Shown: piece by piece, positions 1 to 64,000 of the stretch
How the letters are laid out: each line of letters begins with the position of its first letter
Position numbering within the stretch: position 1 is the first letter of the stretch
DNA from: Candidatus Methylopumilus turicensis
GTDB taxonomy: Bacteria > Pseudomonadota > Gammaproteobacteria > Burkholderiales > Methylophilaceae
Direction of reading: 5' to 3'
Length of the DNA stretch: 64,000 nucleotides
Assembly: GCF_000953015.1 (NCBI RefSeq)
Contig: NZ_LN794158.1
Location: forward strand, 682,001 to 746,000
Notes under the pieces: model-generated
What the model saw: the letters and a program-made list of their open reading frames with translations, nothing else
Databases searched by the model: none
Told to the model about the DNA's origin: nothing
Program-made: the position numbers and the translations under genes

Positions 1-73
1 TGCCAGCGATTTTGACGATACCAGCCCCTGCTGGACTCGCTTTTGTATGGTTGATGCGGGATTTGATGGCCAT
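1..73 (-). CDS. Possible 5' end of a gene cut by the window edge
   Basis: On the minus strand an open frame begins with ATG at 73 and runs off the left edge; its first 24 residues start MAIKSR and end VKIAG. The VKIA(G) stretch is the kind of first beta strand seen at the start of carbon-nitrogen hydrolases (nitrilase family), and in many betaproteobacteria a nitrilase-type gene follows the yhdP-like gene on the same strand, as it would here. Only 24 codons are visible, so the family call rests mainly on context. An in-frame start further upstream cannot be excluded. Confidence 0.35.
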   Translation of the reverse strand, partial: MAIKSRINHTKASPAGAGIVKIAG

Positions 74-161
74 GCTGAATTTCCGAGTAAGCGATGTTTG
101 AATGATTTTTTGACATCATACCCGATTTGGCAAATGTTAAATATTTATCAAATTAAAATAA

Positions 162-3100
162 TCACATGCCTAAGGGCGTTGGCGCAGGGGTTTGAGATGG
201 AGATTTGCTATCTTTGGGTGACGCTTTGTCTTGCCCTTTTTCTTGAGGGTTACTCCAAGTGCCGACAATCTCATACTGTGATTCAGCAATTTTATTTAGT
301 GGATCTTTCAATATTTTTTGCGCAATATAAGCAGCGGCGCCCACAGCAGGACCGCCAGCAAATGCGGCCAATGAAAGCGTATCGCTGATGAATGGCTTCA
401 CTTTGACATATAAATGCTGTGTTTCTTTATCAAGATCCGTTTCCCCTTTAATTTCAACTTGGGCCGTTGGACCCTCCATTTTAAAGTTGTCGCTATACAT
501 AACTCCTCGCTCGATATTGACGTCGGCGTTGATTTTGTCAAACGTAAATCCGCTGCTAAATAAGTCTTTAAAGTCCAGGGTTAAACGTCTTGGTAGGTTT
601 TGTAAACTCAACACACTAAAAAGCCTGCCAACGCCCGGCTCTACTTGAAGGATTTGTCCTTTTTTAGCATCGAGATGAAGGTTGCCAGAAAGGTTGGGTA
701 TGTCGAACTCATGTGGACTGCCAGCCCATTTTAATTGGCCTGTGATTTCCGCAGAGCCGCCTTTGATCACGTCGCCAATATCCAGACGCTTTAAGGCCTT
801 ACCCATATCATTGATTTCCCAATTGAAGCGTAACTTGGTATTGGGGCGATTTTTCCAGTTATTCCACTCACCATTGGCATTAATCACACCGTCGGCTGAG
901 GTCATGCGGAGCTTGTCGATTCCCCAGTTGCCAAGCTGCTCTTTCGCCTGGAGCTCCAATCGACCAAACTTTTTCTTACCAATTTCAAAGTTGTCAGCAA
1001 CAATGTCCAGTGCAGGATATTTAAGATTCAATTGTTTTGCGGCAACGTGAGTGCTTGATTTTAGGGCGTCTGGCGTCGGCGATGGGAAGATTAGGTTGGC
1101 AAGGTTGCCACTGATTTTTCCATTACCGTCTTTGTTCCATTTTAAATCGCCAGTGACCTCATCGCTTTTTAAGTTCATGATCCATGCGTTGTCTGCCAAC
1201 CTAGCACTCATTTTAAGTGCATTAATCCGGCGATCAAAAATATCGAGATGTTGGGTAGTGAGCTCAATGCGATTAAGTGTGATGTTGCTATTTGCACTAT
1301 TGTTTGCTGAGCTTGCTGTGGATTTATCCATTTGCGCCAACCACTCATCAATGTCCAAGCTATCAAGCTTCGCGCGAAGTGATAGGCCTTTTTGAGGGCT
1401 TATGTCTGGTGCAACATTAATGCCAATATCGCCTCTTTCGATGGTCGTCATACCATTCTGGGAAGTTCGAATCAGCTTGGCGCTCATGCTTTTACCTAAG
1501 CTAATTTTGATCGCATCTTGTGTTTCATTGATTGGTTTTTTCTCAATCAGCAAAGGCATGGCTTCAGTCATTGTTTTGCCAAGAGGGGCGGGTAGTTTTG
1601 AACTTAACCCAACCAGACTTGAATGAATGGTGACTTCTGATTGATTGTTCTGAATCTTGGCTCTCGCTACCCATTCTGTACTTCCCGAAATAGTGCTTGG
1701 CAAAAGATGTTCAAATGACTTTCTAAAGCCCGCATCGGTTAGTCGGCCATGCGCTGCAATTTGAATAGCATGGCTTTTGTCTGTGTTAATGCTAAATACC
1801 GCTGGCGCACCATAAGCAAAAGTATTGACGTTATTGGCATTAATCGACGACTCGGTAAACTCAACTGTTCCATTGAGTTTCGTGAGTTCAGGAATGCTAT
1901 CACTGAGCATGCTGCCATTCGTGATCGCATATATTCCCTTCACTTTGGTGGCATCGCTGTGGTTGAGCGGAATGTGAAGATTGAGGGTGAGCTTACCAGC
2001 CCCTGATGTTTTGAGTGACTCAGTAAATCCACCCGCCAACTTTGCAATCGGGCTGGCATTGATAAACTTTACGCCTTCATTCATCGGACTTTGTAATTCG
2101 CCCACAATATCGAGCACATTTTCATCCGCTTCCAAATCTGGAATCGTGATTTTGGCTTTTTTAATTTCATTACCAAACAGGTGGCCAGCATTGGCGTTTA
2201 ACTCCATGCGCTTGCCTTCAAACAACATGGCAAGTTGAATGCCTTCTACTTTAGGCCAACCATCGGTGTAGTCCAATACCGCATCTTTGAGGTTCGCAGT
2301 GACTTTAAAAATGCCTTTTTTACCTTGGTCAAAGGGGTAGTCTTTAAGATCACCCTTAATTCTGACATTCACGTCTTCACCCTTGCCAGACAGGATCGAC
2401 TTATCAAGCCATGCGACGGTATCTTGGTTAATGACGGATGGATAGTAAAATCGACCATATTGAAGATCGACTTTATTGACATGACCCGTTAAGTCTAAAA
2501 AGTGCTTTTGCGCGCCATCAGAATTAAAGCTCGCATCAACTTCGGCATCTAAGTGCGGATTTTTAAGCGCAAGACGCTTGACCGCAATCGCAATATTTTT
2601 ATCCTTCAATTGCCAGTCAATTTCGCCTGTTAATTTGTCAGCAGGTAATGGCCAGCGCAGCACGGGCGCAAAATTAAGTGCTGCTGAGGTTGTATTGAGT
2701 GTCAATTTTCCTTGCGATTGGTCAAGTGCTACTTTGCCCGATAAGTTGGTAAAGCCAGGTAAGTCATATGTTGCGTAAGGGAGCACACTTAAGCCTGAGA
2801 AATCTGCGCTTAGTGCATATTTTGGGAGCGTTTCCCCCTTGCTTAGCCAGCTAAGGTGAAGGTTGCTTAGCTTGCCCAGTGGCGCTGTTTCGTTCAAAGT
2901 CTGCGTGATATTGGAGGGCAAAGTAAAGTAGGGCGTCAGTTTGTTTAAAGTCTCAAGTTGAATCTCGTCAAGCAATACATCGCCATGTACCGTTTTTTCT
3001 TGTTGAAGACCGCGCTCACGGATTGAAAACTTACCGCTACGCATATTCAAATCATCCGCGGTGACAATCTTAATGCTTTCACCTTGAATTTCTTGACCAT

Positions 3101-4034
3101 CTGCGTGGCGTATCCATTTGAGAAAGCCAGCAAGATGATTGAAGGAGTTTTCAACGCCGTTATAAGGTAATCGCGTGACCACCTTATCGAGCGCAAGCAC
3201 TGTTGATAAGCTTTCTATTTGGCTGTCTGCAAACTCAAGCCAAAGTTGGGCAGCCCCTTTGCCTTCTCGTAAATCAAATGGATAGTCTAACCAATTCCGC
3301 CACGCCGCAATGTCAGTTCCTTCAATTTTTGCATAGAGTGTGCCGTGCCATTGATCAAGTTTGGCCACATCATGACCAAACACTTTACCTCGAATGTCGA
3401 TAGGCTTGGATGTGCCTGCAGAGGGCGTGGCACGCAAGCTGAATGCATGTCGCCCACGAAAACCATCCCATGCAGGGTTTTCAAGTTGTAAATTGAGTTT
3501 ATCGAGGTTGAGTGCAGGCGCGCCGCGCATGTCGTCTTGCCAAACAATATTGGCATCAATGACATTCACTTTGGCTTGGCTGAGCAACCAATTAGGAAAC
3601 GCTGGTTTTGATGGCCCATTCATCGAAACGCCTGCAACATACACGGTGCCATCTTTTTCACGGCGAATAGTTAGTTCTGGCTGATAAATAGAAAAAGAGG
3701 CAAGTCGAGGCTCAAGCAGAAGAATACTGGTCCACGAAAGGCTGCCTTCAATGTGGGTTAAACTCAAGGCAACACGATTTTGCTGATCGTAAATGTCCAC
3801 ATTAAACACAGAAATATGCGGATTTAAGCCGTCCCAATTTGCGTAGATATTGCCGATAACGACCTTTTGGCCAAGCACTTCTGAAATGCTTTGAACAATC
3901 TTAGGTTTGTAATCATCAATATGCGGAAGCACGAAAAATCGCAATCCGATGATCGAGAGCACACCTAGAAACACTAGTGTTCCTAACGCGATACACGCAG
4001 CTCGATAAGACCAGATAAGCGATTTTTTAATCAT
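162..4034 (-). CDS. yhdP: YhdP-family AsmA-like envelope protein
   Basis: A 1290-residue protein with one N-terminal membrane anchor (roughly residues 8-34, hydrophobic, preceded by basic residues) followed by a very long, beta-rich extracytoplasmic region, ending in a Pro/Ser/Lys-rich tail. Length, single anchor and the N-terminal region (VVIGNIYANWDGL near residue 58) fit the YhdP/TIGR02099 family of AsmA-like proteins. These are thought to bridge inner and outer membranes and move phospholipids; in E. coli YhdP supports the permeability barrier. The start ATG at 4034 is the first in frame and places the anchor at the extreme N terminus. The gene stands alone on its strand, divergent from the ABC-F gene. 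No cysteine-rich or enzymatic motif is visible. Confidence 0.85.
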   Translation of the reverse strand: MIKKSLIWSYRAACIALGTLVFLGVLSIIGLRFFVLPHIDDYKPKIVQSISEVLGQKVVIGNIYANWDGLNPHISVFNVDIYDQQNRVALSLTHIEGSLSWTSILLLEPRLASFSIYQPELTIRREKDGTVYVAGVSMNGPSKPAFPNWLLSQAKVNVIDANIVWQDDMRGAPALNLDKLNLQLENPAWDGFRGRHAFSLRATPSAGTSKPIDIRGKVFGHDVAKLDQWHGTLYAKIEGTDIAAWRNWLDYPFDLREGKGAAQLWLEFADSQIESLSTVLALDKVVTRLPYNGVENSFNHLAGFLKWIRHADGQEIQGESIKIVTADDLNMRSGKFSIRERGLQQEKTVHGDVLLDEIQLETLNKLTPYFTLPSNITQTLNETAPLGKLSNLHLSWLSKGETLPKYALSADFSGLSVLPYATYDLPGFTNLSGKVALDQSQGKLTLNTTSAALNFAPVLRWPLPADKLTGEIDWQLKDKNIAIAVKRLALKNPHLDAEVDASFNSDGAQKHFLDLTGHVNKVDLQYGRFYYPSVINQDTVAWLDKSILSGKGEDVNVRIKGDLKDYPFDQGKKGIFKVTANLKDAVLDYTDGWPKVEGIQLAMLFEGKRMELNANAGHLFGNEIKKAKITIPDLEADENVLDIVGELQSPMNEGVKFINASPIAKLAGGFTESLKTSGAGKLTLNLHIPLNHSDATKVKGIYAITNGSMLSDSIPELTKLNGTVEFTESSINANNVNTFAYGAPAVFSINTDKSHAIQIAAHGRLTDAGFRKSFEHLLPSTISGSTEWVARAKIQNNQSEVTIHSSLVGLSSKLPAPLGKTMTEAMPLLIEKKPINETQDAIKISLGKSMSAKLIRTSQNGMTTIERGDIGINVAPDISPQKGLSLRAKLDSLDIDEWLAQMDKSTASSANNSANSNITLNRIELTTQHLDIFDRRINALKMSARLADNAWIMNLKSDEVTGDLKWNKDGNGKISGNLANLIFPSPTPDALKSSTHVAAKQLNLKYPALDIVADNFEIGKKKFGRLELQAKEQLGNWGIDKLRMTSADGVINANGEWNNWKNRPNTKLRFNWEINDMGKALKRLDIGDVIKGGSAEITGQLKWAGSPHEFDIPNLSGNLHLDAKKGQILQVEPGVGRLFSVLSLQNLPRRLTLDFKDLFSSGFTFDKINADVNIERGVMYSDNFKMEGPTAQVEIKGETDLDKETQHLYVKVKPFISDTLSLAAFAGGPAVGAAAYIAQKILKDPLNKIAESQYEIVGTWSNPQEKGQDKASPKDSKSPSQTPAPTPLGM

Positions 4035-4250
4035 TCATTTATATTCTAATAATGGTTGAATTGGGAGCGCGCCGTTTGATTGGCTAGGCTTTTTATTCAC
4101 AAGCCATATTCTACTATATGCAGTGCTTTAGTATCTGTTACTTATCGAACAAACAAATGATGCGATGCGCTTAGATGCTTTAGAATAACGCCTTTGTTAA
4201 AAGTTGGCTGACGTGAAGCTTAGAGATTCACGTTAAAGAGAAAGGTAAGT
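4035..4250. other. Divergent intergenic region between yhdP and the ABC-F gene
   Basis: This AT-rich stretch must hold both divergent promoters, but I see no convincing -35/-10 pair. A 7-bp inverted repeat (ACGTGAA at 4211-4217, TTCACGT at 4227-4233) sits just ahead of the purine-rich ribosome site of the downstream gene, so it would form a small hairpin in its leader. Confidence 0.4.
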
Positions 4251-6161
4251 TTGATTCAATTCAAAAATCTCACGTTAACGCGTGGTGTTAAAGTGCTGAT
4301 TGAAGGCGCTTCATTGCAGCTTCATCCAGGCCATAAGGTTGGTTTGACTGGCGCAAACGGTGCGGGTAAATCAAGCTTATTTGCCATGTTGCGTGGTGAG
4401 TTACATCCTGAGCATGGCGATTTGGAAATGCCGCCTAATTGGGTCATTGCCCACGTCGCCCAAGAAACGCCAGCGTTATCCCAAGAAGCCATAGAATTTA
4501 CCCTTGATGGTGACGTTGAATTGCGCGCCATTGAAAACGCTTTGGTTGAAGCGGAAGCCAAACATGAAGGCGAAAAAATAGGCGAGCTACATGCACGCTT
4601 TAGTGAAATTGGCGGCTACTCAGCGCTCGCGCGAGCCGCTGAGCTGCTTGATGGTTTAGGATTTAAGAATGCAGACTTAAGTCGTCCAGTGTCTGACTTT
4701 TCAGGTGGCTGGCGCGTGCGTTTGAATTTAGCGCGCGCCTTGATGTGCCGTTCAGATTTGCTTTTGCTGGATGAGCCGACTAACCATCTAGACTTGGATG
4801 CGGTGATTTGGCTGGAGACTTGGCTTAAGGATTATCGCGGTACGCTCGTGCTGATTTCCCATGATCGAGATTTCTTAGATGCGATTGTGAATCACATCGC
4901 GCACATCGAACAGCAGCACCTCACGCTTTACAAAGGCGGTTATTCAGACTTTGAGCGTCAACGTGCCGAACGTCTCTCTCAGCAACAATCCATGTATGAG
5001 CGTCAACAGCGCAACGTCGCGCACTTGCAAAGCTATATTGAACGCTTCCGCGCCAAAGCAACTAAAGCTCGCCAGGCGCAGAGCCGCATTAAAGCGCTTG
5101 AGCGCATGGAAATGATTTCAGCAGCGCACATTGATACGCCGTTTGATTTTAGCTTTAGAGAAATGCAGAACGTGCCAGATCCATTGCTAGTGCTCGACGA
5201 CGTGAGTGTCGGCTATGGCGATACCACCATTCTTAGCAAAATAGAGCTGGCTTTACGACCAGGTGAGCGACTTGGTTTGCTAGGCCGCAACGGTGCGGGT
5301 AAATCTACGCTGATTAAGCTCCTCGCAAGCGAGCTGGCCATGAAATCAGGTAAGCGGGTTGAAGGCAAAGACTTAAAGATAGGCTACTTTGCCCAGCATC
5401 AACTTGAGCAGCTTCGCCTAGATGAGTCGCCTCTTGAGCATATGCAAAAGTTAGACCCCGAAACCCGCGAACAAGAGCATCGTAATTATTTGGGCGGTTT
5501 TGATTTTAAGGGTGACATGGCAAGCTCGCCATGTGGGCCGTTCTCGGGTGGTGAGAAATCTCGCTTGGCTTTGGCTTTGCTGATTTGGACGCGTCCGAAT
5601 TTACTATTGCTGGATGAGCCGACCAACCATTTGGATTTGGAAATGCGCCATGCACTCACGGTTGCTTTGCAAGAGTATCAAGGCGGCGTGGTGATTGTGT
5701 CGCATGATAGAGCAATGCTCAGAGCGACTTGCGACAAATTTATGCTAGTTGCACACGGCAAAGCCGAAGTGTTTGATGGTGACTTGGATGATTATAAAGA
5801 TTGGCTCAATGCGCAAAAGCTCGCCGATAAACAGAGCTTGGAATCAAGCAAAGAGGTGCCAGCATCATCCAATAAAGTAGAACGTGCACAAAGTAAGGCT
5901 GATCGGCAAGCGCGGATTACTGAGCGTCGGCCTTTACTTAAAGAGACCGAGCAGATTGAAGCCAATATGGCGAAGTGGGAGCAAGATAAAACTGCTTTAG
6001 ATACCAAGTTGGCTGACCCTGATTTATACAGCCAGAGCGATAAAAGCATTTTGCAAGACTTGCTCAAACGGCAAGCTGAACTGGTTCAACAATTAGCAAC
6101 GGCAGAGATGCGCTGGCTAGAGCTGCAAGAAATGTTAGAAGCGTTGCCAGCAATCCAATAA
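4251..6161 (+). CDS. ABC-F family ATPase, YheS-like
   Basis: A 636-residue soluble protein with two ABC cassettes in tandem and no membrane segment, the ABC-F plan. Cassette 1 has Walker A GANGAGKS at residues 34-41, a signature DFSGGW and Walker B LLLLDEPTNHLDLD. Cassette 2 has GRNGAGKST at about residue 345, signature FSGGEKSRLALAL and LLLLDEPTNHLDLE. Between them is the charged helical linker (about residues 230-290) that in ABC-F proteins reaches toward the ribosomal peptidyl-transferase centre. A charged, probably coiled-coil C-terminal tail follows residue 520. Length and layout match YheS (about 637 residues), a translation factor, rather than a transporter. The start is TTG at 4251, preceded by GAGAAAGG. 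The next gene begins 30 nt later and may be cotranscribed. Confidence 0.9.
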   Translation: MIQFKNLTLTRGVKVLIEGASLQLHPGHKVGLTGANGAGKSSLFAMLRGELHPEHGDLEMPPNWVIAHVAQETPALSQEAIEFTLDGDVELRAIENALVEAEAKHEGEKIGELHARFSEIGGYSALARAAELLDGLGFKNADLSRPVSDFSGGWRVRLNLARALMCRSDLLLLDEPTNHLDLDAVIWLETWLKDYRGTLVLISHDRDFLDAIVNHIAHIEQQHLTLYKGGYSDFERQRAERLSQQQSMYERQQRNVAHLQSYIERFRAKATKARQAQSRIKALERMEMISAAHIDTPFDFSFREMQNVPDPLLVLDDVSVGYGDTTILSKIELALRPGERLGLLGRNGAGKSTLIKLLASELAMKSGKRVEGKDLKIGYFAQHQLEQLRLDESPLEHMQKLDPETREQEHRNYLGGFDFKGDMASSPCGPFSGGEKSRLALALLIWTRPNLLLLDEPTNHLDLEMRHALTVALQEYQGGVVIVSHDRAMLRATCDKFMLVAHGKAEVFDGDLDDYKDWLNAQKLADKQSLESSKEVPASSNKVERAQSKADRQARITERRPLLKETEQIEANMAKWEQDKTALDTKLADPDLYSQSDKSILQDLLKRQAELVQQLATAEMRWLELQEMLEALPAIQ

Positions 6162-6191
6162 AACAACTTAATTGAAGATAGAGAACGAAAA

Positions 6192-6767
6192 ATGGCAGAC
6201 CAACAATCTACAAACCAATATTCAAAAAACTTAAGCCTGCTACACGCACTTTGTTTGGCGGAAGGGCGCACGGAACATGATGCACCGCTCAGCAGTAATT
6301 TGGAAGATTACGATCCAGTCAAAGCAGCGAGTTATTTGGCGTGTTACATCACTGCCAAAGCGATTAAAGAAGCTTCGCGTTCGCCAGCCGATGAGCGTTA
6401 TGACAACTTCGACATGCTCAGCGTTTATCAAGCATTTGCTTTGATGGTTTACGCCTATTTGGTCTTGCCGTTAGGTGCTGAGGATGTGGTGGCAGATTTA
6501 GAACAAGATCAAATCGTGATTGCTAAATCCCTTTTTGCAGAACTGACGAACGAAGAATTAGCGGATATTGTGGAATCTGGCATGCGTAAATTCCATTTGA
6601 TTGGCGATGCGGATGCTGAACATTGGACGCATTTCCGTGAAGATTTTGATAAAGCCGTGATTGCTTTCTTGGTGGCAGGCACTGATGACGCGGCGCCGTT
6701 TGAAAAAGAGGAGCTGATTCCTGTGTTGGGTGCTTTTTTGAGTATGCTATGTGAGGCGTTTGCTTAA
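6192..6767 (+). CDS. Uncharacterised acidic protein
   Basis: I do not recognise this 191-residue protein. It is acidic, has no signal peptide or clear transmembrane segment, and appears mainly helical, with alternating Asp/Glu-rich and Ala/Leu-rich stretches. Around residues 75-100 there is a more hydrophobic part (FALMVYAYLVLPLG), probably buried helix. ATG at 6192 follows GAGAACGAAAA. It lies 30 nt behind the ABC-F gene and its stop is 12 nt from the stop of the convergent YchJ-like gene. Codon use resembles the neighbours, so it is probably a genuine family-restricted gene. Confidence 0.7.
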   Translation: MADQQSTNQYSKNLSLLHALCLAEGRTEHDAPLSSNLEDYDPVKAASYLACYITAKAIKEASRSPADERYDNFDMLSVYQAFALMVYAYLVLPLGAEDVVADLEQDQIVIAKSLFAELTNEELADIVESGMRKFHLIGDADAEHWTHFREDFDKAVIAFLVAGTDDAAPFEKEELIPVLGAFLSMLCEAFA

Positions 6768-6779
6768 CGATTTCTTTAG

Positions 6780-7169
6780 TTACTCTTGAAACTCGCCATC
6801 CACGTAATACCAACGCCTAGCAATGCGTCTAAATTGGCTAATTTCGTGGAGTTTTTCGGCTTTGCCATTTTCCTTGTAGCTGGCAATAAACTCGACAATG
6901 GCTTGGTCATCATTAGGATCAAAGCGCTTTACTTCGAGCCCTAGCCATTTGGTGCGGTCGTTGGCTAGGTTCAGATATTTGGGTCTAGTGTTCGGGTGCC
7001 AAGTGTTGAGTAAATATTCCTCTAAACCCAACACATAAGCACTATAGCGAGAGCGCATCAGCTTTTCAGCGTTGGGTGCGTCATTGCTTAGGTGGTAAGG
7101 CTCGCAGCAGTCTTGATAAAGCGAGCCGCTATCGCATGGGCAATCAATTCTGATCACGGGTTTTGGCAT
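6780..7169 (-). CDS. YchJ-like (UPF0225) SEC-C motif protein
   Basis: A 129-residue protein. Its N terminus carries a cysteine cluster, CPCDSGSLYQDCC (residues 10-22), the SEC-C zinc-binding pattern CxC...CC (position 1 of the CxC at residue 10). It is followed by PYH and then MRSRYSAYVLGLEEYLL and TWHP, a hallmark stretch of the YchJ/UPF0225 family with its NTF2-like C-terminal fold. The molecular function is unknown. It reads in the same direction as prfC, whose stop codon lies 18 nt downstream of its start side, but the two coding regions do not overlap: this gene is downstream of prfC and may share its transcript. Confidence 0.85.
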   Translation of the reverse strand: MPKPVIRIDCPCDSGSLYQDCCEPYHLSNDAPNAEKLMRSRYSAYVLGLEEYLLNTWHPNTRPKYLNLANDRTKWLGLEVKRFDPNDDQAIVEFIASYKENGKAEKLHEISQFRRIARRWYYVDGEFQE

Positions 7170-7187
7170 GTTGTTATTAGCAGTCGC

Positions 7188-8768
7188 TTAAGCAATCTCG
7201 CGTGTTTCACAAAATTGAATGTCTGGGTAACGCTCTTGTGCCATTTGTAAGTTCACGCGATTTGGTGCGAGATACACATAATCATCCGCGCTATCAAGCC
7301 CCACGTTAAAGCCATATTTGTCAGCGATGGCTTTTAGATCAGCGTCGCTGCCTTTTAACCAGCGTGTCGTGTGGCAATCATATGGCTCAAATATCATGTC
7401 AACGCCATATTCGTGCTCTAGACGGTGCGCCACCACCTCAAATTGCAAAATACCAACAGCGCCCAAAATCAAATCATTCGAGAGGAGTGGGCGGAATAAC
7501 TGCGCTGCGCCTTCTTCCGATAGTTGCTTGAGGCCGATTTGTAATTGCTTCATCTTCATCGGGTTTTTAATACGTGCACGGCGGAAAAATTCAGGGGCGA
7601 AAGAAGGGATGCCAATGAATTTTAAGTTCTCACTTTCAGTGAAAGTATCGCCGAGTTTGATTGTGCCGTGGTTAGGAATACCGATAATATCGCCAGAGTA
7701 TGCCTCGTCCATCGTAGTACGATCTTGCGCCATAAAGGTAATCGCATTGTTGACGGAGATTTGTTTGCCTGTGGCCACTTGTTTGATTTTCATGCCACGT
7801 TCAAAGCGACCTGAACATACCCGCAAGAACGCAATACGGTCACGGTGTTTTGGATCCATATTGGCTTGAATCTTGAACACAAAGCCAGAAAACTTGGCTT
7901 CGTTCGGCGCTACTTCGCGTGTCGCAGTTTTGCGGGCTAATGGGGCAGGGGATAACTCAACCACCGCATCTAATAGCGATTGCACACCAAAGTTGTTAAT
8001 ACCTGAGCCAAAAAACACAGGCGTTTGTTTGCCGCTTAAATAGCGCTCTTTATTAAAGGTGTTTGACGCGCCGCGAACTAACTCAACGTCCACGCGTAGC
8101 TCTTCTGCTTGGCGACCAAGTAACTCATCTAGGCGCGGATTATCCAAGCCCTCAATCACTTCAGAAGTCCCTTTTTCAGCGCGAGGGTCAAAGAATGAAA
8201 CCACATCATTGTATAAGTGATATACACCGCGGAAGCCCTTGCCCATGCCAATCGGCCAAGTCATTGGCGCACATTCCATGCCTAATGTAGATTCAATTTC
8301 ATCTAAGAGTTCAATGGGTGGACGGCTTTCGCGGTCTAGTTTGTTGATGAAGGTAATAATAGGCGTATCGCGCATACGGCAGACATTGAGCAACTTGATG
8401 GTCTGCGTCTCAACACCATTCACTGAGTCAATCACCATCACCGCAGAATCCACTGCGGTTAAAGTGCGGTAAGTATCTTCAGAGAAGTCATCATGGCCTG
8501 GGGTATCCAGCAAATTAATCATGTGGTCGCGGTATGGAAACTGCATCACTGATGAAGTCACCGAGATACCACGTTGTTTCTCTAGCTCCATCCAGTCAGA
8601 TGTCGCATGGCGCGCAGCTTTACGCCCACGCACTTCGCCTGCGACTTGAATCGCGCCACCGAACCATAATAGTTTTTCGGTGAGCGTCGTTTTACCCGCA
8701 TCAGGATGTGAAATAATGGCAAAGGTGCGACGGCGGGTAATTTCTTCTGGTAAGGATGACATGGCCAA
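7188..8768 (-). CDS. prfC: Peptide chain release factor 3
   Basis: A 526-residue translational GTPase. The G1 loop SHPDAGKTT (about residues 20-28), G3 DTPGHDDF (about 90) and G4 NKLDR (about 144) are intact, and the N terminus ([18 protein letters not shown]) is typical of RF3. The G2 region includes [14 protein letters not shown]. Length matches the family (about 525-530). RF3 recycles RF1/RF2 from the ribosome after stop-codon recognition and helps quality control. The ATG at 8768 is the first good start. A terminator-like hairpin belonging to acs separates it from the upstream acs gene, so it probably has its own promoter in the short gap or depends on read-through. Confidence 0.96.
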
Positions 8769-8780
8769 AATCTAGAGTCG

Positions 8781-8812
8781 AAAAAAGCGCTATTCTATCC
8801 GAAATAGCGCTT
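8781..8812 (-). terminator. Rho-independent terminator behind acs
   Basis: A perfect 10-bp inverted repeat, AAGCGCTATT at 8785-8794 and AATAGCGCTT at 8803-8812, with an 8-nt loop. On the minus strand the hairpin is followed by six T, so it terminates transcription coming from acs. Confidence 0.8.
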
Positions 8813-8846
8813 AATCCGAAGGTAAAGCTAGGTTTGCTTGTGCTAG

Positions 8847-10811
8847 TTAAACGATAGGTTGTTTAAGTTGTTCCAAAATCGCGGGATTATCAAGGGTAGA
8901 AATATCCGAAGTAATTTCTTCGCCTCTCGCCAAGCTACGCAATAAGCGGCGCATGATTTTGCCTGAACGTGTTTTAGGTAAATTGTCACCAAAGCGGATT
9001 TCATCCGGTTTAGCAATCGGACCAATCTCTTTGCCTACCCACTCGCGCAGTTCAGCCACAATCTTCTTGGCCGCTTCGCCTTCTGGGCGGGCGCCTTTAA
9101 GTACCACGTAGGCGACAATAGATTCGCCTTTGATTTCATGCGGTTTACCCACAATCGCCGCTTCAGCAACTAATGGATTGGCGACTAAAGCAGATTCAAT
9201 CTCCATCGTGCCGAGACGATGGCCTGATACGTTCAGCACATCATCAATACGCCCCATAATCCAGTAGTAGCCGTCATCATCACGGTGCGCTGAGTCGCCG
9301 GCGAGATAAAGGCCATTAAGCTCTTCTGGGAAATAAGATTTTTTAAAGCGTTCAGGGTTGCCCCAGATAGTGCGGATCATGGAAGGCCAAGGTTTTTTAG
9401 CAACAAGCAAGCCGCCGCCGGTGCCTTCAATATGGGTGCCATCTTCGTGAACAATATCCATCATGATGCCAGGGAGCGGCATCGTGCATGAGCCCGGTTT
9501 GGCATCAATCGCACCAGGAAGAGGCGCTAACATGTGCGCGCCCGTTTCGGTTTGCCACCAAGTATCCACAATCGGGCAACGCTCATTCCCCACCACTGTG
9601 TGATACCACATCCAAGCTTCTGGGTTGATTGGTTCACCCACGGTGCCGAGCAAACGTAAGCTTGAAAGATCGTATTGTTTAGGTAAGTCGCCGCCTAATT
9701 TAATGAGGGAGCGAATCGCTGTTGGCGCTGTGTAAAACACGCTAACTTTGTGTTTTTCTATCATTTGCCAGAAGCGGCCAGCATCCGGGTAAGTGGGGAT
9801 GCCTTCGAAAATGACTTGTGTTGCACCTAGTGATAATGGGCCATAGGCGACATAGCTGTGACCAGTAATCCAGCCCACATCTGCGGTACACCAAAAAACG
9901 TCATTCTCTTTGTAATCGAACACCCATTTGATGCTCATCAAGGCGCCTAGTAAATAGCCGCCTGTAGAATGTTGTACACCTTTAGGGGTGCCGGTGGAGC
10001 CTGAGGTGTAAAGGATAAATAATGGGTGCTCTGCGTTGACCCATGTTGGTTCACACACGTCAGATGCTTTGCTTTCTAAGTCTTGCCACCAAAGGTCACG
10101 GCCTTCAGTCCAAGCGACTTTAGATTTTGTGCGTTGGCACACGATGACTTTGGTCACCGCCTCACAGCCGCCTAAAGCCAACGCTTCATCCACGGCGGTT
10201 TTAAGCACAACAGCTTTACCGCCGCGCATGCCAGCATCGGCCGTGATGACTAATTTAGCACCAACGTCGGTAATGCGTTCGTGCAGACTTTTGGCTGAGA
10301 AGCCACCAAACACGACTGAATGAATAGCGCCAACACGTGCACAAGCTTGCATGGCAACGACCGCTTCAATGCCCATCGGTAAGTAAATAATCACGCGGTC
10401 GCCTAAAGTGATGCCTTGGTCTTTCAGTGCATTGGCAAAACGGCAAACACGTTGGTGTAATTGTTGGTATGTGAGCTTAGTAACTGAGCCGTCGTCTGCT
10501 TCAAAAATAATCGCAGTTTTGTCGCCTTTAGTCGCAAGGTGGCGGTCGATACAGTTGTATGAGGCGTTGAGTTCGCCGTCATGAAACCAGCGGTAAAAAG
10601 GGGCCTTACTTTCATCTAAAATTTGGGTGAAGGGCTTGTGCCAGTCAAGTTCAGTGTTGGCTAGGTTGCCCCAAAAGCCTGTGTAATCTTGCTCGGCTTG
10701 TTGGCACAAGGCCTTATAAGCGGCTAATCCAGAAACAGTGGCGTTTTGTTTGAATGCCGGAATGGGCGCAAATACCCGATTTTCCGTGAGCACAGACTCG
10801 ATTGATGACAT
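8847..10811 (-). CDS. acs: Acetyl-CoA synthetase (AMP-forming)
   Basis: A 654-residue adenylate-forming enzyme. It makes acetyl-CoA from acetate, ATP and CoA in the cytoplasm. Visible motifs are the phosphate-binding loop [11 protein letters not shown] near residue 266, DTWWQTETG near 412 and the C-terminal lysine motif [11 protein letters not shown] with the catalytic, acetylation-prone lysine at about residue 618. Length matches the Acs family (about 650). In a C1 specialist it may serve acetate assimilation or scavenging. The start ATG at 10811 has GGGGGAAA just upstream as a strong ribosome site. It is divergent from glnE with a 141-nt shared promoter region. A terminator lies behind it. 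Confidence 0.96.
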
Positions 10812-10952
10812 TGCATTTCCCCCGATAAAGCTTAATTATTTTTATATGATCAATTTACAACTTATAAGAGGGATAATAACATTTTCAAGGTCGATTTCTA
10901 GCCACCTGATGGCATTTTTAATGGTTGAGACTTAAGGATTAAGAAGCATTAC

Positions 10953-13682
10953 ATGATCACACCTTCAGCTTTTGAATCAGTACCACAATACGCCTATGTT
11001 CAACATGCCATGGCTTGTAGCCCCTTTGTGAGCCGCTTGCTAGCGGGTGATGGCGAATTGCTGCCTGATCTGATGCAAAAAATAGCCACGAGATATAGCC
11101 GTGATGAAATGCTGGCTTATCTTGCAGGTCAATCGATTAGTGACGAAGCAACTTTGAAGCGTGCGCTACGTAAGCTAAGACAGCGTGTGATGTTGCGCAT
11201 TATCGTGCGTGACTTAAATGGCTTGGCGGACTTTGCCGAAGTGGTGCAGTCGGTGAGTGATTTAGCAGAAGTTGTTGTGCGTGTTGCATTAACCCATATT
11301 GAAGCTAGTCTCAAAGACACTTATGGCGAGCCAATTGGCGAGAGCGGCAAGCCTCAATCTTTGATTGTGATTGGCATGGGTAAGTTGGGTGGCTTTGAAC
11401 TCAATGTGTCTTCTGACATTGATTTGATTTTTGCGTTTGAAGAAGATGGTGAAACGAATGGTGCAGGCCTTAGTGATGGAGAGCAAGGTAAGCAAACATT
11501 AAGCAATCATGATTTTTTTACGCGCGTGGGAAAGAAGCTGATCGCTACGATTGATGAGATTACCCAAGATGGTTTTGTGTTCCGTGTGGATATGCGTTTA
11601 CGCCCTTATGGTTCAGAAGGCCCACTGGCTTGCAGTTTGGCGATGCTGGAAGAGTATTACCAAAATCAAGGCCGTGAGTGGGAGCGATACGCATGGATTA
11701 AAGGGCGTGTGATTGCAGGCCCCGCAAAAGTGATTGCGGATTTGTTACGACCTTTTGTGTTCCGTAAATACTTGGATTATGGCGCGTTTGCTTCAATGCG
11801 CGACTTGAAAGTGCAAATTCAGCGCGATGTGAACAAGCGTGATATGCATGACAACATCAAGCTAGGTCGGGGTGGTATTCGTGAAATTGAATTTATCGCC
11901 CAAGTTTTTCAGTTGATACGTGGCGGTCAAGATGTGAGTTTGCAGATTAGGCCTACCCTTGCCGTCATGGCTTTATTGCGCGATAAGAAGTTATTGCCAG
12001 AAAATACCGTGGATGAACTCTGTACTGCTTATGTATTTTTGCGTGATTTAGAACATAGGCTTCAGTATGCCGAAGACCAGCAAACTCAAACATTACCAAC
12101 CAATGACGAGGGTAAGGCGCGTCTTGCACTAGCGATGAATTGCGAAAGCTGGGATGCATTGCATGCCAAGATAGAAGCGCATCGCCAAATAGTGGACAAG
12201 CATTTTAGTGAGGTGTTTAGCGACCCGAAAGGTGAGCAGGCAGAAGATCTGCGTATTGTGGAAATTTGGCAGGGCACAATCGCAGATGAAGAAGTCGTCG
12301 CGCGGATTAAAAGCTTGGGCTATTTAGATGCAGCGCAAACCCTAAGCCGTTTGCGCGGATTAGCCCATAGTGCAAAATACAAGCAATTGCCAGAATTAAG
12401 CCGTCAGCGCTTTGATCAATTGATGCCGTTGGTGATTGCGTTGGCCGTGAAGGAAGATGATCCGGATACTGCCTTATTGCGTGTATCGGACTTGCTGGAA
12501 AATATCTGCCGCCGTGCCAGTTATTTGGCTTTGCTGGCCGAATATCCTGCCGCTTTAAATTTAGTGATTCGATTAACGTCTGCCAGCCCTTGGTTAGCAC
12601 AATATCTATCTCAACATCCTGTTTTATTAGATGAACTGCTAGATACGCAGCATTTATATGCTGTGCCAGATTTTGCCTTGATGCGCGAAGAACTCAAGCG
12701 ACGGTTGGCTGAAGTAGAAGGCGATGTTGAGCGTCAAATGGATGTCATGCGGCACTTTAAGCATGCAGCGGTATTTCGGTTCGCGGCAAAAGATGTGGCG
12801 GGAGAGTTGCCACTTGAAACCCTGTCTGATTACCTCAGTGAATTAGCCAACCTTATTTTGCAGGTTACGCTTGAAACAGTATGGCCCACACTTAAGGCTA
12901 AACATCGAGAGGTCCCTCAATTTGCGATTGTGGGCTACGGCAAACTAGGCGGTAAAGAGATAGGCTACGCCTCTGATTTGGATATTATTTTTCTCTACGA
13001 TGATGAAGCGCCTGATGCGGGGCAGATTTATGCGCGTTTTGGTCAACGCATTAACAATTGGCTGAATAGCCTTACTTCAGCAGGCATGCTTTACGAAACG
13101 GATATGCAACTCCGTCCCGATGGGGCTAGTGGCTTGTTAGTCAGCACTGTGGATGCGTTTAGTGCCTATCAGCAGCACAAAGCTTGGGTCTGGGAGCATC
13201 AGGCGATTACCCGTGCTAGGTTTAGCGCTGGTGATGTGGAGATAGGTAAAGCGTTTGAGCAGATTCGTTGCGATGTGATGACGCAGAAGCGTGACATGGC
13301 TACGCTGAAAAAAGAAGTGGTCGAGATGCGCCAAAAAATGCGTGCAGGGCACGTGATTCCTGCGGATGTGTTTGACCTGAAGCAAAGCTTAGGCGGCATT
13401 ATTGATGTGGAGTTTATGGTGCAATATCTAGTATTAGCGCACGCGCATCAACATCCTGAGCTGACTGAAAATATTGGGAATATTGCTTTGCTCGCAAGGC
13501 TTGCAAGTTTGGGTGTGATTGAAAAAGCACAAGCTGAGGCGGTGGCGAATGCTTATCGTGAGCTGCGTAAGAAACAACACGCGCTTCGCTTGCAAGGCCA
13601 CACTAAGGCGCAAGTGAGTCTCCATGAGGTCGCGCATCTTGTTGCGTCAGTAAAGTCCTTGTGGACGAAGTTGATGGCTTAA
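10953..13682 (+). CDS. glnE: Bifunctional glutamine synthetase adenylyltransferase/adenylyl-removing enzyme
   Basis: A 909-residue protein with two nucleotidyltransferase domains. The N-terminal deadenylylase domain has GMGKLGGFELNVSSDIDLIF (about residues 141-160). The C-terminal adenylylase domain has GYGKLGGKEI followed by SDLDIIFLYD (about 665-685). Both DxD metal sites are present. GlnE adds or removes AMP on glutamine synthetase under control of PII, tuning ammonia assimilation. The length is somewhat shorter than the E. coli protein (946), typical of betaproteobacteria. It is convergent with the RND operon, with only 15 nt between the stop codons and no clear terminator there. Confidence 0.95.
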   Translation: MITPSAFESVPQYAYVQHAMACSPFVSRLLAGDGELLPDLMQKIATRYSRDEMLAYLAGQSISDEATLKRALRKLRQRVMLRIIVRDLNGLADFAEVVQSVSDLAEVVVRVALTHIEASLKDTYGEPIGESGKPQSLIVIGMGKLGGFELNVSSDIDLIFAFEEDGETNGAGLSDGEQGKQTLSNHDFFTRVGKKLIATIDEITQDGFVFRVDMRLRPYGSEGPLACSLAMLEEYYQNQGREWERYAWIKGRVIAGPAKVIADLLRPFVFRKYLDYGAFASMRDLKVQIQRDVNKRDMHDNIKLGRGGIREIEFIAQVFQLIRGGQDVSLQIRPTLAVMALLRDKKLLPENTVDELCTAYVFLRDLEHRLQYAEDQQTQTLPTNDEGKARLALAMNCESWDALHAKIEAHRQIVDKHFSEVFSDPKGEQAEDLRIVEIWQGTIADEEVVARIKSLGYLDAAQTLSRLRGLAHSAKYKQLPELSRQRFDQLMPLVIALAVKEDDPDTALLRVSDLLENICRRASYLALLAEYPAALNLVIRLTSASPWLAQYLSQHPVLLDELLDTQHLYAVPDFALMREELKRRLAEVEGDVERQMDVMRHFKHAAVFRFAAKDVAGELPLETLSDYLSELANLILQVTLETVWPTLKAKHREVPQFAIVGYGKLGGKEIGYASDLDIIFLYDDEAPDAGQIYARFGQRINNWLNSLTSAGMLYETDMQLRPDGASGLLVSTVDAFSAYQQHKAWVWEHQAITRARFSAGDVEIGKAFEQIRCDVMTQKRDMATLKKEVVEMRQKMRAGHVIPADVFDLKQSLGGIIDVEFMVQYLVLAHAHQHPELTENIGNIALLARLASLGVIEKAQAEAVANAYRELRKKQHALRLQGHTKAQVSLHEVAHLVASVKSLWTKLMA

Positions 13683-13697
13683 TGTTGTGCTAGTTTT

Positions 13698-16600
13698 TTA
13701 AACTTGTTGATGTTTTTCAAACTTACCAAAGTGCAACATAATCGTTGGCAAAATGAGCAAGTTCAAAATCGTCGAGGTAATTAAACCGCCGACAATAATG
13801 GTGGCCATTGGGCCTTCAATCTCACGGCCTGGTTGACCGCTGCCTGCGGCGAGCGGCAACAGACCCAATGCTGTCACAAGCGCAGTCATTAAGATGGAGG
13901 GGAGTCGTTCAGAGGCGCCTTGAATCGCTGTTTCTAAGCCCCATTTCATGCCTTCTTCATCAATCAGGTGTTGGTAGTGTGAAACCAACATAATCGAGTT
14001 TCGTAAGGTAATCCCGAATAGGGTCACGAAGCCAACAAGTGATCCAAGCGAAATCCAACCCCCTGTGAGCATCACCGCAAACACGCCGCCGATTAAGGCA
14101 AACGGCAAGTTGGCAAACGTCAGTAATAGATTACGTAGTCTGCCAAACGCGATATACAACATCAAGAAAATGCCGACGGTGGCGAGTAGCGAGTGCACGA
14201 TCAGATCTTCACGTGATTTGGCTTGGGCTTCCGCCTCACCAGTAAAAGCAAGATAGTTACCTGGTGAAAGATGGACTTCTTTTTGGAGTTTGGTTTTTAG
14301 CTCGTCAGTGAAGCCTTGAATGTCACGACCACTGACATTGGCTGTCACGGTTTGAATACGTTTTGCGCCGGAATGCAAAATCTTTGAGCGTCCGTTTTCT
14401 TGAGTAATGTCCGCAATGTCGCCAAGCCTCACTAGCTTGCCCTCATTGTTCGTGATAGGCAGTGTACTAATTTGGCCGATATTGTTGCGCGAGGCGGGGT
14501 CAAGTAAGACGCTCACGCCAACCACGCGGCTCGCCTGATATACCTGCGCAACAGGCACGCTTTCGTAAGATGCGCGGATAGTGTCTAACACATCGCTTGC
14601 TTGTAAGCCCCATTGCAATAGCTTTTCTGATCGCAAGCGAATAGAGATTTGTGGTGTGCCAGGCGGCGACTGTACCAGCACATCTTCAGCGCCTTGCATG
14701 CCGGCTACTACGCCAGCCACCGCTTGTGCATCGCGATCTAAAGCATCTAAATCATGGCCATAAATATTGATGACTTGTGAGGCGGCATAGCCAGAAATGG
14801 TTTCCTCGATACGCTCAGTCAGAAAAGTGTTAATGGCAAAGTTAACCCCAACAAAGCCAGGTGGGGTTGGGCCATCCTCATCTTTATCGATATTTTCATC
14901 ATCAATACCAGAGAGATGCTCACGGATTTCTTGAAGAATGCGGGTTTGTTCTTCACCTGAAAGCGTGCCGATTTCGATTTCAAATTCACTGTAGTGGGTG
15001 CCAAAAGTGTCGGCGGCATTCGGTGCGCGACCCACCCATTGCGCAATACTGCGCACTCCTTTAATTTCGCTCAAGGAAGCGGCGACTTTTTGACCCACGC
15101 GCAATGATTCTTGCTCAGAACTGCCGGGCACTAGCGTCATGTGCATAATAAAATGGCCTTCATGCAAGGCAGGAATGAATTGGCTTTTAAATAGTGGCAG
15201 CACGCCAAGACCAAGTGCAATTAAAGCGACACTAATGGCAATCGTCATTTTGTAATGCTGTTCAACGCGATGCAAAAGCCTGACGTAGCGTTTTTTAATG
15301 TAGCTAATCATCGGCGAGTCTTCTGCGCTGAGTTTTGCCTTACCTAGCATTAAATAACAAAGGGCGGGCGTGAGTGTGAGCGCGACTAACAGTGATGCCA
15401 AAATTGCTGAGATATAAGCGATGCCAAGTGGCGCAAATAATTTACCTGCAACGCCAGTTAAGGTGAGGAGTGGCATAAACACCAAGGCAACGATAATGGT
15501 GGCGTAAACCACTGAGCTACGCACTTCCATTGAAGCGTTAAACACCACTTTGTGGATGGGCTGTGGCATGGCCAATAAACGGTTTTCACGTAAGCGTCTA
15601 AAGATGTTTTCGGTATCAATAATGGCGTCATCCACAACCTCACCTAGTGCAATAGCTAGACCACCCAACACCATGATATTTAAACCAATATTGAAGTAAC
15701 TCATCACCACGATCGCAGTGAGTAATGACAATGGAATAGCGGTCGCTGAGATAAAGGCTGTGCGGGCATTAAACAAAAATAAAAACAGAACCGTGATGAC
15801 TAAAATGGAGCCAATTAAGATGTCAGTTCGCACGCCTTTAATGGCGGTTTCAATAAAGTTAGCAGGCCGGAATAGGCCTTCGTGTAATTTGATCTGGTCA
15901 GCCTCAAGCGATGGTTTGATTTGCTGAATGGCTTTTTCTAAGGCCTGGGTCACGCCATGCGTGTTAGCACCCAATTGGCCTTGCACGGAAAGGTAAATGC
16001 CTGGTTTTCCATTAATCGCCGAGGCGCTAATCGATGGTGCGGCGCCTTCGACGACTTGGCCAATGTCGCCCAATCTCACGGTTTGTCCGTGACGATGTAG
16101 GAGCGTTGTTTTCGCAAGCTCTGCAGGTGTGCGGGCTTGACCTTCGGTATTGATGACAATACGTTGGTTGTTGTTCTCAATAAATCCAGCACCGCGCACG
16201 CCTGTGGCCTTGCTCGCGGCATTCATGACTTCCTGCATGGATAGGTTGTACAGCACTAGTTTGTCTGGATTCACTTGAATTTGGTACTGCTTCACATCAC
16301 CACCAAATACGTTCACATCTGCCACGCCTTGCACAGCCATGAGGTGTGGACGTAAGGTCCAATCCACCATGGTGCGCAGTTCCATGAGTGATTTGGTCTC
16401 CGAGGTGATCCCAATACCCATAACTGTGCTGGCAGCGGAGGTCAGCGGGGTGATATTCGGCGTAATGCCATTCGGTAGTCTATTTGCAAGTGTGGCAAGG
16501 CGCTCGGCCACCACTTGGCGGTTGCGATAAACGTCCGTGCCTTCTTTAAAAATCACGGTGACGACAGAAAGCCCAGGAATAGATTGTGATCGCATTAACT

Positions 16601-16841
16601 CGATGCCGACCGTTCCCGCAATACTATGTTCAATCGGCTGACTGACTAAGGATTCAACTAAATCTGTAGAAAGCCCTGGCGACTCGGTTTGGATCACCAG
16701 CTGTGTAGGAGAGAACTCAGGGAATACATCTAGATTGCTACGTGTCAGGCTATAAATGCCATACATCACAATTAAACTGGCGATGCCAATAATGACACCG
16801 CTAAAACGAATGGAGAACCTAACGAGGGCGGACATCATCAC
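13698..16841 (-). CDS. RND efflux permease, CusA/CzcA-like (HME group)
   Basis: A 1047-residue inner-membrane proton antiporter with the RND plan: a first membrane helix at residues 12-32, a large periplasmic loop, a membrane bundle from about residue 340, a second periplasmic loop and a final bundle after 880. LDVFPEFSPTQLVIQTESPG near residue 36 is characteristic of the heavy-metal efflux (HME) branch. The usual metal motif of this branch, DFGxxxDGAxxxVEN, is replaced by GEVVDDAIIDTEN near residue 400, so the substrate cannot be read from it. It follows the adaptor gene by 2 nt and forms the last gene of an outer membrane factor-adaptor-permease operon. Confidence 0.88.
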   Translation of the reverse strand: MMMSALVRFSIRFSGVIIGIASLIVMYGIYSLTRSNLDVFPEFSPTQLVIQTESPGLSTDLVESLVSQPIEHSIAGTVGIELMRSQSIPGLSVVTVIFKEGTDVYRNRQVVAERLATLANRLPNGITPNITPLTSAASTVMGIGITSETKSLMELRTMVDWTLRPHLMAVQGVADVNVFGGDVKQYQIQVNPDKLVLYNLSMQEVMNAASKATGVRGAGFIENNNQRIVINTEGQARTPAELAKTTLLHRHGQTVRLGDIGQVVEGAAPSISASAINGKPGIYLSVQGQLGANTHGVTQALEKAIQQIKPSLEADQIKLHEGLFRPANFIETAIKGVRTDILIGSILVITVLFLFLFNARTAFISATAIPLSLLTAIVVMSYFNIGLNIMVLGGLAIALGEVVDDAIIDTENIFRRLRENRLLAMPQPIHKVVFNASMEVRSSVVYATIIVALVFMPLLTLTGVAGKLFAPLGIAYISAILASLLVALTLTPALCYLMLGKAKLSAEDSPMISYIKKRYVRLLHRVEQHYKMTIAISVALIALGLGVLPLFKSQFIPALHEGHFIMHMTLVPGSSEQESLRVGQKVAASLSEIKGVRSIAQWVGRAPNAADTFGTHYSEFEIEIGTLSGEEQTRILQEIREHLSGIDDENIDKDEDGPTPPGFVGVNFAINTFLTERIEETISGYAASQVINIYGHDLDALDRDAQAVAGVVAGMQGAEDVLVQSPPGTPQISIRLRSEKLLQWGLQASDVLDTIRASYESVPVAQVYQASRVVGVSVLLDPASRNNIGQISTLPITNNEGKLVRLGDIADITQENGRSKILHSGAKRIQTVTANVSGRDIQGFTDELKTKLQKEVHLSPGNYLAFTGEAEAQAKSREDLIVHSLLATVGIFLMLYIAFGRLRNLLLTFANLPFALIGGVFAVMLTGGWISLGSLVGFVTLFGITLRNSIMLVSHYQHLIDEEGMKWGLETAIQGASERLPSILMTALVTALGLLPLAAGSGQPGREIEGPMATIIVGGLITSTILNLLILPTIMLHFGKFEKHQQV

Positions 16842-16843
16842 AA

Positions 16844-17917
16844 TTAGTCCTGATTCTCATTTTTGATTTGGTACTTAAACTCTTCTGAGAGTAAAAGTTG
16901 TGCCCCATTGATCACTAAATCATCCCCATCAGCGAGGCTCGCACTCTGGTTAAACCAGCCGCCGTTTATTTCATTGTCGGTATTAATCGGCAATCGAACA
17001 AAACGGTCTTCGCTTTGCTTTTTGTACACCCATGGTTTACCAGCGTACCAAACCACTGCTTTAGCAGGCACGATGATGCCATTGCTTGTTTTAGTATTGT
17101 TTGGAGTAGCCTTCATTTCAACACTTACACGCATACCGGCACGTAAGTTTTCAGCTGGTGCTCGGAAATAATAGGTGCGGCCTTGTATGGTCGTGTCGGT
17201 TTGTGGTGCAGCGGCAACAAGTTGGGCGCTAATTACCTTGGTTTGCGCTCCGGTCGGCACAACGTTGATGCGTTCACCTGCGCTCACGTTGCTATCAGTT
17301 GGCAATGTAATCAACAGTAACACTTCTTTATGTAAGAGCAGTGCCTGGAAGTTTGCGCTTGCAGGTTCCTTCGTTGCTTCGTTAGCGAGCGATTCACCCC
17401 ATGTTTGACGCATGGTGTCATTGAGATTACTTGCCTCAGTTTCAGCGGCTTGCACTTTCGCTTGATCTGCTTTGAAAGCCGCTTGTGCCGCTAACATGAC
17501 TTGATCCGAAACGTTTTTATCATCTTTGTTGAGGGCTTGCATACGCTGAAAGTCTAGTTTGCTGTTGGCAAGCGATGCCCGTGCAATCGTGGCATTCGCT
17601 TTCGCATTTAAATAGCGCGTACGAAGCTCAATCAGCGTATCAATACTCAGCACATTCCCAAGTGTATTTAAGGTCTTTTGATGCTGGCTAACATGCAGGC
17701 TGGCCGTTTGAATGTCGCTTTGCTTCTGTGCCTCGAGGCTCAGTGTAACAACCGTCGCACCTTTTACCTCATTGACGCGGTTTGGTGTTGCGACTTCCTC
17801 TTCTTGCGCTTGATTGTAAGTGTCGTATTCATCTTTTCCATAAAACACCAATACCCAAAAGAGTACGATGATTAAAAAAGCTTGAAGCCCAATCACTAAG
17901 GCAACTTTACGGTTCAT
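16844..17917 (-). CDS. RND efflux periplasmic adaptor (membrane fusion protein)
   Basis: A 357-residue protein with an N-terminal membrane anchor (ALVIGLQAFLIIVLFWVLVF, residues 6-25) that keeps it in the inner membrane, facing the periplasm. The middle part, about residues 95-170, is Ala/Gln/Lys-rich and helical, fitting the adaptor hairpin. Beta-rich barrel and proximal domains follow (AENLRAGMRVSVEMK, GIIVPAKAVVW). It has no recognisable methionine- or histidine-rich metal site. Its ATG overlaps the stop of the upstream outer-membrane-factor gene by 4 nt, and the permease follows by 2 nt, so the three proteins are made together as one tripartite pump. Confidence 0.85.
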   Translation of the reverse strand: MNRKVALVIGLQAFLIIVLFWVLVFYGKDEYDTYNQAQEEEVATPNRVNEVKGATVVTLSLEAQKQSDIQTASLHVSQHQKTLNTLGNVLSIDTLIELRTRYLNAKANATIARASLANSKLDFQRMQALNKDDKNVSDQVMLAAQAAFKADQAKVQAAETEASNLNDTMRQTWGESLANEATKEPASANFQALLLHKEVLLLITLPTDSNVSAGERINVVPTGAQTKVISAQLVAAAPQTDTTIQGRTYYFRAPAENLRAGMRVSVEMKATPNNTKTSNGIIVPAKAVVWYAGKPWVYKKQSEDRFVRLPINTDNEINGGWFNQSASLADGDDLVINGAQLLLSEEFKYQIKNENQD

Positions 17918-19350
17918 GGTGAGGTAGTCCTGGTTGGTTTGTTGCTTGTGGAGTCTGCATTAAATGAGGTGATATCGCTTGGCGTCGTTAGACGATTATC
18001 TAATGGACGTTGTAACACATCCTCAAGGTTCAATTTCGCAACTTGCGTCAGATAGGTCGTGTTCAATACGCTCTGTTTGGCGATAATATTTTCAAGTAGC
18101 GTCGTCGTAAAGGCTAAACGGTCTGCAAGTCCCGCATTAAATTGTCGCTCAGTTTGCTCGGTGCGCTTTTGTTGATTTTCTAGTAAGGTCTGCGCTTTTG
18201 CGCGAGAGGCGATCGCCGATTGGTAGCTTGCTTTTGCTTGATTTAGATCGCCGATGACTTTGGCTTGGAGGGCTTCAAATTGTGCAACTTGAACTTCACG
18301 TAGGCTGTTTGCCTCAGCGATTAAGCCGCGATTTTTGTTGATCAGTGTCAGCAGACTTGAAAAGCCTAAAGACCAAATGTTGTCACCTTGATCCAAAGTT
18401 TTAGAGGGTGAAAAAGTCATGTCCGGATATTGTTTGGCGATTTCCAAGCGTAATTTCGCTTCTGCAGCTTCATAACGGGCTAAAGAGGCGCGAATATCTA
18501 AGCGATTAAGCAGGGCTTCGTATTGTAAAGCGTCCATGGTGACTGGCTCAGTTTGCCCAAATGGTTTGATGATGAGTAGTTTGAATTTACTTAAACTTAA
18601 GCCTGCATCATTGGCAAGTGCCGCACGTAAAGTATCGATACGCCCAGCTTCGGTCGTATAAGTTTGTTCGGTTTTTTGTAAGGCAATGCGCGCATTACTG
18701 ACTTCAATGTTGGATGCCATCCCGGCGTCTAAACGTTTCACGAGCATATCGACAATGGAGGTTCTGAGGTCAACTTCATTGTTGAGTGTGGCTAACTGTG
18801 CCAACGCATATTGATAGGCCAGCAAGCTTTTTGCCACACGGCTATGCACTTGCCATGCGGCTTGTGCAATCTCAATGCGGGCGGCTTCAGATAAGCTAGC
18901 CGCTTGTGCAATTCTAGCCTCACGTTTGCCAGCAGTTATTACTGGAATATCAATGCCAAATTGGTAAGTCCATGGAGATTTGTCTGTGGCTTGGCTGTGA
19001 TTATCTGCATTGCCCTTAATGCCTATTTCTGGGCGCTGAGCCGCAGTGATTTGCGCTGCCTGTGCCGCACGCCACTGCGCGCGAGCTAGATTCAGGTCGG
19101 GATGGAAAAATAACGCACTTAGGGTCAGCTCATTTTCGCCCCATGCGCTAATTGGAAGCTGATCTGCTGGAAAGGCCTGCGCAATTAAGTAAGCTTGAAA
19201 ATCTGAATCAGTGTTTGCACGTTGCTCAAGCTTTGCCACTACTTTTGCTGGCTCAATCGGCTGGGGGAGGTAAGATTGAAAGCCGCAACTGCTGACCATG
19301 ATGGACAGGCTAATGATGCTAGTGATGTGATTGAATGCTTTTAGTTTCAA
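17914..19350 (-). CDS. TolC/CusC-like outer membrane efflux factor
   Basis: A 478-residue protein with a lipoprotein signal: a hydrophobic segment followed by lipobox VSSC near residue 22. The rest consists of long Ala/Gln/Leu-rich helices repeated twice (RAQWRAAQAAQ... and QAKASYQSAIASRAKAQ), as expected for the TolC fold with its internally duplicated helical barrel. This protein forms the exit duct of the efflux pump encoded downstream. It is the first gene of the operon; a promoter must lie in the 85 nt up to the next gene or further upstream. Confidence 0.87.
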   Translation of the reverse strand: MKLKAFNHITSIISLSIMVSSCGFQSYLPQPIEPAKVVAKLEQRANTDSDFQAYLIAQAFPADQLPISAWGENELTLSALFFHPDLNLARAQWRAAQAAQITAAQRPEIGIKGNADNHSQATDKSPWTYQFGIDIPVITAGKREARIAQAASLSEAARIEIAQAAWQVHSRVAKSLLAYQYALAQLATLNNEVDLRTSIVDMLVKRLDAGMASNIEVSNARIALQKTEQTYTTEAGRIDTLRAALANDAGLSLSKFKLLIIKPFGQTEPVTMDALQYEALLNRLDIRASLARYEAAEAKLRLEIAKQYPDMTFSPSKTLDQGDNIWSLGFSSLLTLINKNRGLIAEANSLREVQVAQFEALQAKVIGDLNQAKASYQSAIASRAKAQTLLENQQKRTEQTERQFNAGLADRLAFTTTLLENIIAKQSVLNTTYLTQVAKLNLEDVLQRPLDNRLTTPSDITSFNADSTSNKPTRTTSP

Positions 19351-19435
19351 ACGTCGATCTCGATAAGCTAATTTTTACGCGTAGCGATATTACATGCCAT
19401 GCAAGACTTAGGCAATTTTGAGGCCCTCGATTCGG

Positions 19436-19684
19436 CTAGTTAACGATTTCAGCATGCGCCGCACTTAGCGCATCTTTAAGTGTTTCTTCTGGTAGCGCAT
19501 TGATGCTTGCTGCCAACAGTTCAGCGGCTTCTTCAGTGCCATTTGGCAAGCTATGGCTATCAAGCTCCGCAACTAGGCCAGCAGCGACGCCAGTGACTTT
19601 CAGTAATGCTTGGCGCTCTCGCATAAGCATCTCAAGCTCGCTGCGTAACATGTTGATTTCTTCTTGATTGATGGTGTGTGGCAT
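19436..19684 (-). CDS. Small uncharacterised helical protein
   Basis: An 82-residue protein that I cannot assign. The first third is a charged heptad-like stretch (EEINMLRSELEMLMRERQALL) compatible with a short coiled coil, followed by an Ala/Leu-rich helical part. There is no signal peptide. The ATG at 19684 is preceded by AAGGATACAAA. It reads in the same direction as the efflux operon 85 nt downstream but has no evident functional link to it. It looks like a small cytoplasmic structural or regulatory protein. Confidence 0.6.
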   Translation of the reverse strand: MPHTINQEEINMLRSELEMLMRERQALLKVTGVAAGLVAELDSHSLPNGTEEAAELLAASINALPEETLKDALSAAHAEIVN

Positions 19685-19762
19685 TTTGTATCCTTGAATT
19701 CGATTGTACTTATCTGATTTTCGCTCAAACTTAAGCTTTTACATAGACATTTCAAATTTTAA

Positions 19763-19791
19763 TGGTTTTCGGAAATTTGCTGAGCTATAAT
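19763..19791 (+). promoter_or_regulatory. Promoter of the tRNA-Leu gene
   Basis: A consensus -10 box TATAAT at 19786-19791 is followed by a GC-rich discriminator (GCACGCC), usual for stable-RNA promoters. The region 17 nt upstream (19763-19768, TGGTTT) is a poor -35. The start would be near 19798, about 53 nt ahead of the tRNA. Confidence 0.6.
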
Positions 19792-19850
19792 GCACGCCTC
19801 GTTGGGGTTCATGCCCTGACAAACTCATGAAGCATTACTCATGACTACCT

Positions 19851-19935
19851 GCGAGAGTGGCGGAATTGGTAGACGCACTGGATTTAGGTTCCAGCGCCGC
19901 AAGGCGTGAGAGTTCGAGTCTCTCCTTTCGCACCA
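19851..19935 (+). tRNA. tRNA-Leu (anticodon UAG)
   Basis: An 85-nt class II tRNA with long variable arm. The acceptor stem GCGAGAG pairs with CTTTCGC (one G-U pair), the 3' CCA is encoded, and the T arm contains GTTCGAGTC. The anticodon stem CTGGA/TCCAG encloses TTTAGGT, giving anticodon TAG with G at position 37, which reads CUN leucine codons. Confidence 0.97.
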
Positions 19936-20074
19936 GCTTTTTATTTTCCTTGTTGTAAAAAATCACTCCTTTTTAAGTCAATAAGCTTTTAAGTCAATAA
20001 GCTAGCTAAAAACTTGGATTTTGCATCTGATTACCATGCGACATGGGTACTTCAATCAGGTAAAATTCAATGCT

Positions 20075-23000
20075 ATGTCAGTCAATTTATCTCAACCTTC
20101 ATTTGTTCATTTGCGTTGCCACAGTGAGTATTCCATTGTGGACGGAACGGTGCGTATTGATGATTACGTAGCGCATGCCACAAAAGACCAAATGCCAGCC
20201 TTGGCATTGACAGATTTAAGCAATTTATTTGGCGCGATTAAGTTTTACAAAGAAGCCCGCGGCAATGGCGTTAAGCCGATTTTAGGCTGTGATCTTTGGC
20301 TTGAAAATTCAACGAATCGCGACCAGCCTTACAGGGTGATGTTGCTTTGCCAAACATTAGTGGGTTACACCAAACTTTGCGCGCTGATCAGTCGCGCTTA
20401 TCTTGAAAATCAATATCGTGGTAAACCGGAAATTAAACGCGAGTGGCTGATTGAGGCTGGTTCAGAGGGTTTAATCATGCTCTCTAGCGGCATGATGGGT
20501 GATATAGGCCAAGCGCTTTTACAGGGTAATACCGCAACCGCTAAACAGCTCGCACAAGCTTGGGCAGATTTATTCCCTAACCGTTTTTATATCGAACTTC
20601 AACGCGCAGGCCATGCGCAACAAGAGGCTTATATTTCTCGTGCTGTGGCGCTGGCTTCTCAGCTGGCCTTGCCTGTGGTGGCAACACATCCTGTGCAGTT
20701 TATCGAGACGGAAGATTTTAAAGCACATGAAGCGCGGGTGTGTATTGCGGAAGGCTATGTGCTGGCTGATACGCGTCGTCCTAAAGCATTCACCGAAGAT
20801 CAATATTTCAAAACCCAAGCAGAGATGAATGCGCTTTTTGTGGACATTCCAGAGGCTTTGGCGAACAGCGTGGAAATTGCCAAGCGTTGTAATTTAACGC
20901 TTTCTTTGGGTAAAAACTTCTTGCCACAATTTCCTACACCTAATGGCGAGGGTTTGGATGAGTATTTGGTTACACAAGCGCAAGAAGGTTTGCTTAAGCG
21001 CTTAGAAGTGCTTTATCCAGATGCTGAAAAGCGTGCCGCCAAAGCCCCAGAATATGAAGCGCGACTTGCCTTTGAAACCAGCATCATTATTCAAATGGGC
21101 TTCCCTGGCTACTTTTTAATTGTGGCGGATTTTATTAACTGGGCTAAGCATAACGGCGTGCCTGTTGGCCCTGGCCGGGGCTCTGGTGCGGGTTCAGTTG
21201 TGGCTTATAGCTTGGGCATTACCGATCTTGATCCATTGCAATACGCCTTGCTGTTTGAGCGCTTCTTAAACCCAGAGCGGGTTTCTATGCCCGACTTCGA
21301 TATCGACTTCTGCCAAGAAGGTCGTGACCGCGTCATTGATTACGTGAAGCAAAAGTACGGATTGGAGGCGGTTTCTCAAATCGCCACTTTCGGTACCATG
21401 GCGGCTAAGGCCGTGATTCGCGACGTCGGGCGTGTGCTTGATTTGCCTTTTAATTTTGTGGATGGCATTGCAAAGCTTATTCCGTTAGAGCTTGGTATTA
21501 CGCTTAAAGATGCGCTTGAGAAAGAGCCGCAATTAGCGGAACGTCGTGAGCAAGAGGAAGAAGTCAAAGAGCTACTTGAGTTAGCGCTTCGCCTTGAGGG
21601 TTTAACGCGTAACGTCGGTATGCATGCCGGTGGTGTGCTAATTTCACCAAGTAAAATTTCTGACTTCTCTCCGATTTACTGTCAAGCCAATGGCGATAGC
21701 TTGGTGAGCCAATACGATAAAGATGACGTAGAAGCGGTTGGTTTAGTGAAGTTTGACTTTTTGGGCTTACGCACACTGACGATTTTAGAAATGGCCTTGG
21801 TCAATGCGAACGCGCAGCGCGCGGAGCAAAATCTGCCAGCGCTATCATTTGAGACCTTGCCGATTGACGACAAGCCAACTTATCAGCTTCTAAAATCAGC
21901 CAATACCACAGCGGTATTCCAGCTAGAGTCACGCGGCATGAAGGACATGCTTAAACAAGCAAAGCCTGACTGCTTTGAAGATATTATTGCCTTGGTGGCT
22001 TTGTATCGTCCTGGTCCGATGGACTTGATTCCAGACTTCTGCCGTCGTAAGCATGGCTTACAGCGCGTGGAATATCCGCACCCAGCAGTTGAGCCTATCC
22101 TCAAGGAAACCTACGGGATTATGGTGTATCAAGAGCAGGTGATGCAGATTGCGCAGGTCGTCGGAGGCTATAGCCTTGGCGGCGCTGACTTGCTTCGTCG
22201 TGCCATGGGTAAAAAGAAAAAAGAAGAAATGGATGCCCAGCGTGCCGTTTTTGTGGACGGCGCTAAACAAAAGGGCACGCCTGAAAGGCAAGCCGCTGAT
22301 TTATTCGATTTAATGGAGAAGTTTGCGAGCTACGGCTTTAATAAATCGCATGCGGCGGCTTATGCCTTGGTGGCTTACCATACGGCCTATCTTAAAACGC
22401 ATTATCCTGCGGCTTTCTTAGCCGCTACTTTGTCTGCAGATATGAACAACACAGACAGCGTGCATATTTTTTATGATGACTGTGTGGGTAACGGGGTAGA
22501 GGTGCTGCCACCGGATATTAATCAAAGTGAATTCAAGTTTAAGCCCATCAGTGATAAGCAAGTGTTATATGGCTTAGGTGCCCTGAAGGGCTCAGGTGAG
22601 GCGGCGATTGAAGTGATTCTTGCGGCGCGTCAGCAAGATGGGCCATTTAAGGATTTATTCGATTTTTGCGCGCGCTTGGATTTGCGCAAAGTGAATCGCC
22701 GCGTGATTGAATCGCTCATTCGTGCCGGCGCGTTTGACAAACTAGAGCCTAATCGTAATGCTTTGTTAGCAGGGGTCAATTTAGCCATTAGTGCAGCCGA
22801 GCAAAGTGGTGCGGCAAGTGGTCAAAATAGCTTGTTTGGTGCGGTGTCTGATAGCGCTGCCCATATTTTGCCTAAGGTGCCAGCTTGGGCTGAGCCTGAA
22901 AAGTTACAACAAGAAAAAGTGGCGCTAGGTTTCTACTTGAGCGGCCATCCATACCAAGCCTATCAAAAAGAATTAACAACATTTGTGCACACAGATTTAG

Positions 23001-23536
23001 GTAATCTTAAGCCACAAGATCAACCGCAACTCATGGCTGGTGTGGTAATGGGCGTCCGTATTCGCATGACCCAGCGTGGCAAGATGGCGATTGTGACTTT
23101 AGATGATGCTAAATCCCGTGTTGAAGTGGTGGTGGGGAGTGAGATGCTTGCGCAGAACGCACATCTGATTAAAGAAGACCAGCTGTTGGTGATTGAAGGT
23201 CGCGTAAGTCATGATGACTTCTCGGGTGGTGTGCGTGTGAATGTACGTAAGATTTACGACATTGCTTCAGCACGCAGTGCGTATGCCAACATGCTGAAAA
23301 TATCCTGCAATGGTCAGGCCGACGCAGTGAAATTACGCGAGCTTTTAGCGCCTTATTGCCGCGCTAATGCTGAACAAAATAATCGTGGTTGTGCGGTAAA
23401 AGTGGAGTATCACAACAGCCAAGCGAGAGTAGAAATGATGCTTGGCGAGCAATGGCGTGTAGAGCTGCATGATGATTTATTAATCGGATTAAAAGCTTGG
23501 TTAAGCGAAGAAAACGTAAAAATCCTCTATAATTAA
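20075..23536 (+). CDS. dnaE: DNA polymerase III alpha subunit
   Basis: The replicative polymerase catalytic subunit, 1153 residues from ATG 20075. I chose this start rather than the earlier frame-open codon at 20021 because the family begins shortly before [15 protein letters not shown], which here starts 9 residues in. The PHP domain occupies about residues 5-270. The polymerase active site is [18 protein letters not shown] (about 400-418) with the two aspartates of DFDID, and [14 protein letters not shown] precedes it. Helix-hairpin-helix and OB-fold parts follow (OB region about 990-1080). Length is normal for DnaE. It follows tRNA-Leu and is followed closely by accA, an arrangement common in proteobacteria. 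Confidence 0.96.
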
Positions 23537-23565
23537 ACCTAATTTTGATAAGACCCCATCTTGAT

Positions 23566-24552
23566 ATGAAAACAAGCTTTTTAGATTTTGAACAACCCAT
23601 CGCTGAACTTGAAGCGAAAATTGACGAATTGCGCCACGTGCAAGATGGCTCTGCGCTTGATATCAATGACGAAATCAATCGTCTGCAAAAGAAAAATCAA
23701 GAAATGACAAAAGATATCTACGGCAAGCTCACTGCTTGGCAGATCTCTCAAGTCGCGCGTCATCCACAACGCCCTTACACCTTAGATTACATCCAACATA
23801 TATTTACAGACTTTGAAGAACTGCATGGCGACCGTGCTTTTGCGGATGACCCTGCCATTGTTGGTGGCTTAGCGCGTTTTGATGGCAAGTCGGTGATGGT
23901 GATTGGTCAACAAAAAGGCCGCGATGTTAAAGAGCGTCAATATCGTAACTTCGGTATGCCACGTCCAGAGGGCTATCGTAAAGCTTTGCGTTTATATCGC
24001 ATGGCTGAAAAATTCGGCTTACCTATCATCACCCTCATTGACACCCCGGGTGCATATCCTGGCATTGGTGCTGAAGAGCGCGGCCAATCTGAAGCGATTG
24101 CACGTAATCTTTATGTCATGGCTGAACTTAAAACACCGATCATTGGTGTGATTATCGGTGAGGGTGGCTCAGGCGGTGCATTGGCACTTGGCGTGGTCGA
24201 TCAACTATTGATGTTGCAATATTCCACTTACTCCGTGATTTCACCAGAAGGCTGTGCTTCTATTCTATGGAAGAGTGCAGATCAAGCGTCAGTGGCAGCA
24301 GAAACCTTGGGCATTACTGCATCACGCCTTAAAACGGCGGGGTTGGTTGATCGTATCGTGGCTGAACCGATGGGCGGCGCACATCGCGACCAAGAGCAAA
24401 TGATGCAGAACTTGCGTAAAGCCCTTGGCGAAGAATTAAAAGCGGTTGAAAGTAAGCCGATTGATCAACTATTAGCGCAGCGTTATGAACGTTTAATGAG
24501 CTATGGTAAGTTCCAAGAGGTTGCTGTTAAAACAGCAGCGCCTAAGCGCTAA
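23566..24552 (+). CDS. accA: Acetyl-CoA carboxylase carboxyltransferase subunit alpha
   Basis: A 328-residue subunit that with AccD moves the carboxyl group from biotin to acetyl-CoA, making malonyl-CoA for fatty acid synthesis. The start ATG at 23566 gives the family N terminus [16 protein letters not shown]; the frame is open up to 23545 but that extension is unlikely. Motifs include [25 protein letters not shown] and the oxyanion region [13 protein letters not shown]. Length fits (about 320). The gene begins 29 nt after dnaE, and a TATAAT box at 23528-23533 in the dnaE end could start a separate transcript. Confidence 0.97.
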
Positions 24553-24595
24553 CTTTAAATTCAATCTTTCTCGATTGGCCATGCTGACTTTATAT

Positions 24596-24668
24596 GTCAT
24601 CCCGGACTTGCTCAGGGATCCATTTTATTAAATCAAATTTGGACCCCGGAGCAAGTCCGGGGCGACAT
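24596..24668. repeat. REP pair A (inverted 27-nt units)
   Basis: Two 27-nt units, GTC...TCCA at 24596-24622 and TGGA...GAC at 24640-24666, face each other across a 17-nt AT-rich spacer. Each unit is itself a small palindrome (CCCGGACTTG/CAAGTCCGGG), and together they form a large cruciform or hairpin. It could end or protect the accA transcript. Related units are at 28073, 34804, 35069 and 36738. Confidence 0.85.
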
Positions 24669-24763
24669 TAAAATTATATTTTATTAAAACGACTATATTT
24701 GGTTGGTAAAAGCGTCCCTTAAAAAGGTTTCAACATTACAAAAGCTTCAACCCACGCACTCCG

Positions 24764-24804
24764 TAAAGCCCGCATTCAAGCCAACACGCCTGATGCGGGC
24801 TTTA
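24764..24804 (+). promoter_or_regulatory. Hairpin abutting the tilS start codon
   Basis: A perfect 12-bp inverted repeat (TAAAGCCCGCAT at 24764-24775, ATGCGGGCTTTA at 24793-24804) whose last base is the first base of the predicted tilS ATG. In mRNA the stem would occupy the whole ribosome-binding region. No Shine-Dalgarno sequence is visible outside it. Confidence 0.6.
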
Positions 24805-26135
24805 TGCGTATTCATGCGCAAGTGACGCAATTCTTAAGCCAAGCAATCCCTTTAAACCCAACACCTACTTTGCTTCTCGCATTTAGCGGTGGTGTTGACT
24901 CTTGTGTGTTGCTGCATGCTTTAGCCCAAGCTAAAAAAACACTCAACTTTAATCTTAAAGCAATGCATGTGCATCATGGTTTAAGTCCAAATGCCGATCA
25001 ATGGGCAGACTTTTGTGCTCATACTTGTTTAGCTTATAAAGTGTCGCTCGAAGTCATCAAGTTGAACGTTGAGAAGGGGGCTGGCTTGGGCTTAGAAGCG
25101 GCGGCTCGCGAAGCCCGCTATCAAGCTTTATTAGCGGCTAACGCAGATTACATCTTGCTAGCTCACCATCAAGATGACCAAGCAGAAACCTTATTACTGC
25201 AATTACTCCGAGGGGCTGGGTTAAAAGGCTTGTCCGCAATGGCGGCGCAAGATTCAGATAGAAGCTTGCTACGCCCCTTGCTCGATATTCCAAGGTTAGA
25301 GATTGAGGCTTACGCAAAAAGCGCTAAATTAGCTTGGATAGATGATGAGAGTAATCTCGATACGCAATATGACCGCAACTATTGTCGCCATGAAGTAATG
25401 CCGGTGCTTAAAGCACGTTTTCTGGCAGCTAGCGCAACCTTAGCCCGCTCAGCAGCCCACATTGCCGAAGCGGCTGATTTGCTCGATGAACTCGCGGAAA
25501 TCGATGCGCAAACTTGTTTGCTTAAAGGTCTAATGAATGTTGAGTTATTAGCCGCATTAACTTTGCCCCGCGCAAAAAATCTATTTCGTTGGTGGTTATC
25601 AAGTTTAGGATTTTTAGCCCCCAGCAAAGACAGACTGGATGACATGCTGACTCAGCTAATGATTGCAGGCGCTGATGCGAGCATTAAAGTGATGTTAGAT
25701 AAAGCAAACGATATCTACCTCAGGCGTTATCAAGGCTTTGCCTATATCGAAAGTAATCATCCTGAACAGGCCTCTGAAATCACCATGATTTGGCAGGGTG
25801 AAGATAGTTTGACCATGCCAGATGGCACGCAATTATTTTTTGACCGTAAACAAGGCGAGGGCTTAGCGATAGATCGACTTGGTGGGCACAAGCTCCGTAT
25901 TGCTAGTCGTCAGGGTGGGGAGCGATTCAAGCCTGATTTGGCCAGGCCAACGCGTACGCTCAAACATCTACTCCAAGAAGCGAATATGCCACCTTGGTTA
26001 CGTGAAAGATTGCCGCTGATTTACTTAGATGACACGCTGGCTGTGGTGCCACATATTGGGGTGAATTGCATGATGCAAGCCACTGAGCGTGACATGGGCT
26101 TGGTGATTACCTGGGCAACTGATAGCAAGGCTTAG
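24804..26135 (+). CDS. tilS: tRNA(Ile)-lysidine synthase
   Basis: A 443-residue enzyme that modifies the wobble cytidine of tRNA-Ile(CAU) to lysidine using ATP and lysine, so that it reads AUA. The PP-loop SGGVDS is at residues 28-33, followed by HVHHGLSPNADQW and HHQDDQAETLLLQLLRGAGLKGL, all diagnostic. The C-terminal substrate-binding domain includes RQGGERFKP and TLKHLLQEANMPPWLRERLPL. The ATG at 24804 is the only plausible start: the frame is open back to 24723 without ATG, GTG or TTG. Its ribosome site is masked by the hairpin described separately. It is separated from accA by a REP pair. Confidence 0.94.
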   Translation: MRIHAQVTQFLSQAIPLNPTPTLLLAFSGGVDSCVLLHALAQAKKTLNFNLKAMHVHHGLSPNADQWADFCAHTCLAYKVSLEVIKLNVEKGAGLGLEAAAREARYQALLAANADYILLAHHQDDQAETLLLQLLRGAGLKGLSAMAAQDSDRSLLRPLLDIPRLEIEAYAKSAKLAWIDDESNLDTQYDRNYCRHEVMPVLKARFLAASATLARSAAHIAEAADLLDELAEIDAQTCLLKGLMNVELLAALTLPRAKNLFRWWLSSLGFLAPSKDRLDDMLTQLMIAGADASIKVMLDKANDIYLRRYQGFAYIESNHPEQASEITMIWQGEDSLTMPDGTQLFFDRKQGEGLAIDRLGGHKLRIASRQGGERFKPDLARPTRTLKHLLQEANMPPWLRERLPLIYLDDTLAVVPHIGVNCMMQATERDMGLVITWATDSKA

Positions 26136-26159
26136 AACATAAAAATTTAGGACATAGAA

Positions 26160-26183
26160 AAACAGCGCCGCAAGGCGCTGTTT
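26160..26183. terminator. Rho-independent terminator between convergent tilS and the PepSY gene
   Basis: A perfect 10-bp stem AAACAGCGCC/GGCGCTGTTT with GCAA loop. The minus strand continues with a T run, so it suits transcripts from the PepSY side as well as tilS. Confidence 0.75.
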
Positions 26184-26274
26184 AAAAATGAAGATTTGTA
26201 TTTAGGAGGTTCATGATACGACCTCATGTTAACTCGCTATTCTATTGCCACCAACGGAATAGCTCCCGATAATC

Positions 26275-26290
26275 GTTAGGAGATACTCCC
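26275..26290 (-). promoter_or_regulatory. GGAG-dyad motif, copy 1
   Basis: On the plus strand TTAGGAGATACTCCC contains the perfect dyad GGAG-ATA-CTCC. A wider 32-bp block from 26261, starting AGCTCCCGATAATCG, matches the block around copy 2 at 24 of 32 positions. It lies 20-35 nt beyond the stop of the PepSY gene, not in an obvious promoter position. Confidence 0.5.
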
Positions 26291-26308
26291 AAACACAAAA
26301 GCTATCAA

Positions 26309-26812
26309 TTAATCTAAACCGATTTGGTAAACTTCTTCTTCGATTTCAACGATTTTACCTGTCACCGCATCGACTTCAACTTCCCATTCTTTGCCGTCAG
26401 TGCCTTTAATATCAAATTCGTATGAGATCGAACCGTCTGCTTCGATCGAAGTTTCTGTTTCGATGATCTCACCTGGTTTAGCCGCTAAAGCAATTTTCTT
26501 AGCATCTTCAAGTGACACTTTTGCTTTTGAAGCAAAACGCGGGTCTTTTATGTCAATCTCTTCTTCAGCTTCTGTTAGTTTGCCTGTTTTTGCATCACAT
26601 TCCACTTCCCACTCTTTACCGTCTTTACCCTTGATGTCGAACTCGTAGATTGGTTTACCATTTTCGATTTCAGCTTCTAATGAAATCACTTGGCCTGGGT
26701 ATTTTGCTAATGCTGCTTTTAAGCAAGTCTCTACTGCACCTTTGTGGGCAGGGGCTGCGAATGCTGGAAGGGTGACCAAAAGTGCTGCAAGTGCGAGTGA
26801 AATTTTCTTCAT
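26309..26812 (-). CDS. Periplasmic two-domain PepSY protein (lanpepsy-like)
   Basis: A 167-residue protein with a clear Sec signal peptide (KKISLALAALLVTLPAFA, cut near residue 19). The mature part has two PepSY-type repeats. Each contains the same core, YEFDIKG followed by DGKEWEVE and DAKTGK or DAVTGK (about residues 55-80 and 130-155), so it is an internal duplication. It is rich in Glu and Asp (EAEEEIDIKD, EIEEEV), fitting metal binding. Established knowledge: a periplasmic PepSY protein of similar size that binds lanthanides has been described from Methylobacillus flagellatus. Assignment of this protein to that role is inference from architecture and taxonomic context. Generic PepSY inhibitors or sensors are the alternative. 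Confidence 0.8.
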   Translation of the reverse strand: MKKISLALAALLVTLPAFAAPAHKGAVETCLKAALAKYPGQVISLEAEIENGKPIYEFDIKGKDGKEWEVECDAKTGKLTEAEEEIDIKDPRFASKAKVSLEDAKKIALAAKPGEIIETETSIEADGSISYEFDIKGTDGKEWEVEVDAVTGKIVEIEEEVYQIGLD

Positions 26813-26944
26813 AACTTTTCCTTAATTAAAAATACCAAATAGATAAAACGACTTAAGCCAAGGGCGGCATATTAAGTGGGTTCTTTTTACTGAGGAATAC
26901 GACTTATGACGGATAAGAAAAGTTTCAAACTTGGCAATGAATGT

Positions 26945-27490
26945 TTAATCAGGAAAAGGGGCTAGAAGCTCCTCTAAAAAGTAGGCGGACAGTTCGGTAC
27001 GATTTTTCAATTTGGCTTTGTGATAAACCGATGCCGCTTGGTCACGAATTGTTCTTTCTGAGGTACCGCGAAGACCAGCGATTTCCTCTAAGCTAAAGCC
27101 TTTAATGATCAAAAGCGCGACATCTGTTTCGGCTTGTGTTAAGCCCCATTGCTTGAACTGCTGGTGAATTTTGATAGATAAGCCGTCAATAAGTGTCTTG
27201 TTTTGATTTTGCCAATATTTAAGTTCGGTGGTGTGTTCAGAGATGTTTTCTTTGACCGCATTAATGCTTTTTTTGTCGAGCGTGTAAAAACCATAGCCTA
27301 TATATGCAATATAAATAATCACTAGGTAAATCAAAAATTCAATGGCTAAATGCCCAAGGTTAATTCTCTCGCGAATATCAAACGAGATATCAATCAAAAA
27401 CAAAATCACAATCAAAGCAATTGGCAGCCAAAGTTTGGTTAATAGCTGTTTAACCTTCAGTTCATGAAGATGAAAGTTAAACTTAGGCAA
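26945..27490 (-). CDS. Membrane-anchored LuxR-type transcription factor
   Basis: A 181-residue protein with two hydrophobic segments near the N terminus (about residues 20-37 and 49-71) followed by a short linker and a C-terminal LuxR/GerE-type helix-turn-helix (LTQAETDVALLIIKGFSLEEIAGLRGTS split over about residues 116-145, then RTIRDQAASVYHKAKLKNRTEL). No receiver or ligand domain is present, so the input is probably a membrane or partner-protein signal. Its start overlaps the end of the upstream zinc-ribbon membrane gene by 8 nt, so the two are translationally coupled. The PepSY gene lies 132 nt downstream in the same direction. Confidence 0.75.
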   Translation of the reverse strand: MPKFNFHLHELKVKQLLTKLWLPIALIVILFLIDISFDIRERINLGHLAIEFLIYLVIIYIAYIGYGFYTLDKKSINAVKENISEHTTELKYWQNQNKTLIDGLSIKIHQQFKQWGLTQAETDVALLIIKGFSLEEIAGLRGTSERTIRDQAASVYHKAKLKNRTELSAYFLEELLAPFPD

Positions 27491-27950
27491 GTGCTTGCCT
27501 TTGTATTTTTGCTTGCGCTAAAAATATCAAATGTTGATAGCAAAAAATGGTGCCAATCACTGGCAGTAACAAACTAATGAAAGCAATCGGCTGGGGCGCG
27601 TGTTTAGTCGCGGTTGATAGCTCATCTAATTTCGCGGTCAAAAAAATCTGAGCGTAAATAAAGGCGACCGTGGCAATGATGATAGGACTGATGCTGTGGT
27701 AAAAGTAATCAATTAAAGCCGCCCCGCCCAGTAGTGAAATACAGCAACACCAAATTAAAAATAAATGGCTTGTTTCTTTAATAAGGCTATTAAACGCAGA
27801 CGCACTTAAGGGTGCTCGCAAAGGTTGGAGATCTGCTGGGTCAGAATAAAGTGACTTTCCGCAGTGATGGCAATAATCGGCTTTTTTTAAGATAGATTGG
27901 TCGCAATAGGGGCAGAAGCCTGCAAATTGCTCGCTGAATACAATCGCCAA
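27483..27950 (-). CDS. Zinc-ribbon integral membrane protein
   Basis: A 155-residue protein of unknown function. Near the N terminus it has two CxxC pairs, CPYCDQSILKKADYCHHC (residues 13-30), forming a zinc ribbon. Three or four hydrophobic segments follow (about residues 60-80, 84-105 and 118-140), so it is an inner-membrane protein with a cytoplasmic zinc finger. It overlaps the membrane-anchored LuxR-type gene by 8 nt; the pair may sense something in or across the membrane. A GGAG-dyad motif lies 85-100 nt upstream of its ATG. Confidence 0.7.
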   Translation of the reverse strand: MAIVFSEQFAGFCPYCDQSILKKADYCHHCGKSLYSDPADLQPLRAPLSASAFNSLIKETSHLFLIWCCCISLLGGAALIDYFYHSISPIIIATVAFIYAQIFLTAKLDELSTATKHAPQPIAFISLLLPVIGTIFCYQHLIFLAQAKIQRQALA

Positions 27951-28034
27951 AATGATTACTCGGGTTAGAAAAAAGGTAACTAATACTATTCTGGCAAGTG
28001 TAGTTTGTATCGTGAGATGCTCCCGATTATTGGT

Positions 28035-28050
28035 GGGAGATTTTCCTAAT
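28035..28050 (+). promoter_or_regulatory. GGAG-dyad motif, copy 2
   Basis: GGGAGATTTTCCTAAT here matches copy 3 in front of the TonB receptor gene at 15 of 16 positions. It lies 85-100 nt upstream of the zinc-ribbon/LuxR operon. Just before it CTCCC (28020-28024) could pair with GGGAG, so a weak hairpin is an alternative reading. Confidence 0.55.
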
Positions 28051-28072
28051 TTCTGATTGGTGTTTTTGTTGT

Positions 28073-28205
28073 GTCACCCCGCATATTGGCGTGTGAATAA
28101 TCTGTGTTAGCCGATATATTCCACGGACAAGATCGCTGCGGTCTGATGCGGGGTCCATGTTGACTTTTGATATCAACATGGATGCCGCATCGAGTGCGGC
28201 ATGAC
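28073..28205. repeat. REP pair B with one 85-nt long arm
   Basis: The left arm (28073-28157) is 85 nt and the right arm (28179-28205) is the ordinary 27-nt unit, with a 21-nt spacer. The long arm equals a REP unit split by a 58-nt insertion. Its reverse complement closely matches the long arm of pair D, sharing TCAGACCGCAG, CCGTGGAATATAT and ATTATTCACACGCCA in the same order. Confidence 0.85.
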
Positions 28206-28300
28206 ATGGGTAGGGAGCAACATCATGTGCGGCATTAAAGCGAGAGAAAGGGATGATGCATCGACTGCTGAAAGACAGCGGGGTGTTTGGAATTGTAAAA

Positions 28301-28948
28301 CTAACTCTCAATCAACCCGCAGCGAATGGCCAGCCTCACCATTTCAACTGGGCTATTGATGCCGAGTTTTTGTTTAATGGTAGTTTGATAATTAGCCACA
28401 GTTTTTAAACTAATATTCAGTGTAGTAGCGATGCTACTTAAATCCACACCATCAACCAACATTCTAAAAATTTCAAACTCTCGCGCTGAAAGCGACTGCA
28501 TCGGGTCGCCCTGCGTGTTGTGCATTTGTAGGGCAATTTTGTGTGAGATTTCTGATCCCAAATAAGTCTGGCCTGTCATGACCCACTGAATCGCATTGCT
28601 CAGTTCTTCAGCGAGTCCGCTTTTAGCAAGGTAGCCTTTTGCGCCCGCTTTGAGTGCTTGGCTAGCAAAGGCAGCATTTTCATGCATGGACAGCACTAAA
28701 ATTTTGGCGGTAGGGTATCGCGCAATCATGCGTTTAATGGTTTCCATGCCGCCGATGCCTGGCATACTTAAATCCAGCACAGTGATGTCTGGTAAATGTT
28801 CACCAAAAATTTGATAAGCGCGTTCGCCGGTTTCCGCTTCAGCAACAACGCTAAATCTTTCGTCTTGCTCAAGCAGACGACGAACGCCAGCCCTCACCAC
28901 GGCGTGATCATCAACAAGCATTACTCGGATGGGGTTGTTTGTGCTCAT
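28301..28948 (-). CDS. NarL/FixJ-type response regulator
   Basis: A 215-residue two-component regulator. The receiver domain (residues 7-125) has the acidic pair D13-D14, the phosphorylatable aspartate D59 in TVLDLSMPG and the conserved lysine in GYLAKSG near 109. The C-terminal LuxR-type HTH is LSAREFEIFRMLVDG...IATTLNISLKTVANYQ (about residues 150-190). It lies 11 nt downstream of the histidine kinase gene, so the two form a kinase-regulator pair. A divergent TonB receptor gene starts behind the kinase, and the GGAG-dyad motif there and upstream of the zinc-ribbon operon is a candidate target. That assignment is inference. Confidence 0.92.
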   Translation of the reverse strand: MSTNNPIRVMLVDDHAVVRAGVRRLLEQDERFSVVAEAETGERAYQIFGEHLPDITVLDLSMPGIGGMETIKRMIARYPTAKILVLSMHENAAFASQALKAGAKGYLAKSGLAEELSNAIQWVMTGQTYLGSEISHKIALQMHNTQGDPMQSLSAREFEIFRMLVDGVDLSSIATTLNISLKTVANYQTTIKQKLGINSPVEMVRLAIRCGLIES

Positions 28949-28959
28949 TCGTTATTTTC

Positions 28960-30303
28960 TTAATAAGGCTTGATCGCTATCCAAGCGTTGATTTCCGTGC
29001 CGTTGCTAGACTGGATATTGAACGATCCGCCAAGCCCTTCAACGCGTTCACGCATGCCGGGTAAGCCAAAGCCGCTGCTTTGTTCAGCTAAAAAGCCTTT
29101 GCCGTTATCTTTCACCATCACCTGAAGTCCGTCCTTACCAGACTGAGTAAGCTTGAATACCTCTATATTGACTTTGGAGGCTTCCGCATGGCGCGCCACA
29201 TTAGTCAGGCTTTCTTGCACAAGACGATAAATAGCCACGCTGATCGCCTCGCTCAGGTCTTCATTAATGCCGCTTATCTTAATCTCGCAGGCAATGTTTT
29301 TGTGTCGCGATTTCCATGTATCCACTAAATCCTGCAAAGCAAGCGCAAGGCCTAGCTCATCAAGAATACCAGGGCGTAGCTGTTGGAGCAGGCCGCTCAC
29401 CATATCAATCAAGTGCTTTGAAAGTTGGCTAATGGCGATAGCACTTTCTTTAAGCTCAGGATATTTTTTATCAGCGACTTTCGAAATCACGCTTGCATCA
29501 GTATTAATCGCGGTAAGGCATTGGCCAAATTCATCATGTAACTCACGTGCTAGGTTTTTACGCTCTTCCTCTTGCAGGGTAATCAGTTGTTGAGTCAGTT
29601 TGTGATTTTGCAAAATGCTCAGTTGAAGCTTTTCCACCATGCGGTTAAATTTTTCGCCGATGCGCGATAACTCAGGCAGCTTAAAAGCGGGGAGGCGAGC
29701 CGCTAAATTGCCATTTTCAAGCTCATTGAGTGCATCTAAAATTTTATTCGTTGGCTTGAGTGCTTGCGATACCGCCCACATCACCATGAGGTTAACCAAC
29801 ACAAAAAATATCAACACAAGGGTGAGGAGGTCAGTAATTTGTTTCCACTTCTCGGCATATTCATACGTTGGATCAGGCGTAATTACCAACTCACCCAAAA
29901 TAATGCCCTGATATTCTAATTTGCGGACAGAAGGCTCCCATTGTTCAGTAAGCTGATTTAGCAAGCGCTCAAACCAAGCCGGCGCCTCATTCTGAAACGT
30001 CTGACCATCTTGGGTTTGGTTGCTATCAATCACCTTGCCCATGCTATCAATCAGCTCAATCTTTAAATGCCGCATGTGCTTGAGTTGCTGAAGATGAAAG
30101 CCGTTGGTTGCGAGCTTTCTTTGGGCTAAGTTAGGGTCGTTGAGAATCGCTGTGTCAAACAAATAAAGCACTAATTTCTCAGCCGAAACAACCTCTGCAT
30201 GCGCGTTTTGACGCGCATTGTTGAGCGATAAATAAGCGCCAGCAAACATCACCACCAAAAGAAGCGCGGTAATAATTAAGTTTAAGCGGAGTTTAAGGGT
30301 CAA
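28960..30303 (-). CDS. Membrane sensor histidine kinase (NarX/HisKA_3 type)
   Basis: A 447-residue inner-membrane sensor. Two membrane segments (about residues 7-25 and 155-178) flank a periplasmic domain of about 130 residues with no recognised ligand fold. HAMP follows (about 178-232), then the HisKA_3 dimerisation domain with phospho-acceptor histidine in LARELHDEFGQCL (about residue 255) and the ATPase domain with VKDNGKGF and GFGLPGMRERVEGLGG. The frame begins with TTG at 30303; AGGT lies 8 nt upstream. It is first in the kinase-regulator operon and divergent from the TonB receptor gene. The signal is unknown. Confidence 0.9.
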   Translation of the reverse strand: MTLKLRLNLIITALLLVVMFAGAYLSLNNARQNAHAEVVSAEKLVLYLFDTAILNDPNLAQRKLATNGFHLQQLKHMRHLKIELIDSMGKVIDSNQTQDGQTFQNEAPAWFERLLNQLTEQWEPSVRKLEYQGIILGELVITPDPTYEYAEKWKQITDLLTLVLIFFVLVNLMVMWAVSQALKPTNKILDALNELENGNLAARLPAFKLPELSRIGEKFNRMVEKLQLSILQNHKLTQQLITLQEEERKNLARELHDEFGQCLTAINTDASVISKVADKKYPELKESAIAISQLSKHLIDMVSGLLQQLRPGILDELGLALALQDLVDTWKSRHKNIACEIKISGINEDLSEAISVAIYRLVQESLTNVARHAEASKVNIEVFKLTQSGKDGLQVMVKDNGKGFLAEQSSGFGLPGMRERVEGLGGSFNIQSSNGTEINAWIAIKPY

Positions 30304-30387
30304 GGTTTGTTACCTAAAATGTAATCTAAAAACAGGTTCTCACTATAGCGCTGGGGGCTGATAAAAGGAAACAAAAGCCCCTAATTC

Positions 30388-30403
30388 GGGAGTTTTTCCT
30401 AAT
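30388..30403 (+). promoter_or_regulatory. GGAG-dyad motif, copy 3
   Basis: GGGAGTTTTTCCTAAT lies 81-96 nt ahead of the TonB receptor ATG and about 85 nt ahead of the divergent kinase gene. It differs from copy 2 at one position. A position this far upstream suits an activator site. Confidence 0.6.
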
Positions 30404-30483
30404 GCTTTACCAATTTGGCTTTGTTAAAGTGCTGGACATGTTAAAAGGCGTGCAAAACGTCTCATTGGAATTTACTCGGAGAT

Positions 30484-32883
30484 ATGATGGTGAACGTAAA
30501 ATTAAAACCGATTGCTTTAGCGGTTGCAGGCGTACTTGCAGCAACATCGGCTTATGCGGCAGATGCAATCAAAGCAGACAAAGTAGACGTGGTAAGCACC
30601 ACACCAATGCCAGGCATTGGTTTGTCGATTAATAAAGTGCCTGCCAATATTCAATTGGTGAATGGCGACGAATTTAAAAAACAACAAAGCGTGACCATTG
30701 CAGATTATATGAATAATAATTTGCAAGGCGTGAGCGTTGTAGATACACAAAATAACCCATTCCAGCCAGACGTGACTTTCCGTGGCTTCACAGCTTCACC
30801 ATTACTCGGCACGCCACAAGGCATGTCAGTTTATGTGGATGGTGTGCGTGTGAATGAATCATTTGGCGATGCAGTGAACTGGGACTTGATTCCAATGAAC
30901 GCAATTGCAAATATGTCGCTAATTCCTGGTACTAACCCGTTATTCGGTTTAAATACCTTGGGCGGCGCAATTTCAGTGCAAACGAAAAGTGGTCGTACCC
31001 ATCAAGGTGGTGCAGCTGAGCTTTCAGCAGGTTCATGGGGCCGTAAAACGGGTTCAGCTGAAATCGGCGGTGTGAGTAAAGACGGTTCAGTTGACTATTT
31101 CTTCTCAGCCAATGCGTTTAGCGAAGATGGCTGGCGCCAAGCTTCACCAACGGACGTTCGTCAGTTCTTTGGTAAGGTGGGTTGGCAAAATGAAACTACT
31201 AAAATCGATTTAAGCTACACCAATGCCAACAACGACATGATTGGTAACGGCTTGGTGCAACGTGAATTAATGCAAACGCTTGGTCGTAGCACAATCCATA
31301 CGAAGCCGGATCAAACTAGAAATACGCTTTCGTTCCTAAATCTATCTGCAAGCCACTGGTTTAACGATGATGTGATGTTTAGTGGTAATGCTTATTACCG
31401 TAATTCAAAACGTAAGACTTTGAATGGTGATGTGAATGATGGTTATACTGGAGACGACACCAATTTAGCCGCATACCAAAGTGACTGTTTAGCTAATACT
31501 GGCGGTGATGCAGATGAATGGTGTTCTGGTGCAATTAATCGCAGTTCTACTAAGCAGCAATCTTATGGTTTGAATGGCCAGTTAACATTTAATCAAGCGC
31601 TTGCTGGAAAATCTAACCAATTTGTTATTGGTGCATCTTATGACATATCTAAAATCAAATTTAATCAATCTGAACAGCTTGGTAGTATTAATGCTTCAAG
31701 AGGGATTGATCCACTTTACGATGCTGAAATCACTACCAACCTTCATGGTAAAACAAAGACTTGGAGTTTGTTTGGTACAAATACATTGTCATTGAATGAT
31801 TATTGGCATGTCACCGGTTCGGCCCGCTATAACCACGTTAAAGTGGATAATGTGGATCAAATTAATGCACCAGGTCAGTCATATACATTACTACCTAGTG
31901 ATCCGAATTATTTGGCTAGTGATGAAACTTTAACAGGCAATCATACTTTTTCACGTATTAACCCAGCGCTTGGCTTGAACTTTACGCCGACTAAAGATTT
32001 GACGGTTTACGGCTCCTATAACGAAGGTAACCGCGCGCCAACTTCTATGGAACTAGGTTGTGCAAATCAATATGCACCATGTAAATTACCAAATGCGATG
32101 GCCGGTGATCCACCTCTGAAGCAAGTGGTCGCTAGAACATTCGAGGGTGGTTTGCGTGGTAATTTAACGGAAGATATTCGTTGGTCTGCAGCTGTTTATC
32201 GCACAGAAAATAGTAATGATATTCAATTTATTACTACGCCTTCAACCATCAATAACATGGGCTATTTTGATAACGTTGGTAAAACACGTCGTGTGGGGAT
32301 CGATACCAGCTTGGCAGGTAAGTTAGGGCAATTTGGTTGGAATGTTGGATATAGTTATGTAGATGCAACCTATCAAAATGACTTAAGCTTGGCGAATGAA
32401 GTAAATTCAACAGCTTACACGGACGGTGGTGGTAATGACGTTATAAATGTTCGAAAAGGTGATCGTTTGGCAAACATTCCAGCGCATCAACTTAAGGTGC
32501 GTTTGACTTACGCTGTCACACCAGATTGGACTGTAGGCTCTAACATTACAGCCTTCTCAGATCGTTACATGCGTGGTAATGAAAATAATAGTCATGTTGC
32601 TAATACCCCAGGCTTTTATGAAGGTAATGGCAAGGTCGCTGGCTATGCGATTGTTAACTTAGATACACGTTACAACATCGGTAATGGGTGGAGTGTGTTT
32701 GGTAAAGCCATCAACGTATTTGATACTGAGTACAACAACGGTGGTTTGATGGGTGAAACCATGTTCACATCAAACGGTTCATTTGATGCAAACGGCAATC
32801 CATCAGGCTTCTTCTCTCCTGGCGCACCACGTGCTGGTTGGGTAGGTGTGCGTTATGAGTTTTTAGCACCAAAAGCACAATAA
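30484..32883 (+). CDS. TonB-dependent outer membrane receptor
   Basis: A 799-residue outer-membrane gated channel. The signal peptide (PIALAVAGVLAATSAYA) is cut near residue 25. The plug domain follows (about 40-165) with SVYVDGVRVNESFGD and GTNPLFGLNTLGGAISVQTKSG, then a 22-strand-type barrel ending in GWVGVRYEFLAPKAQ. The substrate cannot be told from sequence. A stretch at residues 275-400 has lower GC and codon use less like the neighbours, perhaps a variable surface loop. ATG at 30484 or 30487 both fit; GGAG precedes. Neighbours are a divergent kinase and, 3.7 kb away, a PepSY protein, which suggests metal uptake. Confidence 0.9.
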   Translation: MMVNVKLKPIALAVAGVLAATSAYAADAIKADKVDVVSTTPMPGIGLSINKVPANIQLVNGDEFKKQQSVTIADYMNNNLQGVSVVDTQNNPFQPDVTFRGFTASPLLGTPQGMSVYVDGVRVNESFGDAVNWDLIPMNAIANMSLIPGTNPLFGLNTLGGAISVQTKSGRTHQGGAAELSAGSWGRKTGSAEIGGVSKDGSVDYFFSANAFSEDGWRQASPTDVRQFFGKVGWQNETTKIDLSYTNANNDMIGNGLVQRELMQTLGRSTIHTKPDQTRNTLSFLNLSASHWFNDDVMFSGNAYYRNSKRKTLNGDVNDGYTGDDTNLAAYQSDCLANTGGDADEWCSGAINRSSTKQQSYGLNGQLTFNQALAGKSNQFVIGASYDISKIKFNQSEQLGSINASRGIDPLYDAEITTNLHGKTKTWSLFGTNTLSLNDYWHVTGSARYNHVKVDNVDQINAPGQSYTLLPSDPNYLASDETLTGNHTFSRINPALGLNFTPTKDLTVYGSYNEGNRAPTSMELGCANQYAPCKLPNAMAGDPPLKQVVARTFEGGLRGNLTEDIRWSAAVYRTENSNDIQFITTPSTINNMGYFDNVGKTRRVGIDTSLAGKLGQFGWNVGYSYVDATYQNDLSLANEVNSTAYTDGGGNDVINVRKGDRLANIPAHQLKVRLTYAVTPDWTVGSNITAFSDRYMRGNENNSHVANTPGFYEGNGKVAGYAIVNLDTRYNIGNGWSVFGKAINVFDTEYNNGGLMGETMFTSNGSFDANGNPSGFFSPGAPRAGWVGVRYEFLAPKAQ

Positions 32884-32902
32884 TCCTTTAGTCAGTGTTA
32901 AT

Positions 32903-32943
32903 AAAAAACGGCTCCCTGTTTAGTGCAGGCGAGCCGTTTTTTT
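32903..32943 (+). terminator. Rho-independent terminator of the TonB receptor gene
   Basis: AAAAAACGGCTC (32903-32914) pairs with GAGCCGTTTTTTT (32931-32943), leaving a 16-nt loop and a strong T run. Confidence 0.85.
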
Positions 32944-32981
32944 ATGGCTGTTATTTTCTAAAGATGAAGCCTAGCCCTTCA

Positions 32982-32990
32982 TGTTAAAAT
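32982..32990 (+). promoter_or_regulatory. Extended -10 promoter of purT
   Basis: TGTTAAAAT is an extended -10 element; no good -35 is seen at the expected place. The start would be about 30 nt ahead of the purT ATG. The same element precedes typA, and TGGTAAAAT precedes gyrA. Confidence 0.5.
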
Positions 32991-33027
32991 TTAGCCTTAC
33001 TCAAATCCATCTTCATCGGAGTTATTC

Positions 33028-34227
33028 ATGGAAATCGGCAGCCCTTTAAGCCCTAGTGCAACACGCGTCATGCTGCTTGGTAGCGGCGAGCTAGGTAAGG
33101 AGGTCATCATTGCCTTGCAGCGCTTAGGGGTTGAGGTGATTGCGGTGGATCGTTATGCCAATGCGCCTGGTCATCAGGTAGCGCATCGTGCCCATGTCAT
33201 TGATATGACTGATGGTGATGCTTTGATGGCGATTGTTAAAAAAGAACGCCCGCATTTAATCGTGCCTGAGATTGAGGCTTTAAATACACAAACACTTGCT
33301 GAAATCGAACAAGCAGGCTTGGCGCAAGTGATTCCAACTGTGCGGGCTGTGCAACTCACCATGAACCGTGAAGGCATTCGCCGTTTAGCGGCTGAGACTC
33401 TTTGTCTTCCAACTTCCCCTTACGCGTTTGCGCGAAGTCAGCAAGAGTTACAAGATGCCATTGATGGCGGTATTGGCTATCCATGCTTTATTAAGCCTAC
33501 CATGTCATCTTCAGGCAAAGGCCAATCACGCATTACCAATGCGAGCGAAGTGGCTGGTGCATGGGAATATGCCGCCTCTGGTGGTCGTGTAAACCAAGGG
33601 GTGGTGATTGTGGAAGGCCAAATTGATTTTGATTATGAAATTACCTTGCTCACTATTCGCTCAAAAAATGCGGCAGGCGAAGTAGTCACATCATTCTGCG
33701 AGCCAATTGGCCATTTGCAAAAACGTGGTGATTACGTGGAAAGCTGGCAACCGCAAGCCATGACCAAGAATGCGCTTGTTGAAGCTCAGCGTATTGCCAA
33801 AGCGGTGACGGACGATCTTGGTGGTTTAGGTTTGTTTGGCGTAGAGCTGTTTGTGAATGGCGACCAAGTGTGGTTCTCAGAAGTCAGCCCACGTCCCCAT
33901 GACACCGGCATGGTGACCATGGCAACACAGCGTTTTAATGAATTTGAATTGCACGCTCGTGCGATTTTGGGTTTACCAGTGAATGCTGAAATGCGCGTAC
34001 CTGGCGCGAGTGCAGTGATTTATGGCGGTGTGGACTCCAAAAACTTGAGCTTTGAAGGCATCGAAAAAGCCTTGGAAGTGCCAGAGTCTGATATTCGTTT
34101 ATTCGGTAAGCCAGAGTCATTTGAACGCCGCCGTATGGGGGTTGCTTTGGCGACAGGTAAAGATGTCGATGAAGCGCGTTCAAGAGCGACGCTGGCTTCT
34201 AGCCTCGTTAAAACAAAGGCTAATTAA
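33028..34227 (+). CDS. purT: Formate-dependent phosphoribosylglycinamide formyltransferase 2
   Basis: A 399-residue ATP-grasp enzyme that makes formyl-GAR directly from formate, ATP and GAR in purine synthesis. The N-terminal domain carries [20 protein letters not shown]. The ATP-grasp part has [15 protein letters not shown] (about residues 154-168) and the metal site [10 protein letters not shown]...[17 protein letters not shown] (about 271-305). Length matches PurT (about 392-400). In a methylotroph that produces formate through FhcABCD this is a natural way to use it without tetrahydrofolate. ATG at 33028 has a GGAG site. Its stop overlaps the ATG of the globin gene by 1 nt (TAATG). Confidence 0.96.
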
Positions 34228-34652
34228 TGACTTTGGAAGAAGATGCAGTTGGCACCAGCCAAAAAACCCTATTCGAAGAACTAGGCGGCGCTGAAAAAAT
34301 CCGTGATTTAGTCGAGAAGTTTTACGACATCATGGACTCAGATCCAAAAGCCGCAGGGATTCGTGCTATGCATGCCGCAGATCTCACTGAAGCCCGCGAG
34401 AAGCTCTTTATGTTCCTGACAGGATGGTCTGGCGGCCCTTCGCTTTATATCGAGCGCTATGGCCACCCGATGCTTCGTCGTCGTCACATGCCTTTTGCAA
34501 TTGGTGAGTCCGAGCGTGACCAGTGGATGTTTTGCATGGTACGTGCAATGCACGAAATTAAGATGGAAGAGCCAATGGTGTTGAGACTGGCCCAGGCGCT
34601 TTGGTCTGTTGCGGATTTTATGCGAAATTCCGACACTCATTTAGGTGTATAA
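34227..34652 (+). CDS. Group II truncated haemoglobin
   Basis: A 141-residue cytoplasmic 2-on-2 globin. The N terminus has TLFEELGGAEKIRDLVEKFYDIM, the proximal histidine region is YIERYGHPMLRRRHMPF, and the C-terminal WMFCMVRAMHEI and ALWSVADFMRN stretches carry the distal tryptophan typical of group II. These proteins bind O2, NO or peroxide and are often linked to oxidative or nitrosative stress. The gene is translationally coupled to purT (1-nt overlap), but a shared function is not apparent. No terminator is obvious behind it before the tandem duplication. Confidence 0.92.
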   Translation: MTLEEDAVGTSQKTLFEELGGAEKIRDLVEKFYDIMDSDPKAAGIRAMHAADLTEAREKLFMFLTGWSGGPSLYIERYGHPMLRRRHMPFAIGESERDQWMFCMVRAMHEIKMEEPMVLRLAQALWSVADFMRNSDTHLGV

Positions 34653-34803
34653 CCATTCTCACTTCACACTTTAACTATGCCAGTTTACTGGCATAGTTAA
34701 TTGGGGAAGCCATTTACTGGCTGAGCTTGTCGAAGTATGAGCTATTAATCTTTCGATTAGCTAACCATTGACGGGTTTAAAGATAAACTTGCTAAACATA
34801 AAA

Positions 34804-34881
34804 TGGATGCCGGATCAGGTCCGGCATGACAATTCATTCTTGATCAGTCTTGCTGTCATCCCGCACGTGATGCGGGATCCA
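34804..34881. repeat. REP pair C1 (outward-facing)
   Basis: Two 27-nt units, TGGA...GAC at 34804-34830 and GTC...TCCA at 34855-34881, separated by 24 nt. The order is the reverse of pair A. It lies inside the first copy of the tandem duplication. Confidence 0.85.
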
Positions 34882-35068
34882 TGTTGTATGTAAACTTAAG
34901 CATTATCAATGCCGATAAAATAGGTGGTCACAGATTGTGACGACTTCAACAAAGTTAGCCTTTAATTGGGGAAGCCATTTACTGGCTGAGCTTGTCGAAG
35001 TATGAGCTATTAATCTTTCGATTAGCTAACCATTGACGGGTTTAAAGATAAACTTGCTAAACATAAAA

Positions 35069-35146
35069 TGGATGCCGGATCAGGTCCGGCATGACAATTC
35101 ATTCTTGATCAGTCTTGCTGTCATCCCGCACGTGATGCGGGATCCA
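35069..35146. repeat. REP pair C2 (second copy)
   Basis: The same pair as C1, 265 nt further on inside the second copy of the duplication, with identical sequence over both units. Confidence 0.85.
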
Positions 35147-35229
35147 TGTTGAATGTAAACTTAAGCATTATCAATGCCGATAAAATAGGTGGTCACAGAT
35201 TGTGACGACTTCAACAAAGTTAGCCGAAT

Positions 35230-35258
35230 AAAAAAGCCCGTTACTTACGGGCTTTTTT
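35230..35258. terminator. Bidirectional Rho-independent terminator
   Basis: AAAAAAGCCCG (35230-35240) pairs with CGGGCTTTTTT (35248-35258). It ends one base before the stop of the minus-strand helicase gene, and its A and T runs allow termination from both sides. Confidence 0.85.
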
Positions 35259-35259
35259 A

Positions 35260-36669
35260 TTATCCTTTGCGTGGGAGGCCACCCAGTAATGCGGCGACTT
35301 CACGTTTGGGTTTGTTGGTTTTATAAAGCTGATTGCTTTGTGGTTTCACAGCTCCTGAGCCTGTGGGCTCGTAGGGCTTGTCAAACCAAGGGTCTGTGCT
35401 CTTTTTTGCAGGGGCTGGGCGAGGGGTGCTCGCCGCTCTGTCGTAAGATTTCTCACGTGATTTATGGTCTGAGCTTGAATTTGAGCTGGAACGCGAACCA
35501 CGGGCTGGTAAGTTAGCCGTTTCTTTGGTGATCTCACGCTTAATCAGCTTTTCAATTTCTTTGAGATACTTCTCTTCATCCGGTGAAACCAATGAAATCG
35601 CAATCCCTAATGCGCCAGCACGGCCTGTGCGGCCAATACGGTGCACGTAATCTTCTGGTGCGCTTGGAATTTCGTAGTTAATTACCATGGGCAATTGATC
35701 GATATCCAACCCACGGGCTGCAACGTCAGTCGCAATAAGCGCGTTAATCTTACCTTGCTTGAAAGCATCCAAAGCTTGGATACGTTCAGCTTGTGATTTG
35801 TCGCCATGAATTGCATCAGCTGAGATGCCTTCACGGACTAATTGGCGCGCCAAGCGGCTTGCTGTGAGTTTTGTTTTGGTAAAGACGATGACTTGTTTCG
35901 TCTCTGTCTCGTTTAAGATTTGAGCGAGCAGGGCGTGCTTGTCATCTTGTGCCACGTGATAGACTTTTTGCGTTACGTTTTCGTTGGTGGCATTGCTTCG
36001 CGCCACTTCAACCAGCACTGGGTCTGTTAAGAATTCTTCAGAAAGCTTTTTGATCTCAGTCGAGAATGTCGCTGAGAACATGAGGTTCTGACGCTGTTTT
36101 GGCAATAAAGCCAAAATGCGTTTTAAATCAGGCATAAAGCCCATGTCTAACATGCGGTCGGCTTCATCCAAAATCAACATTTGGACTTGGCCGAGTTGCA
36201 ATGTGCGTTGTTCAACGTGATCGAGTAAACGACCTGGTGTTGCCACCAAAATCTCCACACCCTTCATCAGGTGCGGGGTTTGCGTTTTGATATCAACACC
36301 GCCGTAAACAACCAGTGAGCGAAGAGGGCTATGTTTGGCATACACTTTAACGCTAGCTTCCACTTGGATCGCCAATTCACGTGTCGGCACTAAAATCAGT
36401 GCGCGAATCGGATGGCGAGCAGGTGAGGCACTCGTGCTAGCAAGCGGCATTAATTTTTGTAGCATGGGTAACGCAAAGGCGGCAGTTTTACCTGTACCTG
36501 TTTGCGCGCCAGCCATCAAATCACGGCCTTGCAAAACGATTGGTATCGCTTGCGCTTGAATCGGCGTTGGGGTGGTGTAGCCAAACTCGTCTAACGCCTT
36601 AAGGATTTCAGGCGCTAGATTGAGAGATGCAAAACTAATGTTTTCCGTACTCAATGTCTCAATGCTCAC
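35260..36669 (-). CDS. DEAD-box ATP-dependent RNA helicase, RhlE-like (paralogue 1)
   Basis: A 469-residue RNA helicase. The Q motif is TPTPIQAQAIPI, motif I AQTGTGKTAAF (about residues 57-67), motif II LDEADRMLDMGFMPD, motif III FSATF, and domain 2 has VATDVAARGLDID and HRIGRTGRAG. The C-terminal tail after residue 375 is basic and Ser/Pro-rich without the Gly/Arg/Asp repeats of the second copy. It probably acts on ribosomal RNA folding or RNA decay. A second RhlE-type gene lies 215 nt upstream in the same direction, with REP pair D between them, so they may be unequal descendants of one duplication. The terminator directly follows the stop. Confidence 0.9.
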   Translation of the reverse strand: MSIETLSTENISFASLNLAPEILKALDEFGYTTPTPIQAQAIPIVLQGRDLMAGAQTGTGKTAAFALPMLQKLMPLASTSASPARHPIRALILVPTRELAIQVEASVKVYAKHSPLRSLVVYGGVDIKTQTPHLMKGVEILVATPGRLLDHVEQRTLQLGQVQMLILDEADRMLDMGFMPDLKRILALLPKQRQNLMFSATFSTEIKKLSEEFLTDPVLVEVARSNATNENVTQKVYHVAQDDKHALLAQILNETETKQVIVFTKTKLTASRLARQLVREGISADAIHGDKSQAERIQALDAFKQGKINALIATDVAARGLDIDQLPMVINYEIPSAPEDYVHRIGRTGRAGALGIAISLVSPDEEKYLKEIEKLIKREITKETANLPARGSRSSSNSSSDHKSREKSYDRAASTPRPAPAKKSTDPWFDKPYEPTGSGAVKPQSNQLYKTNKPKREVAALLGGLPRKG

Positions 36670-36737
36670 TCTATTGTTTGTTTATATAATTTTAATTTTA
36701 AATCACATCATTTTACAAATCTGCGACCTGATTTCAT

Positions 36738-36864
36738 GTCACCCCGCACTTGATGCGGGGTCCATCTTTTTTAATAAAATGGATGCCGGATCAGACCGCA
36801 GGGGTCTTAACCGTGGAATATATCTGTTAAAACAAATTATTCACACGCCAAAGTCCGGCATGAC
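36738..36864. repeat. REP pair D with one 85-nt long arm
   Basis: The left arm (36738-36764) is a normal 27-nt unit and the right arm (36780-36864) is 85 nt, with a 15-nt spacer. It is the mirror image of pair B. The 58-nt insert within the long arm is shared with B in sequence order, as described there. Confidence 0.85.
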
Positions 36865-36884
36865 AGATAGTGACGGCTTTACAA

Positions 36885-38585
36885 TTAAGCAAAGTTACGT
36901 GGACGACGTGCTGCACGGTCGCCATCAGCACGCTTAGGGCCGCCGAACTTGTCACCGCCACGATTACCATCTGGACGACTCGCGCCTGGACGGCTGTTTG
37001 CGTTGCCATCACGGCCACCTTCATTGCGACCAGCAAAGCTGCGGTTGCCTTCAGGGCGGCTAGCACTAGGGCGACTATTTGCGTTGCCATCTTGGCTACG
37101 TGGTTTGAAGCCTGTGTTGTTGCCTGGATAGCCACTTGCAGCGCGGTCACCGAATGAACGATCGCGGTCGCCGCTTGGACGAGCAGCACGGTCACCAAAG
37201 CTGTTGTTTGATGGACGGCTGTTAAGATCACCCGCTGGACGATCACCAAAAGCAGCACGGTCACCGAATGAACGTTCACGATCACCACTTGGGCGAGCTG
37301 AGCGATCGTTTCCACGATCACCAAAGCTATTATTTGAAGGACGGCCATTACGGTCGCCTGGACGACCATTTGATGGGCGACCTGAACGCTCACCAGGACG
37401 ACCTGAACGGCTAGGGCCGTCAGTACGTGGCGCAGCGCGTTTTGGTTCAAAACCAGCAATCACGCTAGGCTCTAAGCGTTGACCAGTGAACTGTTCAATC
37501 TTACGCACTTGGTGACGATCCATGTTTGATGCAAATGAAATCGCGATACCAGTGTTACCAGCACGGCCAGTACGGCCGATACGGTGAACGTAATCTTCAG
37601 CGAATTTTGGTAAGTCGTAGTTAATTACGTGTGTAATACCAGCCACGTCAATACCACGGGCAGCCACATCTGTTGCTACCAATACTTTTACATCGCCATG
37701 GCGAAGTTTAGTTAAGGTGCGGTTACGTGCGCCTTGTGTCATGTCGCCATGCAAAGCGGCTGTTTTATGGCCAGCTGCGTATAAGTCTTCAGCGAGCAAG
37801 TCAGCGTGACGTTTGGTTGAAGTAAATACAATCACTTGATTCACTTCAGGTGCAATCAATAGATGCTCAAGCAGTTTATTTTTGTGTGTCATGTCATCAA
37901 CATAGTGCAAACGTTGCTCAATGTTTTCATGTTTTTGTGTTTGTGATGCCACTTGGATTGTTTTTGGGTTGCGCAAGATTTGATGCGCGATACGGCCAAT
38001 GTTGCCATCCAATGTTGCTGAGAATAATAGTGTTTGACGCTCTGCTGGCAATGCTTCGCAGATACGTTCTACATCAGGCATAAAGCCCATATCTAACATA
38101 CGATCAGCTTCATCCAAGATCAACATTTGTAAACGTGACATATCAATACGGCCGCGTTCCATATGATCGATCAAGCGACCTGGTGTTGCCACCAAGATAT
38201 CTAAAGGTTGTGAAAGCAGTTTGTTTTGAAGTGGGTAAGGCATACCACCAACGATACTCACTGTACGAGCGCGGATGAACTTACCGTATTTGCGTGCAGC
38301 TTCATTAACTTGTGCTGCTAATTCGCGTGTTGGGACTAATACTAAGATACGTGGACCACGGCTCTTAGATTCATGTGGTGTTGCGAGCAGGTTAAGTGCT
38401 GGCAAAGCAAAGGCGGCAGTTTTGCCTGTGCCTGTTTGTGCTGAAGCCATCAAGTCATGGCCATCCATGACCACTGGAATTGCTTGTGCTTGAATAGGTG
38501 TGGCGTTAGTGTAGCCAGCTTCTTCAATGGCACGAAGAATTAATGGGTGTAGGTTTAAACTTTCAAATGTTACGTCGTTAGACAT
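36885..38585 (-). CDS. DEAD-box ATP-dependent RNA helicase, RhlE-like with long repetitive tail (paralogue 2)
   Basis: A 566-residue RNA helicase. The core (residues 1-370) has the Q motif TPIQAQAIPV, ASAQTGTGKTAAF, LDEADRMLDMGFMPD, FSATL, VATDVAARGIDVAG and HRIGRTGRAG. The tail from about residue 390 consists of degenerate repeats of RPSGDRxRSFGDR and NSRPSNNSFGDR type, rich in Gly, Arg, Ser, Asp and Asn. That composition fits a disordered RNA-binding tail, as in cold-adaptation helicases. The repeats also create long spurious frames on other frames and on the opposite strand. The gene has a near-consensus promoter about 280 nt upstream and a structured leader, listed separately. Confidence 0.92.
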   Translation of the reverse strand: MSNDVTFESLNLHPLILRAIEEAGYTNATPIQAQAIPVVMDGHDLMASAQTGTGKTAAFALPALNLLATPHESKSRGPRILVLVPTRELAAQVNEAARKYGKFIRARTVSIVGGMPYPLQNKLLSQPLDILVATPGRLIDHMERGRIDMSRLQMLILDEADRMLDMGFMPDVERICEALPAERQTLLFSATLDGNIGRIAHQILRNPKTIQVASQTQKHENIEQRLHYVDDMTHKNKLLEHLLIAPEVNQVIVFTSTKRHADLLAEDLYAAGHKTAALHGDMTQGARNRTLTKLRHGDVKVLVATDVAARGIDVAGITHVINYDLPKFAEDYVHRIGRTGRAGNTGIAISFASNMDRHQVRKIEQFTGQRLEPSVIAGFEPKRAAPRTDGPSRSGRPGERSGRPSNGRPGDRNGRPSNNSFGDRGNDRSARPSGDRERSFGDRAAFGDRPAGDLNSRPSNNSFGDRAARPSGDRDRSFGDRAASGYPGNNTGFKPRSQDGNANSRPSASRPEGNRSFAGRNEGGRDGNANSRPGASRPDGNRGGDKFGGPKRADGDRAARRPRNFA

Positions 38586-38864
38586 GGTATTCCCTTATAA
38601 AAAACTCATTAAGGGCGCAAGCAGACACTGTGAAATTACCCATGCAAATGGCATGTGGGATAACTCGAACAGCGCAATACATTGATGAAATTAATTTAAT
38701 AATTAAGCATGCATTTTTACCGGCGCACGGGCATTGCCACTAACCGGTAATCAATACAAGAAAGCCGCAAAATGTAACAACGGGCTTCGAGAGGCTAGGG
38801 CGATGAATATTCAGGTGAGTCATCATCAAAATGTCATATAACCATGTTTGAATGTCACACCGAA
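38586..38864 (-). promoter_or_regulatory. Long structured 5' leader of the helicase gene
   Basis: Between the predicted transcription start (near 38864) and the helicase ATG lie about 279 nt. Two inverted repeats are visible: TTACCGG/CCGGTAA at 38717-38723 and 38744-38750, enclosing GGGCATTGCC, and a hairpin around CCCATGC...GCATGTGGG at about 38639-38659. AGGGA precedes the ATG. Long leaders of this type are known from cold-shock genes. No peptide frame with a ribosome site is seen. Confidence 0.55.
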
Positions 38865-38870
38865 GCGCGC

Positions 38871-38898
38871 AGTATATAGATTGTGACTGTGTTGTCAA
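38871..38898 (-). promoter_or_regulatory. Near-consensus sigma-70 promoter for the helicase gene
   Basis: On the minus strand TTGACA (38898-38893) and TATACT (38876-38871) are separated by 16 nt. This is the best -35/-10 pair seen in the window. It points to the RhlE-like gene and overlaps the region upstream of typA. Confidence 0.75.
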
Positions 38899-38959
38899 AA
38901 CCTTTTATGTAACTAAACTGTAAATAGGGATGCTTTTGTACGGTATTGCGCATGACTTG

Positions 38960-38968
38960 TGTTAAAAT
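38960..38968 (+). promoter_or_regulatory. Extended -10 promoter of typA
   Basis: TGTTAAAAT lies about 45 nt ahead of the typA ATG, with no good -35. It points away from the helicase promoter. Confidence 0.5.
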
Positions 38969-39013
38969 CCGGACCTTTTAATGAACCGGCATTACTATTT
39001 GCCACGGAATCTT

Positions 39014-40822
39014 ATGTCTAGAAATTTACGCAACATCGCCATTATCGCTCACGTTGACCATGGCAAAACCACAATGGTGGATAAGTTATTACAGCAAGCA
39101 GGCACTTTTGCAGCCCATCAGGCGGTGAACGAGCGTGTGATGGACTCTGGCGATATTGAAAAAGAACGTGGTATTACGATTCTTGCTAAAAATACTGCCT
39201 TAAATTTTGAAGGCACACACATTAATATCGTGGATACCCCAGGCCATGCCGACTTCGGTGGTGAAGTTGAGCGCGTATTGGGGATGGTTGATGGTGTAGT
39301 GTTGCTAGTTGACGCGGTTGAGGGCCCGATGCCGCAAACTCGTTTCGTGACTAAAAAAGCGTTGGCGCTTGGTTTAAAACCAATCGTTGTAATTAATAAG
39401 GTTGACCGTCCAGGTTCACGTACTGATTGGGTGATTAACCAAACTTTTGATTTGTTCGCTAACTTAGGTGCAACAGATGAGCAACTAGACTTCCCTGTTG
39501 TGTATGCCTCAGCATTGAACGGTTTCGCTACATTGGACATGAGTCAGTCGTCAGACACCATGCGTCCATTGTTTGAAACAATCTTGCGTCACGTTGAGCC
39601 GCCAAAAGGTGACAGTGATGCGCCATTGCAAATGCAAGTATCTGCACTTGATTATTCAACATACACTGGTCGTCTAGGCGTTGGCCGTATCTGGAATGGT
39701 CGTATCAAGCCAGGCCAAGCAGTGGTGATCATGAATGGTGATACACAAACTGGAACAGGCCGTATTAACCAAGTGTTGGGCTTCCGTGGTTTAGAGCGCG
39801 TGGAAGTTAAAGAAGCGGAAGCTGGCGATATCGTCATTATTTCTGGCTTGGAAGATATTGGTATTGGTGTCACCGTTGCGGATAAAGAAAATCCAGTGGG
39901 CATGCCAATCTTGGGTGTGGATGAGCCAACATTGACCATGGACTTTATGGTCAACACCTCACCATTGGCTGGAACTGAAGGTAAGTTTGTGACGAGTCGT
40001 CAGATCCGTGACCGTCTTACAAAAGAATTGTTGGTCAACGTGGCTCTTCGTGTTGAAGATACACAAGATGCTGATGTATTCCGTGTTTCAGGTCGTGGTG
40101 AGTTGCATTTGACCATTCTTTTGGAAAATATGCGTCGTGAAGGCTTTGAAATGGCCGTGGGTAAACCGCGTGTTGTTTACCGTGAAATTAACGGTCAAAA
40201 ATGTGAGCCATACGAAATCTTAACAGTTGACTTGGAAGATGATACCCAAGGCGCGGTGATGGAGGAGTTGGGTCGTCGTCGTGGTGAGTTACAAAATATG
40301 GAATCAGATGGTAATGGCCGTACACGTTTGGAATATAAAATTCCAGCGCGTGGCTTGATTGGTTTCCAAAGTGAATTCTTAACCATGACACGTGGTACAG
40401 GCTTAATGGCGCATATTTTTGATGAATACGCACCAGTAAAAGCTGACATGCCAGGTCGTCGTAACGGTGTATTGATTTCAGCAGAGCAGGGCGAAGCTGT
40501 GGCTTATGCCTTATGGAAATTGCAAGATCGTGGCCGTATGTTCTCAGTACCAGGCGACAAGCTTTACGAAGGTATGGTGATTGGTATCCATAGTCGTGAA
40601 AACGATTTGATTGTGAATCCTGTGAAAGGTAAGCAATTAACGAACGTTCGTGCTTCAGGTACTGATGAAGCGGTGCGTTTGGTGCCAGCGGTTCAGTTAA
40701 CGCTAGAGTCAGCAGTTGAGTTTATTGATGATGATGAGTTGGTGGAATTGACACCTAAGTCTATTCGTATCCGTAAACGTTACTTGCTTGAGCATGAGCG
40801 TAAACGTGCTTCTAAAGACTAA
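39014..40822 (+). CDS. typA: Translational GTPase TypA/BipA
   Basis: A ribosome-associated GTPase of 602 residues from ATG 39014, chosen because the family begins [18 protein letters not shown] and CGGAA lies just upstream; the frame-open ATG at 38981 adds 11 unlikely residues. G1 is AHVDHGKTT (about residues 11-19), G3 DTPGHADF, G4 NKVD, and the C-terminal BipA-specific region has [22 protein letters not shown] split around residue 490. TypA helps ribosome assembly at low temperature and stress. It is divergent from a cold-type helicase, and the shared theme may be ribosome biogenesis in the cold. It ends at a strong terminator. Confidence 0.96.
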
Positions 40823-40838
40823 TTGATCTTAGTCACTT

Positions 40839-40869
40839 AAAAAAGCCGGCCAGATGGTCGGCTTTTTTT
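40839..40869 (+). terminator. Rho-independent terminator of typA
   Basis: AAAAAAGCCGGCC and GGTCGGCTTTTTTT form a stem with one mismatch and a 4-nt AGAT loop, followed by a run of seven T. Confidence 0.85.
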
Positions 40870-40912
40870 ATGCGATATATTCGACAGGTTATTGATACAT
40901 AACTGTATTAGT

Positions 40913-40939
40913 TTGAGATGTTTCAAATTATGCTAGAAT
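40913..40939 (+). promoter_or_regulatory. Promoter of the orphan response regulator
   Basis: TTGAGA at 40913-40918 and an extended -10 TGCTAGAAT (40931-40939) with 15 nt between the boxes. TTTGA...TTCAAA overlapping the -35 forms a short inverted repeat that may be an operator. The transcript would have a leader of about 110 nt. Confidence 0.5.
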
Positions 40940-41056
40940 GGCCTCAAGCAAGTGTTTACAACGATTTTCAATCCATATTTAATGTTTAAATTCGCCTTAA
41001 ATATGCGAGCTTAGCATCTGTTTTATATTAAATTTAAATCAATTAAGAATACAAAA

Positions 41057-41761
41057 ATGCATATCGCCATACTTGAAGATGAAAAATCACTTGCTGATGA
41101 TCTAGCCAGCCTGTTGAAGAAAAATGGACATGAGGTGTCAATCTTTGGCGATGGTTTGCATTTGGTGGATACATTGCCAGCAGAGCTTTATGACATGTTC
41201 ATTTTGGACTGGAATGTGCCCTCCATGGATGGCTTTGAAGTGCTCAAGCATATTCGCACCGAGCTTGGCTTTAAAACCCCTGTGATTTTTCTGACCTCTA
41301 ACGATAACGAAGCAGATATTGTTAACGCTCTGTCTTCTGGCGCAGATGATTACTCAGTCAAGCCTGTTCGTCCTAAAGAGTTAATGGCTCGCATTAACGC
41401 GCTTGTAAGACGCACTTATGGCGCACCTAAAAAGAATAATTTCCCCGAGACTATCGTGGGTTATACATTTTCAAATGCTGAGCGTTCCGTTGAGTTTTTT
41501 GATTCAAAAGTGACGCTCACCGATAAAGAGTTTTTACTCGCGCATTATTTCTTTTCAAATCTGGATCGGCCGCTTTCTCGCACACACATAATGATGCGTA
41601 TTTGGGGTCAAAGTGAAGAAGGTTTGTCGCGCACGCTGGATGTGCACGTTGCATGGATTCGAAATAAACTGAATATCGGTGCACAATCCGAACATGTCAG
41701 ATTAGTTGCTATTCATGGCTATGGTTATCGTTTGATGCAAGTTCCAAATGAAACTGTCTAG
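41057..41761 (+). CDS. OmpR/PhoB-type response regulator without a cognate kinase nearby
   Basis: A 234-residue regulator. The receiver domain has the acidic pocket E7-D8, phosphorylatable D51 in FILDWNVPSMDG and lysine in DDYSVKPVRPKEL near residue 103. The C-terminal winged helix (about 140-232) ends LVAIHGYGYRLM, typical of the OmpR family, with the recognition helix in SRTLDVHVAWIRNKL. No kinase lies beside it. Instead its last 14 nt overlap the start of an exported-protein gene, so the two are translationally coupled and probably related in function. Confidence 0.92.
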   Translation: MHIAILEDEKSLADDLASLLKKNGHEVSIFGDGLHLVDTLPAELYDMFILDWNVPSMDGFEVLKHIRTELGFKTPVIFLTSNDNEADIVNALSSGADDYSVKPVRPKELMARINALVRRTYGAPKKNNFPETIVGYTFSNAERSVEFFDSKVTLTDKEFLLAHYFFSNLDRPLSRTHIMMRIWGQSEEGLSRTLDVHVAWIRNKLNIGAQSEHVRLVAIHGYGYRLMQVPNETV

Positions 41762-42269
41762 TCGTGTAAATCACTTAACTTTTTTCTGTGTTTTGGCGGT
41801 GATGATACTAGCATCTTCAATATCTTTTGCCGCGAAGCCGCTCCCCTCTATTGATTCAAGTAAAGCGATCTATGTCGTGCCTGTTGAACCTAACGTCAGT
41901 TATGACGATGTGATTACCAGTCTTAAAGTGATCTCTGAAGGCCTGAACTTTGTGAATCCTGCTAATTTTCCAATCGGGGAACACATGAAGCTACGGGGTC
42001 AAGCGCCGGAAGGTGTGCTGGAAGTGCGTTCGTTTTGTAACTTGGGGTTGGGAGCGGAAATCATGCTCGATCATCCAGAGTTTGTGGTTTTTGCCCCATG
42101 TCGTATTGGGATTTATGAACAAAAAGGCCAGCTCTATTTGGCGATTGATCGACCCACTTACGATTTAAAAAGCATTAAAAATCCAACGCCGCGTGCGCAA
42201 AAAGCGGCACAAGCGTTAGAAAATACTTTAATTCAAATCATCGATAAAGCCAGAAAAGGCGATATCTAG
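41748..42269 (+). CDS. Exported DUF302-like protein
   Basis: A 173-residue protein with a signal peptide (hydrophobic part about residues 10-25, ending SFAAKP). The mature part resembles DUF302: VSYDDVITSLKVISEGLNFV near the start, EVRSFCNLGLGAEIMLDHPEFVVFAPCRIGIYE in the middle and a final Ala/Gln-rich helix. It keeps two cysteines that could form a disulfide in the periplasm. Function is unknown. ATG at 41748 lies within the end of the response regulator gene. It may be the output or a sensor partner of that regulator. Confidence 0.7.
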   Translation: MKLSSRVNHLTFFCVLAVMILASSISFAAKPLPSIDSSKAIYVVPVEPNVSYDDVITSLKVISEGLNFVNPANFPIGEHMKLRGQAPEGVLEVRSFCNLGLGAEIMLDHPEFVVFAPCRIGIYEQKGQLYLAIDRPTYDLKSIKNPTPRAQKAAQALENTLIQIIDKARKGDI

Positions 42270-42290
42270 TCCCATTTCTCAGGTTGTCTT

Positions 42291-42857
42291 TTGTTAAAAA
42301 TTACCAAAGCTGGCTTTGCCGAATATACCGTGAATAAATCGCGATTTATTGCGATAGCTGAGTATTGCGCCGATGAGCGTGCGGTTGGCGCTTGTTTGCG
42401 TAAATTGGCGAGTCAACATCAAAGCGCTCACCATTTGGCTTATGCTTTTCGTTTAAAAACAGAGCAGGGTATTGTTCAGCGTTTTAGCGATGCGGGTGAA
42501 CCGTCTGGTACGGCGGGTAAGCCTATCCTTCAGTTTCTTGAAGGGCGCGATTTGATCAATGTTTGTGTCGGCGTGATTCGTTATTACGGCGGGATTAATT
42601 TGGGCACAGGTGGCTTGGCGAGAGCCTATGGGGGCACGGGTAGGTTGGCGATTGAAGATGCAATCATTGTGCCTTATGTGGAAATGAAGCAATTGCAGCT
42701 TAAGCTCGATTATAAGGAGCTGGATTACTTTACCCGCGAGCTGGCTAAGATCGATGGCGTGTTGCTTGATAAAGCTTTTGGTGATGGCGTAACGGTGTTA
42801 GTGAGTCTGCCAGAAGCGAGTGTTGAGGCTGTGTTGAAAAGGTTTGGGCAACAATAA
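42291..42857 (+). CDS. YigZ/IMPACT family protein
   Basis: A 188-residue protein. The N-terminal half has the IMPACT/UPF0029 pattern: VNKSRFIAIAEYC, HHLAYAFR, FSDAGEPSGTAGKPIL and VIRYYGGINLGTGGLARAYG (about residues 10-115). The C-terminal half is a DUF1949 ferredoxin-like domain. YigZ relatives are linked to translation under stress, but the biochemical role is not settled. The start is TTG at 42291 with AGG 7 nt upstream. It is convergent with the fhc operon, with a terminator between. Confidence 0.88.
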   Translation: MLKITKAGFAEYTVNKSRFIAIAEYCADERAVGACLRKLASQHQSAHHLAYAFRLKTEQGIVQRFSDAGEPSGTAGKPILQFLEGRDLINVCVGVIRYYGGINLGTGGLARAYGGTGRLAIEDAIIVPYVEMKQLQLKLDYKELDYFTRELAKIDGVLLDKAFGDGVTVLVSLPEASVEAVLKRFGQQ

Positions 42858-42865
42858 ATGGTATG

Positions 42866-42892
42866 AAGGGCGCATAAGCGCCCTTTGTTTTT
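42866..42892. terminator. Terminator between YigZ-like gene and fhc operon
   Basis: A perfect 8-bp stem AAGGGCGC/GCGCCCTT with ATAA loop, followed on the plus strand by TGTTTTT. It serves the YigZ-like gene and may also stop the convergent fhc transcript. Confidence 0.8.
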
Positions 42893-42915
42893 ACTACTGA
42901 TTATTCAACGCTTCT

Positions 42916-43722
42916 TTATTTGAGCACCAGAATTTCACCTTTGCCATCATTGCCAATGTCCCCAGCAAAGCGCTGCACACGGTTTTGTTTAATTTCTGCA
43001 AACTTGCTTGGCAAGTCGCTCAATGACTTTAACATTAAGCTTAAAAATGGCAAGGTATGGGTACCGCAATCTTGGATTGTCGCATGCAATTTTGGTGTTT
43101 TGGTCAGAAGAAGTGTGCCTCGACGCATGCCGTAAGCAACATACTCACCAACGTCTCCTAGTACGCCGATTGTGCCAGCCAGCATGCGACTCGCGCAATA
43201 TTGACCAACATTGCCTTCAATCAGAATCATACCGCGGCGCATTTGGTCGCCAGTACGTTCGCCAGCGTTGCCTTTCACAATGACAATCCCGCCTTGCATC
43301 CCTTTTCTGTCGCCCACAAGCGCAGCGCCAAGATAGTTGCCCACGTTGCCATTGATTTGAACTAAGCCACCAGCCATGCCGCATGCCGCAAAGTCTGCCG
43401 CATTGCCATTGAGAGTGATGTTGCCTTTACGCATTTGGAATGCAAGAAATGCGCCTGCATCACCATTGATTTTGATGGTGCCTGATTTTAAACCGCTACC
43501 AATATAATCAATTTTGGCTGTGCATTCATCAAACACGATGTTGTTTGTGTCGCTGCCAGTGATTGTGAAAGCCTCGCTCGCTGGTATTTGTTGTTTGCCA
43601 TACCAAAGCAAAGTCGCCGCAATATCATGCAGACTTTTATCTGCCAATAAATCAGGCGTAAGTCGTGATACATCTAGCTTTTGCGCTAAGTCTTTTTTGA
43701 GGGTAAAGGTTAAAGCGCTCAT
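42916..43722 (-). CDS. fhcC: Formyltransferase/hydrolase complex subunit C
   Basis: A 268-residue subunit homologous to FmdC/FwdC of archaeal formylmethanofuran dehydrogenase and to the alpha subunit C-terminal domain of glutamate synthase. It shows the expected right-handed beta-helix with repeats of GxxGxxxGxxMxxG type: GNAADFAACGMAGG, GNVGNYLGAALVGD, GNAGERTGDQMRRG, GNVGQYCASRMLAG and GDVGEYVAYGMRRG (about residues 105-215). In the bacterial complex it is a structural part of the route from formyl-H4MPT to formate. It is the last gene of fhcBADC, overlapping fhcD by 4 nt. Confidence 0.95.
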   Translation of the reverse strand: MSALTFTLKKDLAQKLDVSRLTPDLLADKSLHDIAATLLWYGKQQIPASEAFTITGSDTNNIVFDECTAKIDYIGSGLKSGTIKINGDAGAFLAFQMRKGNITLNGNAADFAACGMAGGLVQINGNVGNYLGAALVGDRKGMQGGIVIVKGNAGERTGDQMRRGMILIEGNVGQYCASRMLAGTIGVLGDVGEYVAYGMRRGTLLLTKTPKLHATIQDCGTHTLPFLSLMLKSLSDLPSKFAEIKQNRVQRFAGDIGNDGKGEILVLK

Positions 43723-44642
43723 GCTGATTCTCCGCTTAAACTTTTGTCGTTCATGATGTCGCGCAAATGGAATTGGAACTGGCCTAATTTTCCGCCGTAA
43801 TTGCCTGCCGAAATCCGGCGAATGCCATTCTCAGCCCCCAACTTGCAAGCCGCCTCAATGCCGACATAAGTGGCTTTGCGAATGTCTGCATCGGTTAAGC
43901 CATCAATGACGATTTCCATCACAGACTCAATATCATCAGAAAGTTGTGTGTTGGTGAGGCCTTTTAATGTTGGGCAGAAGGCATCATTGGTTGAAGCAAA
44001 TAATGCTTTGTATTTTGAGCCCACTTTTGAGCCTGAGCGAACGATACCGCCAGGGAACGGCATAATGACGTTCGGAATTTTTCTCATGGCTTCAATCGCA
44101 GCCTCGCAAGCGGCTAATGCTTGCGGTTGAGAGGTTGCTAAAGCTAGGAAGTTGCCGCCGCCGACAGCACGCACCATGCCGGTTGTTTCTTCGGTAATAA
44201 ACTCACCATCCATCACGGGTACGCGCCAATACCGTTTTCCACCAAATTGTTTTGAGATTTGGAATCCATCTCCAAAGAATCGTAAGTTTTTACCGAGGTT
44301 GATTTGCTCATTGCCATCAATGCCTGAGAATGCGGCGGCAGTTGGGCAGGTCAGAATGGTTTGTCCCATGCGGTTTTCAAGTTGCTTCATCAGTACAGAG
44401 CTGCCCATCGCAAACATTAAAACTGCAACACCAGGTCGTCCGTCAGGTGTTTCTTCTGAACTAAGTTCGCGCTCAATCCCAGCTTCTACCCCGCAACCGA
44501 TGACTGAGGTTGCAAACCCTGTCATTGCGTTTGCCGCGTTATAAGCCCATTTGTGATTTTGTGCCGTAATGATGACTCGCGTACCACGCATATTAAATGC
44601 TTCGGCAAAGGTGTCGTCAATGTGTACGCCGTTAATGATCAT
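43719..44642 (-). CDS. fhcD: Formylmethanofuran:H4MPT formyltransferase (subunit D)
   Basis: A 307-residue enzyme of the Ftr family that moves the formyl group from formyl-H4MPT to the methanofuran-type cofactor held by the complex. MIINGVHIDDTFAEAFNMRG at the start and FPGGIVRSGSKVGSKYK near residue 200 are typical. The length (about 300) matches archaeal Ftr. Both ends overlap neighbouring genes by 4 nt (ATGA), giving tight translational coupling with fhcA and fhcC. Confidence 0.96.
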   Translation of the reverse strand: MIINGVHIDDTFAEAFNMRGTRVIITAQNHKWAYNAANAMTGFATSVIGCGVEAGIERELSSEETPDGRPGVAVLMFAMGSSVLMKQLENRMGQTILTCPTAAAFSGIDGNEQINLGKNLRFFGDGFQISKQFGGKRYWRVPVMDGEFITEETTGMVRAVGGGNFLALATSQPQALAACEAAIEAMRKIPNVIMPFPGGIVRSGSKVGSKYKALFASTNDAFCPTLKGLTNTQLSDDIESVMEIVIDGLTDADIRKATYVGIEAACKLGAENGIRRISAGNYGGKLGQFQFHLRDIMNDKSLSGESA

Positions 44643-46315
44643 AGTGATTTATCCCTTCGACCTTCACAGGCTTGAACAACGACACCGCCTCGTCCACCTT
44701 CTGCAATTTCATCACTGCTTACTTTGAAGTTTTCCATGTTCATGGTGTGATAAGTATCAAAATATTTCTTAATATCTTTTTCGATGCCACGGTCGAATTC
44801 GGGTTTGACTGTGTGTGTGTGTCCCCAAGTCACTTTAACCACTTGTCCGTCTTTAACGACAAGTTCACCGTCTTTAAAGACGTAATCAGGTTTTTCGAAC
44901 ATTTTTTCGCGGTCCGGGTTGTCTGTGTAAACGGTAATGTCAGCCCCTGCGCCAACGCCCAAATGTCCTCTGTCGTGTAAGCCCACCAGTTTTGCTGCGC
45001 CAGCGCGCGTCATAATCGCAATGTCGTACAAGCTATATTCGCGGTCTATGCTGGTTAGCGTGCTCATGGCTTGTGCATCTAAATTGAGTTTTGCGAACAT
45101 ATCGTTACGGAAGGTTTTATCCATCAGCAATTTAATGAGGTGCGGATAGCTAGTAAACGGCGCGCCATTTGGATGGTCAGTGGTTAAGAAAACACGCCAC
45201 GGGTCATCGGTGAGCAAGAAAATCTCGAGGCCAATCGCCCATTGCAAGGCATTCACAAAGTTTTGATCTTTGTATTTGAATGGCACCACGCCGCAGCCAG
45301 AGTCGCATTCAATGTCCATGATCACAGACTTGCGTGGTGAACCTAGTGGGGCGTTAGCAAATTGACGCATGTTGTCGCCTGAGGCTGTCACTGTTTGATT
45401 AAACAGGATCTGACCAACGTCGGCTGAGATGTGTTTGTTTTTATTAATCGCTTCAGCAATTTGGGCTGCGCCAGATGAAAACTTGCGATCGCCTTCAGTG
45501 CCGTAACTATGAAACTGAATGTGCGTTAGATGGAGTGGGTAGCCTTCAGAAGCCCCCATGGTTTTAAGCGTGGTTTCCATGTTGCCGGGCACGCCTAAAT
45601 TATTGCCATGGACATGCAATGGGTGAGGCACGCCAAGCTCGTGAACGGCACGAGATAAAGCCTTTAGAACTTCACGTGGCGTTACTTGGTAATGCGCATT
45701 TTGTTCATCTAAATCTAAGGCGCGTTGGTTGAACTTGAATGCGCTAATGCCGCCAGGATTGACGACCTTAATGCCAATTGCTTGTGAGGCATGCATAATC
45801 CATGCGACGTAATCGTTAATCGCGTTTTGGTCTTTCTTTGCCGCCAGCATCCGCAAGAAATAATCATCGCTGCCTATCATGGCATAACCGCCTTTATCGA
45901 TGATAGGGGTGTCACCCATTTCTAAGTGTGATTGGCGAGCATTTACAGGAGAAAGCGCTGGTTCAAAGGCTGCGGTATAGCCCATCTCTGCATAACGATA
46001 ACCTGTGGTAAATGTCGAAGGTGCTGCATGGCCACAACCAGATCGGCACAATGCGCTATGCTGGCTTGGGTCTGCGCGGTGGTCTTCAGGCAGCATCATG
46101 CGGGCAATGTTCACTTTACCGCCACCGATGTGGGTGTGCATATCAATCGCGCCAGCCATGACGACTTTACCGTTTAAGTTGTAGGTTTGGTCTATGGTTT
46201 CATCATCACGTGGGCGGCTCACAATGCGTCCGTCACGGATGTAAATGTCCATCACTTTTCCATCAACTTGATGGGCAGGGTCGTAAACTTTGCCGCCGCT
46301 TAATTTAATTAACAT
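44639..46315 (-). CDS. fhcA: Formyltransferase/hydrolase complex subunit A (formyl hydrolase)
   Basis: A 558-residue amidohydrolase-fold subunit. The metal-binding HxH is at H60 and H62 (IDMHTHIGGG), further histidines appear in PLHVHGNNLG and LHLTHIQFHSYG, and the C-terminal metal/general-base aspartate region is FLTTDHPNGAPF. It hydrolyses the formylated methanofuran-type cofactor to formate, the last H4MPT-linked step of formaldehyde oxidation. It follows fhcB by 22 nt and overlaps fhcD by 4 nt. Confidence 0.96.
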   Translation of the reverse strand: MLIKLSGGKVYDPAHQVDGKVMDIYIRDGRIVSRPRDDETIDQTYNLNGKVVMAGAIDMHTHIGGGKVNIARMMLPEDHRADPSQHSALCRSGCGHAAPSTFTTGYRYAEMGYTAAFEPALSPVNARQSHLEMGDTPIIDKGGYAMIGSDDYFLRMLAAKKDQNAINDYVAWIMHASQAIGIKVVNPGGISAFKFNQRALDLDEQNAHYQVTPREVLKALSRAVHELGVPHPLHVHGNNLGVPGNMETTLKTMGASEGYPLHLTHIQFHSYGTEGDRKFSSGAAQIAEAINKNKHISADVGQILFNQTVTASGDNMRQFANAPLGSPRKSVIMDIECDSGCGVVPFKYKDQNFVNALQWAIGLEIFLLTDDPWRVFLTTDHPNGAPFTSYPHLIKLLMDKTFRNDMFAKLNLDAQAMSTLTSIDREYSLYDIAIMTRAGAAKLVGLHDRGHLGVGAGADITVYTDNPDREKMFEKPDYVFKDGELVVKDGQVVKVTWGHTHTVKPEFDRGIEKDIKKYFDTYHTMNMENFKVSSDEIAEGGRGGVVVQACEGRRDKSL

Positions 46316-46337
46316 GGTTCTGCTCTCTTATATTCTT

Positions 46338-47624
46338 TTACAGTGCTGCTTCAATGGCAGTCATGACTTCAGCCAAAGTTGGCAATGTACTTTCACGTAA
46401 TTTTCCTAGCGGTAAGCTCACTGAACTATCAATTCGGAACATCGTGCCAGTGTGGTCTATGCCTGCAGTACTAAGAGGGATAAACACATCAGCATCACTT
46501 ACTTTCATACTGGCCTGCAAATTAGCATGACCAATCACAATCTTCGGAATGGTCACATTAGGTGGCGTTTTGTCTGGGTTAAATTCACTTATCCAAAGCA
46601 GGGCATCCGCCTCGCCATTGGCGAGTAATTTTTCTGCGCTGAAATGGTGTGGATCGTATTCTGGATATTGGCGTGCAAAACGACTTCGCACAGGGTAACC
46701 GCTGGTCCAAGTGCTGGTTTGGTTGACGCTGTAATCGCCCTCTGAGCCGCCAAGCGGCAAGCCAGATGAGCGTGTTTTTGCATTTAGCTTAATCACAAGT
46801 TCAGTAATGTTTTGAATAGTGAGTTCTGCATGGGAAATATTTAAATCACTACTCACCCAAGTTACAACGCTATATTTAGCCGCTTTAAGACGTTCGCTTA
46901 AGCTTTGTAAATCGCTGACTGGGATGCCTGCAACCTCAGTTGCCATTAAAGTTTTGCCTGAAATAATCGCCCGCAAAGCGGCAACAACTTCTGGCAATCG
47001 CTCTAGGTTGCAAGGAAGCACCGTTGGCTTAACGCCCTTAGGTGAAATACCGGAGGAAGTGTCGATATTTTGACCACCCAAATACACCACCTCGCGGGCA
47101 CTGGTGTCTTGGTCGAACATACTTTCTTTGTTCCAAATATTGCGCTCAAAGAAGCGGGGGTTGTGGCTCACGATGTCAGTACCGATGACTAATAGCAGGT
47201 CAACGCGGTTGCGCACTTCTGTAAGTGTAGTGACTTGCCAGCCGGAGTTTTGTAAAACCAACGTATTACGAAAGTTACTGTAAGCATTCATGTGATCTAG
47301 CGTTGCGCCAATTTTGTCAGAAAGACTCAATACGCTGCGCATACCTTGCACTTCGGTGCCTAGGCCAGCAATAAGTGGCTGGTTGCTCCTACGTAAAATT
47401 TCAGCCGCTTTATTCACCGCTTCAATTAAAGAAACAACTTTTCCAGCGATGCTTGGGCTTGAGGTTTGAACGGCACGCTCAAAAAATGTCACACTTTTAG
47501 CACAGCCTTTGTCGATGACTTTAAGTTTTCCCGAGTTATCGCGCTCAATGCGAATGTCGTCGCAAAGTAATCCGCAAGCAGGGCAAGTGACGTTTTCAAG
47601 AGTCGAAGCGCTGAAATTTGCCAT
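46338..47624 (-). CDS. fhcB: Formyltransferase/hydrolase complex subunit B
   Basis: A 428-residue homologue of the molybdenum/tungsten subunit FmdB/FwdB. The bacterial counterpart is understood to lack dehydrogenase activity and to serve as scaffold. Even so, four cysteines remain near the N terminus with the iron-sulfur spacing: C14, C17 and C21 in CPACGLLC, and C41 in KGCAKS. The rest looks like the molybdopterin-enzyme fold in reduced form. It is the first gene of the operon; the ATG at 47624 lies 207 nt from the divergent RFAP synthase gene. Confidence 0.94.
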   Translation of the reverse strand: MANFSASTLENVTCPACGLLCDDIRIERDNSGKLKVIDKGCAKSVTFFERAVQTSSPSIAGKVVSLIEAVNKAAEILRRSNQPLIAGLGTEVQGMRSVLSLSDKIGATLDHMNAYSNFRNTLVLQNSGWQVTTLTEVRNRVDLLLVIGTDIVSHNPRFFERNIWNKESMFDQDTSAREVVYLGGQNIDTSSGISPKGVKPTVLPCNLERLPEVVAALRAIISGKTLMATEVAGIPVSDLQSLSERLKAAKYSVVTWVSSDLNISHAELTIQNITELVIKLNAKTRSSGLPLGGSEGDYSVNQTSTWTSGYPVRSRFARQYPEYDPHHFSAEKLLANGEADALLWISEFNPDKTPPNVTIPKIVIGHANLQASMKVSDADVFIPLSTAGIDHTGTMFRIDSSVSLPLGKLRESTLPTLAEVMTAIEAAL

Positions 47625-47743
47625 CAGAAAAACCTTATCTTTTTAAAAATAGCGTGATTTATATAGGGGTCTATTTTAATTCTTTAATTCGCGGCCATGT
47701 TGAACTAACGTGATTAAACTTCAGAAATTTTGGACTTTTAACT

Positions 47744-47795
47744 GGAATAGTCATTCCGCTTAGACATAGGAAAAACCTAGTGTCTGCGCTACAAT
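47744..47795. promoter_or_regulatory. Inverted repeats and putative promoter in the divergent C1-gene control region
   Basis: The 207-nt gap between fhcB and the RFAP synthase gene holds GGAAT-AGTC-ATTCC (47744-47757) and, 5 nt on, AGACA-TAGG/CCTAG-TGTCT (47762-47785) around AAAAA. TACAAT at 47790-47795 is a possible plus-strand -10, with the second repeat covering the -35 place. Both could be operator sites for the two C1 operons. Confidence 0.45.
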
Positions 47796-47831
47796 AAGTG
47801 CTTCAAAAAAAGCAGTTGGGCGCCACTTTTT

Positions 47832-48836
47832 ATGACCAAATTAAATGTTGATATGGTAAATGCAATGAGTGCCGCCCGTTGTAATGTTAATGTCACTACG
47901 TCTTCACGTTTGCACATGGGATTTTTTGATCTGAATGGTGGCTTAGGTCGTAAGTTCGGTAGCATTGGTTTAAGCTTGCAAGCGCCTGTCACGTCATTAA
48001 AAATTCGTCCATCCGAGACGTTTACAGCTGAAGGTGAGGGTGCAGAGCGTGCCATTAAAATCGCTCAGCAAGTGGCTAGCCATCTAAGAATTGATGGTGG
48101 TGTGCATATTCAACTAGATCAAGTGATTCCTGAGCATTCTGGCTTGGGCTCGGGCACGCAGTTGTCTTTGGCTGTGGGTATGGCGATGAGCGCGCTGTAT
48201 CGATGCAATTTAACCGTGAATGACATTGCATTGTTCACGCAACGCGGAACACGTTCTGGTATTGGCTTGGGCACATTTGCCACAGGCGGTTTGATTGTTG
48301 ATGGTGGTCGTGCGCCGACATCGCCTGTTCCTCCAGTGATTGCACGTGCTGAGTTTCCTGAAGTTTGGCCGATTTTATTGATTTTCGATAAAGGCCACTC
48401 TGGCGTGCATGGTACGCATGAATTATCAGCATTTCAAAAGCTTCCCATATTTCCAGAAGCATCAGCGACATTGTTATGTCGCCAAGTATTAATGCGGGCT
48501 TTGCCCGCGATTGCAGAGCGTGATTTGCCAGCGTTTGGCCATGCCATTCAAACATTGCAATCCGTTACAGGTGATTACTTTGCCCCTGTGCAGGGTGGTG
48601 GCCGATACACAAGTCCACTTGTTGCTAAAGTGCTTAGTCAATTACAGGCCAATGGTGTGCACTGCTTCGGTCAAAGCTCATGGGGTCCGACAGGCTTCGC
48701 AGTATTTGAAAATCAACTAGAAGCCGAAACACAGCTCAACCAACTTAATGCGACATTTGGGCATGAGCAAAATTTAGAGTTTGTACTGACCAAAGCGAAT
48801 AATCAGCCTAGTCAGATCGTTGTCAGTCAAGAGTAA
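47832..48836 (+). CDS. Beta-ribofuranosylaminobenzene 5'-phosphate (RFAP) synthase-like protein
   Basis: A 334-residue GHMP-kinase-fold protein that catalyses the first committed step of methanopterin synthesis, joining p-hydroxybenzoate or p-aminobenzoate to PRPP with loss of CO2. RLHMGFFDLNGGLGRKFGS is at about residues 27-45 and the phosphate-binding loop PEHSGLGSGTQLSLAVG at about 101-117. RSGIGLGTFATGG follows. Some annotations call it mptG. It heads the plus-strand run of H4MPT genes. ATG at 47832 is taken although in-frame ATG codons follow at residues 8 and 12. Confidence 0.92.
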   Translation: MTKLNVDMVNAMSAARCNVNVTTSSRLHMGFFDLNGGLGRKFGSIGLSLQAPVTSLKIRPSETFTAEGEGAERAIKIAQQVASHLRIDGGVHIQLDQVIPEHSGLGSGTQLSLAVGMAMSALYRCNLTVNDIALFTQRGTRSGIGLGTFATGGLIVDGGRAPTSPVPPVIARAEFPEVWPILLIFDKGHSGVHGTHELSAFQKLPIFPEASATLLCRQVLMRALPAIAERDLPAFGHAIQTLQSVTGDYFAPVQGGGRYTSPLVAKVLSQLQANGVHCFGQSSWGPTGFAVFENQLEAETQLNQLNATFGHEQNLEFVLTKANNQPSQIVVSQE

Positions 48837-48860
48837 TTTTAAGAATTGAAAGCGTAAAAC

Positions 48861-49760
48861 ATGGAAAAAGTATCCATCCTGCATTTGATCACTGCGGCAA
48901 AAAACGCGAGCCCATTTGATGTGAATATGGCGTTTGATGCGGGCTTCGACAAAATCATGCCTTACACCCACGTTGAAATGCATGAAGTCGCAGGCCTCGT
49001 TCAAGATGCCATTTTTTCTCGAGGCCCAAGTGGCGTAAAACGTGAAAGTATATTCATTGGTGGTCGTGATATTGATGTGGCCATGGATATGCTTAGTGAG
49101 GCTAAAAAAGCCATGGTGCCGCCATTTGAAGTGTCTGTTTTTGCTGACCCATCAGGTGCATTTACAACAGCCGCTGGCATGATGGCTAAAGTTGAAAAGC
49201 ATCTCGCCAAAAACTTTGGTGGGGATCTAAGTGGACGCCGCGTGAGTGTATTTGGCGCAACTGGCCCAGTGGGTGGCTGTGCGGCGGTGATTGCCGCTAA
49301 ATATGGCGCAACAGTGCAAATGGTTTCACATCGCAATATTGCCGATGCGCAAGCAAAGGCTGATGCATACAATGCGCGTTATGGTGTGAATATTATTGTG
49401 GTGGATGGCGCGAGTGACGCTGCCAAAATTGAAGTGCTTAAAAATACCGAGATTGCACTCTGTACGGCGGCGGCAGGTGTGCAAGTATTGAGTCTAGGTC
49501 AAATGGCGCAAGCTAAACACTTGAAAGTCGTGGCTGATGTCAACGCAGTGCCGCCAGCAGGTGCTGAAGGCGTAGATGTATTTGCTGATGGAACGGCAAT
49601 TGCAGGCATAAACGCTTTTGGGATTGGTGCCCTGGCAATTGGCAACGTAAAGTACAAAACACAACACAACTTGCTCAAATTAATGTTGGACGCAGAACAT
49701 AAACATTATTTGGATTTTTTATCAGCCTTTGAGATGGCGCGCAAAAGTTTGCTAGCTTAA
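48861..49760 (+). CDS. mtdB: NAD(P)-dependent methylene-H4MPT dehydrogenase
   Basis: A 299-residue enzyme that oxidises methylene-H4MPT to methenyl-H4MPT using NAD or NADP. The N-terminal domain starts EKVSILHLITAAKNASPFD, and the nucleotide-binding Rossmann loop FGATGPVGG is near residue 130. HRN after the second strand would contact the cofactor. The MtdB assignment (not MtdA) follows from its place in the H4MPT cluster and from length. It starts 24 nt after the RFAP synthase gene and is followed 8 nt later by an ATP-grasp gene. Confidence 0.93.
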   Translation: MEKVSILHLITAAKNASPFDVNMAFDAGFDKIMPYTHVEMHEVAGLVQDAIFSRGPSGVKRESIFIGGRDIDVAMDMLSEAKKAMVPPFEVSVFADPSGAFTTAAGMMAKVEKHLAKNFGGDLSGRRVSVFGATGPVGGCAAVIAAKYGATVQMVSHRNIADAQAKADAYNARYGVNIIVVDGASDAAKIEVLKNTEIALCTAAAGVQVLSLGQMAQAKHLKVVADVNAVPPAGAEGVDVFADGTAIAGINAFGIGALAIGNVKYKTQHNLLKLMLDAEHKHYLDFLSAFEMARKSLLA

Positions 49761-49768
49761 GGTGTCAT

Positions 49769-50869
49769 TTGAATAAACGCGTCTTAATTGCAGCAATTTC
49801 TTCAAGGCCTTTTGTCAAGGCAGCCGTCGCAGCGGGCTATACGGTAGTAGCTTTCGATGTGTTTGCCGATGTCGATACGCAAGCCGCAGCCGAATATATT
49901 GAACAAATTGAGTATCATCCTAGTGGCTTTGACCCGCAGCAGTTTGCATCGGCATTAAGTCGAGTCGATACCACTGATATGCTTGGCTTTGCTTATGGGA
50001 GTGGTTTTGAAGCACAGCCAGAGCTGATCGCACTTGTAGCGAAGCGAATGCCATTATTAGGCAATCGCCCTGAGGTGGTTCGTAATCTAAAAGATGCCCA
50101 ATATTTTTTTGGCGAGCTGGATCGTTTAGCGATCCCGCATCCTGAAGTGAGTTTTAATCCTCTTGTGGATTCTGAGGGATGGCTATGCAAAGAAGAGGGC
50201 GGATCGGGAGGGTCGCATGTGCTTGATGCCCCAGAAAATCAGACCTTACCTGTGGGAAAATATTATCAGCGCGCCATCGAAGGCACGCCAATATCGATGC
50301 TCTTTGTTGCAAATGGTCGCGAGGTGAAAGTCATTGGATTTAATCGGCAATGGGTTTCCCCGATGGCGGGTAAGCCGTATCGCTATGGTGGTATTGTTGG
50401 GCATGCGGACTTGCCTGTTGCGATTAAAAACGCATTAGCAGATACGGCACAAAAAATAACGGCGGCATTTGGGTTGCGAGGCTTAAATAGCTTGGACGTG
50501 ATTTGGCGAGGTGAAGCGTTTTGGGTGCTTGAAATTAACCCAAGATTAAGCTCCACGTTGGATTTGTATCAATCAGAAGAATGCCATTTATTTGCCTTAC
50601 ATGTGCAGGCGGTGAATGGGGACTTAAGTCGTTTCCCTTTGATCCCAGGTCGCTCAAAAGCCCGAAGTGTTTTATATGCCGAGCAGGACTTATTGATTTC
50701 TGAAAGTCTCATTTGGCCAGACTGGGTAGCGGATATTCCCATGCCACACACGGCGATAATAAAGCATCAACCTATCTGCACCGTTTTGGCTGATGCTAAT
50801 ACAGCAGATGAAGCAAAGGCCTTGGTTGTTGAGAGAGTTGAACAGCTTTCCGCTTTATTATTTAAGTAA
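49769..50869 (+). CDS. ATP-grasp protein of the H4MPT cluster
   Basis: A 366-residue protein of the ATP-grasp superfamily (CarB/DUF201-like). ATP-binding features are EEGGSGGSHV near residue 145, the basic and acidic clamp EGTPISMLFVANGREVKV, and the metal site WVLEINPRLSSTLDLYQ near residue 255. It probably joins an amino acid or similar group to a cofactor carboxylate. Genes of this type accompany mch and mtdB in other methylotrophs (called orf17 there); my match to that name is by order only. The start is TTG at 49769, with AAGG upstream, 8 nt after the mtdB stop. Confidence 0.8.
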   Translation: MNKRVLIAAISSRPFVKAAVAAGYTVVAFDVFADVDTQAAAEYIEQIEYHPSGFDPQQFASALSRVDTTDMLGFAYGSGFEAQPELIALVAKRMPLLGNRPEVVRNLKDAQYFFGELDRLAIPHPEVSFNPLVDSEGWLCKEEGGSGGSHVLDAPENQTLPVGKYYQRAIEGTPISMLFVANGREVKVIGFNRQWVSPMAGKPYRYGGIVGHADLPVAIKNALADTAQKITAAFGLRGLNSLDVIWRGEAFWVLEINPRLSSTLDLYQSEECHLFALHVQAVNGDLSRFPLIPGRSKARSVLYAEQDLLISESLIWPDWVADIPMPHTAIIKHQPICTVLADANTADEAKALVVERVEQLSALLFK

Positions 50870-50895
50870 TTTATTGAAAATAGGTAGGAGTTTTA

Positions 50896-51891
50896 ATGTC
50901 TGAATCTAACCAAGTTGCGCGGCTCGACACCGCTAATTGGCCGAGTGTGAATGCACTAAGCAATCCATTGGTTGCCCTTTTAGTGGCCAACGCTAAACAG
51001 CTGCGTTTGGGCGTTGCTCAGTCTGATAATGGTGCAACCATTGTTGATGCAGGGATTGAGCATCCTGGCGGCTTGGAAGCGGGGCGATTAATTGCGGAAA
51101 TCTGTATGGGTGGTTTGGGCCATGTTAATTTGCAAACATCAACTACTTTTTCACACTGGCCTTGGATGCTTTCTGTGCATTCAAATCATCCAATTTTGTC
51201 TTGCTTAGGTAGTCAGTATGCTGGCTGGAGCTTGGCGCATGAGAAATTCTTTTCACTGGGTTCAGGACCAGGTCGCGCGATTGCGGGCCGTGAGGATTTG
51301 TTTAAGGAGCTTGGTTACAAAGACCAAGCGAACGCTGCTTGTTTAGTGCTTGAGAGTGATAAAGCGCCCCCTGTTGAAGTGATTGAAAAAGTATCGCGTG
51401 ACACGGGGGTGGCGATTGAAAACTTAACCTTTATTCTTACCCCAACGCGCAGTTTGGCTGGCACAGTGCAAATCGTTGCGCGTGTGCTCGAAGTGGCGAT
51501 GCATAAAATCCATACCCTACATTTCCCGCTAGACCATGTTGTGGATGGCATGGCGAGCGCACCATTACCGCCACCAGCGCCTGATTTCTTGATCGGCATG
51601 GGGCGTACTAACGATGCGATTTTGTTTGGCGGTCATGCGCATTTATTTGTAAAAGGCTCGGATGACGCAGCGGCAAAATTAGCCAAAGCGTTGCCAAGTA
51701 GTTCATCACGTGATTACGGCCGTCCATTTGCCGAAGTGTTTAAATCAGTGAATATGGATTTCTACAAGATAGACCCCATGTTATTTAGCCCAGCGTCTGT
51801 GACCATCACAGCGCTTGAGTCTGGCAACACCTTCACCGGTGGTAAGTTGGATGCAGCTTTGATTAACCAATCGTTTGGTTATCAGGCTTAA
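50896..51891 (+). CDS. mch: Methenyl-H4MPT cyclohydrolase
   Basis: A 331-residue enzyme that hydrolyses methenyl-H4MPT to formyl-H4MPT, feeding the Fhc complex encoded on the other strand. EAGRLIAEICMGGLGHVN near residue 60 and SCLGSQYAGWSL near 97 are typical of Mch. The length (about 320-330) fits. A strong ribosome site TAGGAG lies 6 nt ahead of ATG 50896. The gap to the next gene is 8 nt. Confidence 0.96.
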   Translation: MSESNQVARLDTANWPSVNALSNPLVALLVANAKQLRLGVAQSDNGATIVDAGIEHPGGLEAGRLIAEICMGGLGHVNLQTSTTFSHWPWMLSVHSNHPILSCLGSQYAGWSLAHEKFFSLGSGPGRAIAGREDLFKELGYKDQANAACLVLESDKAPPVEVIEKVSRDTGVAIENLTFILTPTRSLAGTVQIVARVLEVAMHKIHTLHFPLDHVVDGMASAPLPPPAPDFLIGMGRTNDAILFGGHAHLFVKGSDDAAAKLAKALPSSSSRDYGRPFAEVFKSVNMDFYKIDPMLFSPASVTITALESGNTFTGGKLDAALINQSFGYQA

Positions 51892-51899
51892 GTTCTTTA

Positions 51900-52802
51900 G
51901 TGACAAGTTTTGTGATGACAAAAATACCTGTCTTGACTGACGATCCAGGCTGGCATGGCAATCGCTTAAAAGAAGCGTTTGCTTTGCGCGGCTATCAAGC
52001 TGTTTTTATCTCACTCAAAGATTGCTTTTTAGATCTCACTGCTGGTTCACGCGGTGTGGTGATTCCGGGCTTCGACACCTTGCCTAAATTCGCTTTTGTT
52101 CGCGGCGTTCCGGGAGGCACCTTGCAACAAGTGATTGCCCGTTTAGATATTCTGCACGCTTTAGAAATACTGGGCGTTAAAGTTTACAACAATGGCCGCG
52201 CAGTTGAGCGCACTGTAGATAAAGCCATGACTAGCTTTCTCTTGCACCATCACGGTATTGCTACGCCAGATACTTGGGTGTGCGAATCTCGTCATCAAGC
52301 CCAATCCCTTATGAAAAAAGAAATCGCAGCAGATAGGCCACTTGTCATCAAGCCGCTATTTGGCTCACAAGGCAACGGTGTGCGATTGATTAAGCAGGGC
52401 GATACATTGCCTGTGCCGATGGAAGCGCATGTGGATGGGTTGTATTACTTGCAGCGCTATATCGACAGCGGTGAGGGGACATGGCACGACTATCGTGTAT
52501 TTGTGATTCGCGGTAAAGCCATTGCGGCGATGGTTCGCCACGGCGAGAGCTGGGTGAATAATGTAGCACTCGGTGGACGCTGTGAGGCGATGGCGCATGA
52601 TGGCGAACTTTGTGTGCTGGCTGAAGCTGCCGCCAAAGCAGTAGATATTGATTACTGTGGCGTGGATATTATTCGTGACCGTCATGACAAATTGTATGTG
52701 CTCGAGGTAAATAGCATCCCCGCTTGGAAAGGTCTGCAAGGCGTTGTGGATGTGGATATAGCACAAACATTAGTAGACGATTGCTTGGGGTTGATGTCGT
52801 GA
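51900..52802 (+). CDS. RimK-like ATP-grasp ligase of the H4MPT cluster
   Basis: A 300-residue protein. RimK-type features are VIKPLFGSQGNGVRLI (about residues 149-164), DYRVFVIRGKAIAAMVR, WVNNVALGG and the metal site CGVDIIRD...LYVLEVNSIPAWKGL (about 259-283). Known RimK relatives MptN and CofF add glutamate to H4MPT or F420 in archaea, so a glutamate ligase on H4MPT or methylofuran is a reasonable guess. The frame opens with GTG at 51900, but GTG 51912 and ATG 51915 are equally possible because no clear ribosome site is present. It overlaps the next gene by 4 nt. In order it matches orf5 of other methylotrophs. Confidence 0.82.
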   Translation: MTSFVMTKIPVLTDDPGWHGNRLKEAFALRGYQAVFISLKDCFLDLTAGSRGVVIPGFDTLPKFAFVRGVPGGTLQQVIARLDILHALEILGVKVYNNGRAVERTVDKAMTSFLLHHHGIATPDTWVCESRHQAQSLMKKEIAADRPLVIKPLFGSQGNGVRLIKQGDTLPVPMEAHVDGLYYLQRYIDSGEGTWHDYRVFVIRGKAIAAMVRHGESWVNNVALGGRCEAMAHDGELCVLAEAAAKAVDIDYCGVDIIRDRHDKLYVLEVNSIPAWKGLQGVVDVDIAQTLVDDCLGLMS

Positions 52803-53626
52803 GCGATGTCGCCTTTCTTTATCGCGACGCTTGCATGGCGGAGCTGGGCGCCCTAAAGCCAGGCAATGTCCATTTGTTTGCCGACGGACATGGCATGGTG
52901 GTGCAGGATTTTATTAAAAGCGCGGATGCTTCATCGCAAGTGATTGCACTTCCGAATTTAAGCGTTGGCGAGCGAGTTTTAAGCGCCATCAAATCCACTT
53001 GGGAGGCGGTGGGGTGTAATACTAATCTAGGCATCGTGTTGCTCGCCGCACCTATGGTTCAAGCTGCTTATTCAAAAGATGGCTTTAGTCATCATGCCCT
53101 GCAGGAAGTGTTAAATAATCTCACTGTGGATGACGCTGTTAAGGTTTATGAAGCGATTTCAATTGCAAAGCCAGCAGGGCTTGGACAGGTGCAACAGCAC
53201 GATGTCCATCAGACGCCACAAATCTCATTACTCGAAGCGATGAGGGTGGCTGCAGATAGAGACTTAATCGCGCAACAATATGCCAATGGCTATCAGGATA
53301 TTTTTAATCTTGGCTTGACGACCTACCAACATTATCTAGCCAAATGGGAGCGTCCAGCTTGGGCGGTGACCGCAACATATTTGGCTTTTTTGGCTGGGTT
53401 TGAAGACAGTCACATTGCTAGAAAGTATGGCAATCAAGTCGCAAAAGCTATTCAGCAAGAAGCAAAAAAACACTTCCAAAGTTTTACCTCTCAAGAAAAC
53501 CCTAAGCTTTACCAAGCAACTTTATTGGCTTGGGATACTGAACTCAAAAAACGCGGCATTAATCCGGGCACGAGTGCGGATTTAACAGTTGCAACATTAT
53601 TTGCTATCCGCCTGCTATCGGGCTGA
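52799..53626 (+). CDS. CitG-like (triphosphoribosyl-dephospho-CoA synthase family) protein
   Basis: A 275-residue protein. The stretch ACMAELGALKPGNVH and the GCNTNLGIVLLAAPM motif (about residues 75-90) are those of the CitG/MdcB family. Citrate or malonate decarboxylase genes are absent, so the classical CoA-derived prosthetic-group role is unlikely; a nucleotide or ribosyl-phosphate transfer in cofactor synthesis is more plausible. GTG at 52799 overlaps the RimK-like stop by 4 nt and is chosen over the longer frame from 52724. It corresponds in order to orf7 next to mch in other methylotrophs. Confidence 0.8.
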   Translation: MSDVAFLYRDACMAELGALKPGNVHLFADGHGMVVQDFIKSADASSQVIALPNLSVGERVLSAIKSTWEAVGCNTNLGIVLLAAPMVQAAYSKDGFSHHALQEVLNNLTVDDAVKVYEAISIAKPAGLGQVQQHDVHQTPQISLLEAMRVAADRDLIAQQYANGYQDIFNLGLTTYQHYLAKWERPAWAVTATYLAFLAGFEDSHIARKYGNQVAKAIQQEAKKHFQSFTSQENPKLYQATLLAWDTELKKRGINPGTSADLTVATLFAIRLLSG

Positions 53627-53702
53627 GAAGTTGAGCATAGCTGTTGATATTTTCAAGGGGGTTTTCTTTCTCGTTTCGCATGTGATTTATCCGCCTTAAT
53701 CA

Positions 53703-53711
53703 TGGTAAAAT
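53703..53711 (+). promoter_or_regulatory. Extended -10 promoter of gyrA
   Basis: TGGTAAAAT lies about 38 nt ahead of the gyrA ATG, in the 122-nt gap after the CitG-like gene. No good -35 is visible. Confidence 0.5.
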
Positions 53712-53748
53712 TTGCCTTTTAATCCACGCTTAAAGCCAATAGAACAAT

Positions 53749-56307
53749 ATGGATCAATTCGCAAAAGAAACCCTCCCTATTAGCCTCGAAGATGAGATGC
53801 GTCGTTCGTATCTTGAATACGCCATGAGCGTGATTGTTGGTCGTGCGCTTCCTGATGTTCGTGATGGACTTAAGCCGGTGCATAGACGTGTGCTTTACGC
53901 CATGCACGAACTTAGCAATGACTGGAATCGCCCTTACAAGAAATCTGCTCGTATTGTTGGTGATGTCATCGGTAAATATCACCCGCATGGCGACACGGCA
54001 GTTTATGACACCATCGTTCGTATGGCACAGGATTTCTCTTTGCGTTACATGTTGGTGGATGGTCAAGGTAACTTTGGTTCTGTAGACGGCGATAATGCGG
54101 CAGCGATGCGTTATACGGAAATCCGTATGGCACGGATTGCGCACGAGCTTTTAGCAGACTTGGATAAAGAAACGGTTGATTTTGGACCTAACTATGATGG
54201 TTCAGAGCACGAGCCATTGATTATGCCAGCGCGTATTCCTAACTTACTGATTAACGGTAGCTCTGGTATTGCGGTGGGCATGGCGACGAATATTCCGCCA
54301 CACAATTTAAATGAAGTAGTGGATGCTTGCTTGGCCTTGCTGAAAGACCCAGAGCTTTCGATTGATGACTTGATTGAAATTGTGCCGGCACCGGACTTTC
54401 CAACCGCGGGCATTATTTATGGCACCATTGGTGTAAAAGAAGGCTACCGCACAGGCCGTGGCCGTGTGGTGATGCGTGGTCGTACGCACGTTGAGGATTT
54501 GGAGCGTGGCGGTCGCCAAGCGCTGATTGTTGACGAGCTTCCATACCAAGTTAACAAGAAAACCTTCGTTGAAAAAATTGCTGAATTAGTCAACGAAAAG
54601 AAGATTGAAGGTATTTCAGATTTGCGCGACGAATCTGATAAATCTGGTATGCGTGTGGTGATTGAGCTTAAGCGTGGCGAAGTGCCAGAAGTGATTCTGA
54701 ATAACCTCTACAAACAAACCCAGCTTCAAGACACTTTCGGTATGAATATGGTGGCCTTGCTTGACGGTCAACCGCGCTTGCTTAACCTTAAGCAGATGCT
54801 TGAAGCGTTCTTGCGTCATCGCCGTGAGGTCATTAGCCGTCGTACCGTATTTGAACTTCGTAAGGCGCGTGAGCGTGGTCATGTGCTAGAAGGTTTGGCT
54901 GTGGCGTTAGCCAACGTGGACGAGATGATTGCGATTATCAAAGCTGCACCAACCCCACCAGAAGCGAAAAAAGGCTTGATGGCGAAAGCTTGGAAATCGC
55001 CAGTGGTTGAAGAAATGCTTAAGCGCGCTTCAATGGAAGCTTCGCGTCCAGATGGTCTGTCAGTTGATTTTGGTTTGTCACCTAACGGTTACAAGCTTTC
55101 AGATGTTCAGGCACAAGAAATTCTTCAAATGCGCTTGCAACGCTTGACTGGTCTTGAGCAAGATAAAATTGTGAATGAGTACAAAGAAGTGATGGATATC
55201 ATTTCTGACTTGCTCGATATTTTGGCTACCCCAAGCCGTGTCACCCAAATGATTGTGGATGAGCTTGCAGCGATTCGCCAACAGTTTGGTGATAAGCGTC
55301 GTAGTGAAATCGTGCATAACGCACAAGATTTATCACTAGAAGATTTAATTACCCCACAGGACGTGGTGGTGACTTTATCGCACACGGGTTACATCAAATC
55401 GCAACCACTTGAAGAATATCGCTCACAACGTCGTGGTGGCCGGGGTAAACAAGCGGCTGCAACGAAAGAAGATGACTTTATTGATAAGATGTTTGTGGCG
55501 AATACTCACGATTACATCCTGTGTTTTTCAAGCCTTGGTCAAGTCTATTGGCTTAAAGTTTATGAAGTGCCACAAGGCAGCCGTACAAGCCGTGGTAAGC
55601 CTATTGTTAACTTGTTCCCATTGAGCGAGGGCGAGAAAATTAACGCGATCTTGCCAGTAAAAGAATTTGACGAAAATCGCTTCGTATTCATGGCAACGGC
55701 AATGGGGACTGTGAAGAAAACTGCCTTAAACGAGTTTTCAAACCCACGTAAATCAGGAATTATCGCGATTAATCTTGATGACGGTGATTACTTGATTGGT
55801 GCTGAAATTACTAACGGCACACAAGATATTGTTTTGGTTTCAAACGGTGGTAAAGCTGTTTGGTTCGACGAAGAAGACGTCCGTGCGATGGGTCGTAATA
55901 CGCGCGGTGTGCGTGGGATGAAGATTACAAAAGATCAGCAAGTGTTATCGCTACTAGTTGCGGAAAACGATCAGCAAACTGTGTTGGTTGCGACTGAAAA
56001 CGGGTTCGGTAAACGTACTGTCTTGGCCGACTTCCGTCACTCAGGTCGTGGTACACAAGGGGTGAAAGCGATAGCCATTAGTGAGCGTAACGGTTTGGTG
56101 GTTGCTGCGCGCTTGGTCAATGACGATGATGAAATCATGTTGATTACTACTGGCGGCGTATTAATTCGTACCCGCGTGAAAGAGATTCGCGAATTAGGTC
56201 GTGCAACGCAAGGCGTCACCCTGATTAATCTTGGTGATGGCGAAAAGTTATCTGGCTTAGAAAAAGTAGTTGAGACGGACGACGATGAAGAAGGCGCTGA
56301 AGCGTAA
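53749..56307 (+). CDS. gyrA: DNA gyrase subunit A
   Basis: The breakage-reunion subunit of gyrase, 852 residues. The quinolone-resistance region [24 protein letters not shown] (split around residue 75-98) has Gly-Asp at the first motif positions and the catalytic tyrosine in RYTEIRMAR (about residue 123) is present. The C-terminal beta-pinwheel includes the GyrA box region [11 protein letters not shown] near 563. The tail is acidic ([11 protein letters not shown]). The gene is followed 26 nt later by serC; gyrA-serC-pheA-hisC is a usual betaproteobacterial order. Confidence 0.97.
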
Positions 56308-56333
56308 GCATTGGAAATGGTTGAAAGTAATTC

Positions 56334-57416
56334 ATGACGCAAATTTTTAATTTTTCAGCGGGCCCAGCGGTATTGCCAAAAGAAGTCCTTGCGCAAGCGA
56401 GGGATGAGATGATGGACTGGCATGGCGCGGGCATGTCAGTGATGGAAATGAGTCATCGCGGTAAAGAGTTTATGAGCATCGCCGCTGAAGCTGAAGCCGA
56501 TTTACGTGAGTTAATGTCTATCCCCAGCAATTACAAAGTATTGTTTTTGCAAGGTGGGGCGCATAGTCAGTTTTCGATGGTGCCAATGAATTTGCTACGC
56601 GGGAAAAAATCGGCTGATTATTTGGATAGTGGTATTTGGTCTAAAAAAGCCATTGATGAAGCAGCGCGTTATTGCCAAGTGAATATTGCTGGTTCTAGCA
56701 AAGACAAAAACTACACCTATGCGCCAAGCCAGGTTGCATTAAAGCTCAATAAAGACGCGGCTTACTTCCACTTTACATCCAATGAAACGATTGGTGGCGT
56801 TGAGATTTTTGATGTGCCAAAAACAGGCGATGTGCCTGTGGTGTGTGATATGTCTTCTCATATTCTTTCCCGTCCTATGGATGTGAGCCAATATGGTGTG
56901 ATTTATGCTGGTGCACAAAAGAATATTGGCCCTGCGGGCTTAACGATTGTGATTGTGCGTGAAGATTTAATTGGTGAGACGATTGCTGGCACGCCAACCA
57001 TGTTTGATTATAAAATTCACGCGGATAATGAATCCATGTATAACACGCCAGCCACTTATGGCATCTACATGGCGGGCTTGGTGTTTAAGTGGCTAAAAGC
57101 TAAAGGTGGCTTGGCTGCGATGGAAAAAATCAACATCGAGAAATCATCGCTTTTGTATGATTATTTAGATGCGTCAGATTTTTATCATTCGCCAATTGCA
57201 GTTGAAAATCGCTCACGCATGAATATTCCTTTCACATTAAAAGACGCGGCCTTAGACGAGTCCTTCTTAAAACAGGCGCAACAAAATGGTTTGCTGCAGT
57301 TAAAAGGCCATAAATTGGTTGGCGGGATGCGCGCTTCGATTTATAACGCAATGCCAATTGAAGGTGTAAAAGCTTTAATTGAATTTATGCAGTCTTTTGC
57401 AAAGGCTAACGCTTAA
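56334..57416 (+). CDS. serC: Phosphoserine aminotransferase
   Basis: A 360-residue PLP enzyme converting 3-phosphohydroxypyruvate and glutamate to phosphoserine; it also acts in pyridoxal phosphate synthesis. N-terminal FNFSAGPAVLPKEV and the HRGKEF stretch are typical. The PLP lysine is in YAGAQKNIGPAG, about residue 196. Length matches. GAAAG precedes the ATG. In an organism using the serine or RuMP route it supplies serine and glycine. It forms a tight run with pheA (24 nt later). Confidence 0.97.
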   Translation: MTQIFNFSAGPAVLPKEVLAQARDEMMDWHGAGMSVMEMSHRGKEFMSIAAEAEADLRELMSIPSNYKVLFLQGGAHSQFSMVPMNLLRGKKSADYLDSGIWSKKAIDEAARYCQVNIAGSSKDKNYTYAPSQVALKLNKDAAYFHFTSNETIGGVEIFDVPKTGDVPVVCDMSSHILSRPMDVSQYGVIYAGAQKNIGPAGLTIVIVREDLIGETIAGTPTMFDYKIHADNESMYNTPATYGIYMAGLVFKWLKAKGGLAAMEKINIEKSSLLYDYLDASDFYHSPIAVENRSRMNIPFTLKDAALDESFLKQAQQNGLLQLKGHKLVGGMRASIYNAMPIEGVKALIEFMQSFAKANA

Positions 57417-57440
57417 TCCTGCTGATTCAGGAAAAACACT

Positions 57441-58508
57441 ATGTCAGACATCTTAAAACAACACAGAGACCAAATTGATGCCATTGATGAGCAATTGCTC
57501 AAGCTGGTGAATGCGCGTGCGGCACATGCACGTGAGATTGGCGAGCTTAAAGGCGGTGGCCCGATTTATCGTCCAGAGCGCGAAGCGCAAGTATTGCGTC
57601 GTTTGGTGGACTTGAATGGTGGCCCATTGCCAGCAGAGGCAGTGACGGCAATCTTTCGTAGTGTGATGTCTAACTGTCGCGCATTAGAAAAAGCACTCAC
57701 GGTAGCGTTTCTTGGGCCAATCGGCACGTTTAGTGAAGAAGCGGCCAATAAGCAATTTGGTGGGCTTTCTTCACCGATGCAATGTGCATCGATTGATGAA
57801 GTGTTCCGCATGGTGGAGTCGGGCCAAGCCCATTATGGTGTAGTGCCTGTTGAAAACTCAACGGAGGGTGCAGTGGGTCGTACGTTGGACTTACTCACCG
57901 CAACCCGTTTACATATTTGCGGCGAAATTGAGCTTTCTGTTCATCATAATCTACTGAGTCAATCACTAGATAAAGCTGGCGTGACGAAAGTATATTCGCA
58001 TGCACAATCGTTAGCGCAATGCCATGAATGGCTTAATAGCCATTTGCCTAATGCGGAGCGTCATGCTGTGGTCAGTAATGCTGAGGCGGCCAGATTGGCT
58101 AGCACAGAGAGCGGGGCTGCCGCGATTGCCAGTTTACGTGCAGCTGAAATTTTTGCGCTCAATACATTAGCGAACAATATTGAAGATGACCCACGAAATA
58201 CCACGCGCTTTTTAGTGTTGGCTGATCACGATGTGGCTGCTTCAGGAAAAGATAAAACCTCATTAGTGATCGCTACCAAGAACGTTCCAGGCGCAATGGT
58301 GTCGATGTTAGAGCCTTTATCCAAAAACAATGTGAGTATGACGAAACTAGAGTCTCGTCCAGCCAAAATGGGTTTGTGGGAATATATCTTTTTTGTGGAT
58401 ATTGAAGGCCACCACCAAGATACCAATGTCAAACAAGCTTTGGCTGAGATTGAGCAACGCGCATCGTTTGTTAAAGTATTGGGATCCTATCCCGTCGCTG
58501 TGGTTTAG
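57441..58508 (+). CDS. pheA: Bifunctional chorismate mutase/prephenate dehydratase
   Basis: A 355-residue enzyme for phenylalanine synthesis. The AroQ-type chorismate mutase is residues 1-85 (RDQIDAIDEQLLKLVNARA). The dehydratase domain (about 90-270) has LGPIGTFSEEAA and GVVPVENSTEGAVGRTLD with the catalytic threonine region DDPRNTTRFLVL. A C-terminal ACT domain (about 278-355) binds phenylalanine, with ESRPAKMGLWEYIFFVD. All three parts are intact. It lies between serC and hisC. Confidence 0.96.
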   Translation: MSDILKQHRDQIDAIDEQLLKLVNARAAHAREIGELKGGGPIYRPEREAQVLRRLVDLNGGPLPAEAVTAIFRSVMSNCRALEKALTVAFLGPIGTFSEEAANKQFGGLSSPMQCASIDEVFRMVESGQAHYGVVPVENSTEGAVGRTLDLLTATRLHICGEIELSVHHNLLSQSLDKAGVTKVYSHAQSLAQCHEWLNSHLPNAERHAVVSNAEAARLASTESGAAAIASLRAAEIFALNTLANNIEDDPRNTTRFLVLADHDVAASGKDKTSLVIATKNVPGAMVSMLEPLSKNNVSMTKLESRPAKMGLWEYIFFVDIEGHHQDTNVKQALAEIEQRASFVKVLGSYPVAVV

Positions 58509-58545
58509 TTAAGCCTAATCGGTTATTAATTTCGAGGTTATTTTC

Positions 58546-59649
58546 GTGTCAGATATTGCCAATTTAGCACCTGCTTATATTCGTTCAATCGCGCCTTATC
58601 AGCCAGGTAAGCCAATCACTGATTTGGCTCGCGACAAAAGCTTAGAGCCAAGTCAAATCGTTAAGCTCGCATCTAATGAAAATCCACTTGGGGTAAGCCC
58701 GAACGCGCATATGGCCATGATGGATGCCTTGGACGAAATTGCACGATATCCGGATGGTAATAGCGTTTCACTTCGAGATGCAGTGTGTGAAAAATTCAAT
58801 GTCACGCCAAGTCAATTGGTATTTGGAAATGGCTCAAATGATATCTTAGAGCTTTCTGCACGCGCTTTTTTAGCGCCAGGTGATGAGGCAGTTTACTCGC
58901 AGCATGCTTTTGCGGTGTACAGCTTAGTCACTCAAGCGGTTGGTGCTACTGGTGTGGTTGTCCCCGCGAAAGAATTTGGCCATGATTTAGATGCGATGTT
59001 GCTGGCGATTACGCCAAAAACGCGCATGGTGTTTGTAGCAAATCCTAACAATCCTACGGGTACGTTGATTAGCAAAGCCGCGCTTAAGCAATTTATATCT
59101 TTGGTGCCAAAAAGTACTTTAGTTATTCTGGATGAAGCTTATGATGAATATCTTACTGATGAACTCAAAGCTGAATCCATAGGCTGGTTAGCTGAGTTTA
59201 ATAATCTAGTGATCTCTCGCACGTTTTCAAAAGCTTATGGTCTTGCTGGTTTGCGTGTTGGTTTTGGCGTGACATCAAGTGCAATTGCGGATTTGATGAA
59301 CCGCGTGCGACAGCCATTTAACGTCAATAGCATTGCGCAAGCGGCTGCTGTTGCTTCACTTGGTGATGATGAGTTTGTAGAGCGTACCCGCGCTTTAAAT
59401 CAAGCAGGTATGGTGCAAATTACCCAAGGTCTTCAAAAGTTAGACTTAACGTACATCCCTTCGTTTGCAAATTTTATTAGCTTTAAAGTGTCTGATGCGC
59501 GAGGTGTTTATGAGCGATTGCTGAATCAAGGTGTCATTGTCAGGCCGATTGCTAATTACGAAATGCCAGATTATTTGCGCGTGAGTATTGGCTTGTTCTC
59601 GGAAAATGCACGGTTTCTAGAAGCGCTCGATCAGGCAATCAAGGCTTAG
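58546..59649 (+). CDS. hisC: Histidinol-phosphate aminotransferase
   Basis: A 367-residue class I/II PLP aminotransferase; acts in histidine synthesis and, in this aromatic-gene setting, may also transaminate prephenate or phenylpyruvate. Motifs are ASNENPLG near residue 44, FVANPNNPTGT near 163, LDEAYDEY near 195 and the PLP lysine in SRTFSKAYGLAGLRVG near 228. The start is GTG at 58546 with GAGG upstream. In many relatives tyrA and aroA follow; here a convergent GGDEF-EAL gene follows instead. Confidence 0.93.
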   Translation: MSDIANLAPAYIRSIAPYQPGKPITDLARDKSLEPSQIVKLASNENPLGVSPNAHMAMMDALDEIARYPDGNSVSLRDAVCEKFNVTPSQLVFGNGSNDILELSARAFLAPGDEAVYSQHAFAVYSLVTQAVGATGVVVPAKEFGHDLDAMLLAITPKTRMVFVANPNNPTGTLISKAALKQFISLVPKSTLVILDEAYDEYLTDELKAESIGWLAEFNNLVISRTFSKAYGLAGLRVGFGVTSSAIADLMNRVRQPFNVNSIAQAAAVASLGDDEFVERTRALNQAGMVQITQGLQKLDLTYIPSFANFISFKVSDARGVYERLLNQGVIVRPIANYEMPDYLRVSIGLFSENARFLEALDQAIKA

Positions 59650-59721
59650 TTGTCAACAGATTGACTTCAGTGATTCGCGGGTTAAGTCACTAGTTTAGGC
59701 AAGGTCAACGGCTGCTTAATG

Positions 59722-62049
59722 TTAAGCCGCGAGCGCAATTTCAAATGTGCCAATGTTAGAGGGCTTACCAAATAAAAAGCCTTGATACATCTTACAGCCG
59801 GCTTTTCTCAAGAGCTTCTCCTGCGCTTGGTTTGCAACTCCTTCAGCAATCACATCAAATCCTAAATTCCCACCCATTGAGATAATGGTTTGAATAATGA
59901 GCGCACTATCTGCACTTTCAACCGCGTCAGCAACAAAGCTTTGATCGATCTTTAATTCGTCTAAGGGTAGTTGTTTTAGCACTGACAAAGATGAATAGCC
60001 CATGCCAAAATCGTCAAGAGACAGCATCACGCCAATGCTTTTAAGCGCACTCATTTTTTCGACGACTTCATTAATGTTTCTCATTACCAAACTTTCTGTA
60101 AGTTCAAGCATTAACTGCCTAGGATTGCAGTTGCTGATTTTGAGAGCATCTTCAACCTGTGTCACAAAGTCGGCTTGGGCGAATTGAAGTGCACTGACAT
60201 TCACAGATAATCGTAAATGCGATGTGTTGCTAGATTCGCTCCATTTATAAAGTTGCTGGCATGCTTGTTTTAACACCCAGGTACCGATTGGGATGATAAG
60301 CCCGGTTTCTTCAGCCAATGGAATAAACTTGGTTGGTGAAATGCTTCCAAGCTCTGGATGATTCCAGCGCAGCAAGGCTTCTGCACCAATCACCTTCTCA
60401 TTCAAGCCCACTTGCATTTGATAATGAATTTCGAGTTGTGCGTGTGCTAATGCAAAATTTAAGTCATTTTTGAGGTTAGAAATTAAGTCTAATACTGGCT
60501 GCATGGAGTCATCGTAAAACTTAATGTTGTTACGGCCTGACTGCTTAATTTGATACATCGCAGCATCTGCACGTTTCAACACCTCGTCTGCGCCAACACT
60601 TTCACCTGCATAAGTGTAAATGCCAATACTTGGCGTGCAGTAATGTTCGTAATCTTGAAGGGTGAAAGGGCGATTAATTTCTTTAAGCAACTTTTCACCA
60701 ACTAGCCTAATTGCTAATTTGGCAGTTTCAATATCTTTCCCGAGGTTATCTAAAATAATGACAAACTCATCACCCCCAATACGCGCTACTGTATCGTGGC
60801 TTCGCACTGCAAGTTGAAGTCTTTTTGCGACTTTTTGTAGCAGCAAGTCGCCGATTGCATGTCCTTTGGTGTCATTCAGCGTCTTGAAATTATCGAGATC
60901 CATGAACATGACACCTACACAAGACTTAATGCGTTTGCAGGCTTTTAACGACTGATTAAGACGATCTACCAGCAATCTTCGATTTGGTAGGTTGGTCAAT
61001 GTGTCGTAATAGGCTAGACGCTCAATTTCATCTTGTGCTTTTTTATAAGCGGTTTCATCTTGCACCAAAGAAGCAATGCCGACCACGTTGCCAGATGCAT
61101 CTCTTAGCGTGGTATTGAACCACTCGCAGTAGATAATTTTTCCATCTTTTCTGATGTTTTGATTTCTAACATGATGGCCACCTGAGCCACTAAGTAACTG
61201 ATAAATACTTGTACTTAATGCGTTTTGTTGTGATGGAGGAATGATAAATTTAATGTGTTGACCAAGTGCTTCTTCAGGGCGGTAACCAAACATTTTGCTC
61301 GCTGAGGCATTCCATGAAGTGACATTAAATGCGTAATCCCATTCAATGACTGCAAGCGGCGTATTATCGAAATGTAGTTTTTGGCGCTGTGCCAGCGCAT
61401 TAATCGCTTTTTTGCTTTCAATGCTGTGCATACGAAGGGCAATGTTGTCATGTAATGTGCTGGCAAGATTTAAACCAGCAAGCGTAATGTAAAGCACAAA
61501 AGTCACAAACATTAAGACGATTGAAATGCTAAATATATCGCCAGACATAAAATAAGGAGGCAAGAAAAACACCATGAGGCCACTGACGAACGCCAACGAT
61601 GTGTAGCGGTCTAGCGCATTCACTACTATTGCACCACCGCATATTCCAGCTAATGACATGGCCAAAAAAGCTTGATGTAGATAGTCGCTTGGATGGAAGA
61701 AGAAAAAGCTGGAAATACCCCAGGAGGCGCCACAAATGAGCGCTAATAGACGGAAGTAGAAAAGCTGCTTGGCAGTTGAACGTTGCGAATCTGTTTTTTC
61801 TGAGTAAAACGCCGCTACCATTTTTTTAATTAAGTGAACGGTTGCAAGGATCACCGCCCAAATTGTAATGTTTTGAATATTGCTGACATCAGCTTGCAAA
61901 TAAATTAGTAGCGCTGCAATGATGCAGGAAATCAACATGGACTTAGTACTATTAGCCACGATTAAATCGACAATCTCCAAATTGATTATTTCAGGAGTAT
62001 TTGAGACTTTATCTGTTGTATTTAATGAGTCTTTTTTTTCTTGGTGCAA
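59722..62049 (-). CDS. Membrane-bound PAS-GGDEF-EAL cyclic-di-GMP enzyme
   Basis: A 775-residue inner-membrane signalling protein. About six hydrophobic segments (residues 35-205) form a MASE-like sensor. A PAS domain (about 215-335) has WDYAFNVTSWNASASKMFGY. The GGDEF domain (about 345-505) keeps RIGGDEFVIIL near residue 426 and an inhibitory-site RSHD five residues before. The EAL domain (about 520-770) keeps EALLRW, ELTES, LDDFGMGYSSL, LKIDQSFV, AEGV and YQGFLFGKP, so both activities look intact. The gene is divergent from pqqA, with 274 nt between, and convergent with hisC. No partner gene is visible. Confidence 0.93.
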   Translation of the reverse strand: MHQEKKDSLNTTDKVSNTPEIINLEIVDLIVANSTKSMLISCIIAALLIYLQADVSNIQNITIWAVILATVHLIKKMVAAFYSEKTDSQRSTAKQLFYFRLLALICGASWGISSFFFFHPSDYLHQAFLAMSLAGICGGAIVVNALDRYTSLAFVSGLMVFFLPPYFMSGDIFSISIVLMFVTFVLYITLAGLNLASTLHDNIALRMHSIESKKAINALAQRQKLHFDNTPLAVIEWDYAFNVTSWNASASKMFGYRPEEALGQHIKFIIPPSQQNALSTSIYQLLSGSGGHHVRNQNIRKDGKIIYCEWFNTTLRDASGNVVGIASLVQDETAYKKAQDEIERLAYYDTLTNLPNRRLLVDRLNQSLKACKRIKSCVGVMFMDLDNFKTLNDTKGHAIGDLLLQKVAKRLQLAVRSHDTVARIGGDEFVIILDNLGKDIETAKLAIRLVGEKLLKEINRPFTLQDYEHYCTPSIGIYTYAGESVGADEVLKRADAAMYQIKQSGRNNIKFYDDSMQPVLDLISNLKNDLNFALAHAQLEIHYQMQVGLNEKVIGAEALLRWNHPELGSISPTKFIPLAEETGLIIPIGTWVLKQACQQLYKWSESSNTSHLRLSVNVSALQFAQADFVTQVEDALKISNCNPRQLMLELTESLVMRNINEVVEKMSALKSIGVMLSLDDFGMGYSSLSVLKQLPLDELKIDQSFVADAVESADSALIIQTIISMGGNLGFDVIAEGVANQAQEKLLRKAGCKMYQGFLFGKPSNIGTFEIALAA

Positions 62050-62323
62050 TTGAGTTCTCGAAGGCTGTTTTCTGACGTAGATTAAATAAAATATTAAATT
62101 AAGTTAAATCTTTAAGTATCGGTTTTTTAATGGTTCAATTCTTTCACACTTTTAATTTTTTTCATGACTTTATTGAGTGTCGTCATGAAAATCATGAGCA
62201 ATGTTTCCGTGTTTTTGCACTATTGCTTAATAAGGGTCGGGCGCACTATTTGAATCACGTTGCATGCAGACAAATTATATAAATGCGGTAACGTTTTTTT
62301 AAACTATAATTAGGAGATACACC
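62050..62323. other. Divergent region between the GGDEF-EAL gene and pqqA
   Basis: An AT-rich gap. Besides the inverted repeat listed separately, I see TTATAT and TATATA near 62275-62281 as candidate -10 boxes for pqqA but no -35 at proper spacing. Another TATAAT near 62305 is too close to the pqqA start to serve. The promoter is therefore unresolved. Confidence 0.4.
62160..62190. promoter_or_regulatory. 9-bp inverted repeat upstream of pqqA
   Basis: TTTCATGAC (62160-62168) and GTCATGAAA (62182-62190) form a perfect dyad with a 13-nt centre, followed by a third half-like ATCATGAG. Size and spacing suit a dimeric regulator. It lies about 135 nt upstream of pqqA and 110 nt upstream of the divergent GGDEF-EAL gene. 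Confidence 0.5.
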
Positions 62324-62395
62324 ATGTGGACTAAACCAGCTGCTACTGAAATGCGTTTCGGTTTTGAAGTAACAATGTACGTTTGCAATCGCTAA
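62324..62395 (+). CDS. pqqA: PQQ precursor peptide PqqA
   Basis: A 23-residue peptide, the substrate from which PqqE and others make pyrroloquinoline quinone by joining a glutamate and a tyrosine. The conserved EVTMY segment is present, with Glu15 and Tyr19. It begins MWTKP, as PqqA usually does, and a strong AGGAG site lies 7 nt ahead. The short length is normal. It is the first gene of the operon and is separated from pqqB by a stable hairpin. Confidence 0.97.
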
Positions 62396-62433
62396 GATTG
62401 TTGAATAGTACAAGCAGTCTTTAAGATTGCGGT

Positions 62434-62461
62434 AACTGGGCTGCTGAAAAGCAGCCCAGTT
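62434..62461 (+). terminator. Stable hairpin between pqqA and pqqB
   Basis: AACTGGGCTGCT and AGCAGCCCAGTT form a perfect 12-bp stem with a GAAA loop. Only a short mixed tail follows, without a proper T run. It is better read as a partial terminator or 3'-end protector giving more pqqA than pqqBC message. Confidence 0.7.
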
Positions 62462-62504
62462 TCATATTAAAGATGTATTGATAATAATAATTAAAGAGAG
62501 ATTT

Positions 62505-63422
62505 ATGCACATTCATGTCTTAGGCGCTGCAGCGGGTGGTGGTTTTCCACAGTGGAATTGTAATTGTCACAATTGCGATGGACTGCGTAAAGGTACTATC
62601 AAAGCAACAAAACGTACGCAATCATCAATCTGCGTAAGTAGTGATGGTATTAATTGGGTACTGTTCAATGCTTCACCAGACTTGCTTCAACAAATTCAAG
62701 AGTTCAAGCCTCTGCAGCCAGGTCGTGCTGTTCGTGATAGCGGTATTGTGGGTATTGTACTCATCGATGCGCAGATTGATCATACTACGGGGCTATTGAT
62801 GCTGCGTGAAGGTCAAGTTAAGCGTGAAATCTATTGTACGGACATGGTTTATCAAGACTTAACGACTGGTAATCCGCTGCTCAATATTCTGGGTCACTAC
62901 TGTGGTATTAACCATCACGAAGTGGCCACAGATGGCGCGACCTCCTTTGAAGTAGCTGGTGCTGCTAACCTACGCTTCACAGCCGTTGCGCTTAAGAGCG
63001 CTGCACCTCCATATTCCCCACATCGTAATGATCCACATCCTGGCGACACCATTGGTGTGCTGATTGAAGAAATCAGCACAGGCAAAAAATGTTGGTACTC
63101 ACCTGGACTTGGTGAGATCGAACCTCATTTGCCAGCGCTCATGATTCAAGCAGACTGCATCATGGTGGATGGTACTTTCTGGACGAATACCGAGATGATT
63201 GATATGGGTTTGATGACCAAAACAGCTCGTAGTATTGGTCATAATCCGCAATCTGGCGAAGGTGGCATGATCGAAAAGCTCAATGAATTTGATGCGTCAA
63301 GAAAAGTACTGATTCATATCAATAACACCAATCCAATTTTAAGAGAAGACTCTGCTGAACGTGCAGAGCTGACTAAACATGGTATTGAAGTCGCTTACGA
63401 CGGCATGGACATTATTCTTTAG
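62505..63422 (+). CDS. pqqB: PQQ biosynthesis protein PqqB
   Basis: A 305-residue metallo-beta-lactamase-fold protein needed for PQQ formation, proposed as hydroxylase of the tyrosine in the precursor. The start ATG at 62505 gives MHIHVLGAAAGGGFPQWNC, preceded by AAAGAGAG; the longer frame from 62478 is rejected. The CNCHNC cysteine cluster (about residues 19-24) and IDAQIDHTTGLLMLRE are conserved. pqqC begins 9 nt later. Confidence 0.96.
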   Translation: MHIHVLGAAAGGGFPQWNCNCHNCDGLRKGTIKATKRTQSSICVSSDGINWVLFNASPDLLQQIQEFKPLQPGRAVRDSGIVGIVLIDAQIDHTTGLLMLREGQVKREIYCTDMVYQDLTTGNPLLNILGHYCGINHHEVATDGATSFEVAGAANLRFTAVALKSAAPPYSPHRNDPHPGDTIGVLIEEISTGKKCWYSPGLGEIEPHLPALMIQADCIMVDGTFWTNTEMIDMGLMTKTARSIGHNPQSGEGGMIEKLNEFDASRKVLIHINNTNPILREDSAERAELTKHGIEVAYDGMDIIL

Positions 63423-63431
63423 GAGCACAAT

Positions 63432-64000
63432 ATGAATGCAGTCACGGATAATAATCAACCTTGGTCACGGGAAGAATTCGAAGAAAAACTTCGTACTAAA
63501 GGTCAGGGTTACCATATTTACCACCCAATTCATGTAGCAATGTATGAAGGTAAGTTAAGCAAAGAGCAGCTTCAGGCTTGGGTTGCTAACCGTTTTTATT
63601 ATCAAATCGGTATTCCACTTAAAGATGCTGCGATTCTCTCTAATTGCCCTGATAAAGAGGTTCGTAAAGAATGGATTGTGCGAATCACCGATCATGATGG
63701 TGTTGATGGTCAAGTTGGCGGCATTGAAGCTTGGATCCAATTGGGTGAAGCTGTTGGTCTAACCCGTGAGCAAGTCACCTCACTAAAATTAGTGAGCCCA
63801 GGTGTTAAATTTGCGGTGGATGCCTACATCAACTTTGCCCGTCAACGCCCATGGCAAGAGTCAGTATGTTCATCACTCACTGAATTATTTGCCCCGCATA
63901 TTCACCAGCAACGCATTAGCTCATGGCCAACGATGTACCCTTGGATTAAAGAGGATGGCTTGAGCTACTTCAAAAAACGTCTGACAGAAGCGCGCCGTGA
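63432..64000 (+). CDS. pqqC: PQQ synthase PqqC, 3' end beyond the window
   Basis: The first 189 codons of the enzyme that closes the rings and oxidises the last PQQ intermediate with oxygen. The frame runs from ATG 63432 (RBS AGGAG) to the edge without a stop. [34 protein letters not shown] and RITDHDG are typical. Family length is about 235-250 residues, so roughly the last quarter is missing. pqqD and pqqE are expected to follow outside. Confidence 0.96.

Follow-up and report, generated by a model that had tools for sequence, protein, structure and literature searches.

A candidate lanthanide acquisition and sensing locus with an MxaY-type kinase in a XoxF-only methylotroph

Introduction

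Among the described systems closest to the locus analysed here is MxaY of Methylotuvimicrobium buryatense (with MxaB), a kinase whose LapD/MoxY sensor domain has been published (PMC6115532). In methanotrophs, two substitutions in MxaY kinases have been linked to a broken lanthanide switch, namely E147G (M. buryatense; PMC5018670) and E37K (Methylomonas LW13; PMC5874918). PedS2/PedR2 of Pseudomonas putida is likewise a two-component system for a lanthanide switch, although its published sensor domain differs from LapD/MoxY (PMC6115532). The TonB-dependent receptors LanA and LutH are tied to lanthanide-linked genes, and LanP (lanpepsy, Mfla_0908) of Methylobacillus flagellatus is a secreted, acidic protein of about 150 mature residues with two PepSY domains, described as La-induced and lanthanide-binding (PMC11899968, PMC12482762).

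In the present study we compared with these systems a six-gene locus located within a window of 64,000 bases (the whole stretch of DNA analysed), which covers bases 682001-746000 of a genome assembled as one contig (1,754,988 bases). All positions given below without further label are those of the window.

Results

Gene content of the locus and its host

All six open reading frames that the initial annotation had placed at 26309-32883 are present:

26309..26812, minus strand: secreted, two-domain, LanP-like PepSY protein (Pfam, phmmer, tree, composition, AlphaFold2)
26945..27490, minus strand: membrane-anchored LuxR-type HTH protein, LIC13292-like (two hydrophobic segments, C-terminal GerE)
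27483..27950, minus strand: zinc-ribbon protein with N-terminal ribbon (three hydrophobic segments; overlaps the HTH gene)
28301..28948, minus strand: NarL/LuxR-type response regulator (Pfam Response_reg and GerE)
28960..30303, minus strand: MxaY-type sensor histidine kinase (LapD_MoxY_N periplasmic domain; residues E37 and E151)
30484..32883, plus strand: TonB-dependent outer-membrane receptor, divergent from the kinase (Pfam Plug and TonB barrel; receptor tree)

The families, all of which are already known, were recovered with Pfam for five of the genes, while the Zn_Ribbon_1 match of the zinc-ribbon protein (22.1 bits) lies just below the Pfam cut-off of 25. The kinase displays a HAMP, HisKA_3 and HATPase architecture, plus LapD_MoxY_N at 24.6 bits (25-bit cut-off). 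The plug and barrel found in the receptor also occur in LanA and LutH, beside which it is set by description; unlike them, it is encoded in a locus without lut-type ABC genes. Promoter and terminator scans of the region gave results at chance level. The gap between the regulator and zinc-ribbon genes (28060-28240) contains a 19-base inverted repeat (28145-28191) resembling a dispersed repeat element, as well as a 94-aa open reading frame that looks spurious.

The host is a freshwater, methanol-using methylotroph with XoxF and without MxaF. Its genome encodes one XoxF, which carries the DEWDYDG (DYD) lanthanide signature and has an adjoining XoxJ-like gene, and no second methanol dehydrogenase or MxaF-like match over the family cut-off was detected in it. 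The presence of pqqABC in the window was also confirmed, with pqqA (62324) and pqqB inside and an open reading frame from 63433 that reads as pqqC (pqqA and pqqC were identified by eye).

The PepSY protein and its relation to LanP

The PepSY protein (167 aa) has a signal peptide, and 36 of its 147 mature residues are D or E. Two Pfam PepSY domains (102.8 bits) extend across the whole mature part, as required for LanP, and the AlphaFold2 model has a pLDDT of 88.9. Its two repeats had been described as near-identical, which holds for their cores (YEFDIKGKDGKEWEVECDAKTGKL and YEFDIKGTDGKEWEVEVDAVTGKI) but not outside them. In a fold search other PepSY folds matched only modestly, and the LanP structures 9vy3-9vya were not among the matches listed.

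Alignment bore out part of the proposed likeness to lanpepsy. The genome that we take to be M. flagellatus KT (G062) carries two identical PepSY copies, 143 kb apart, whose protein sequence equals the chain deposited as PDB 9vy3 (LanP). The window protein aligns with this chain from end to end (phmmer, E 3e-46; about 52% identity), but in the PepSY tree it falls within a clade of 26 rows, with Mfla_0908 in the other (support 97/96), and it differs from LanP at several acidic positions. Some genomes hold members of both clades, i.e. the window type and true LanP. On sequence grounds, the window protein is placed as a member of the sister clade, without orthology to lanpepsy. Acidic positions common to both clades are E57, D59, D64, E69, E71, E81, E83 and E85, and further E120, E124, E132, D134, E146 and D148; E48, E67, E144 and E158 are mainly acidic in the clade of the window protein only. 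The sister-clade placement and the acidic differences count against a lanthanide function.

Most Methylophilaceae encode a PepSY protein resembling that of the window (105 of 150 genomes with a match). LanP-clade genes lie one gene from xoxF in six Methylophilus loci, in Methylotenera versatilis 7 and in others.

The kinase and its genomic neighbours

The E37/E147 numbering was read from Methylomonadaceae relatives, in which the second glutamate of DPLDEIxEVW corresponds to residue 147 and residue 37 falls within QARxxVxxE. The window kinase carries both switch glutamates, as E37 and E151 (= M. buryatense E147); the DPxxExxE motif is missing from a paralogue encoded elsewhere in the host genome. 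The kinase also shares with MxaY the LapD/MoxY sensor, HisKA_3 and an adjacent NarL-type regulator; in contrast to the MxaY system, the host has no MxaF to switch, and the dyads described below point to uptake-type genes.

Close relatives of the kinase adjoin mxaFJG, mxaD/C/K/L, xoxF, LanP or a TonB receptor (the mxa labels reflect similarity and gene order, not named annotation), and nearly all of them are paired with the regulator. In 15 of the 64 Methylophilaceae genomes having both, the kinase and PepSY genes are no more than 13 kb apart, against about 1.3 expected (a rough estimate, with positions read by hand). In M. buryatense the regulator adjacent to MxaY proved dispensable for the switch (PMC5018670), which counts against a lanthanide function of the locus.

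A dyad shared within the locus and across methylotrophs

The dyad reported to tie the locus together was confirmed as a 15-base sequence, TTAGGARAWWCTCCC, present in three exact copies starting at 26276, 28035 and 30388:

26276..26290, plus strand: dyad copy 1, TTAGGAGATACTCCC, just downstream of the PepSY gene
28035..28049, minus strand: dyad copy 2, TTAGGAAAATCTCCC, upstream of the zinc-ribbon/HTH/PepSY genes
30388..30402, minus strand: dyad copy 3, TTAGGAAAAACTCCC, between the divergent kinase and receptor genes

No further exact match was found genome-wide, and the one single-mismatch match in the genome lies inside a glycosyltransferase-type gene. With up to two mismatches allowed, the window contains four matches against 0.59 expected, and none of the shuffles reached four; the fourth, at 62310, was rejected as a dyad, being only the Shine-Dalgarno region of pqqA. 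The consensus was derived from these three copies, so that their exactness cannot by itself serve as a test; what counts is whether the dyad is conserved in other genomes. Relatives retain all three positions, and copy 3 shows hardly any variation among six genomes of the genus, irrespective of receptor type. Copy 1 lies between the ends of two convergent genes, where it is also found in three relatives, and has no evident promoter role. Elsewhere in the host genome, a near-perfect dyad lies just upstream of a gene for a YncE-like beta-propeller (G000:C1:78028; L224/L257). A dyad-like match near xoxF (G000:1551634) is inside a neighbouring hydrolase gene and was not counted. No dyad was found upstream of xoxF in this genome, which counts against a lanthanide function.

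Of the 35 distinct loci, 26 carry the generalised dyad YRGGARAWWYTCCY at 57-130 bp before the kinase gene, against 0.7 expected from control loci. With a matrix trained without the genus of the host, the score of the window site was matched or exceeded by about 0.1% of 899 other upstream regions. The same matrix revealed sites upstream of (i) lanP in Methylobacillus glycogenes, arboreus and caricis, and (ii) TonB receptors in Methylophaga-type and OM43-like genomes, and in the OM43-like genomes repeated dyads lie between divergent PepSY and receptor genes. M. flagellatus has dyads upstream of its kinase gene, of moxR and of a gene for a FecA-like receptor; the corresponding targets in M. mobilis 13 are the kinase gene, a receptor gene and a YncE/SoxYZ-like/MxaD-like gene group. 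The regulator probably binds this dyad. No dyad was detected upstream of M. flagellatus lanP, which again counts against a lanthanide function.

In Methylophilus species a conserved half-dyad (e.g. TTTTCGGAAAAATTCCYYATCTGGCCC) occurs about 130-240 bp upstream of xoxF; in L067, L072, L077, L078 and L082 the half-dyads sit around 12080-12110.

Conservation of the gene set

Conserved co-occurrence of the six genes had been suggested as a check. It did not bear out a single conserved set, the core consisting of the TonB receptor, kinase, regulator and LanP-type PepSY protein. Outside the genus of the host, only one relative has the zinc-ribbon/HTH pair beside PepSY, and a relative of the zinc-ribbon protein (29% identity) is encoded divergently from the kinase in another genus. 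Among ten sampled genomes of the genus, four contain both the HTH and PepSY genes and six, some of them incomplete MAGs, contain neither. Two genomes without these genes (G058 and G067) carry another receptor type at the same place (41% identical), next to kinases 67-88% identical, and in the tree their receptors nest among those of genomes without LanP-type proteins. Receptor type tracks the presence of PepSY: four changes were counted on a tree of sampled receptors at the locus, compared with 9.8 after shuffling, and none of 500 shuffles gave so low a count. This tree replaced a test, across the family, of receptor identity against PepSY presence, since identity is blurred by the rapid evolution of small genomes.

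In another genus, independent PepSY-TonB-kinase-regulator arrangements occupy the same position between tilS and purT. In many Methylophilaceae the receptor has no kinase or dyad beside it, which counts against a lanthanide function. Within the accA-tilS ... purT-globin block (e.g. L244-L259), tilS and purT flank a TonB receptor of this family in most of the Methylophilaceae genera examined, including cases in which the kinase is missing.

Discussion

The initial annotation suggested that the locus senses and imports lanthanides or another metal. This view is strengthened (i) by the MxaY-type kinase with both switch residues, (ii) by the dyad as a conserved putative operator of the kinase across the family, (iii) by the xoxF, mxa and lanP neighbours in other genomes, and (iv) by the joint gain and loss of receptor type and PepSY cassette; it is qualified in that the PepSY protein is a sister-clade member, not the lanpepsy orthologue, and that the six genes are not conserved as one set. 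Drawing on the observed gene content, homology, residue conservation, operator conservation and co-localisation, we consider it probable that the locus serves lanthanide acquisition and sensing, controlled by an MxaY-type system, in a XoxF-only methylotroph, with a lanthanide as the presumed ligand.

According to this model, a free or chelated lanthanide would pass the outer membrane through the TonB receptor, and the acidic LanP-like PepSY protein would bind or buffer it in the periplasm en route to XoxF. The kinase would sense lanthanide status via its periplasmic LapD/MoxY domain and phosphorylate the NarL-type regulator, which in turn would bind the dyad. The genes controlled in this way would be the divergently oriented kinase and receptor genes, those of the zinc-ribbon, HTH and PepSY proteins, and the distant YncE-like propeller gene. 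By analogy with M. buryatense, the kinase may be active at lanthanide scarcity, and the zinc-ribbon/HTH pair may play an accessory role.

It is rather unlikely that the locus serves methanol dehydrogenase in general, with a kinase sensing methanol, formaldehyde or the state of the dehydrogenase and a receptor importing a cofactor such as PQQ. The mxa genes beside kinase relatives, and the dyads preceding moxR in M. flagellatus and the YncE-like propeller gene in the host and in M. mobilis, would fit this explanation, as would E. coli yncE, which neighbours the PQQ receptor gene pqqU (yncD). However, the cell has its own pqq genes, and no PDB chain matched the receptor (phmmer at E 0.001), although PqqU is represented by a published structure (PMC12124388); moreover LanP, a relative of the PepSY protein, binds lanthanides (PMC11899968, PMC12482762).

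It appears improbable that the locus takes up some other metal (iron or calcium-type), with PepSY acting as an acidic buffer for metals in general. The NCBIfam families that score best with the receptor are those of siderophore/heme receptors, every one of them far below cut-off, and PepSY domains were found in non-methylotroph controls, but methanol dehydrogenase genes, LanP genes and receptors make up most of the neighbours and operator targets in relatives. There is very little likelihood that a PepSY cassette was inserted by chance beside an unrelated kinase/receptor locus: its absence from six of the ten sampled genomes of the genus (some incomplete) is what chance would allow, whereas the shared dyads, the change of receptor type with the cassette and the independent arrangements at the tilS-purT place speak against it.

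Our literature search found no description of this gene set as one system, in agreement with the initial annotation, nor of the operator, of a link between LanP-type and MxaY-type components, or of a published operator of the lanthanide switch. More tentatively than for the locus itself, we suggest that in XoxF-only methylotrophs the MxaY system may act as a dedicated regulator of lanthanide acquisition with a dyad operator, the receptor and LanP-type protein possibly forming a matched pair swapped together and the zinc-ribbon/HTH proteins a second layer of control.

The conserved dyad would link the operator of an MxaY-type switch, the role of LanP and a lanthanide receptor of Methylophilaceae, and it predicts a regulon in many culturable species, which makes it directly testable. 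Its sharing within the locus thus offers a testable model for how methylotrophs may gather rare earths, and the genes named here are candidates for lanthanide handling in abundant freshwater and marine methylotrophs, with relevance to rare-earth recovery.
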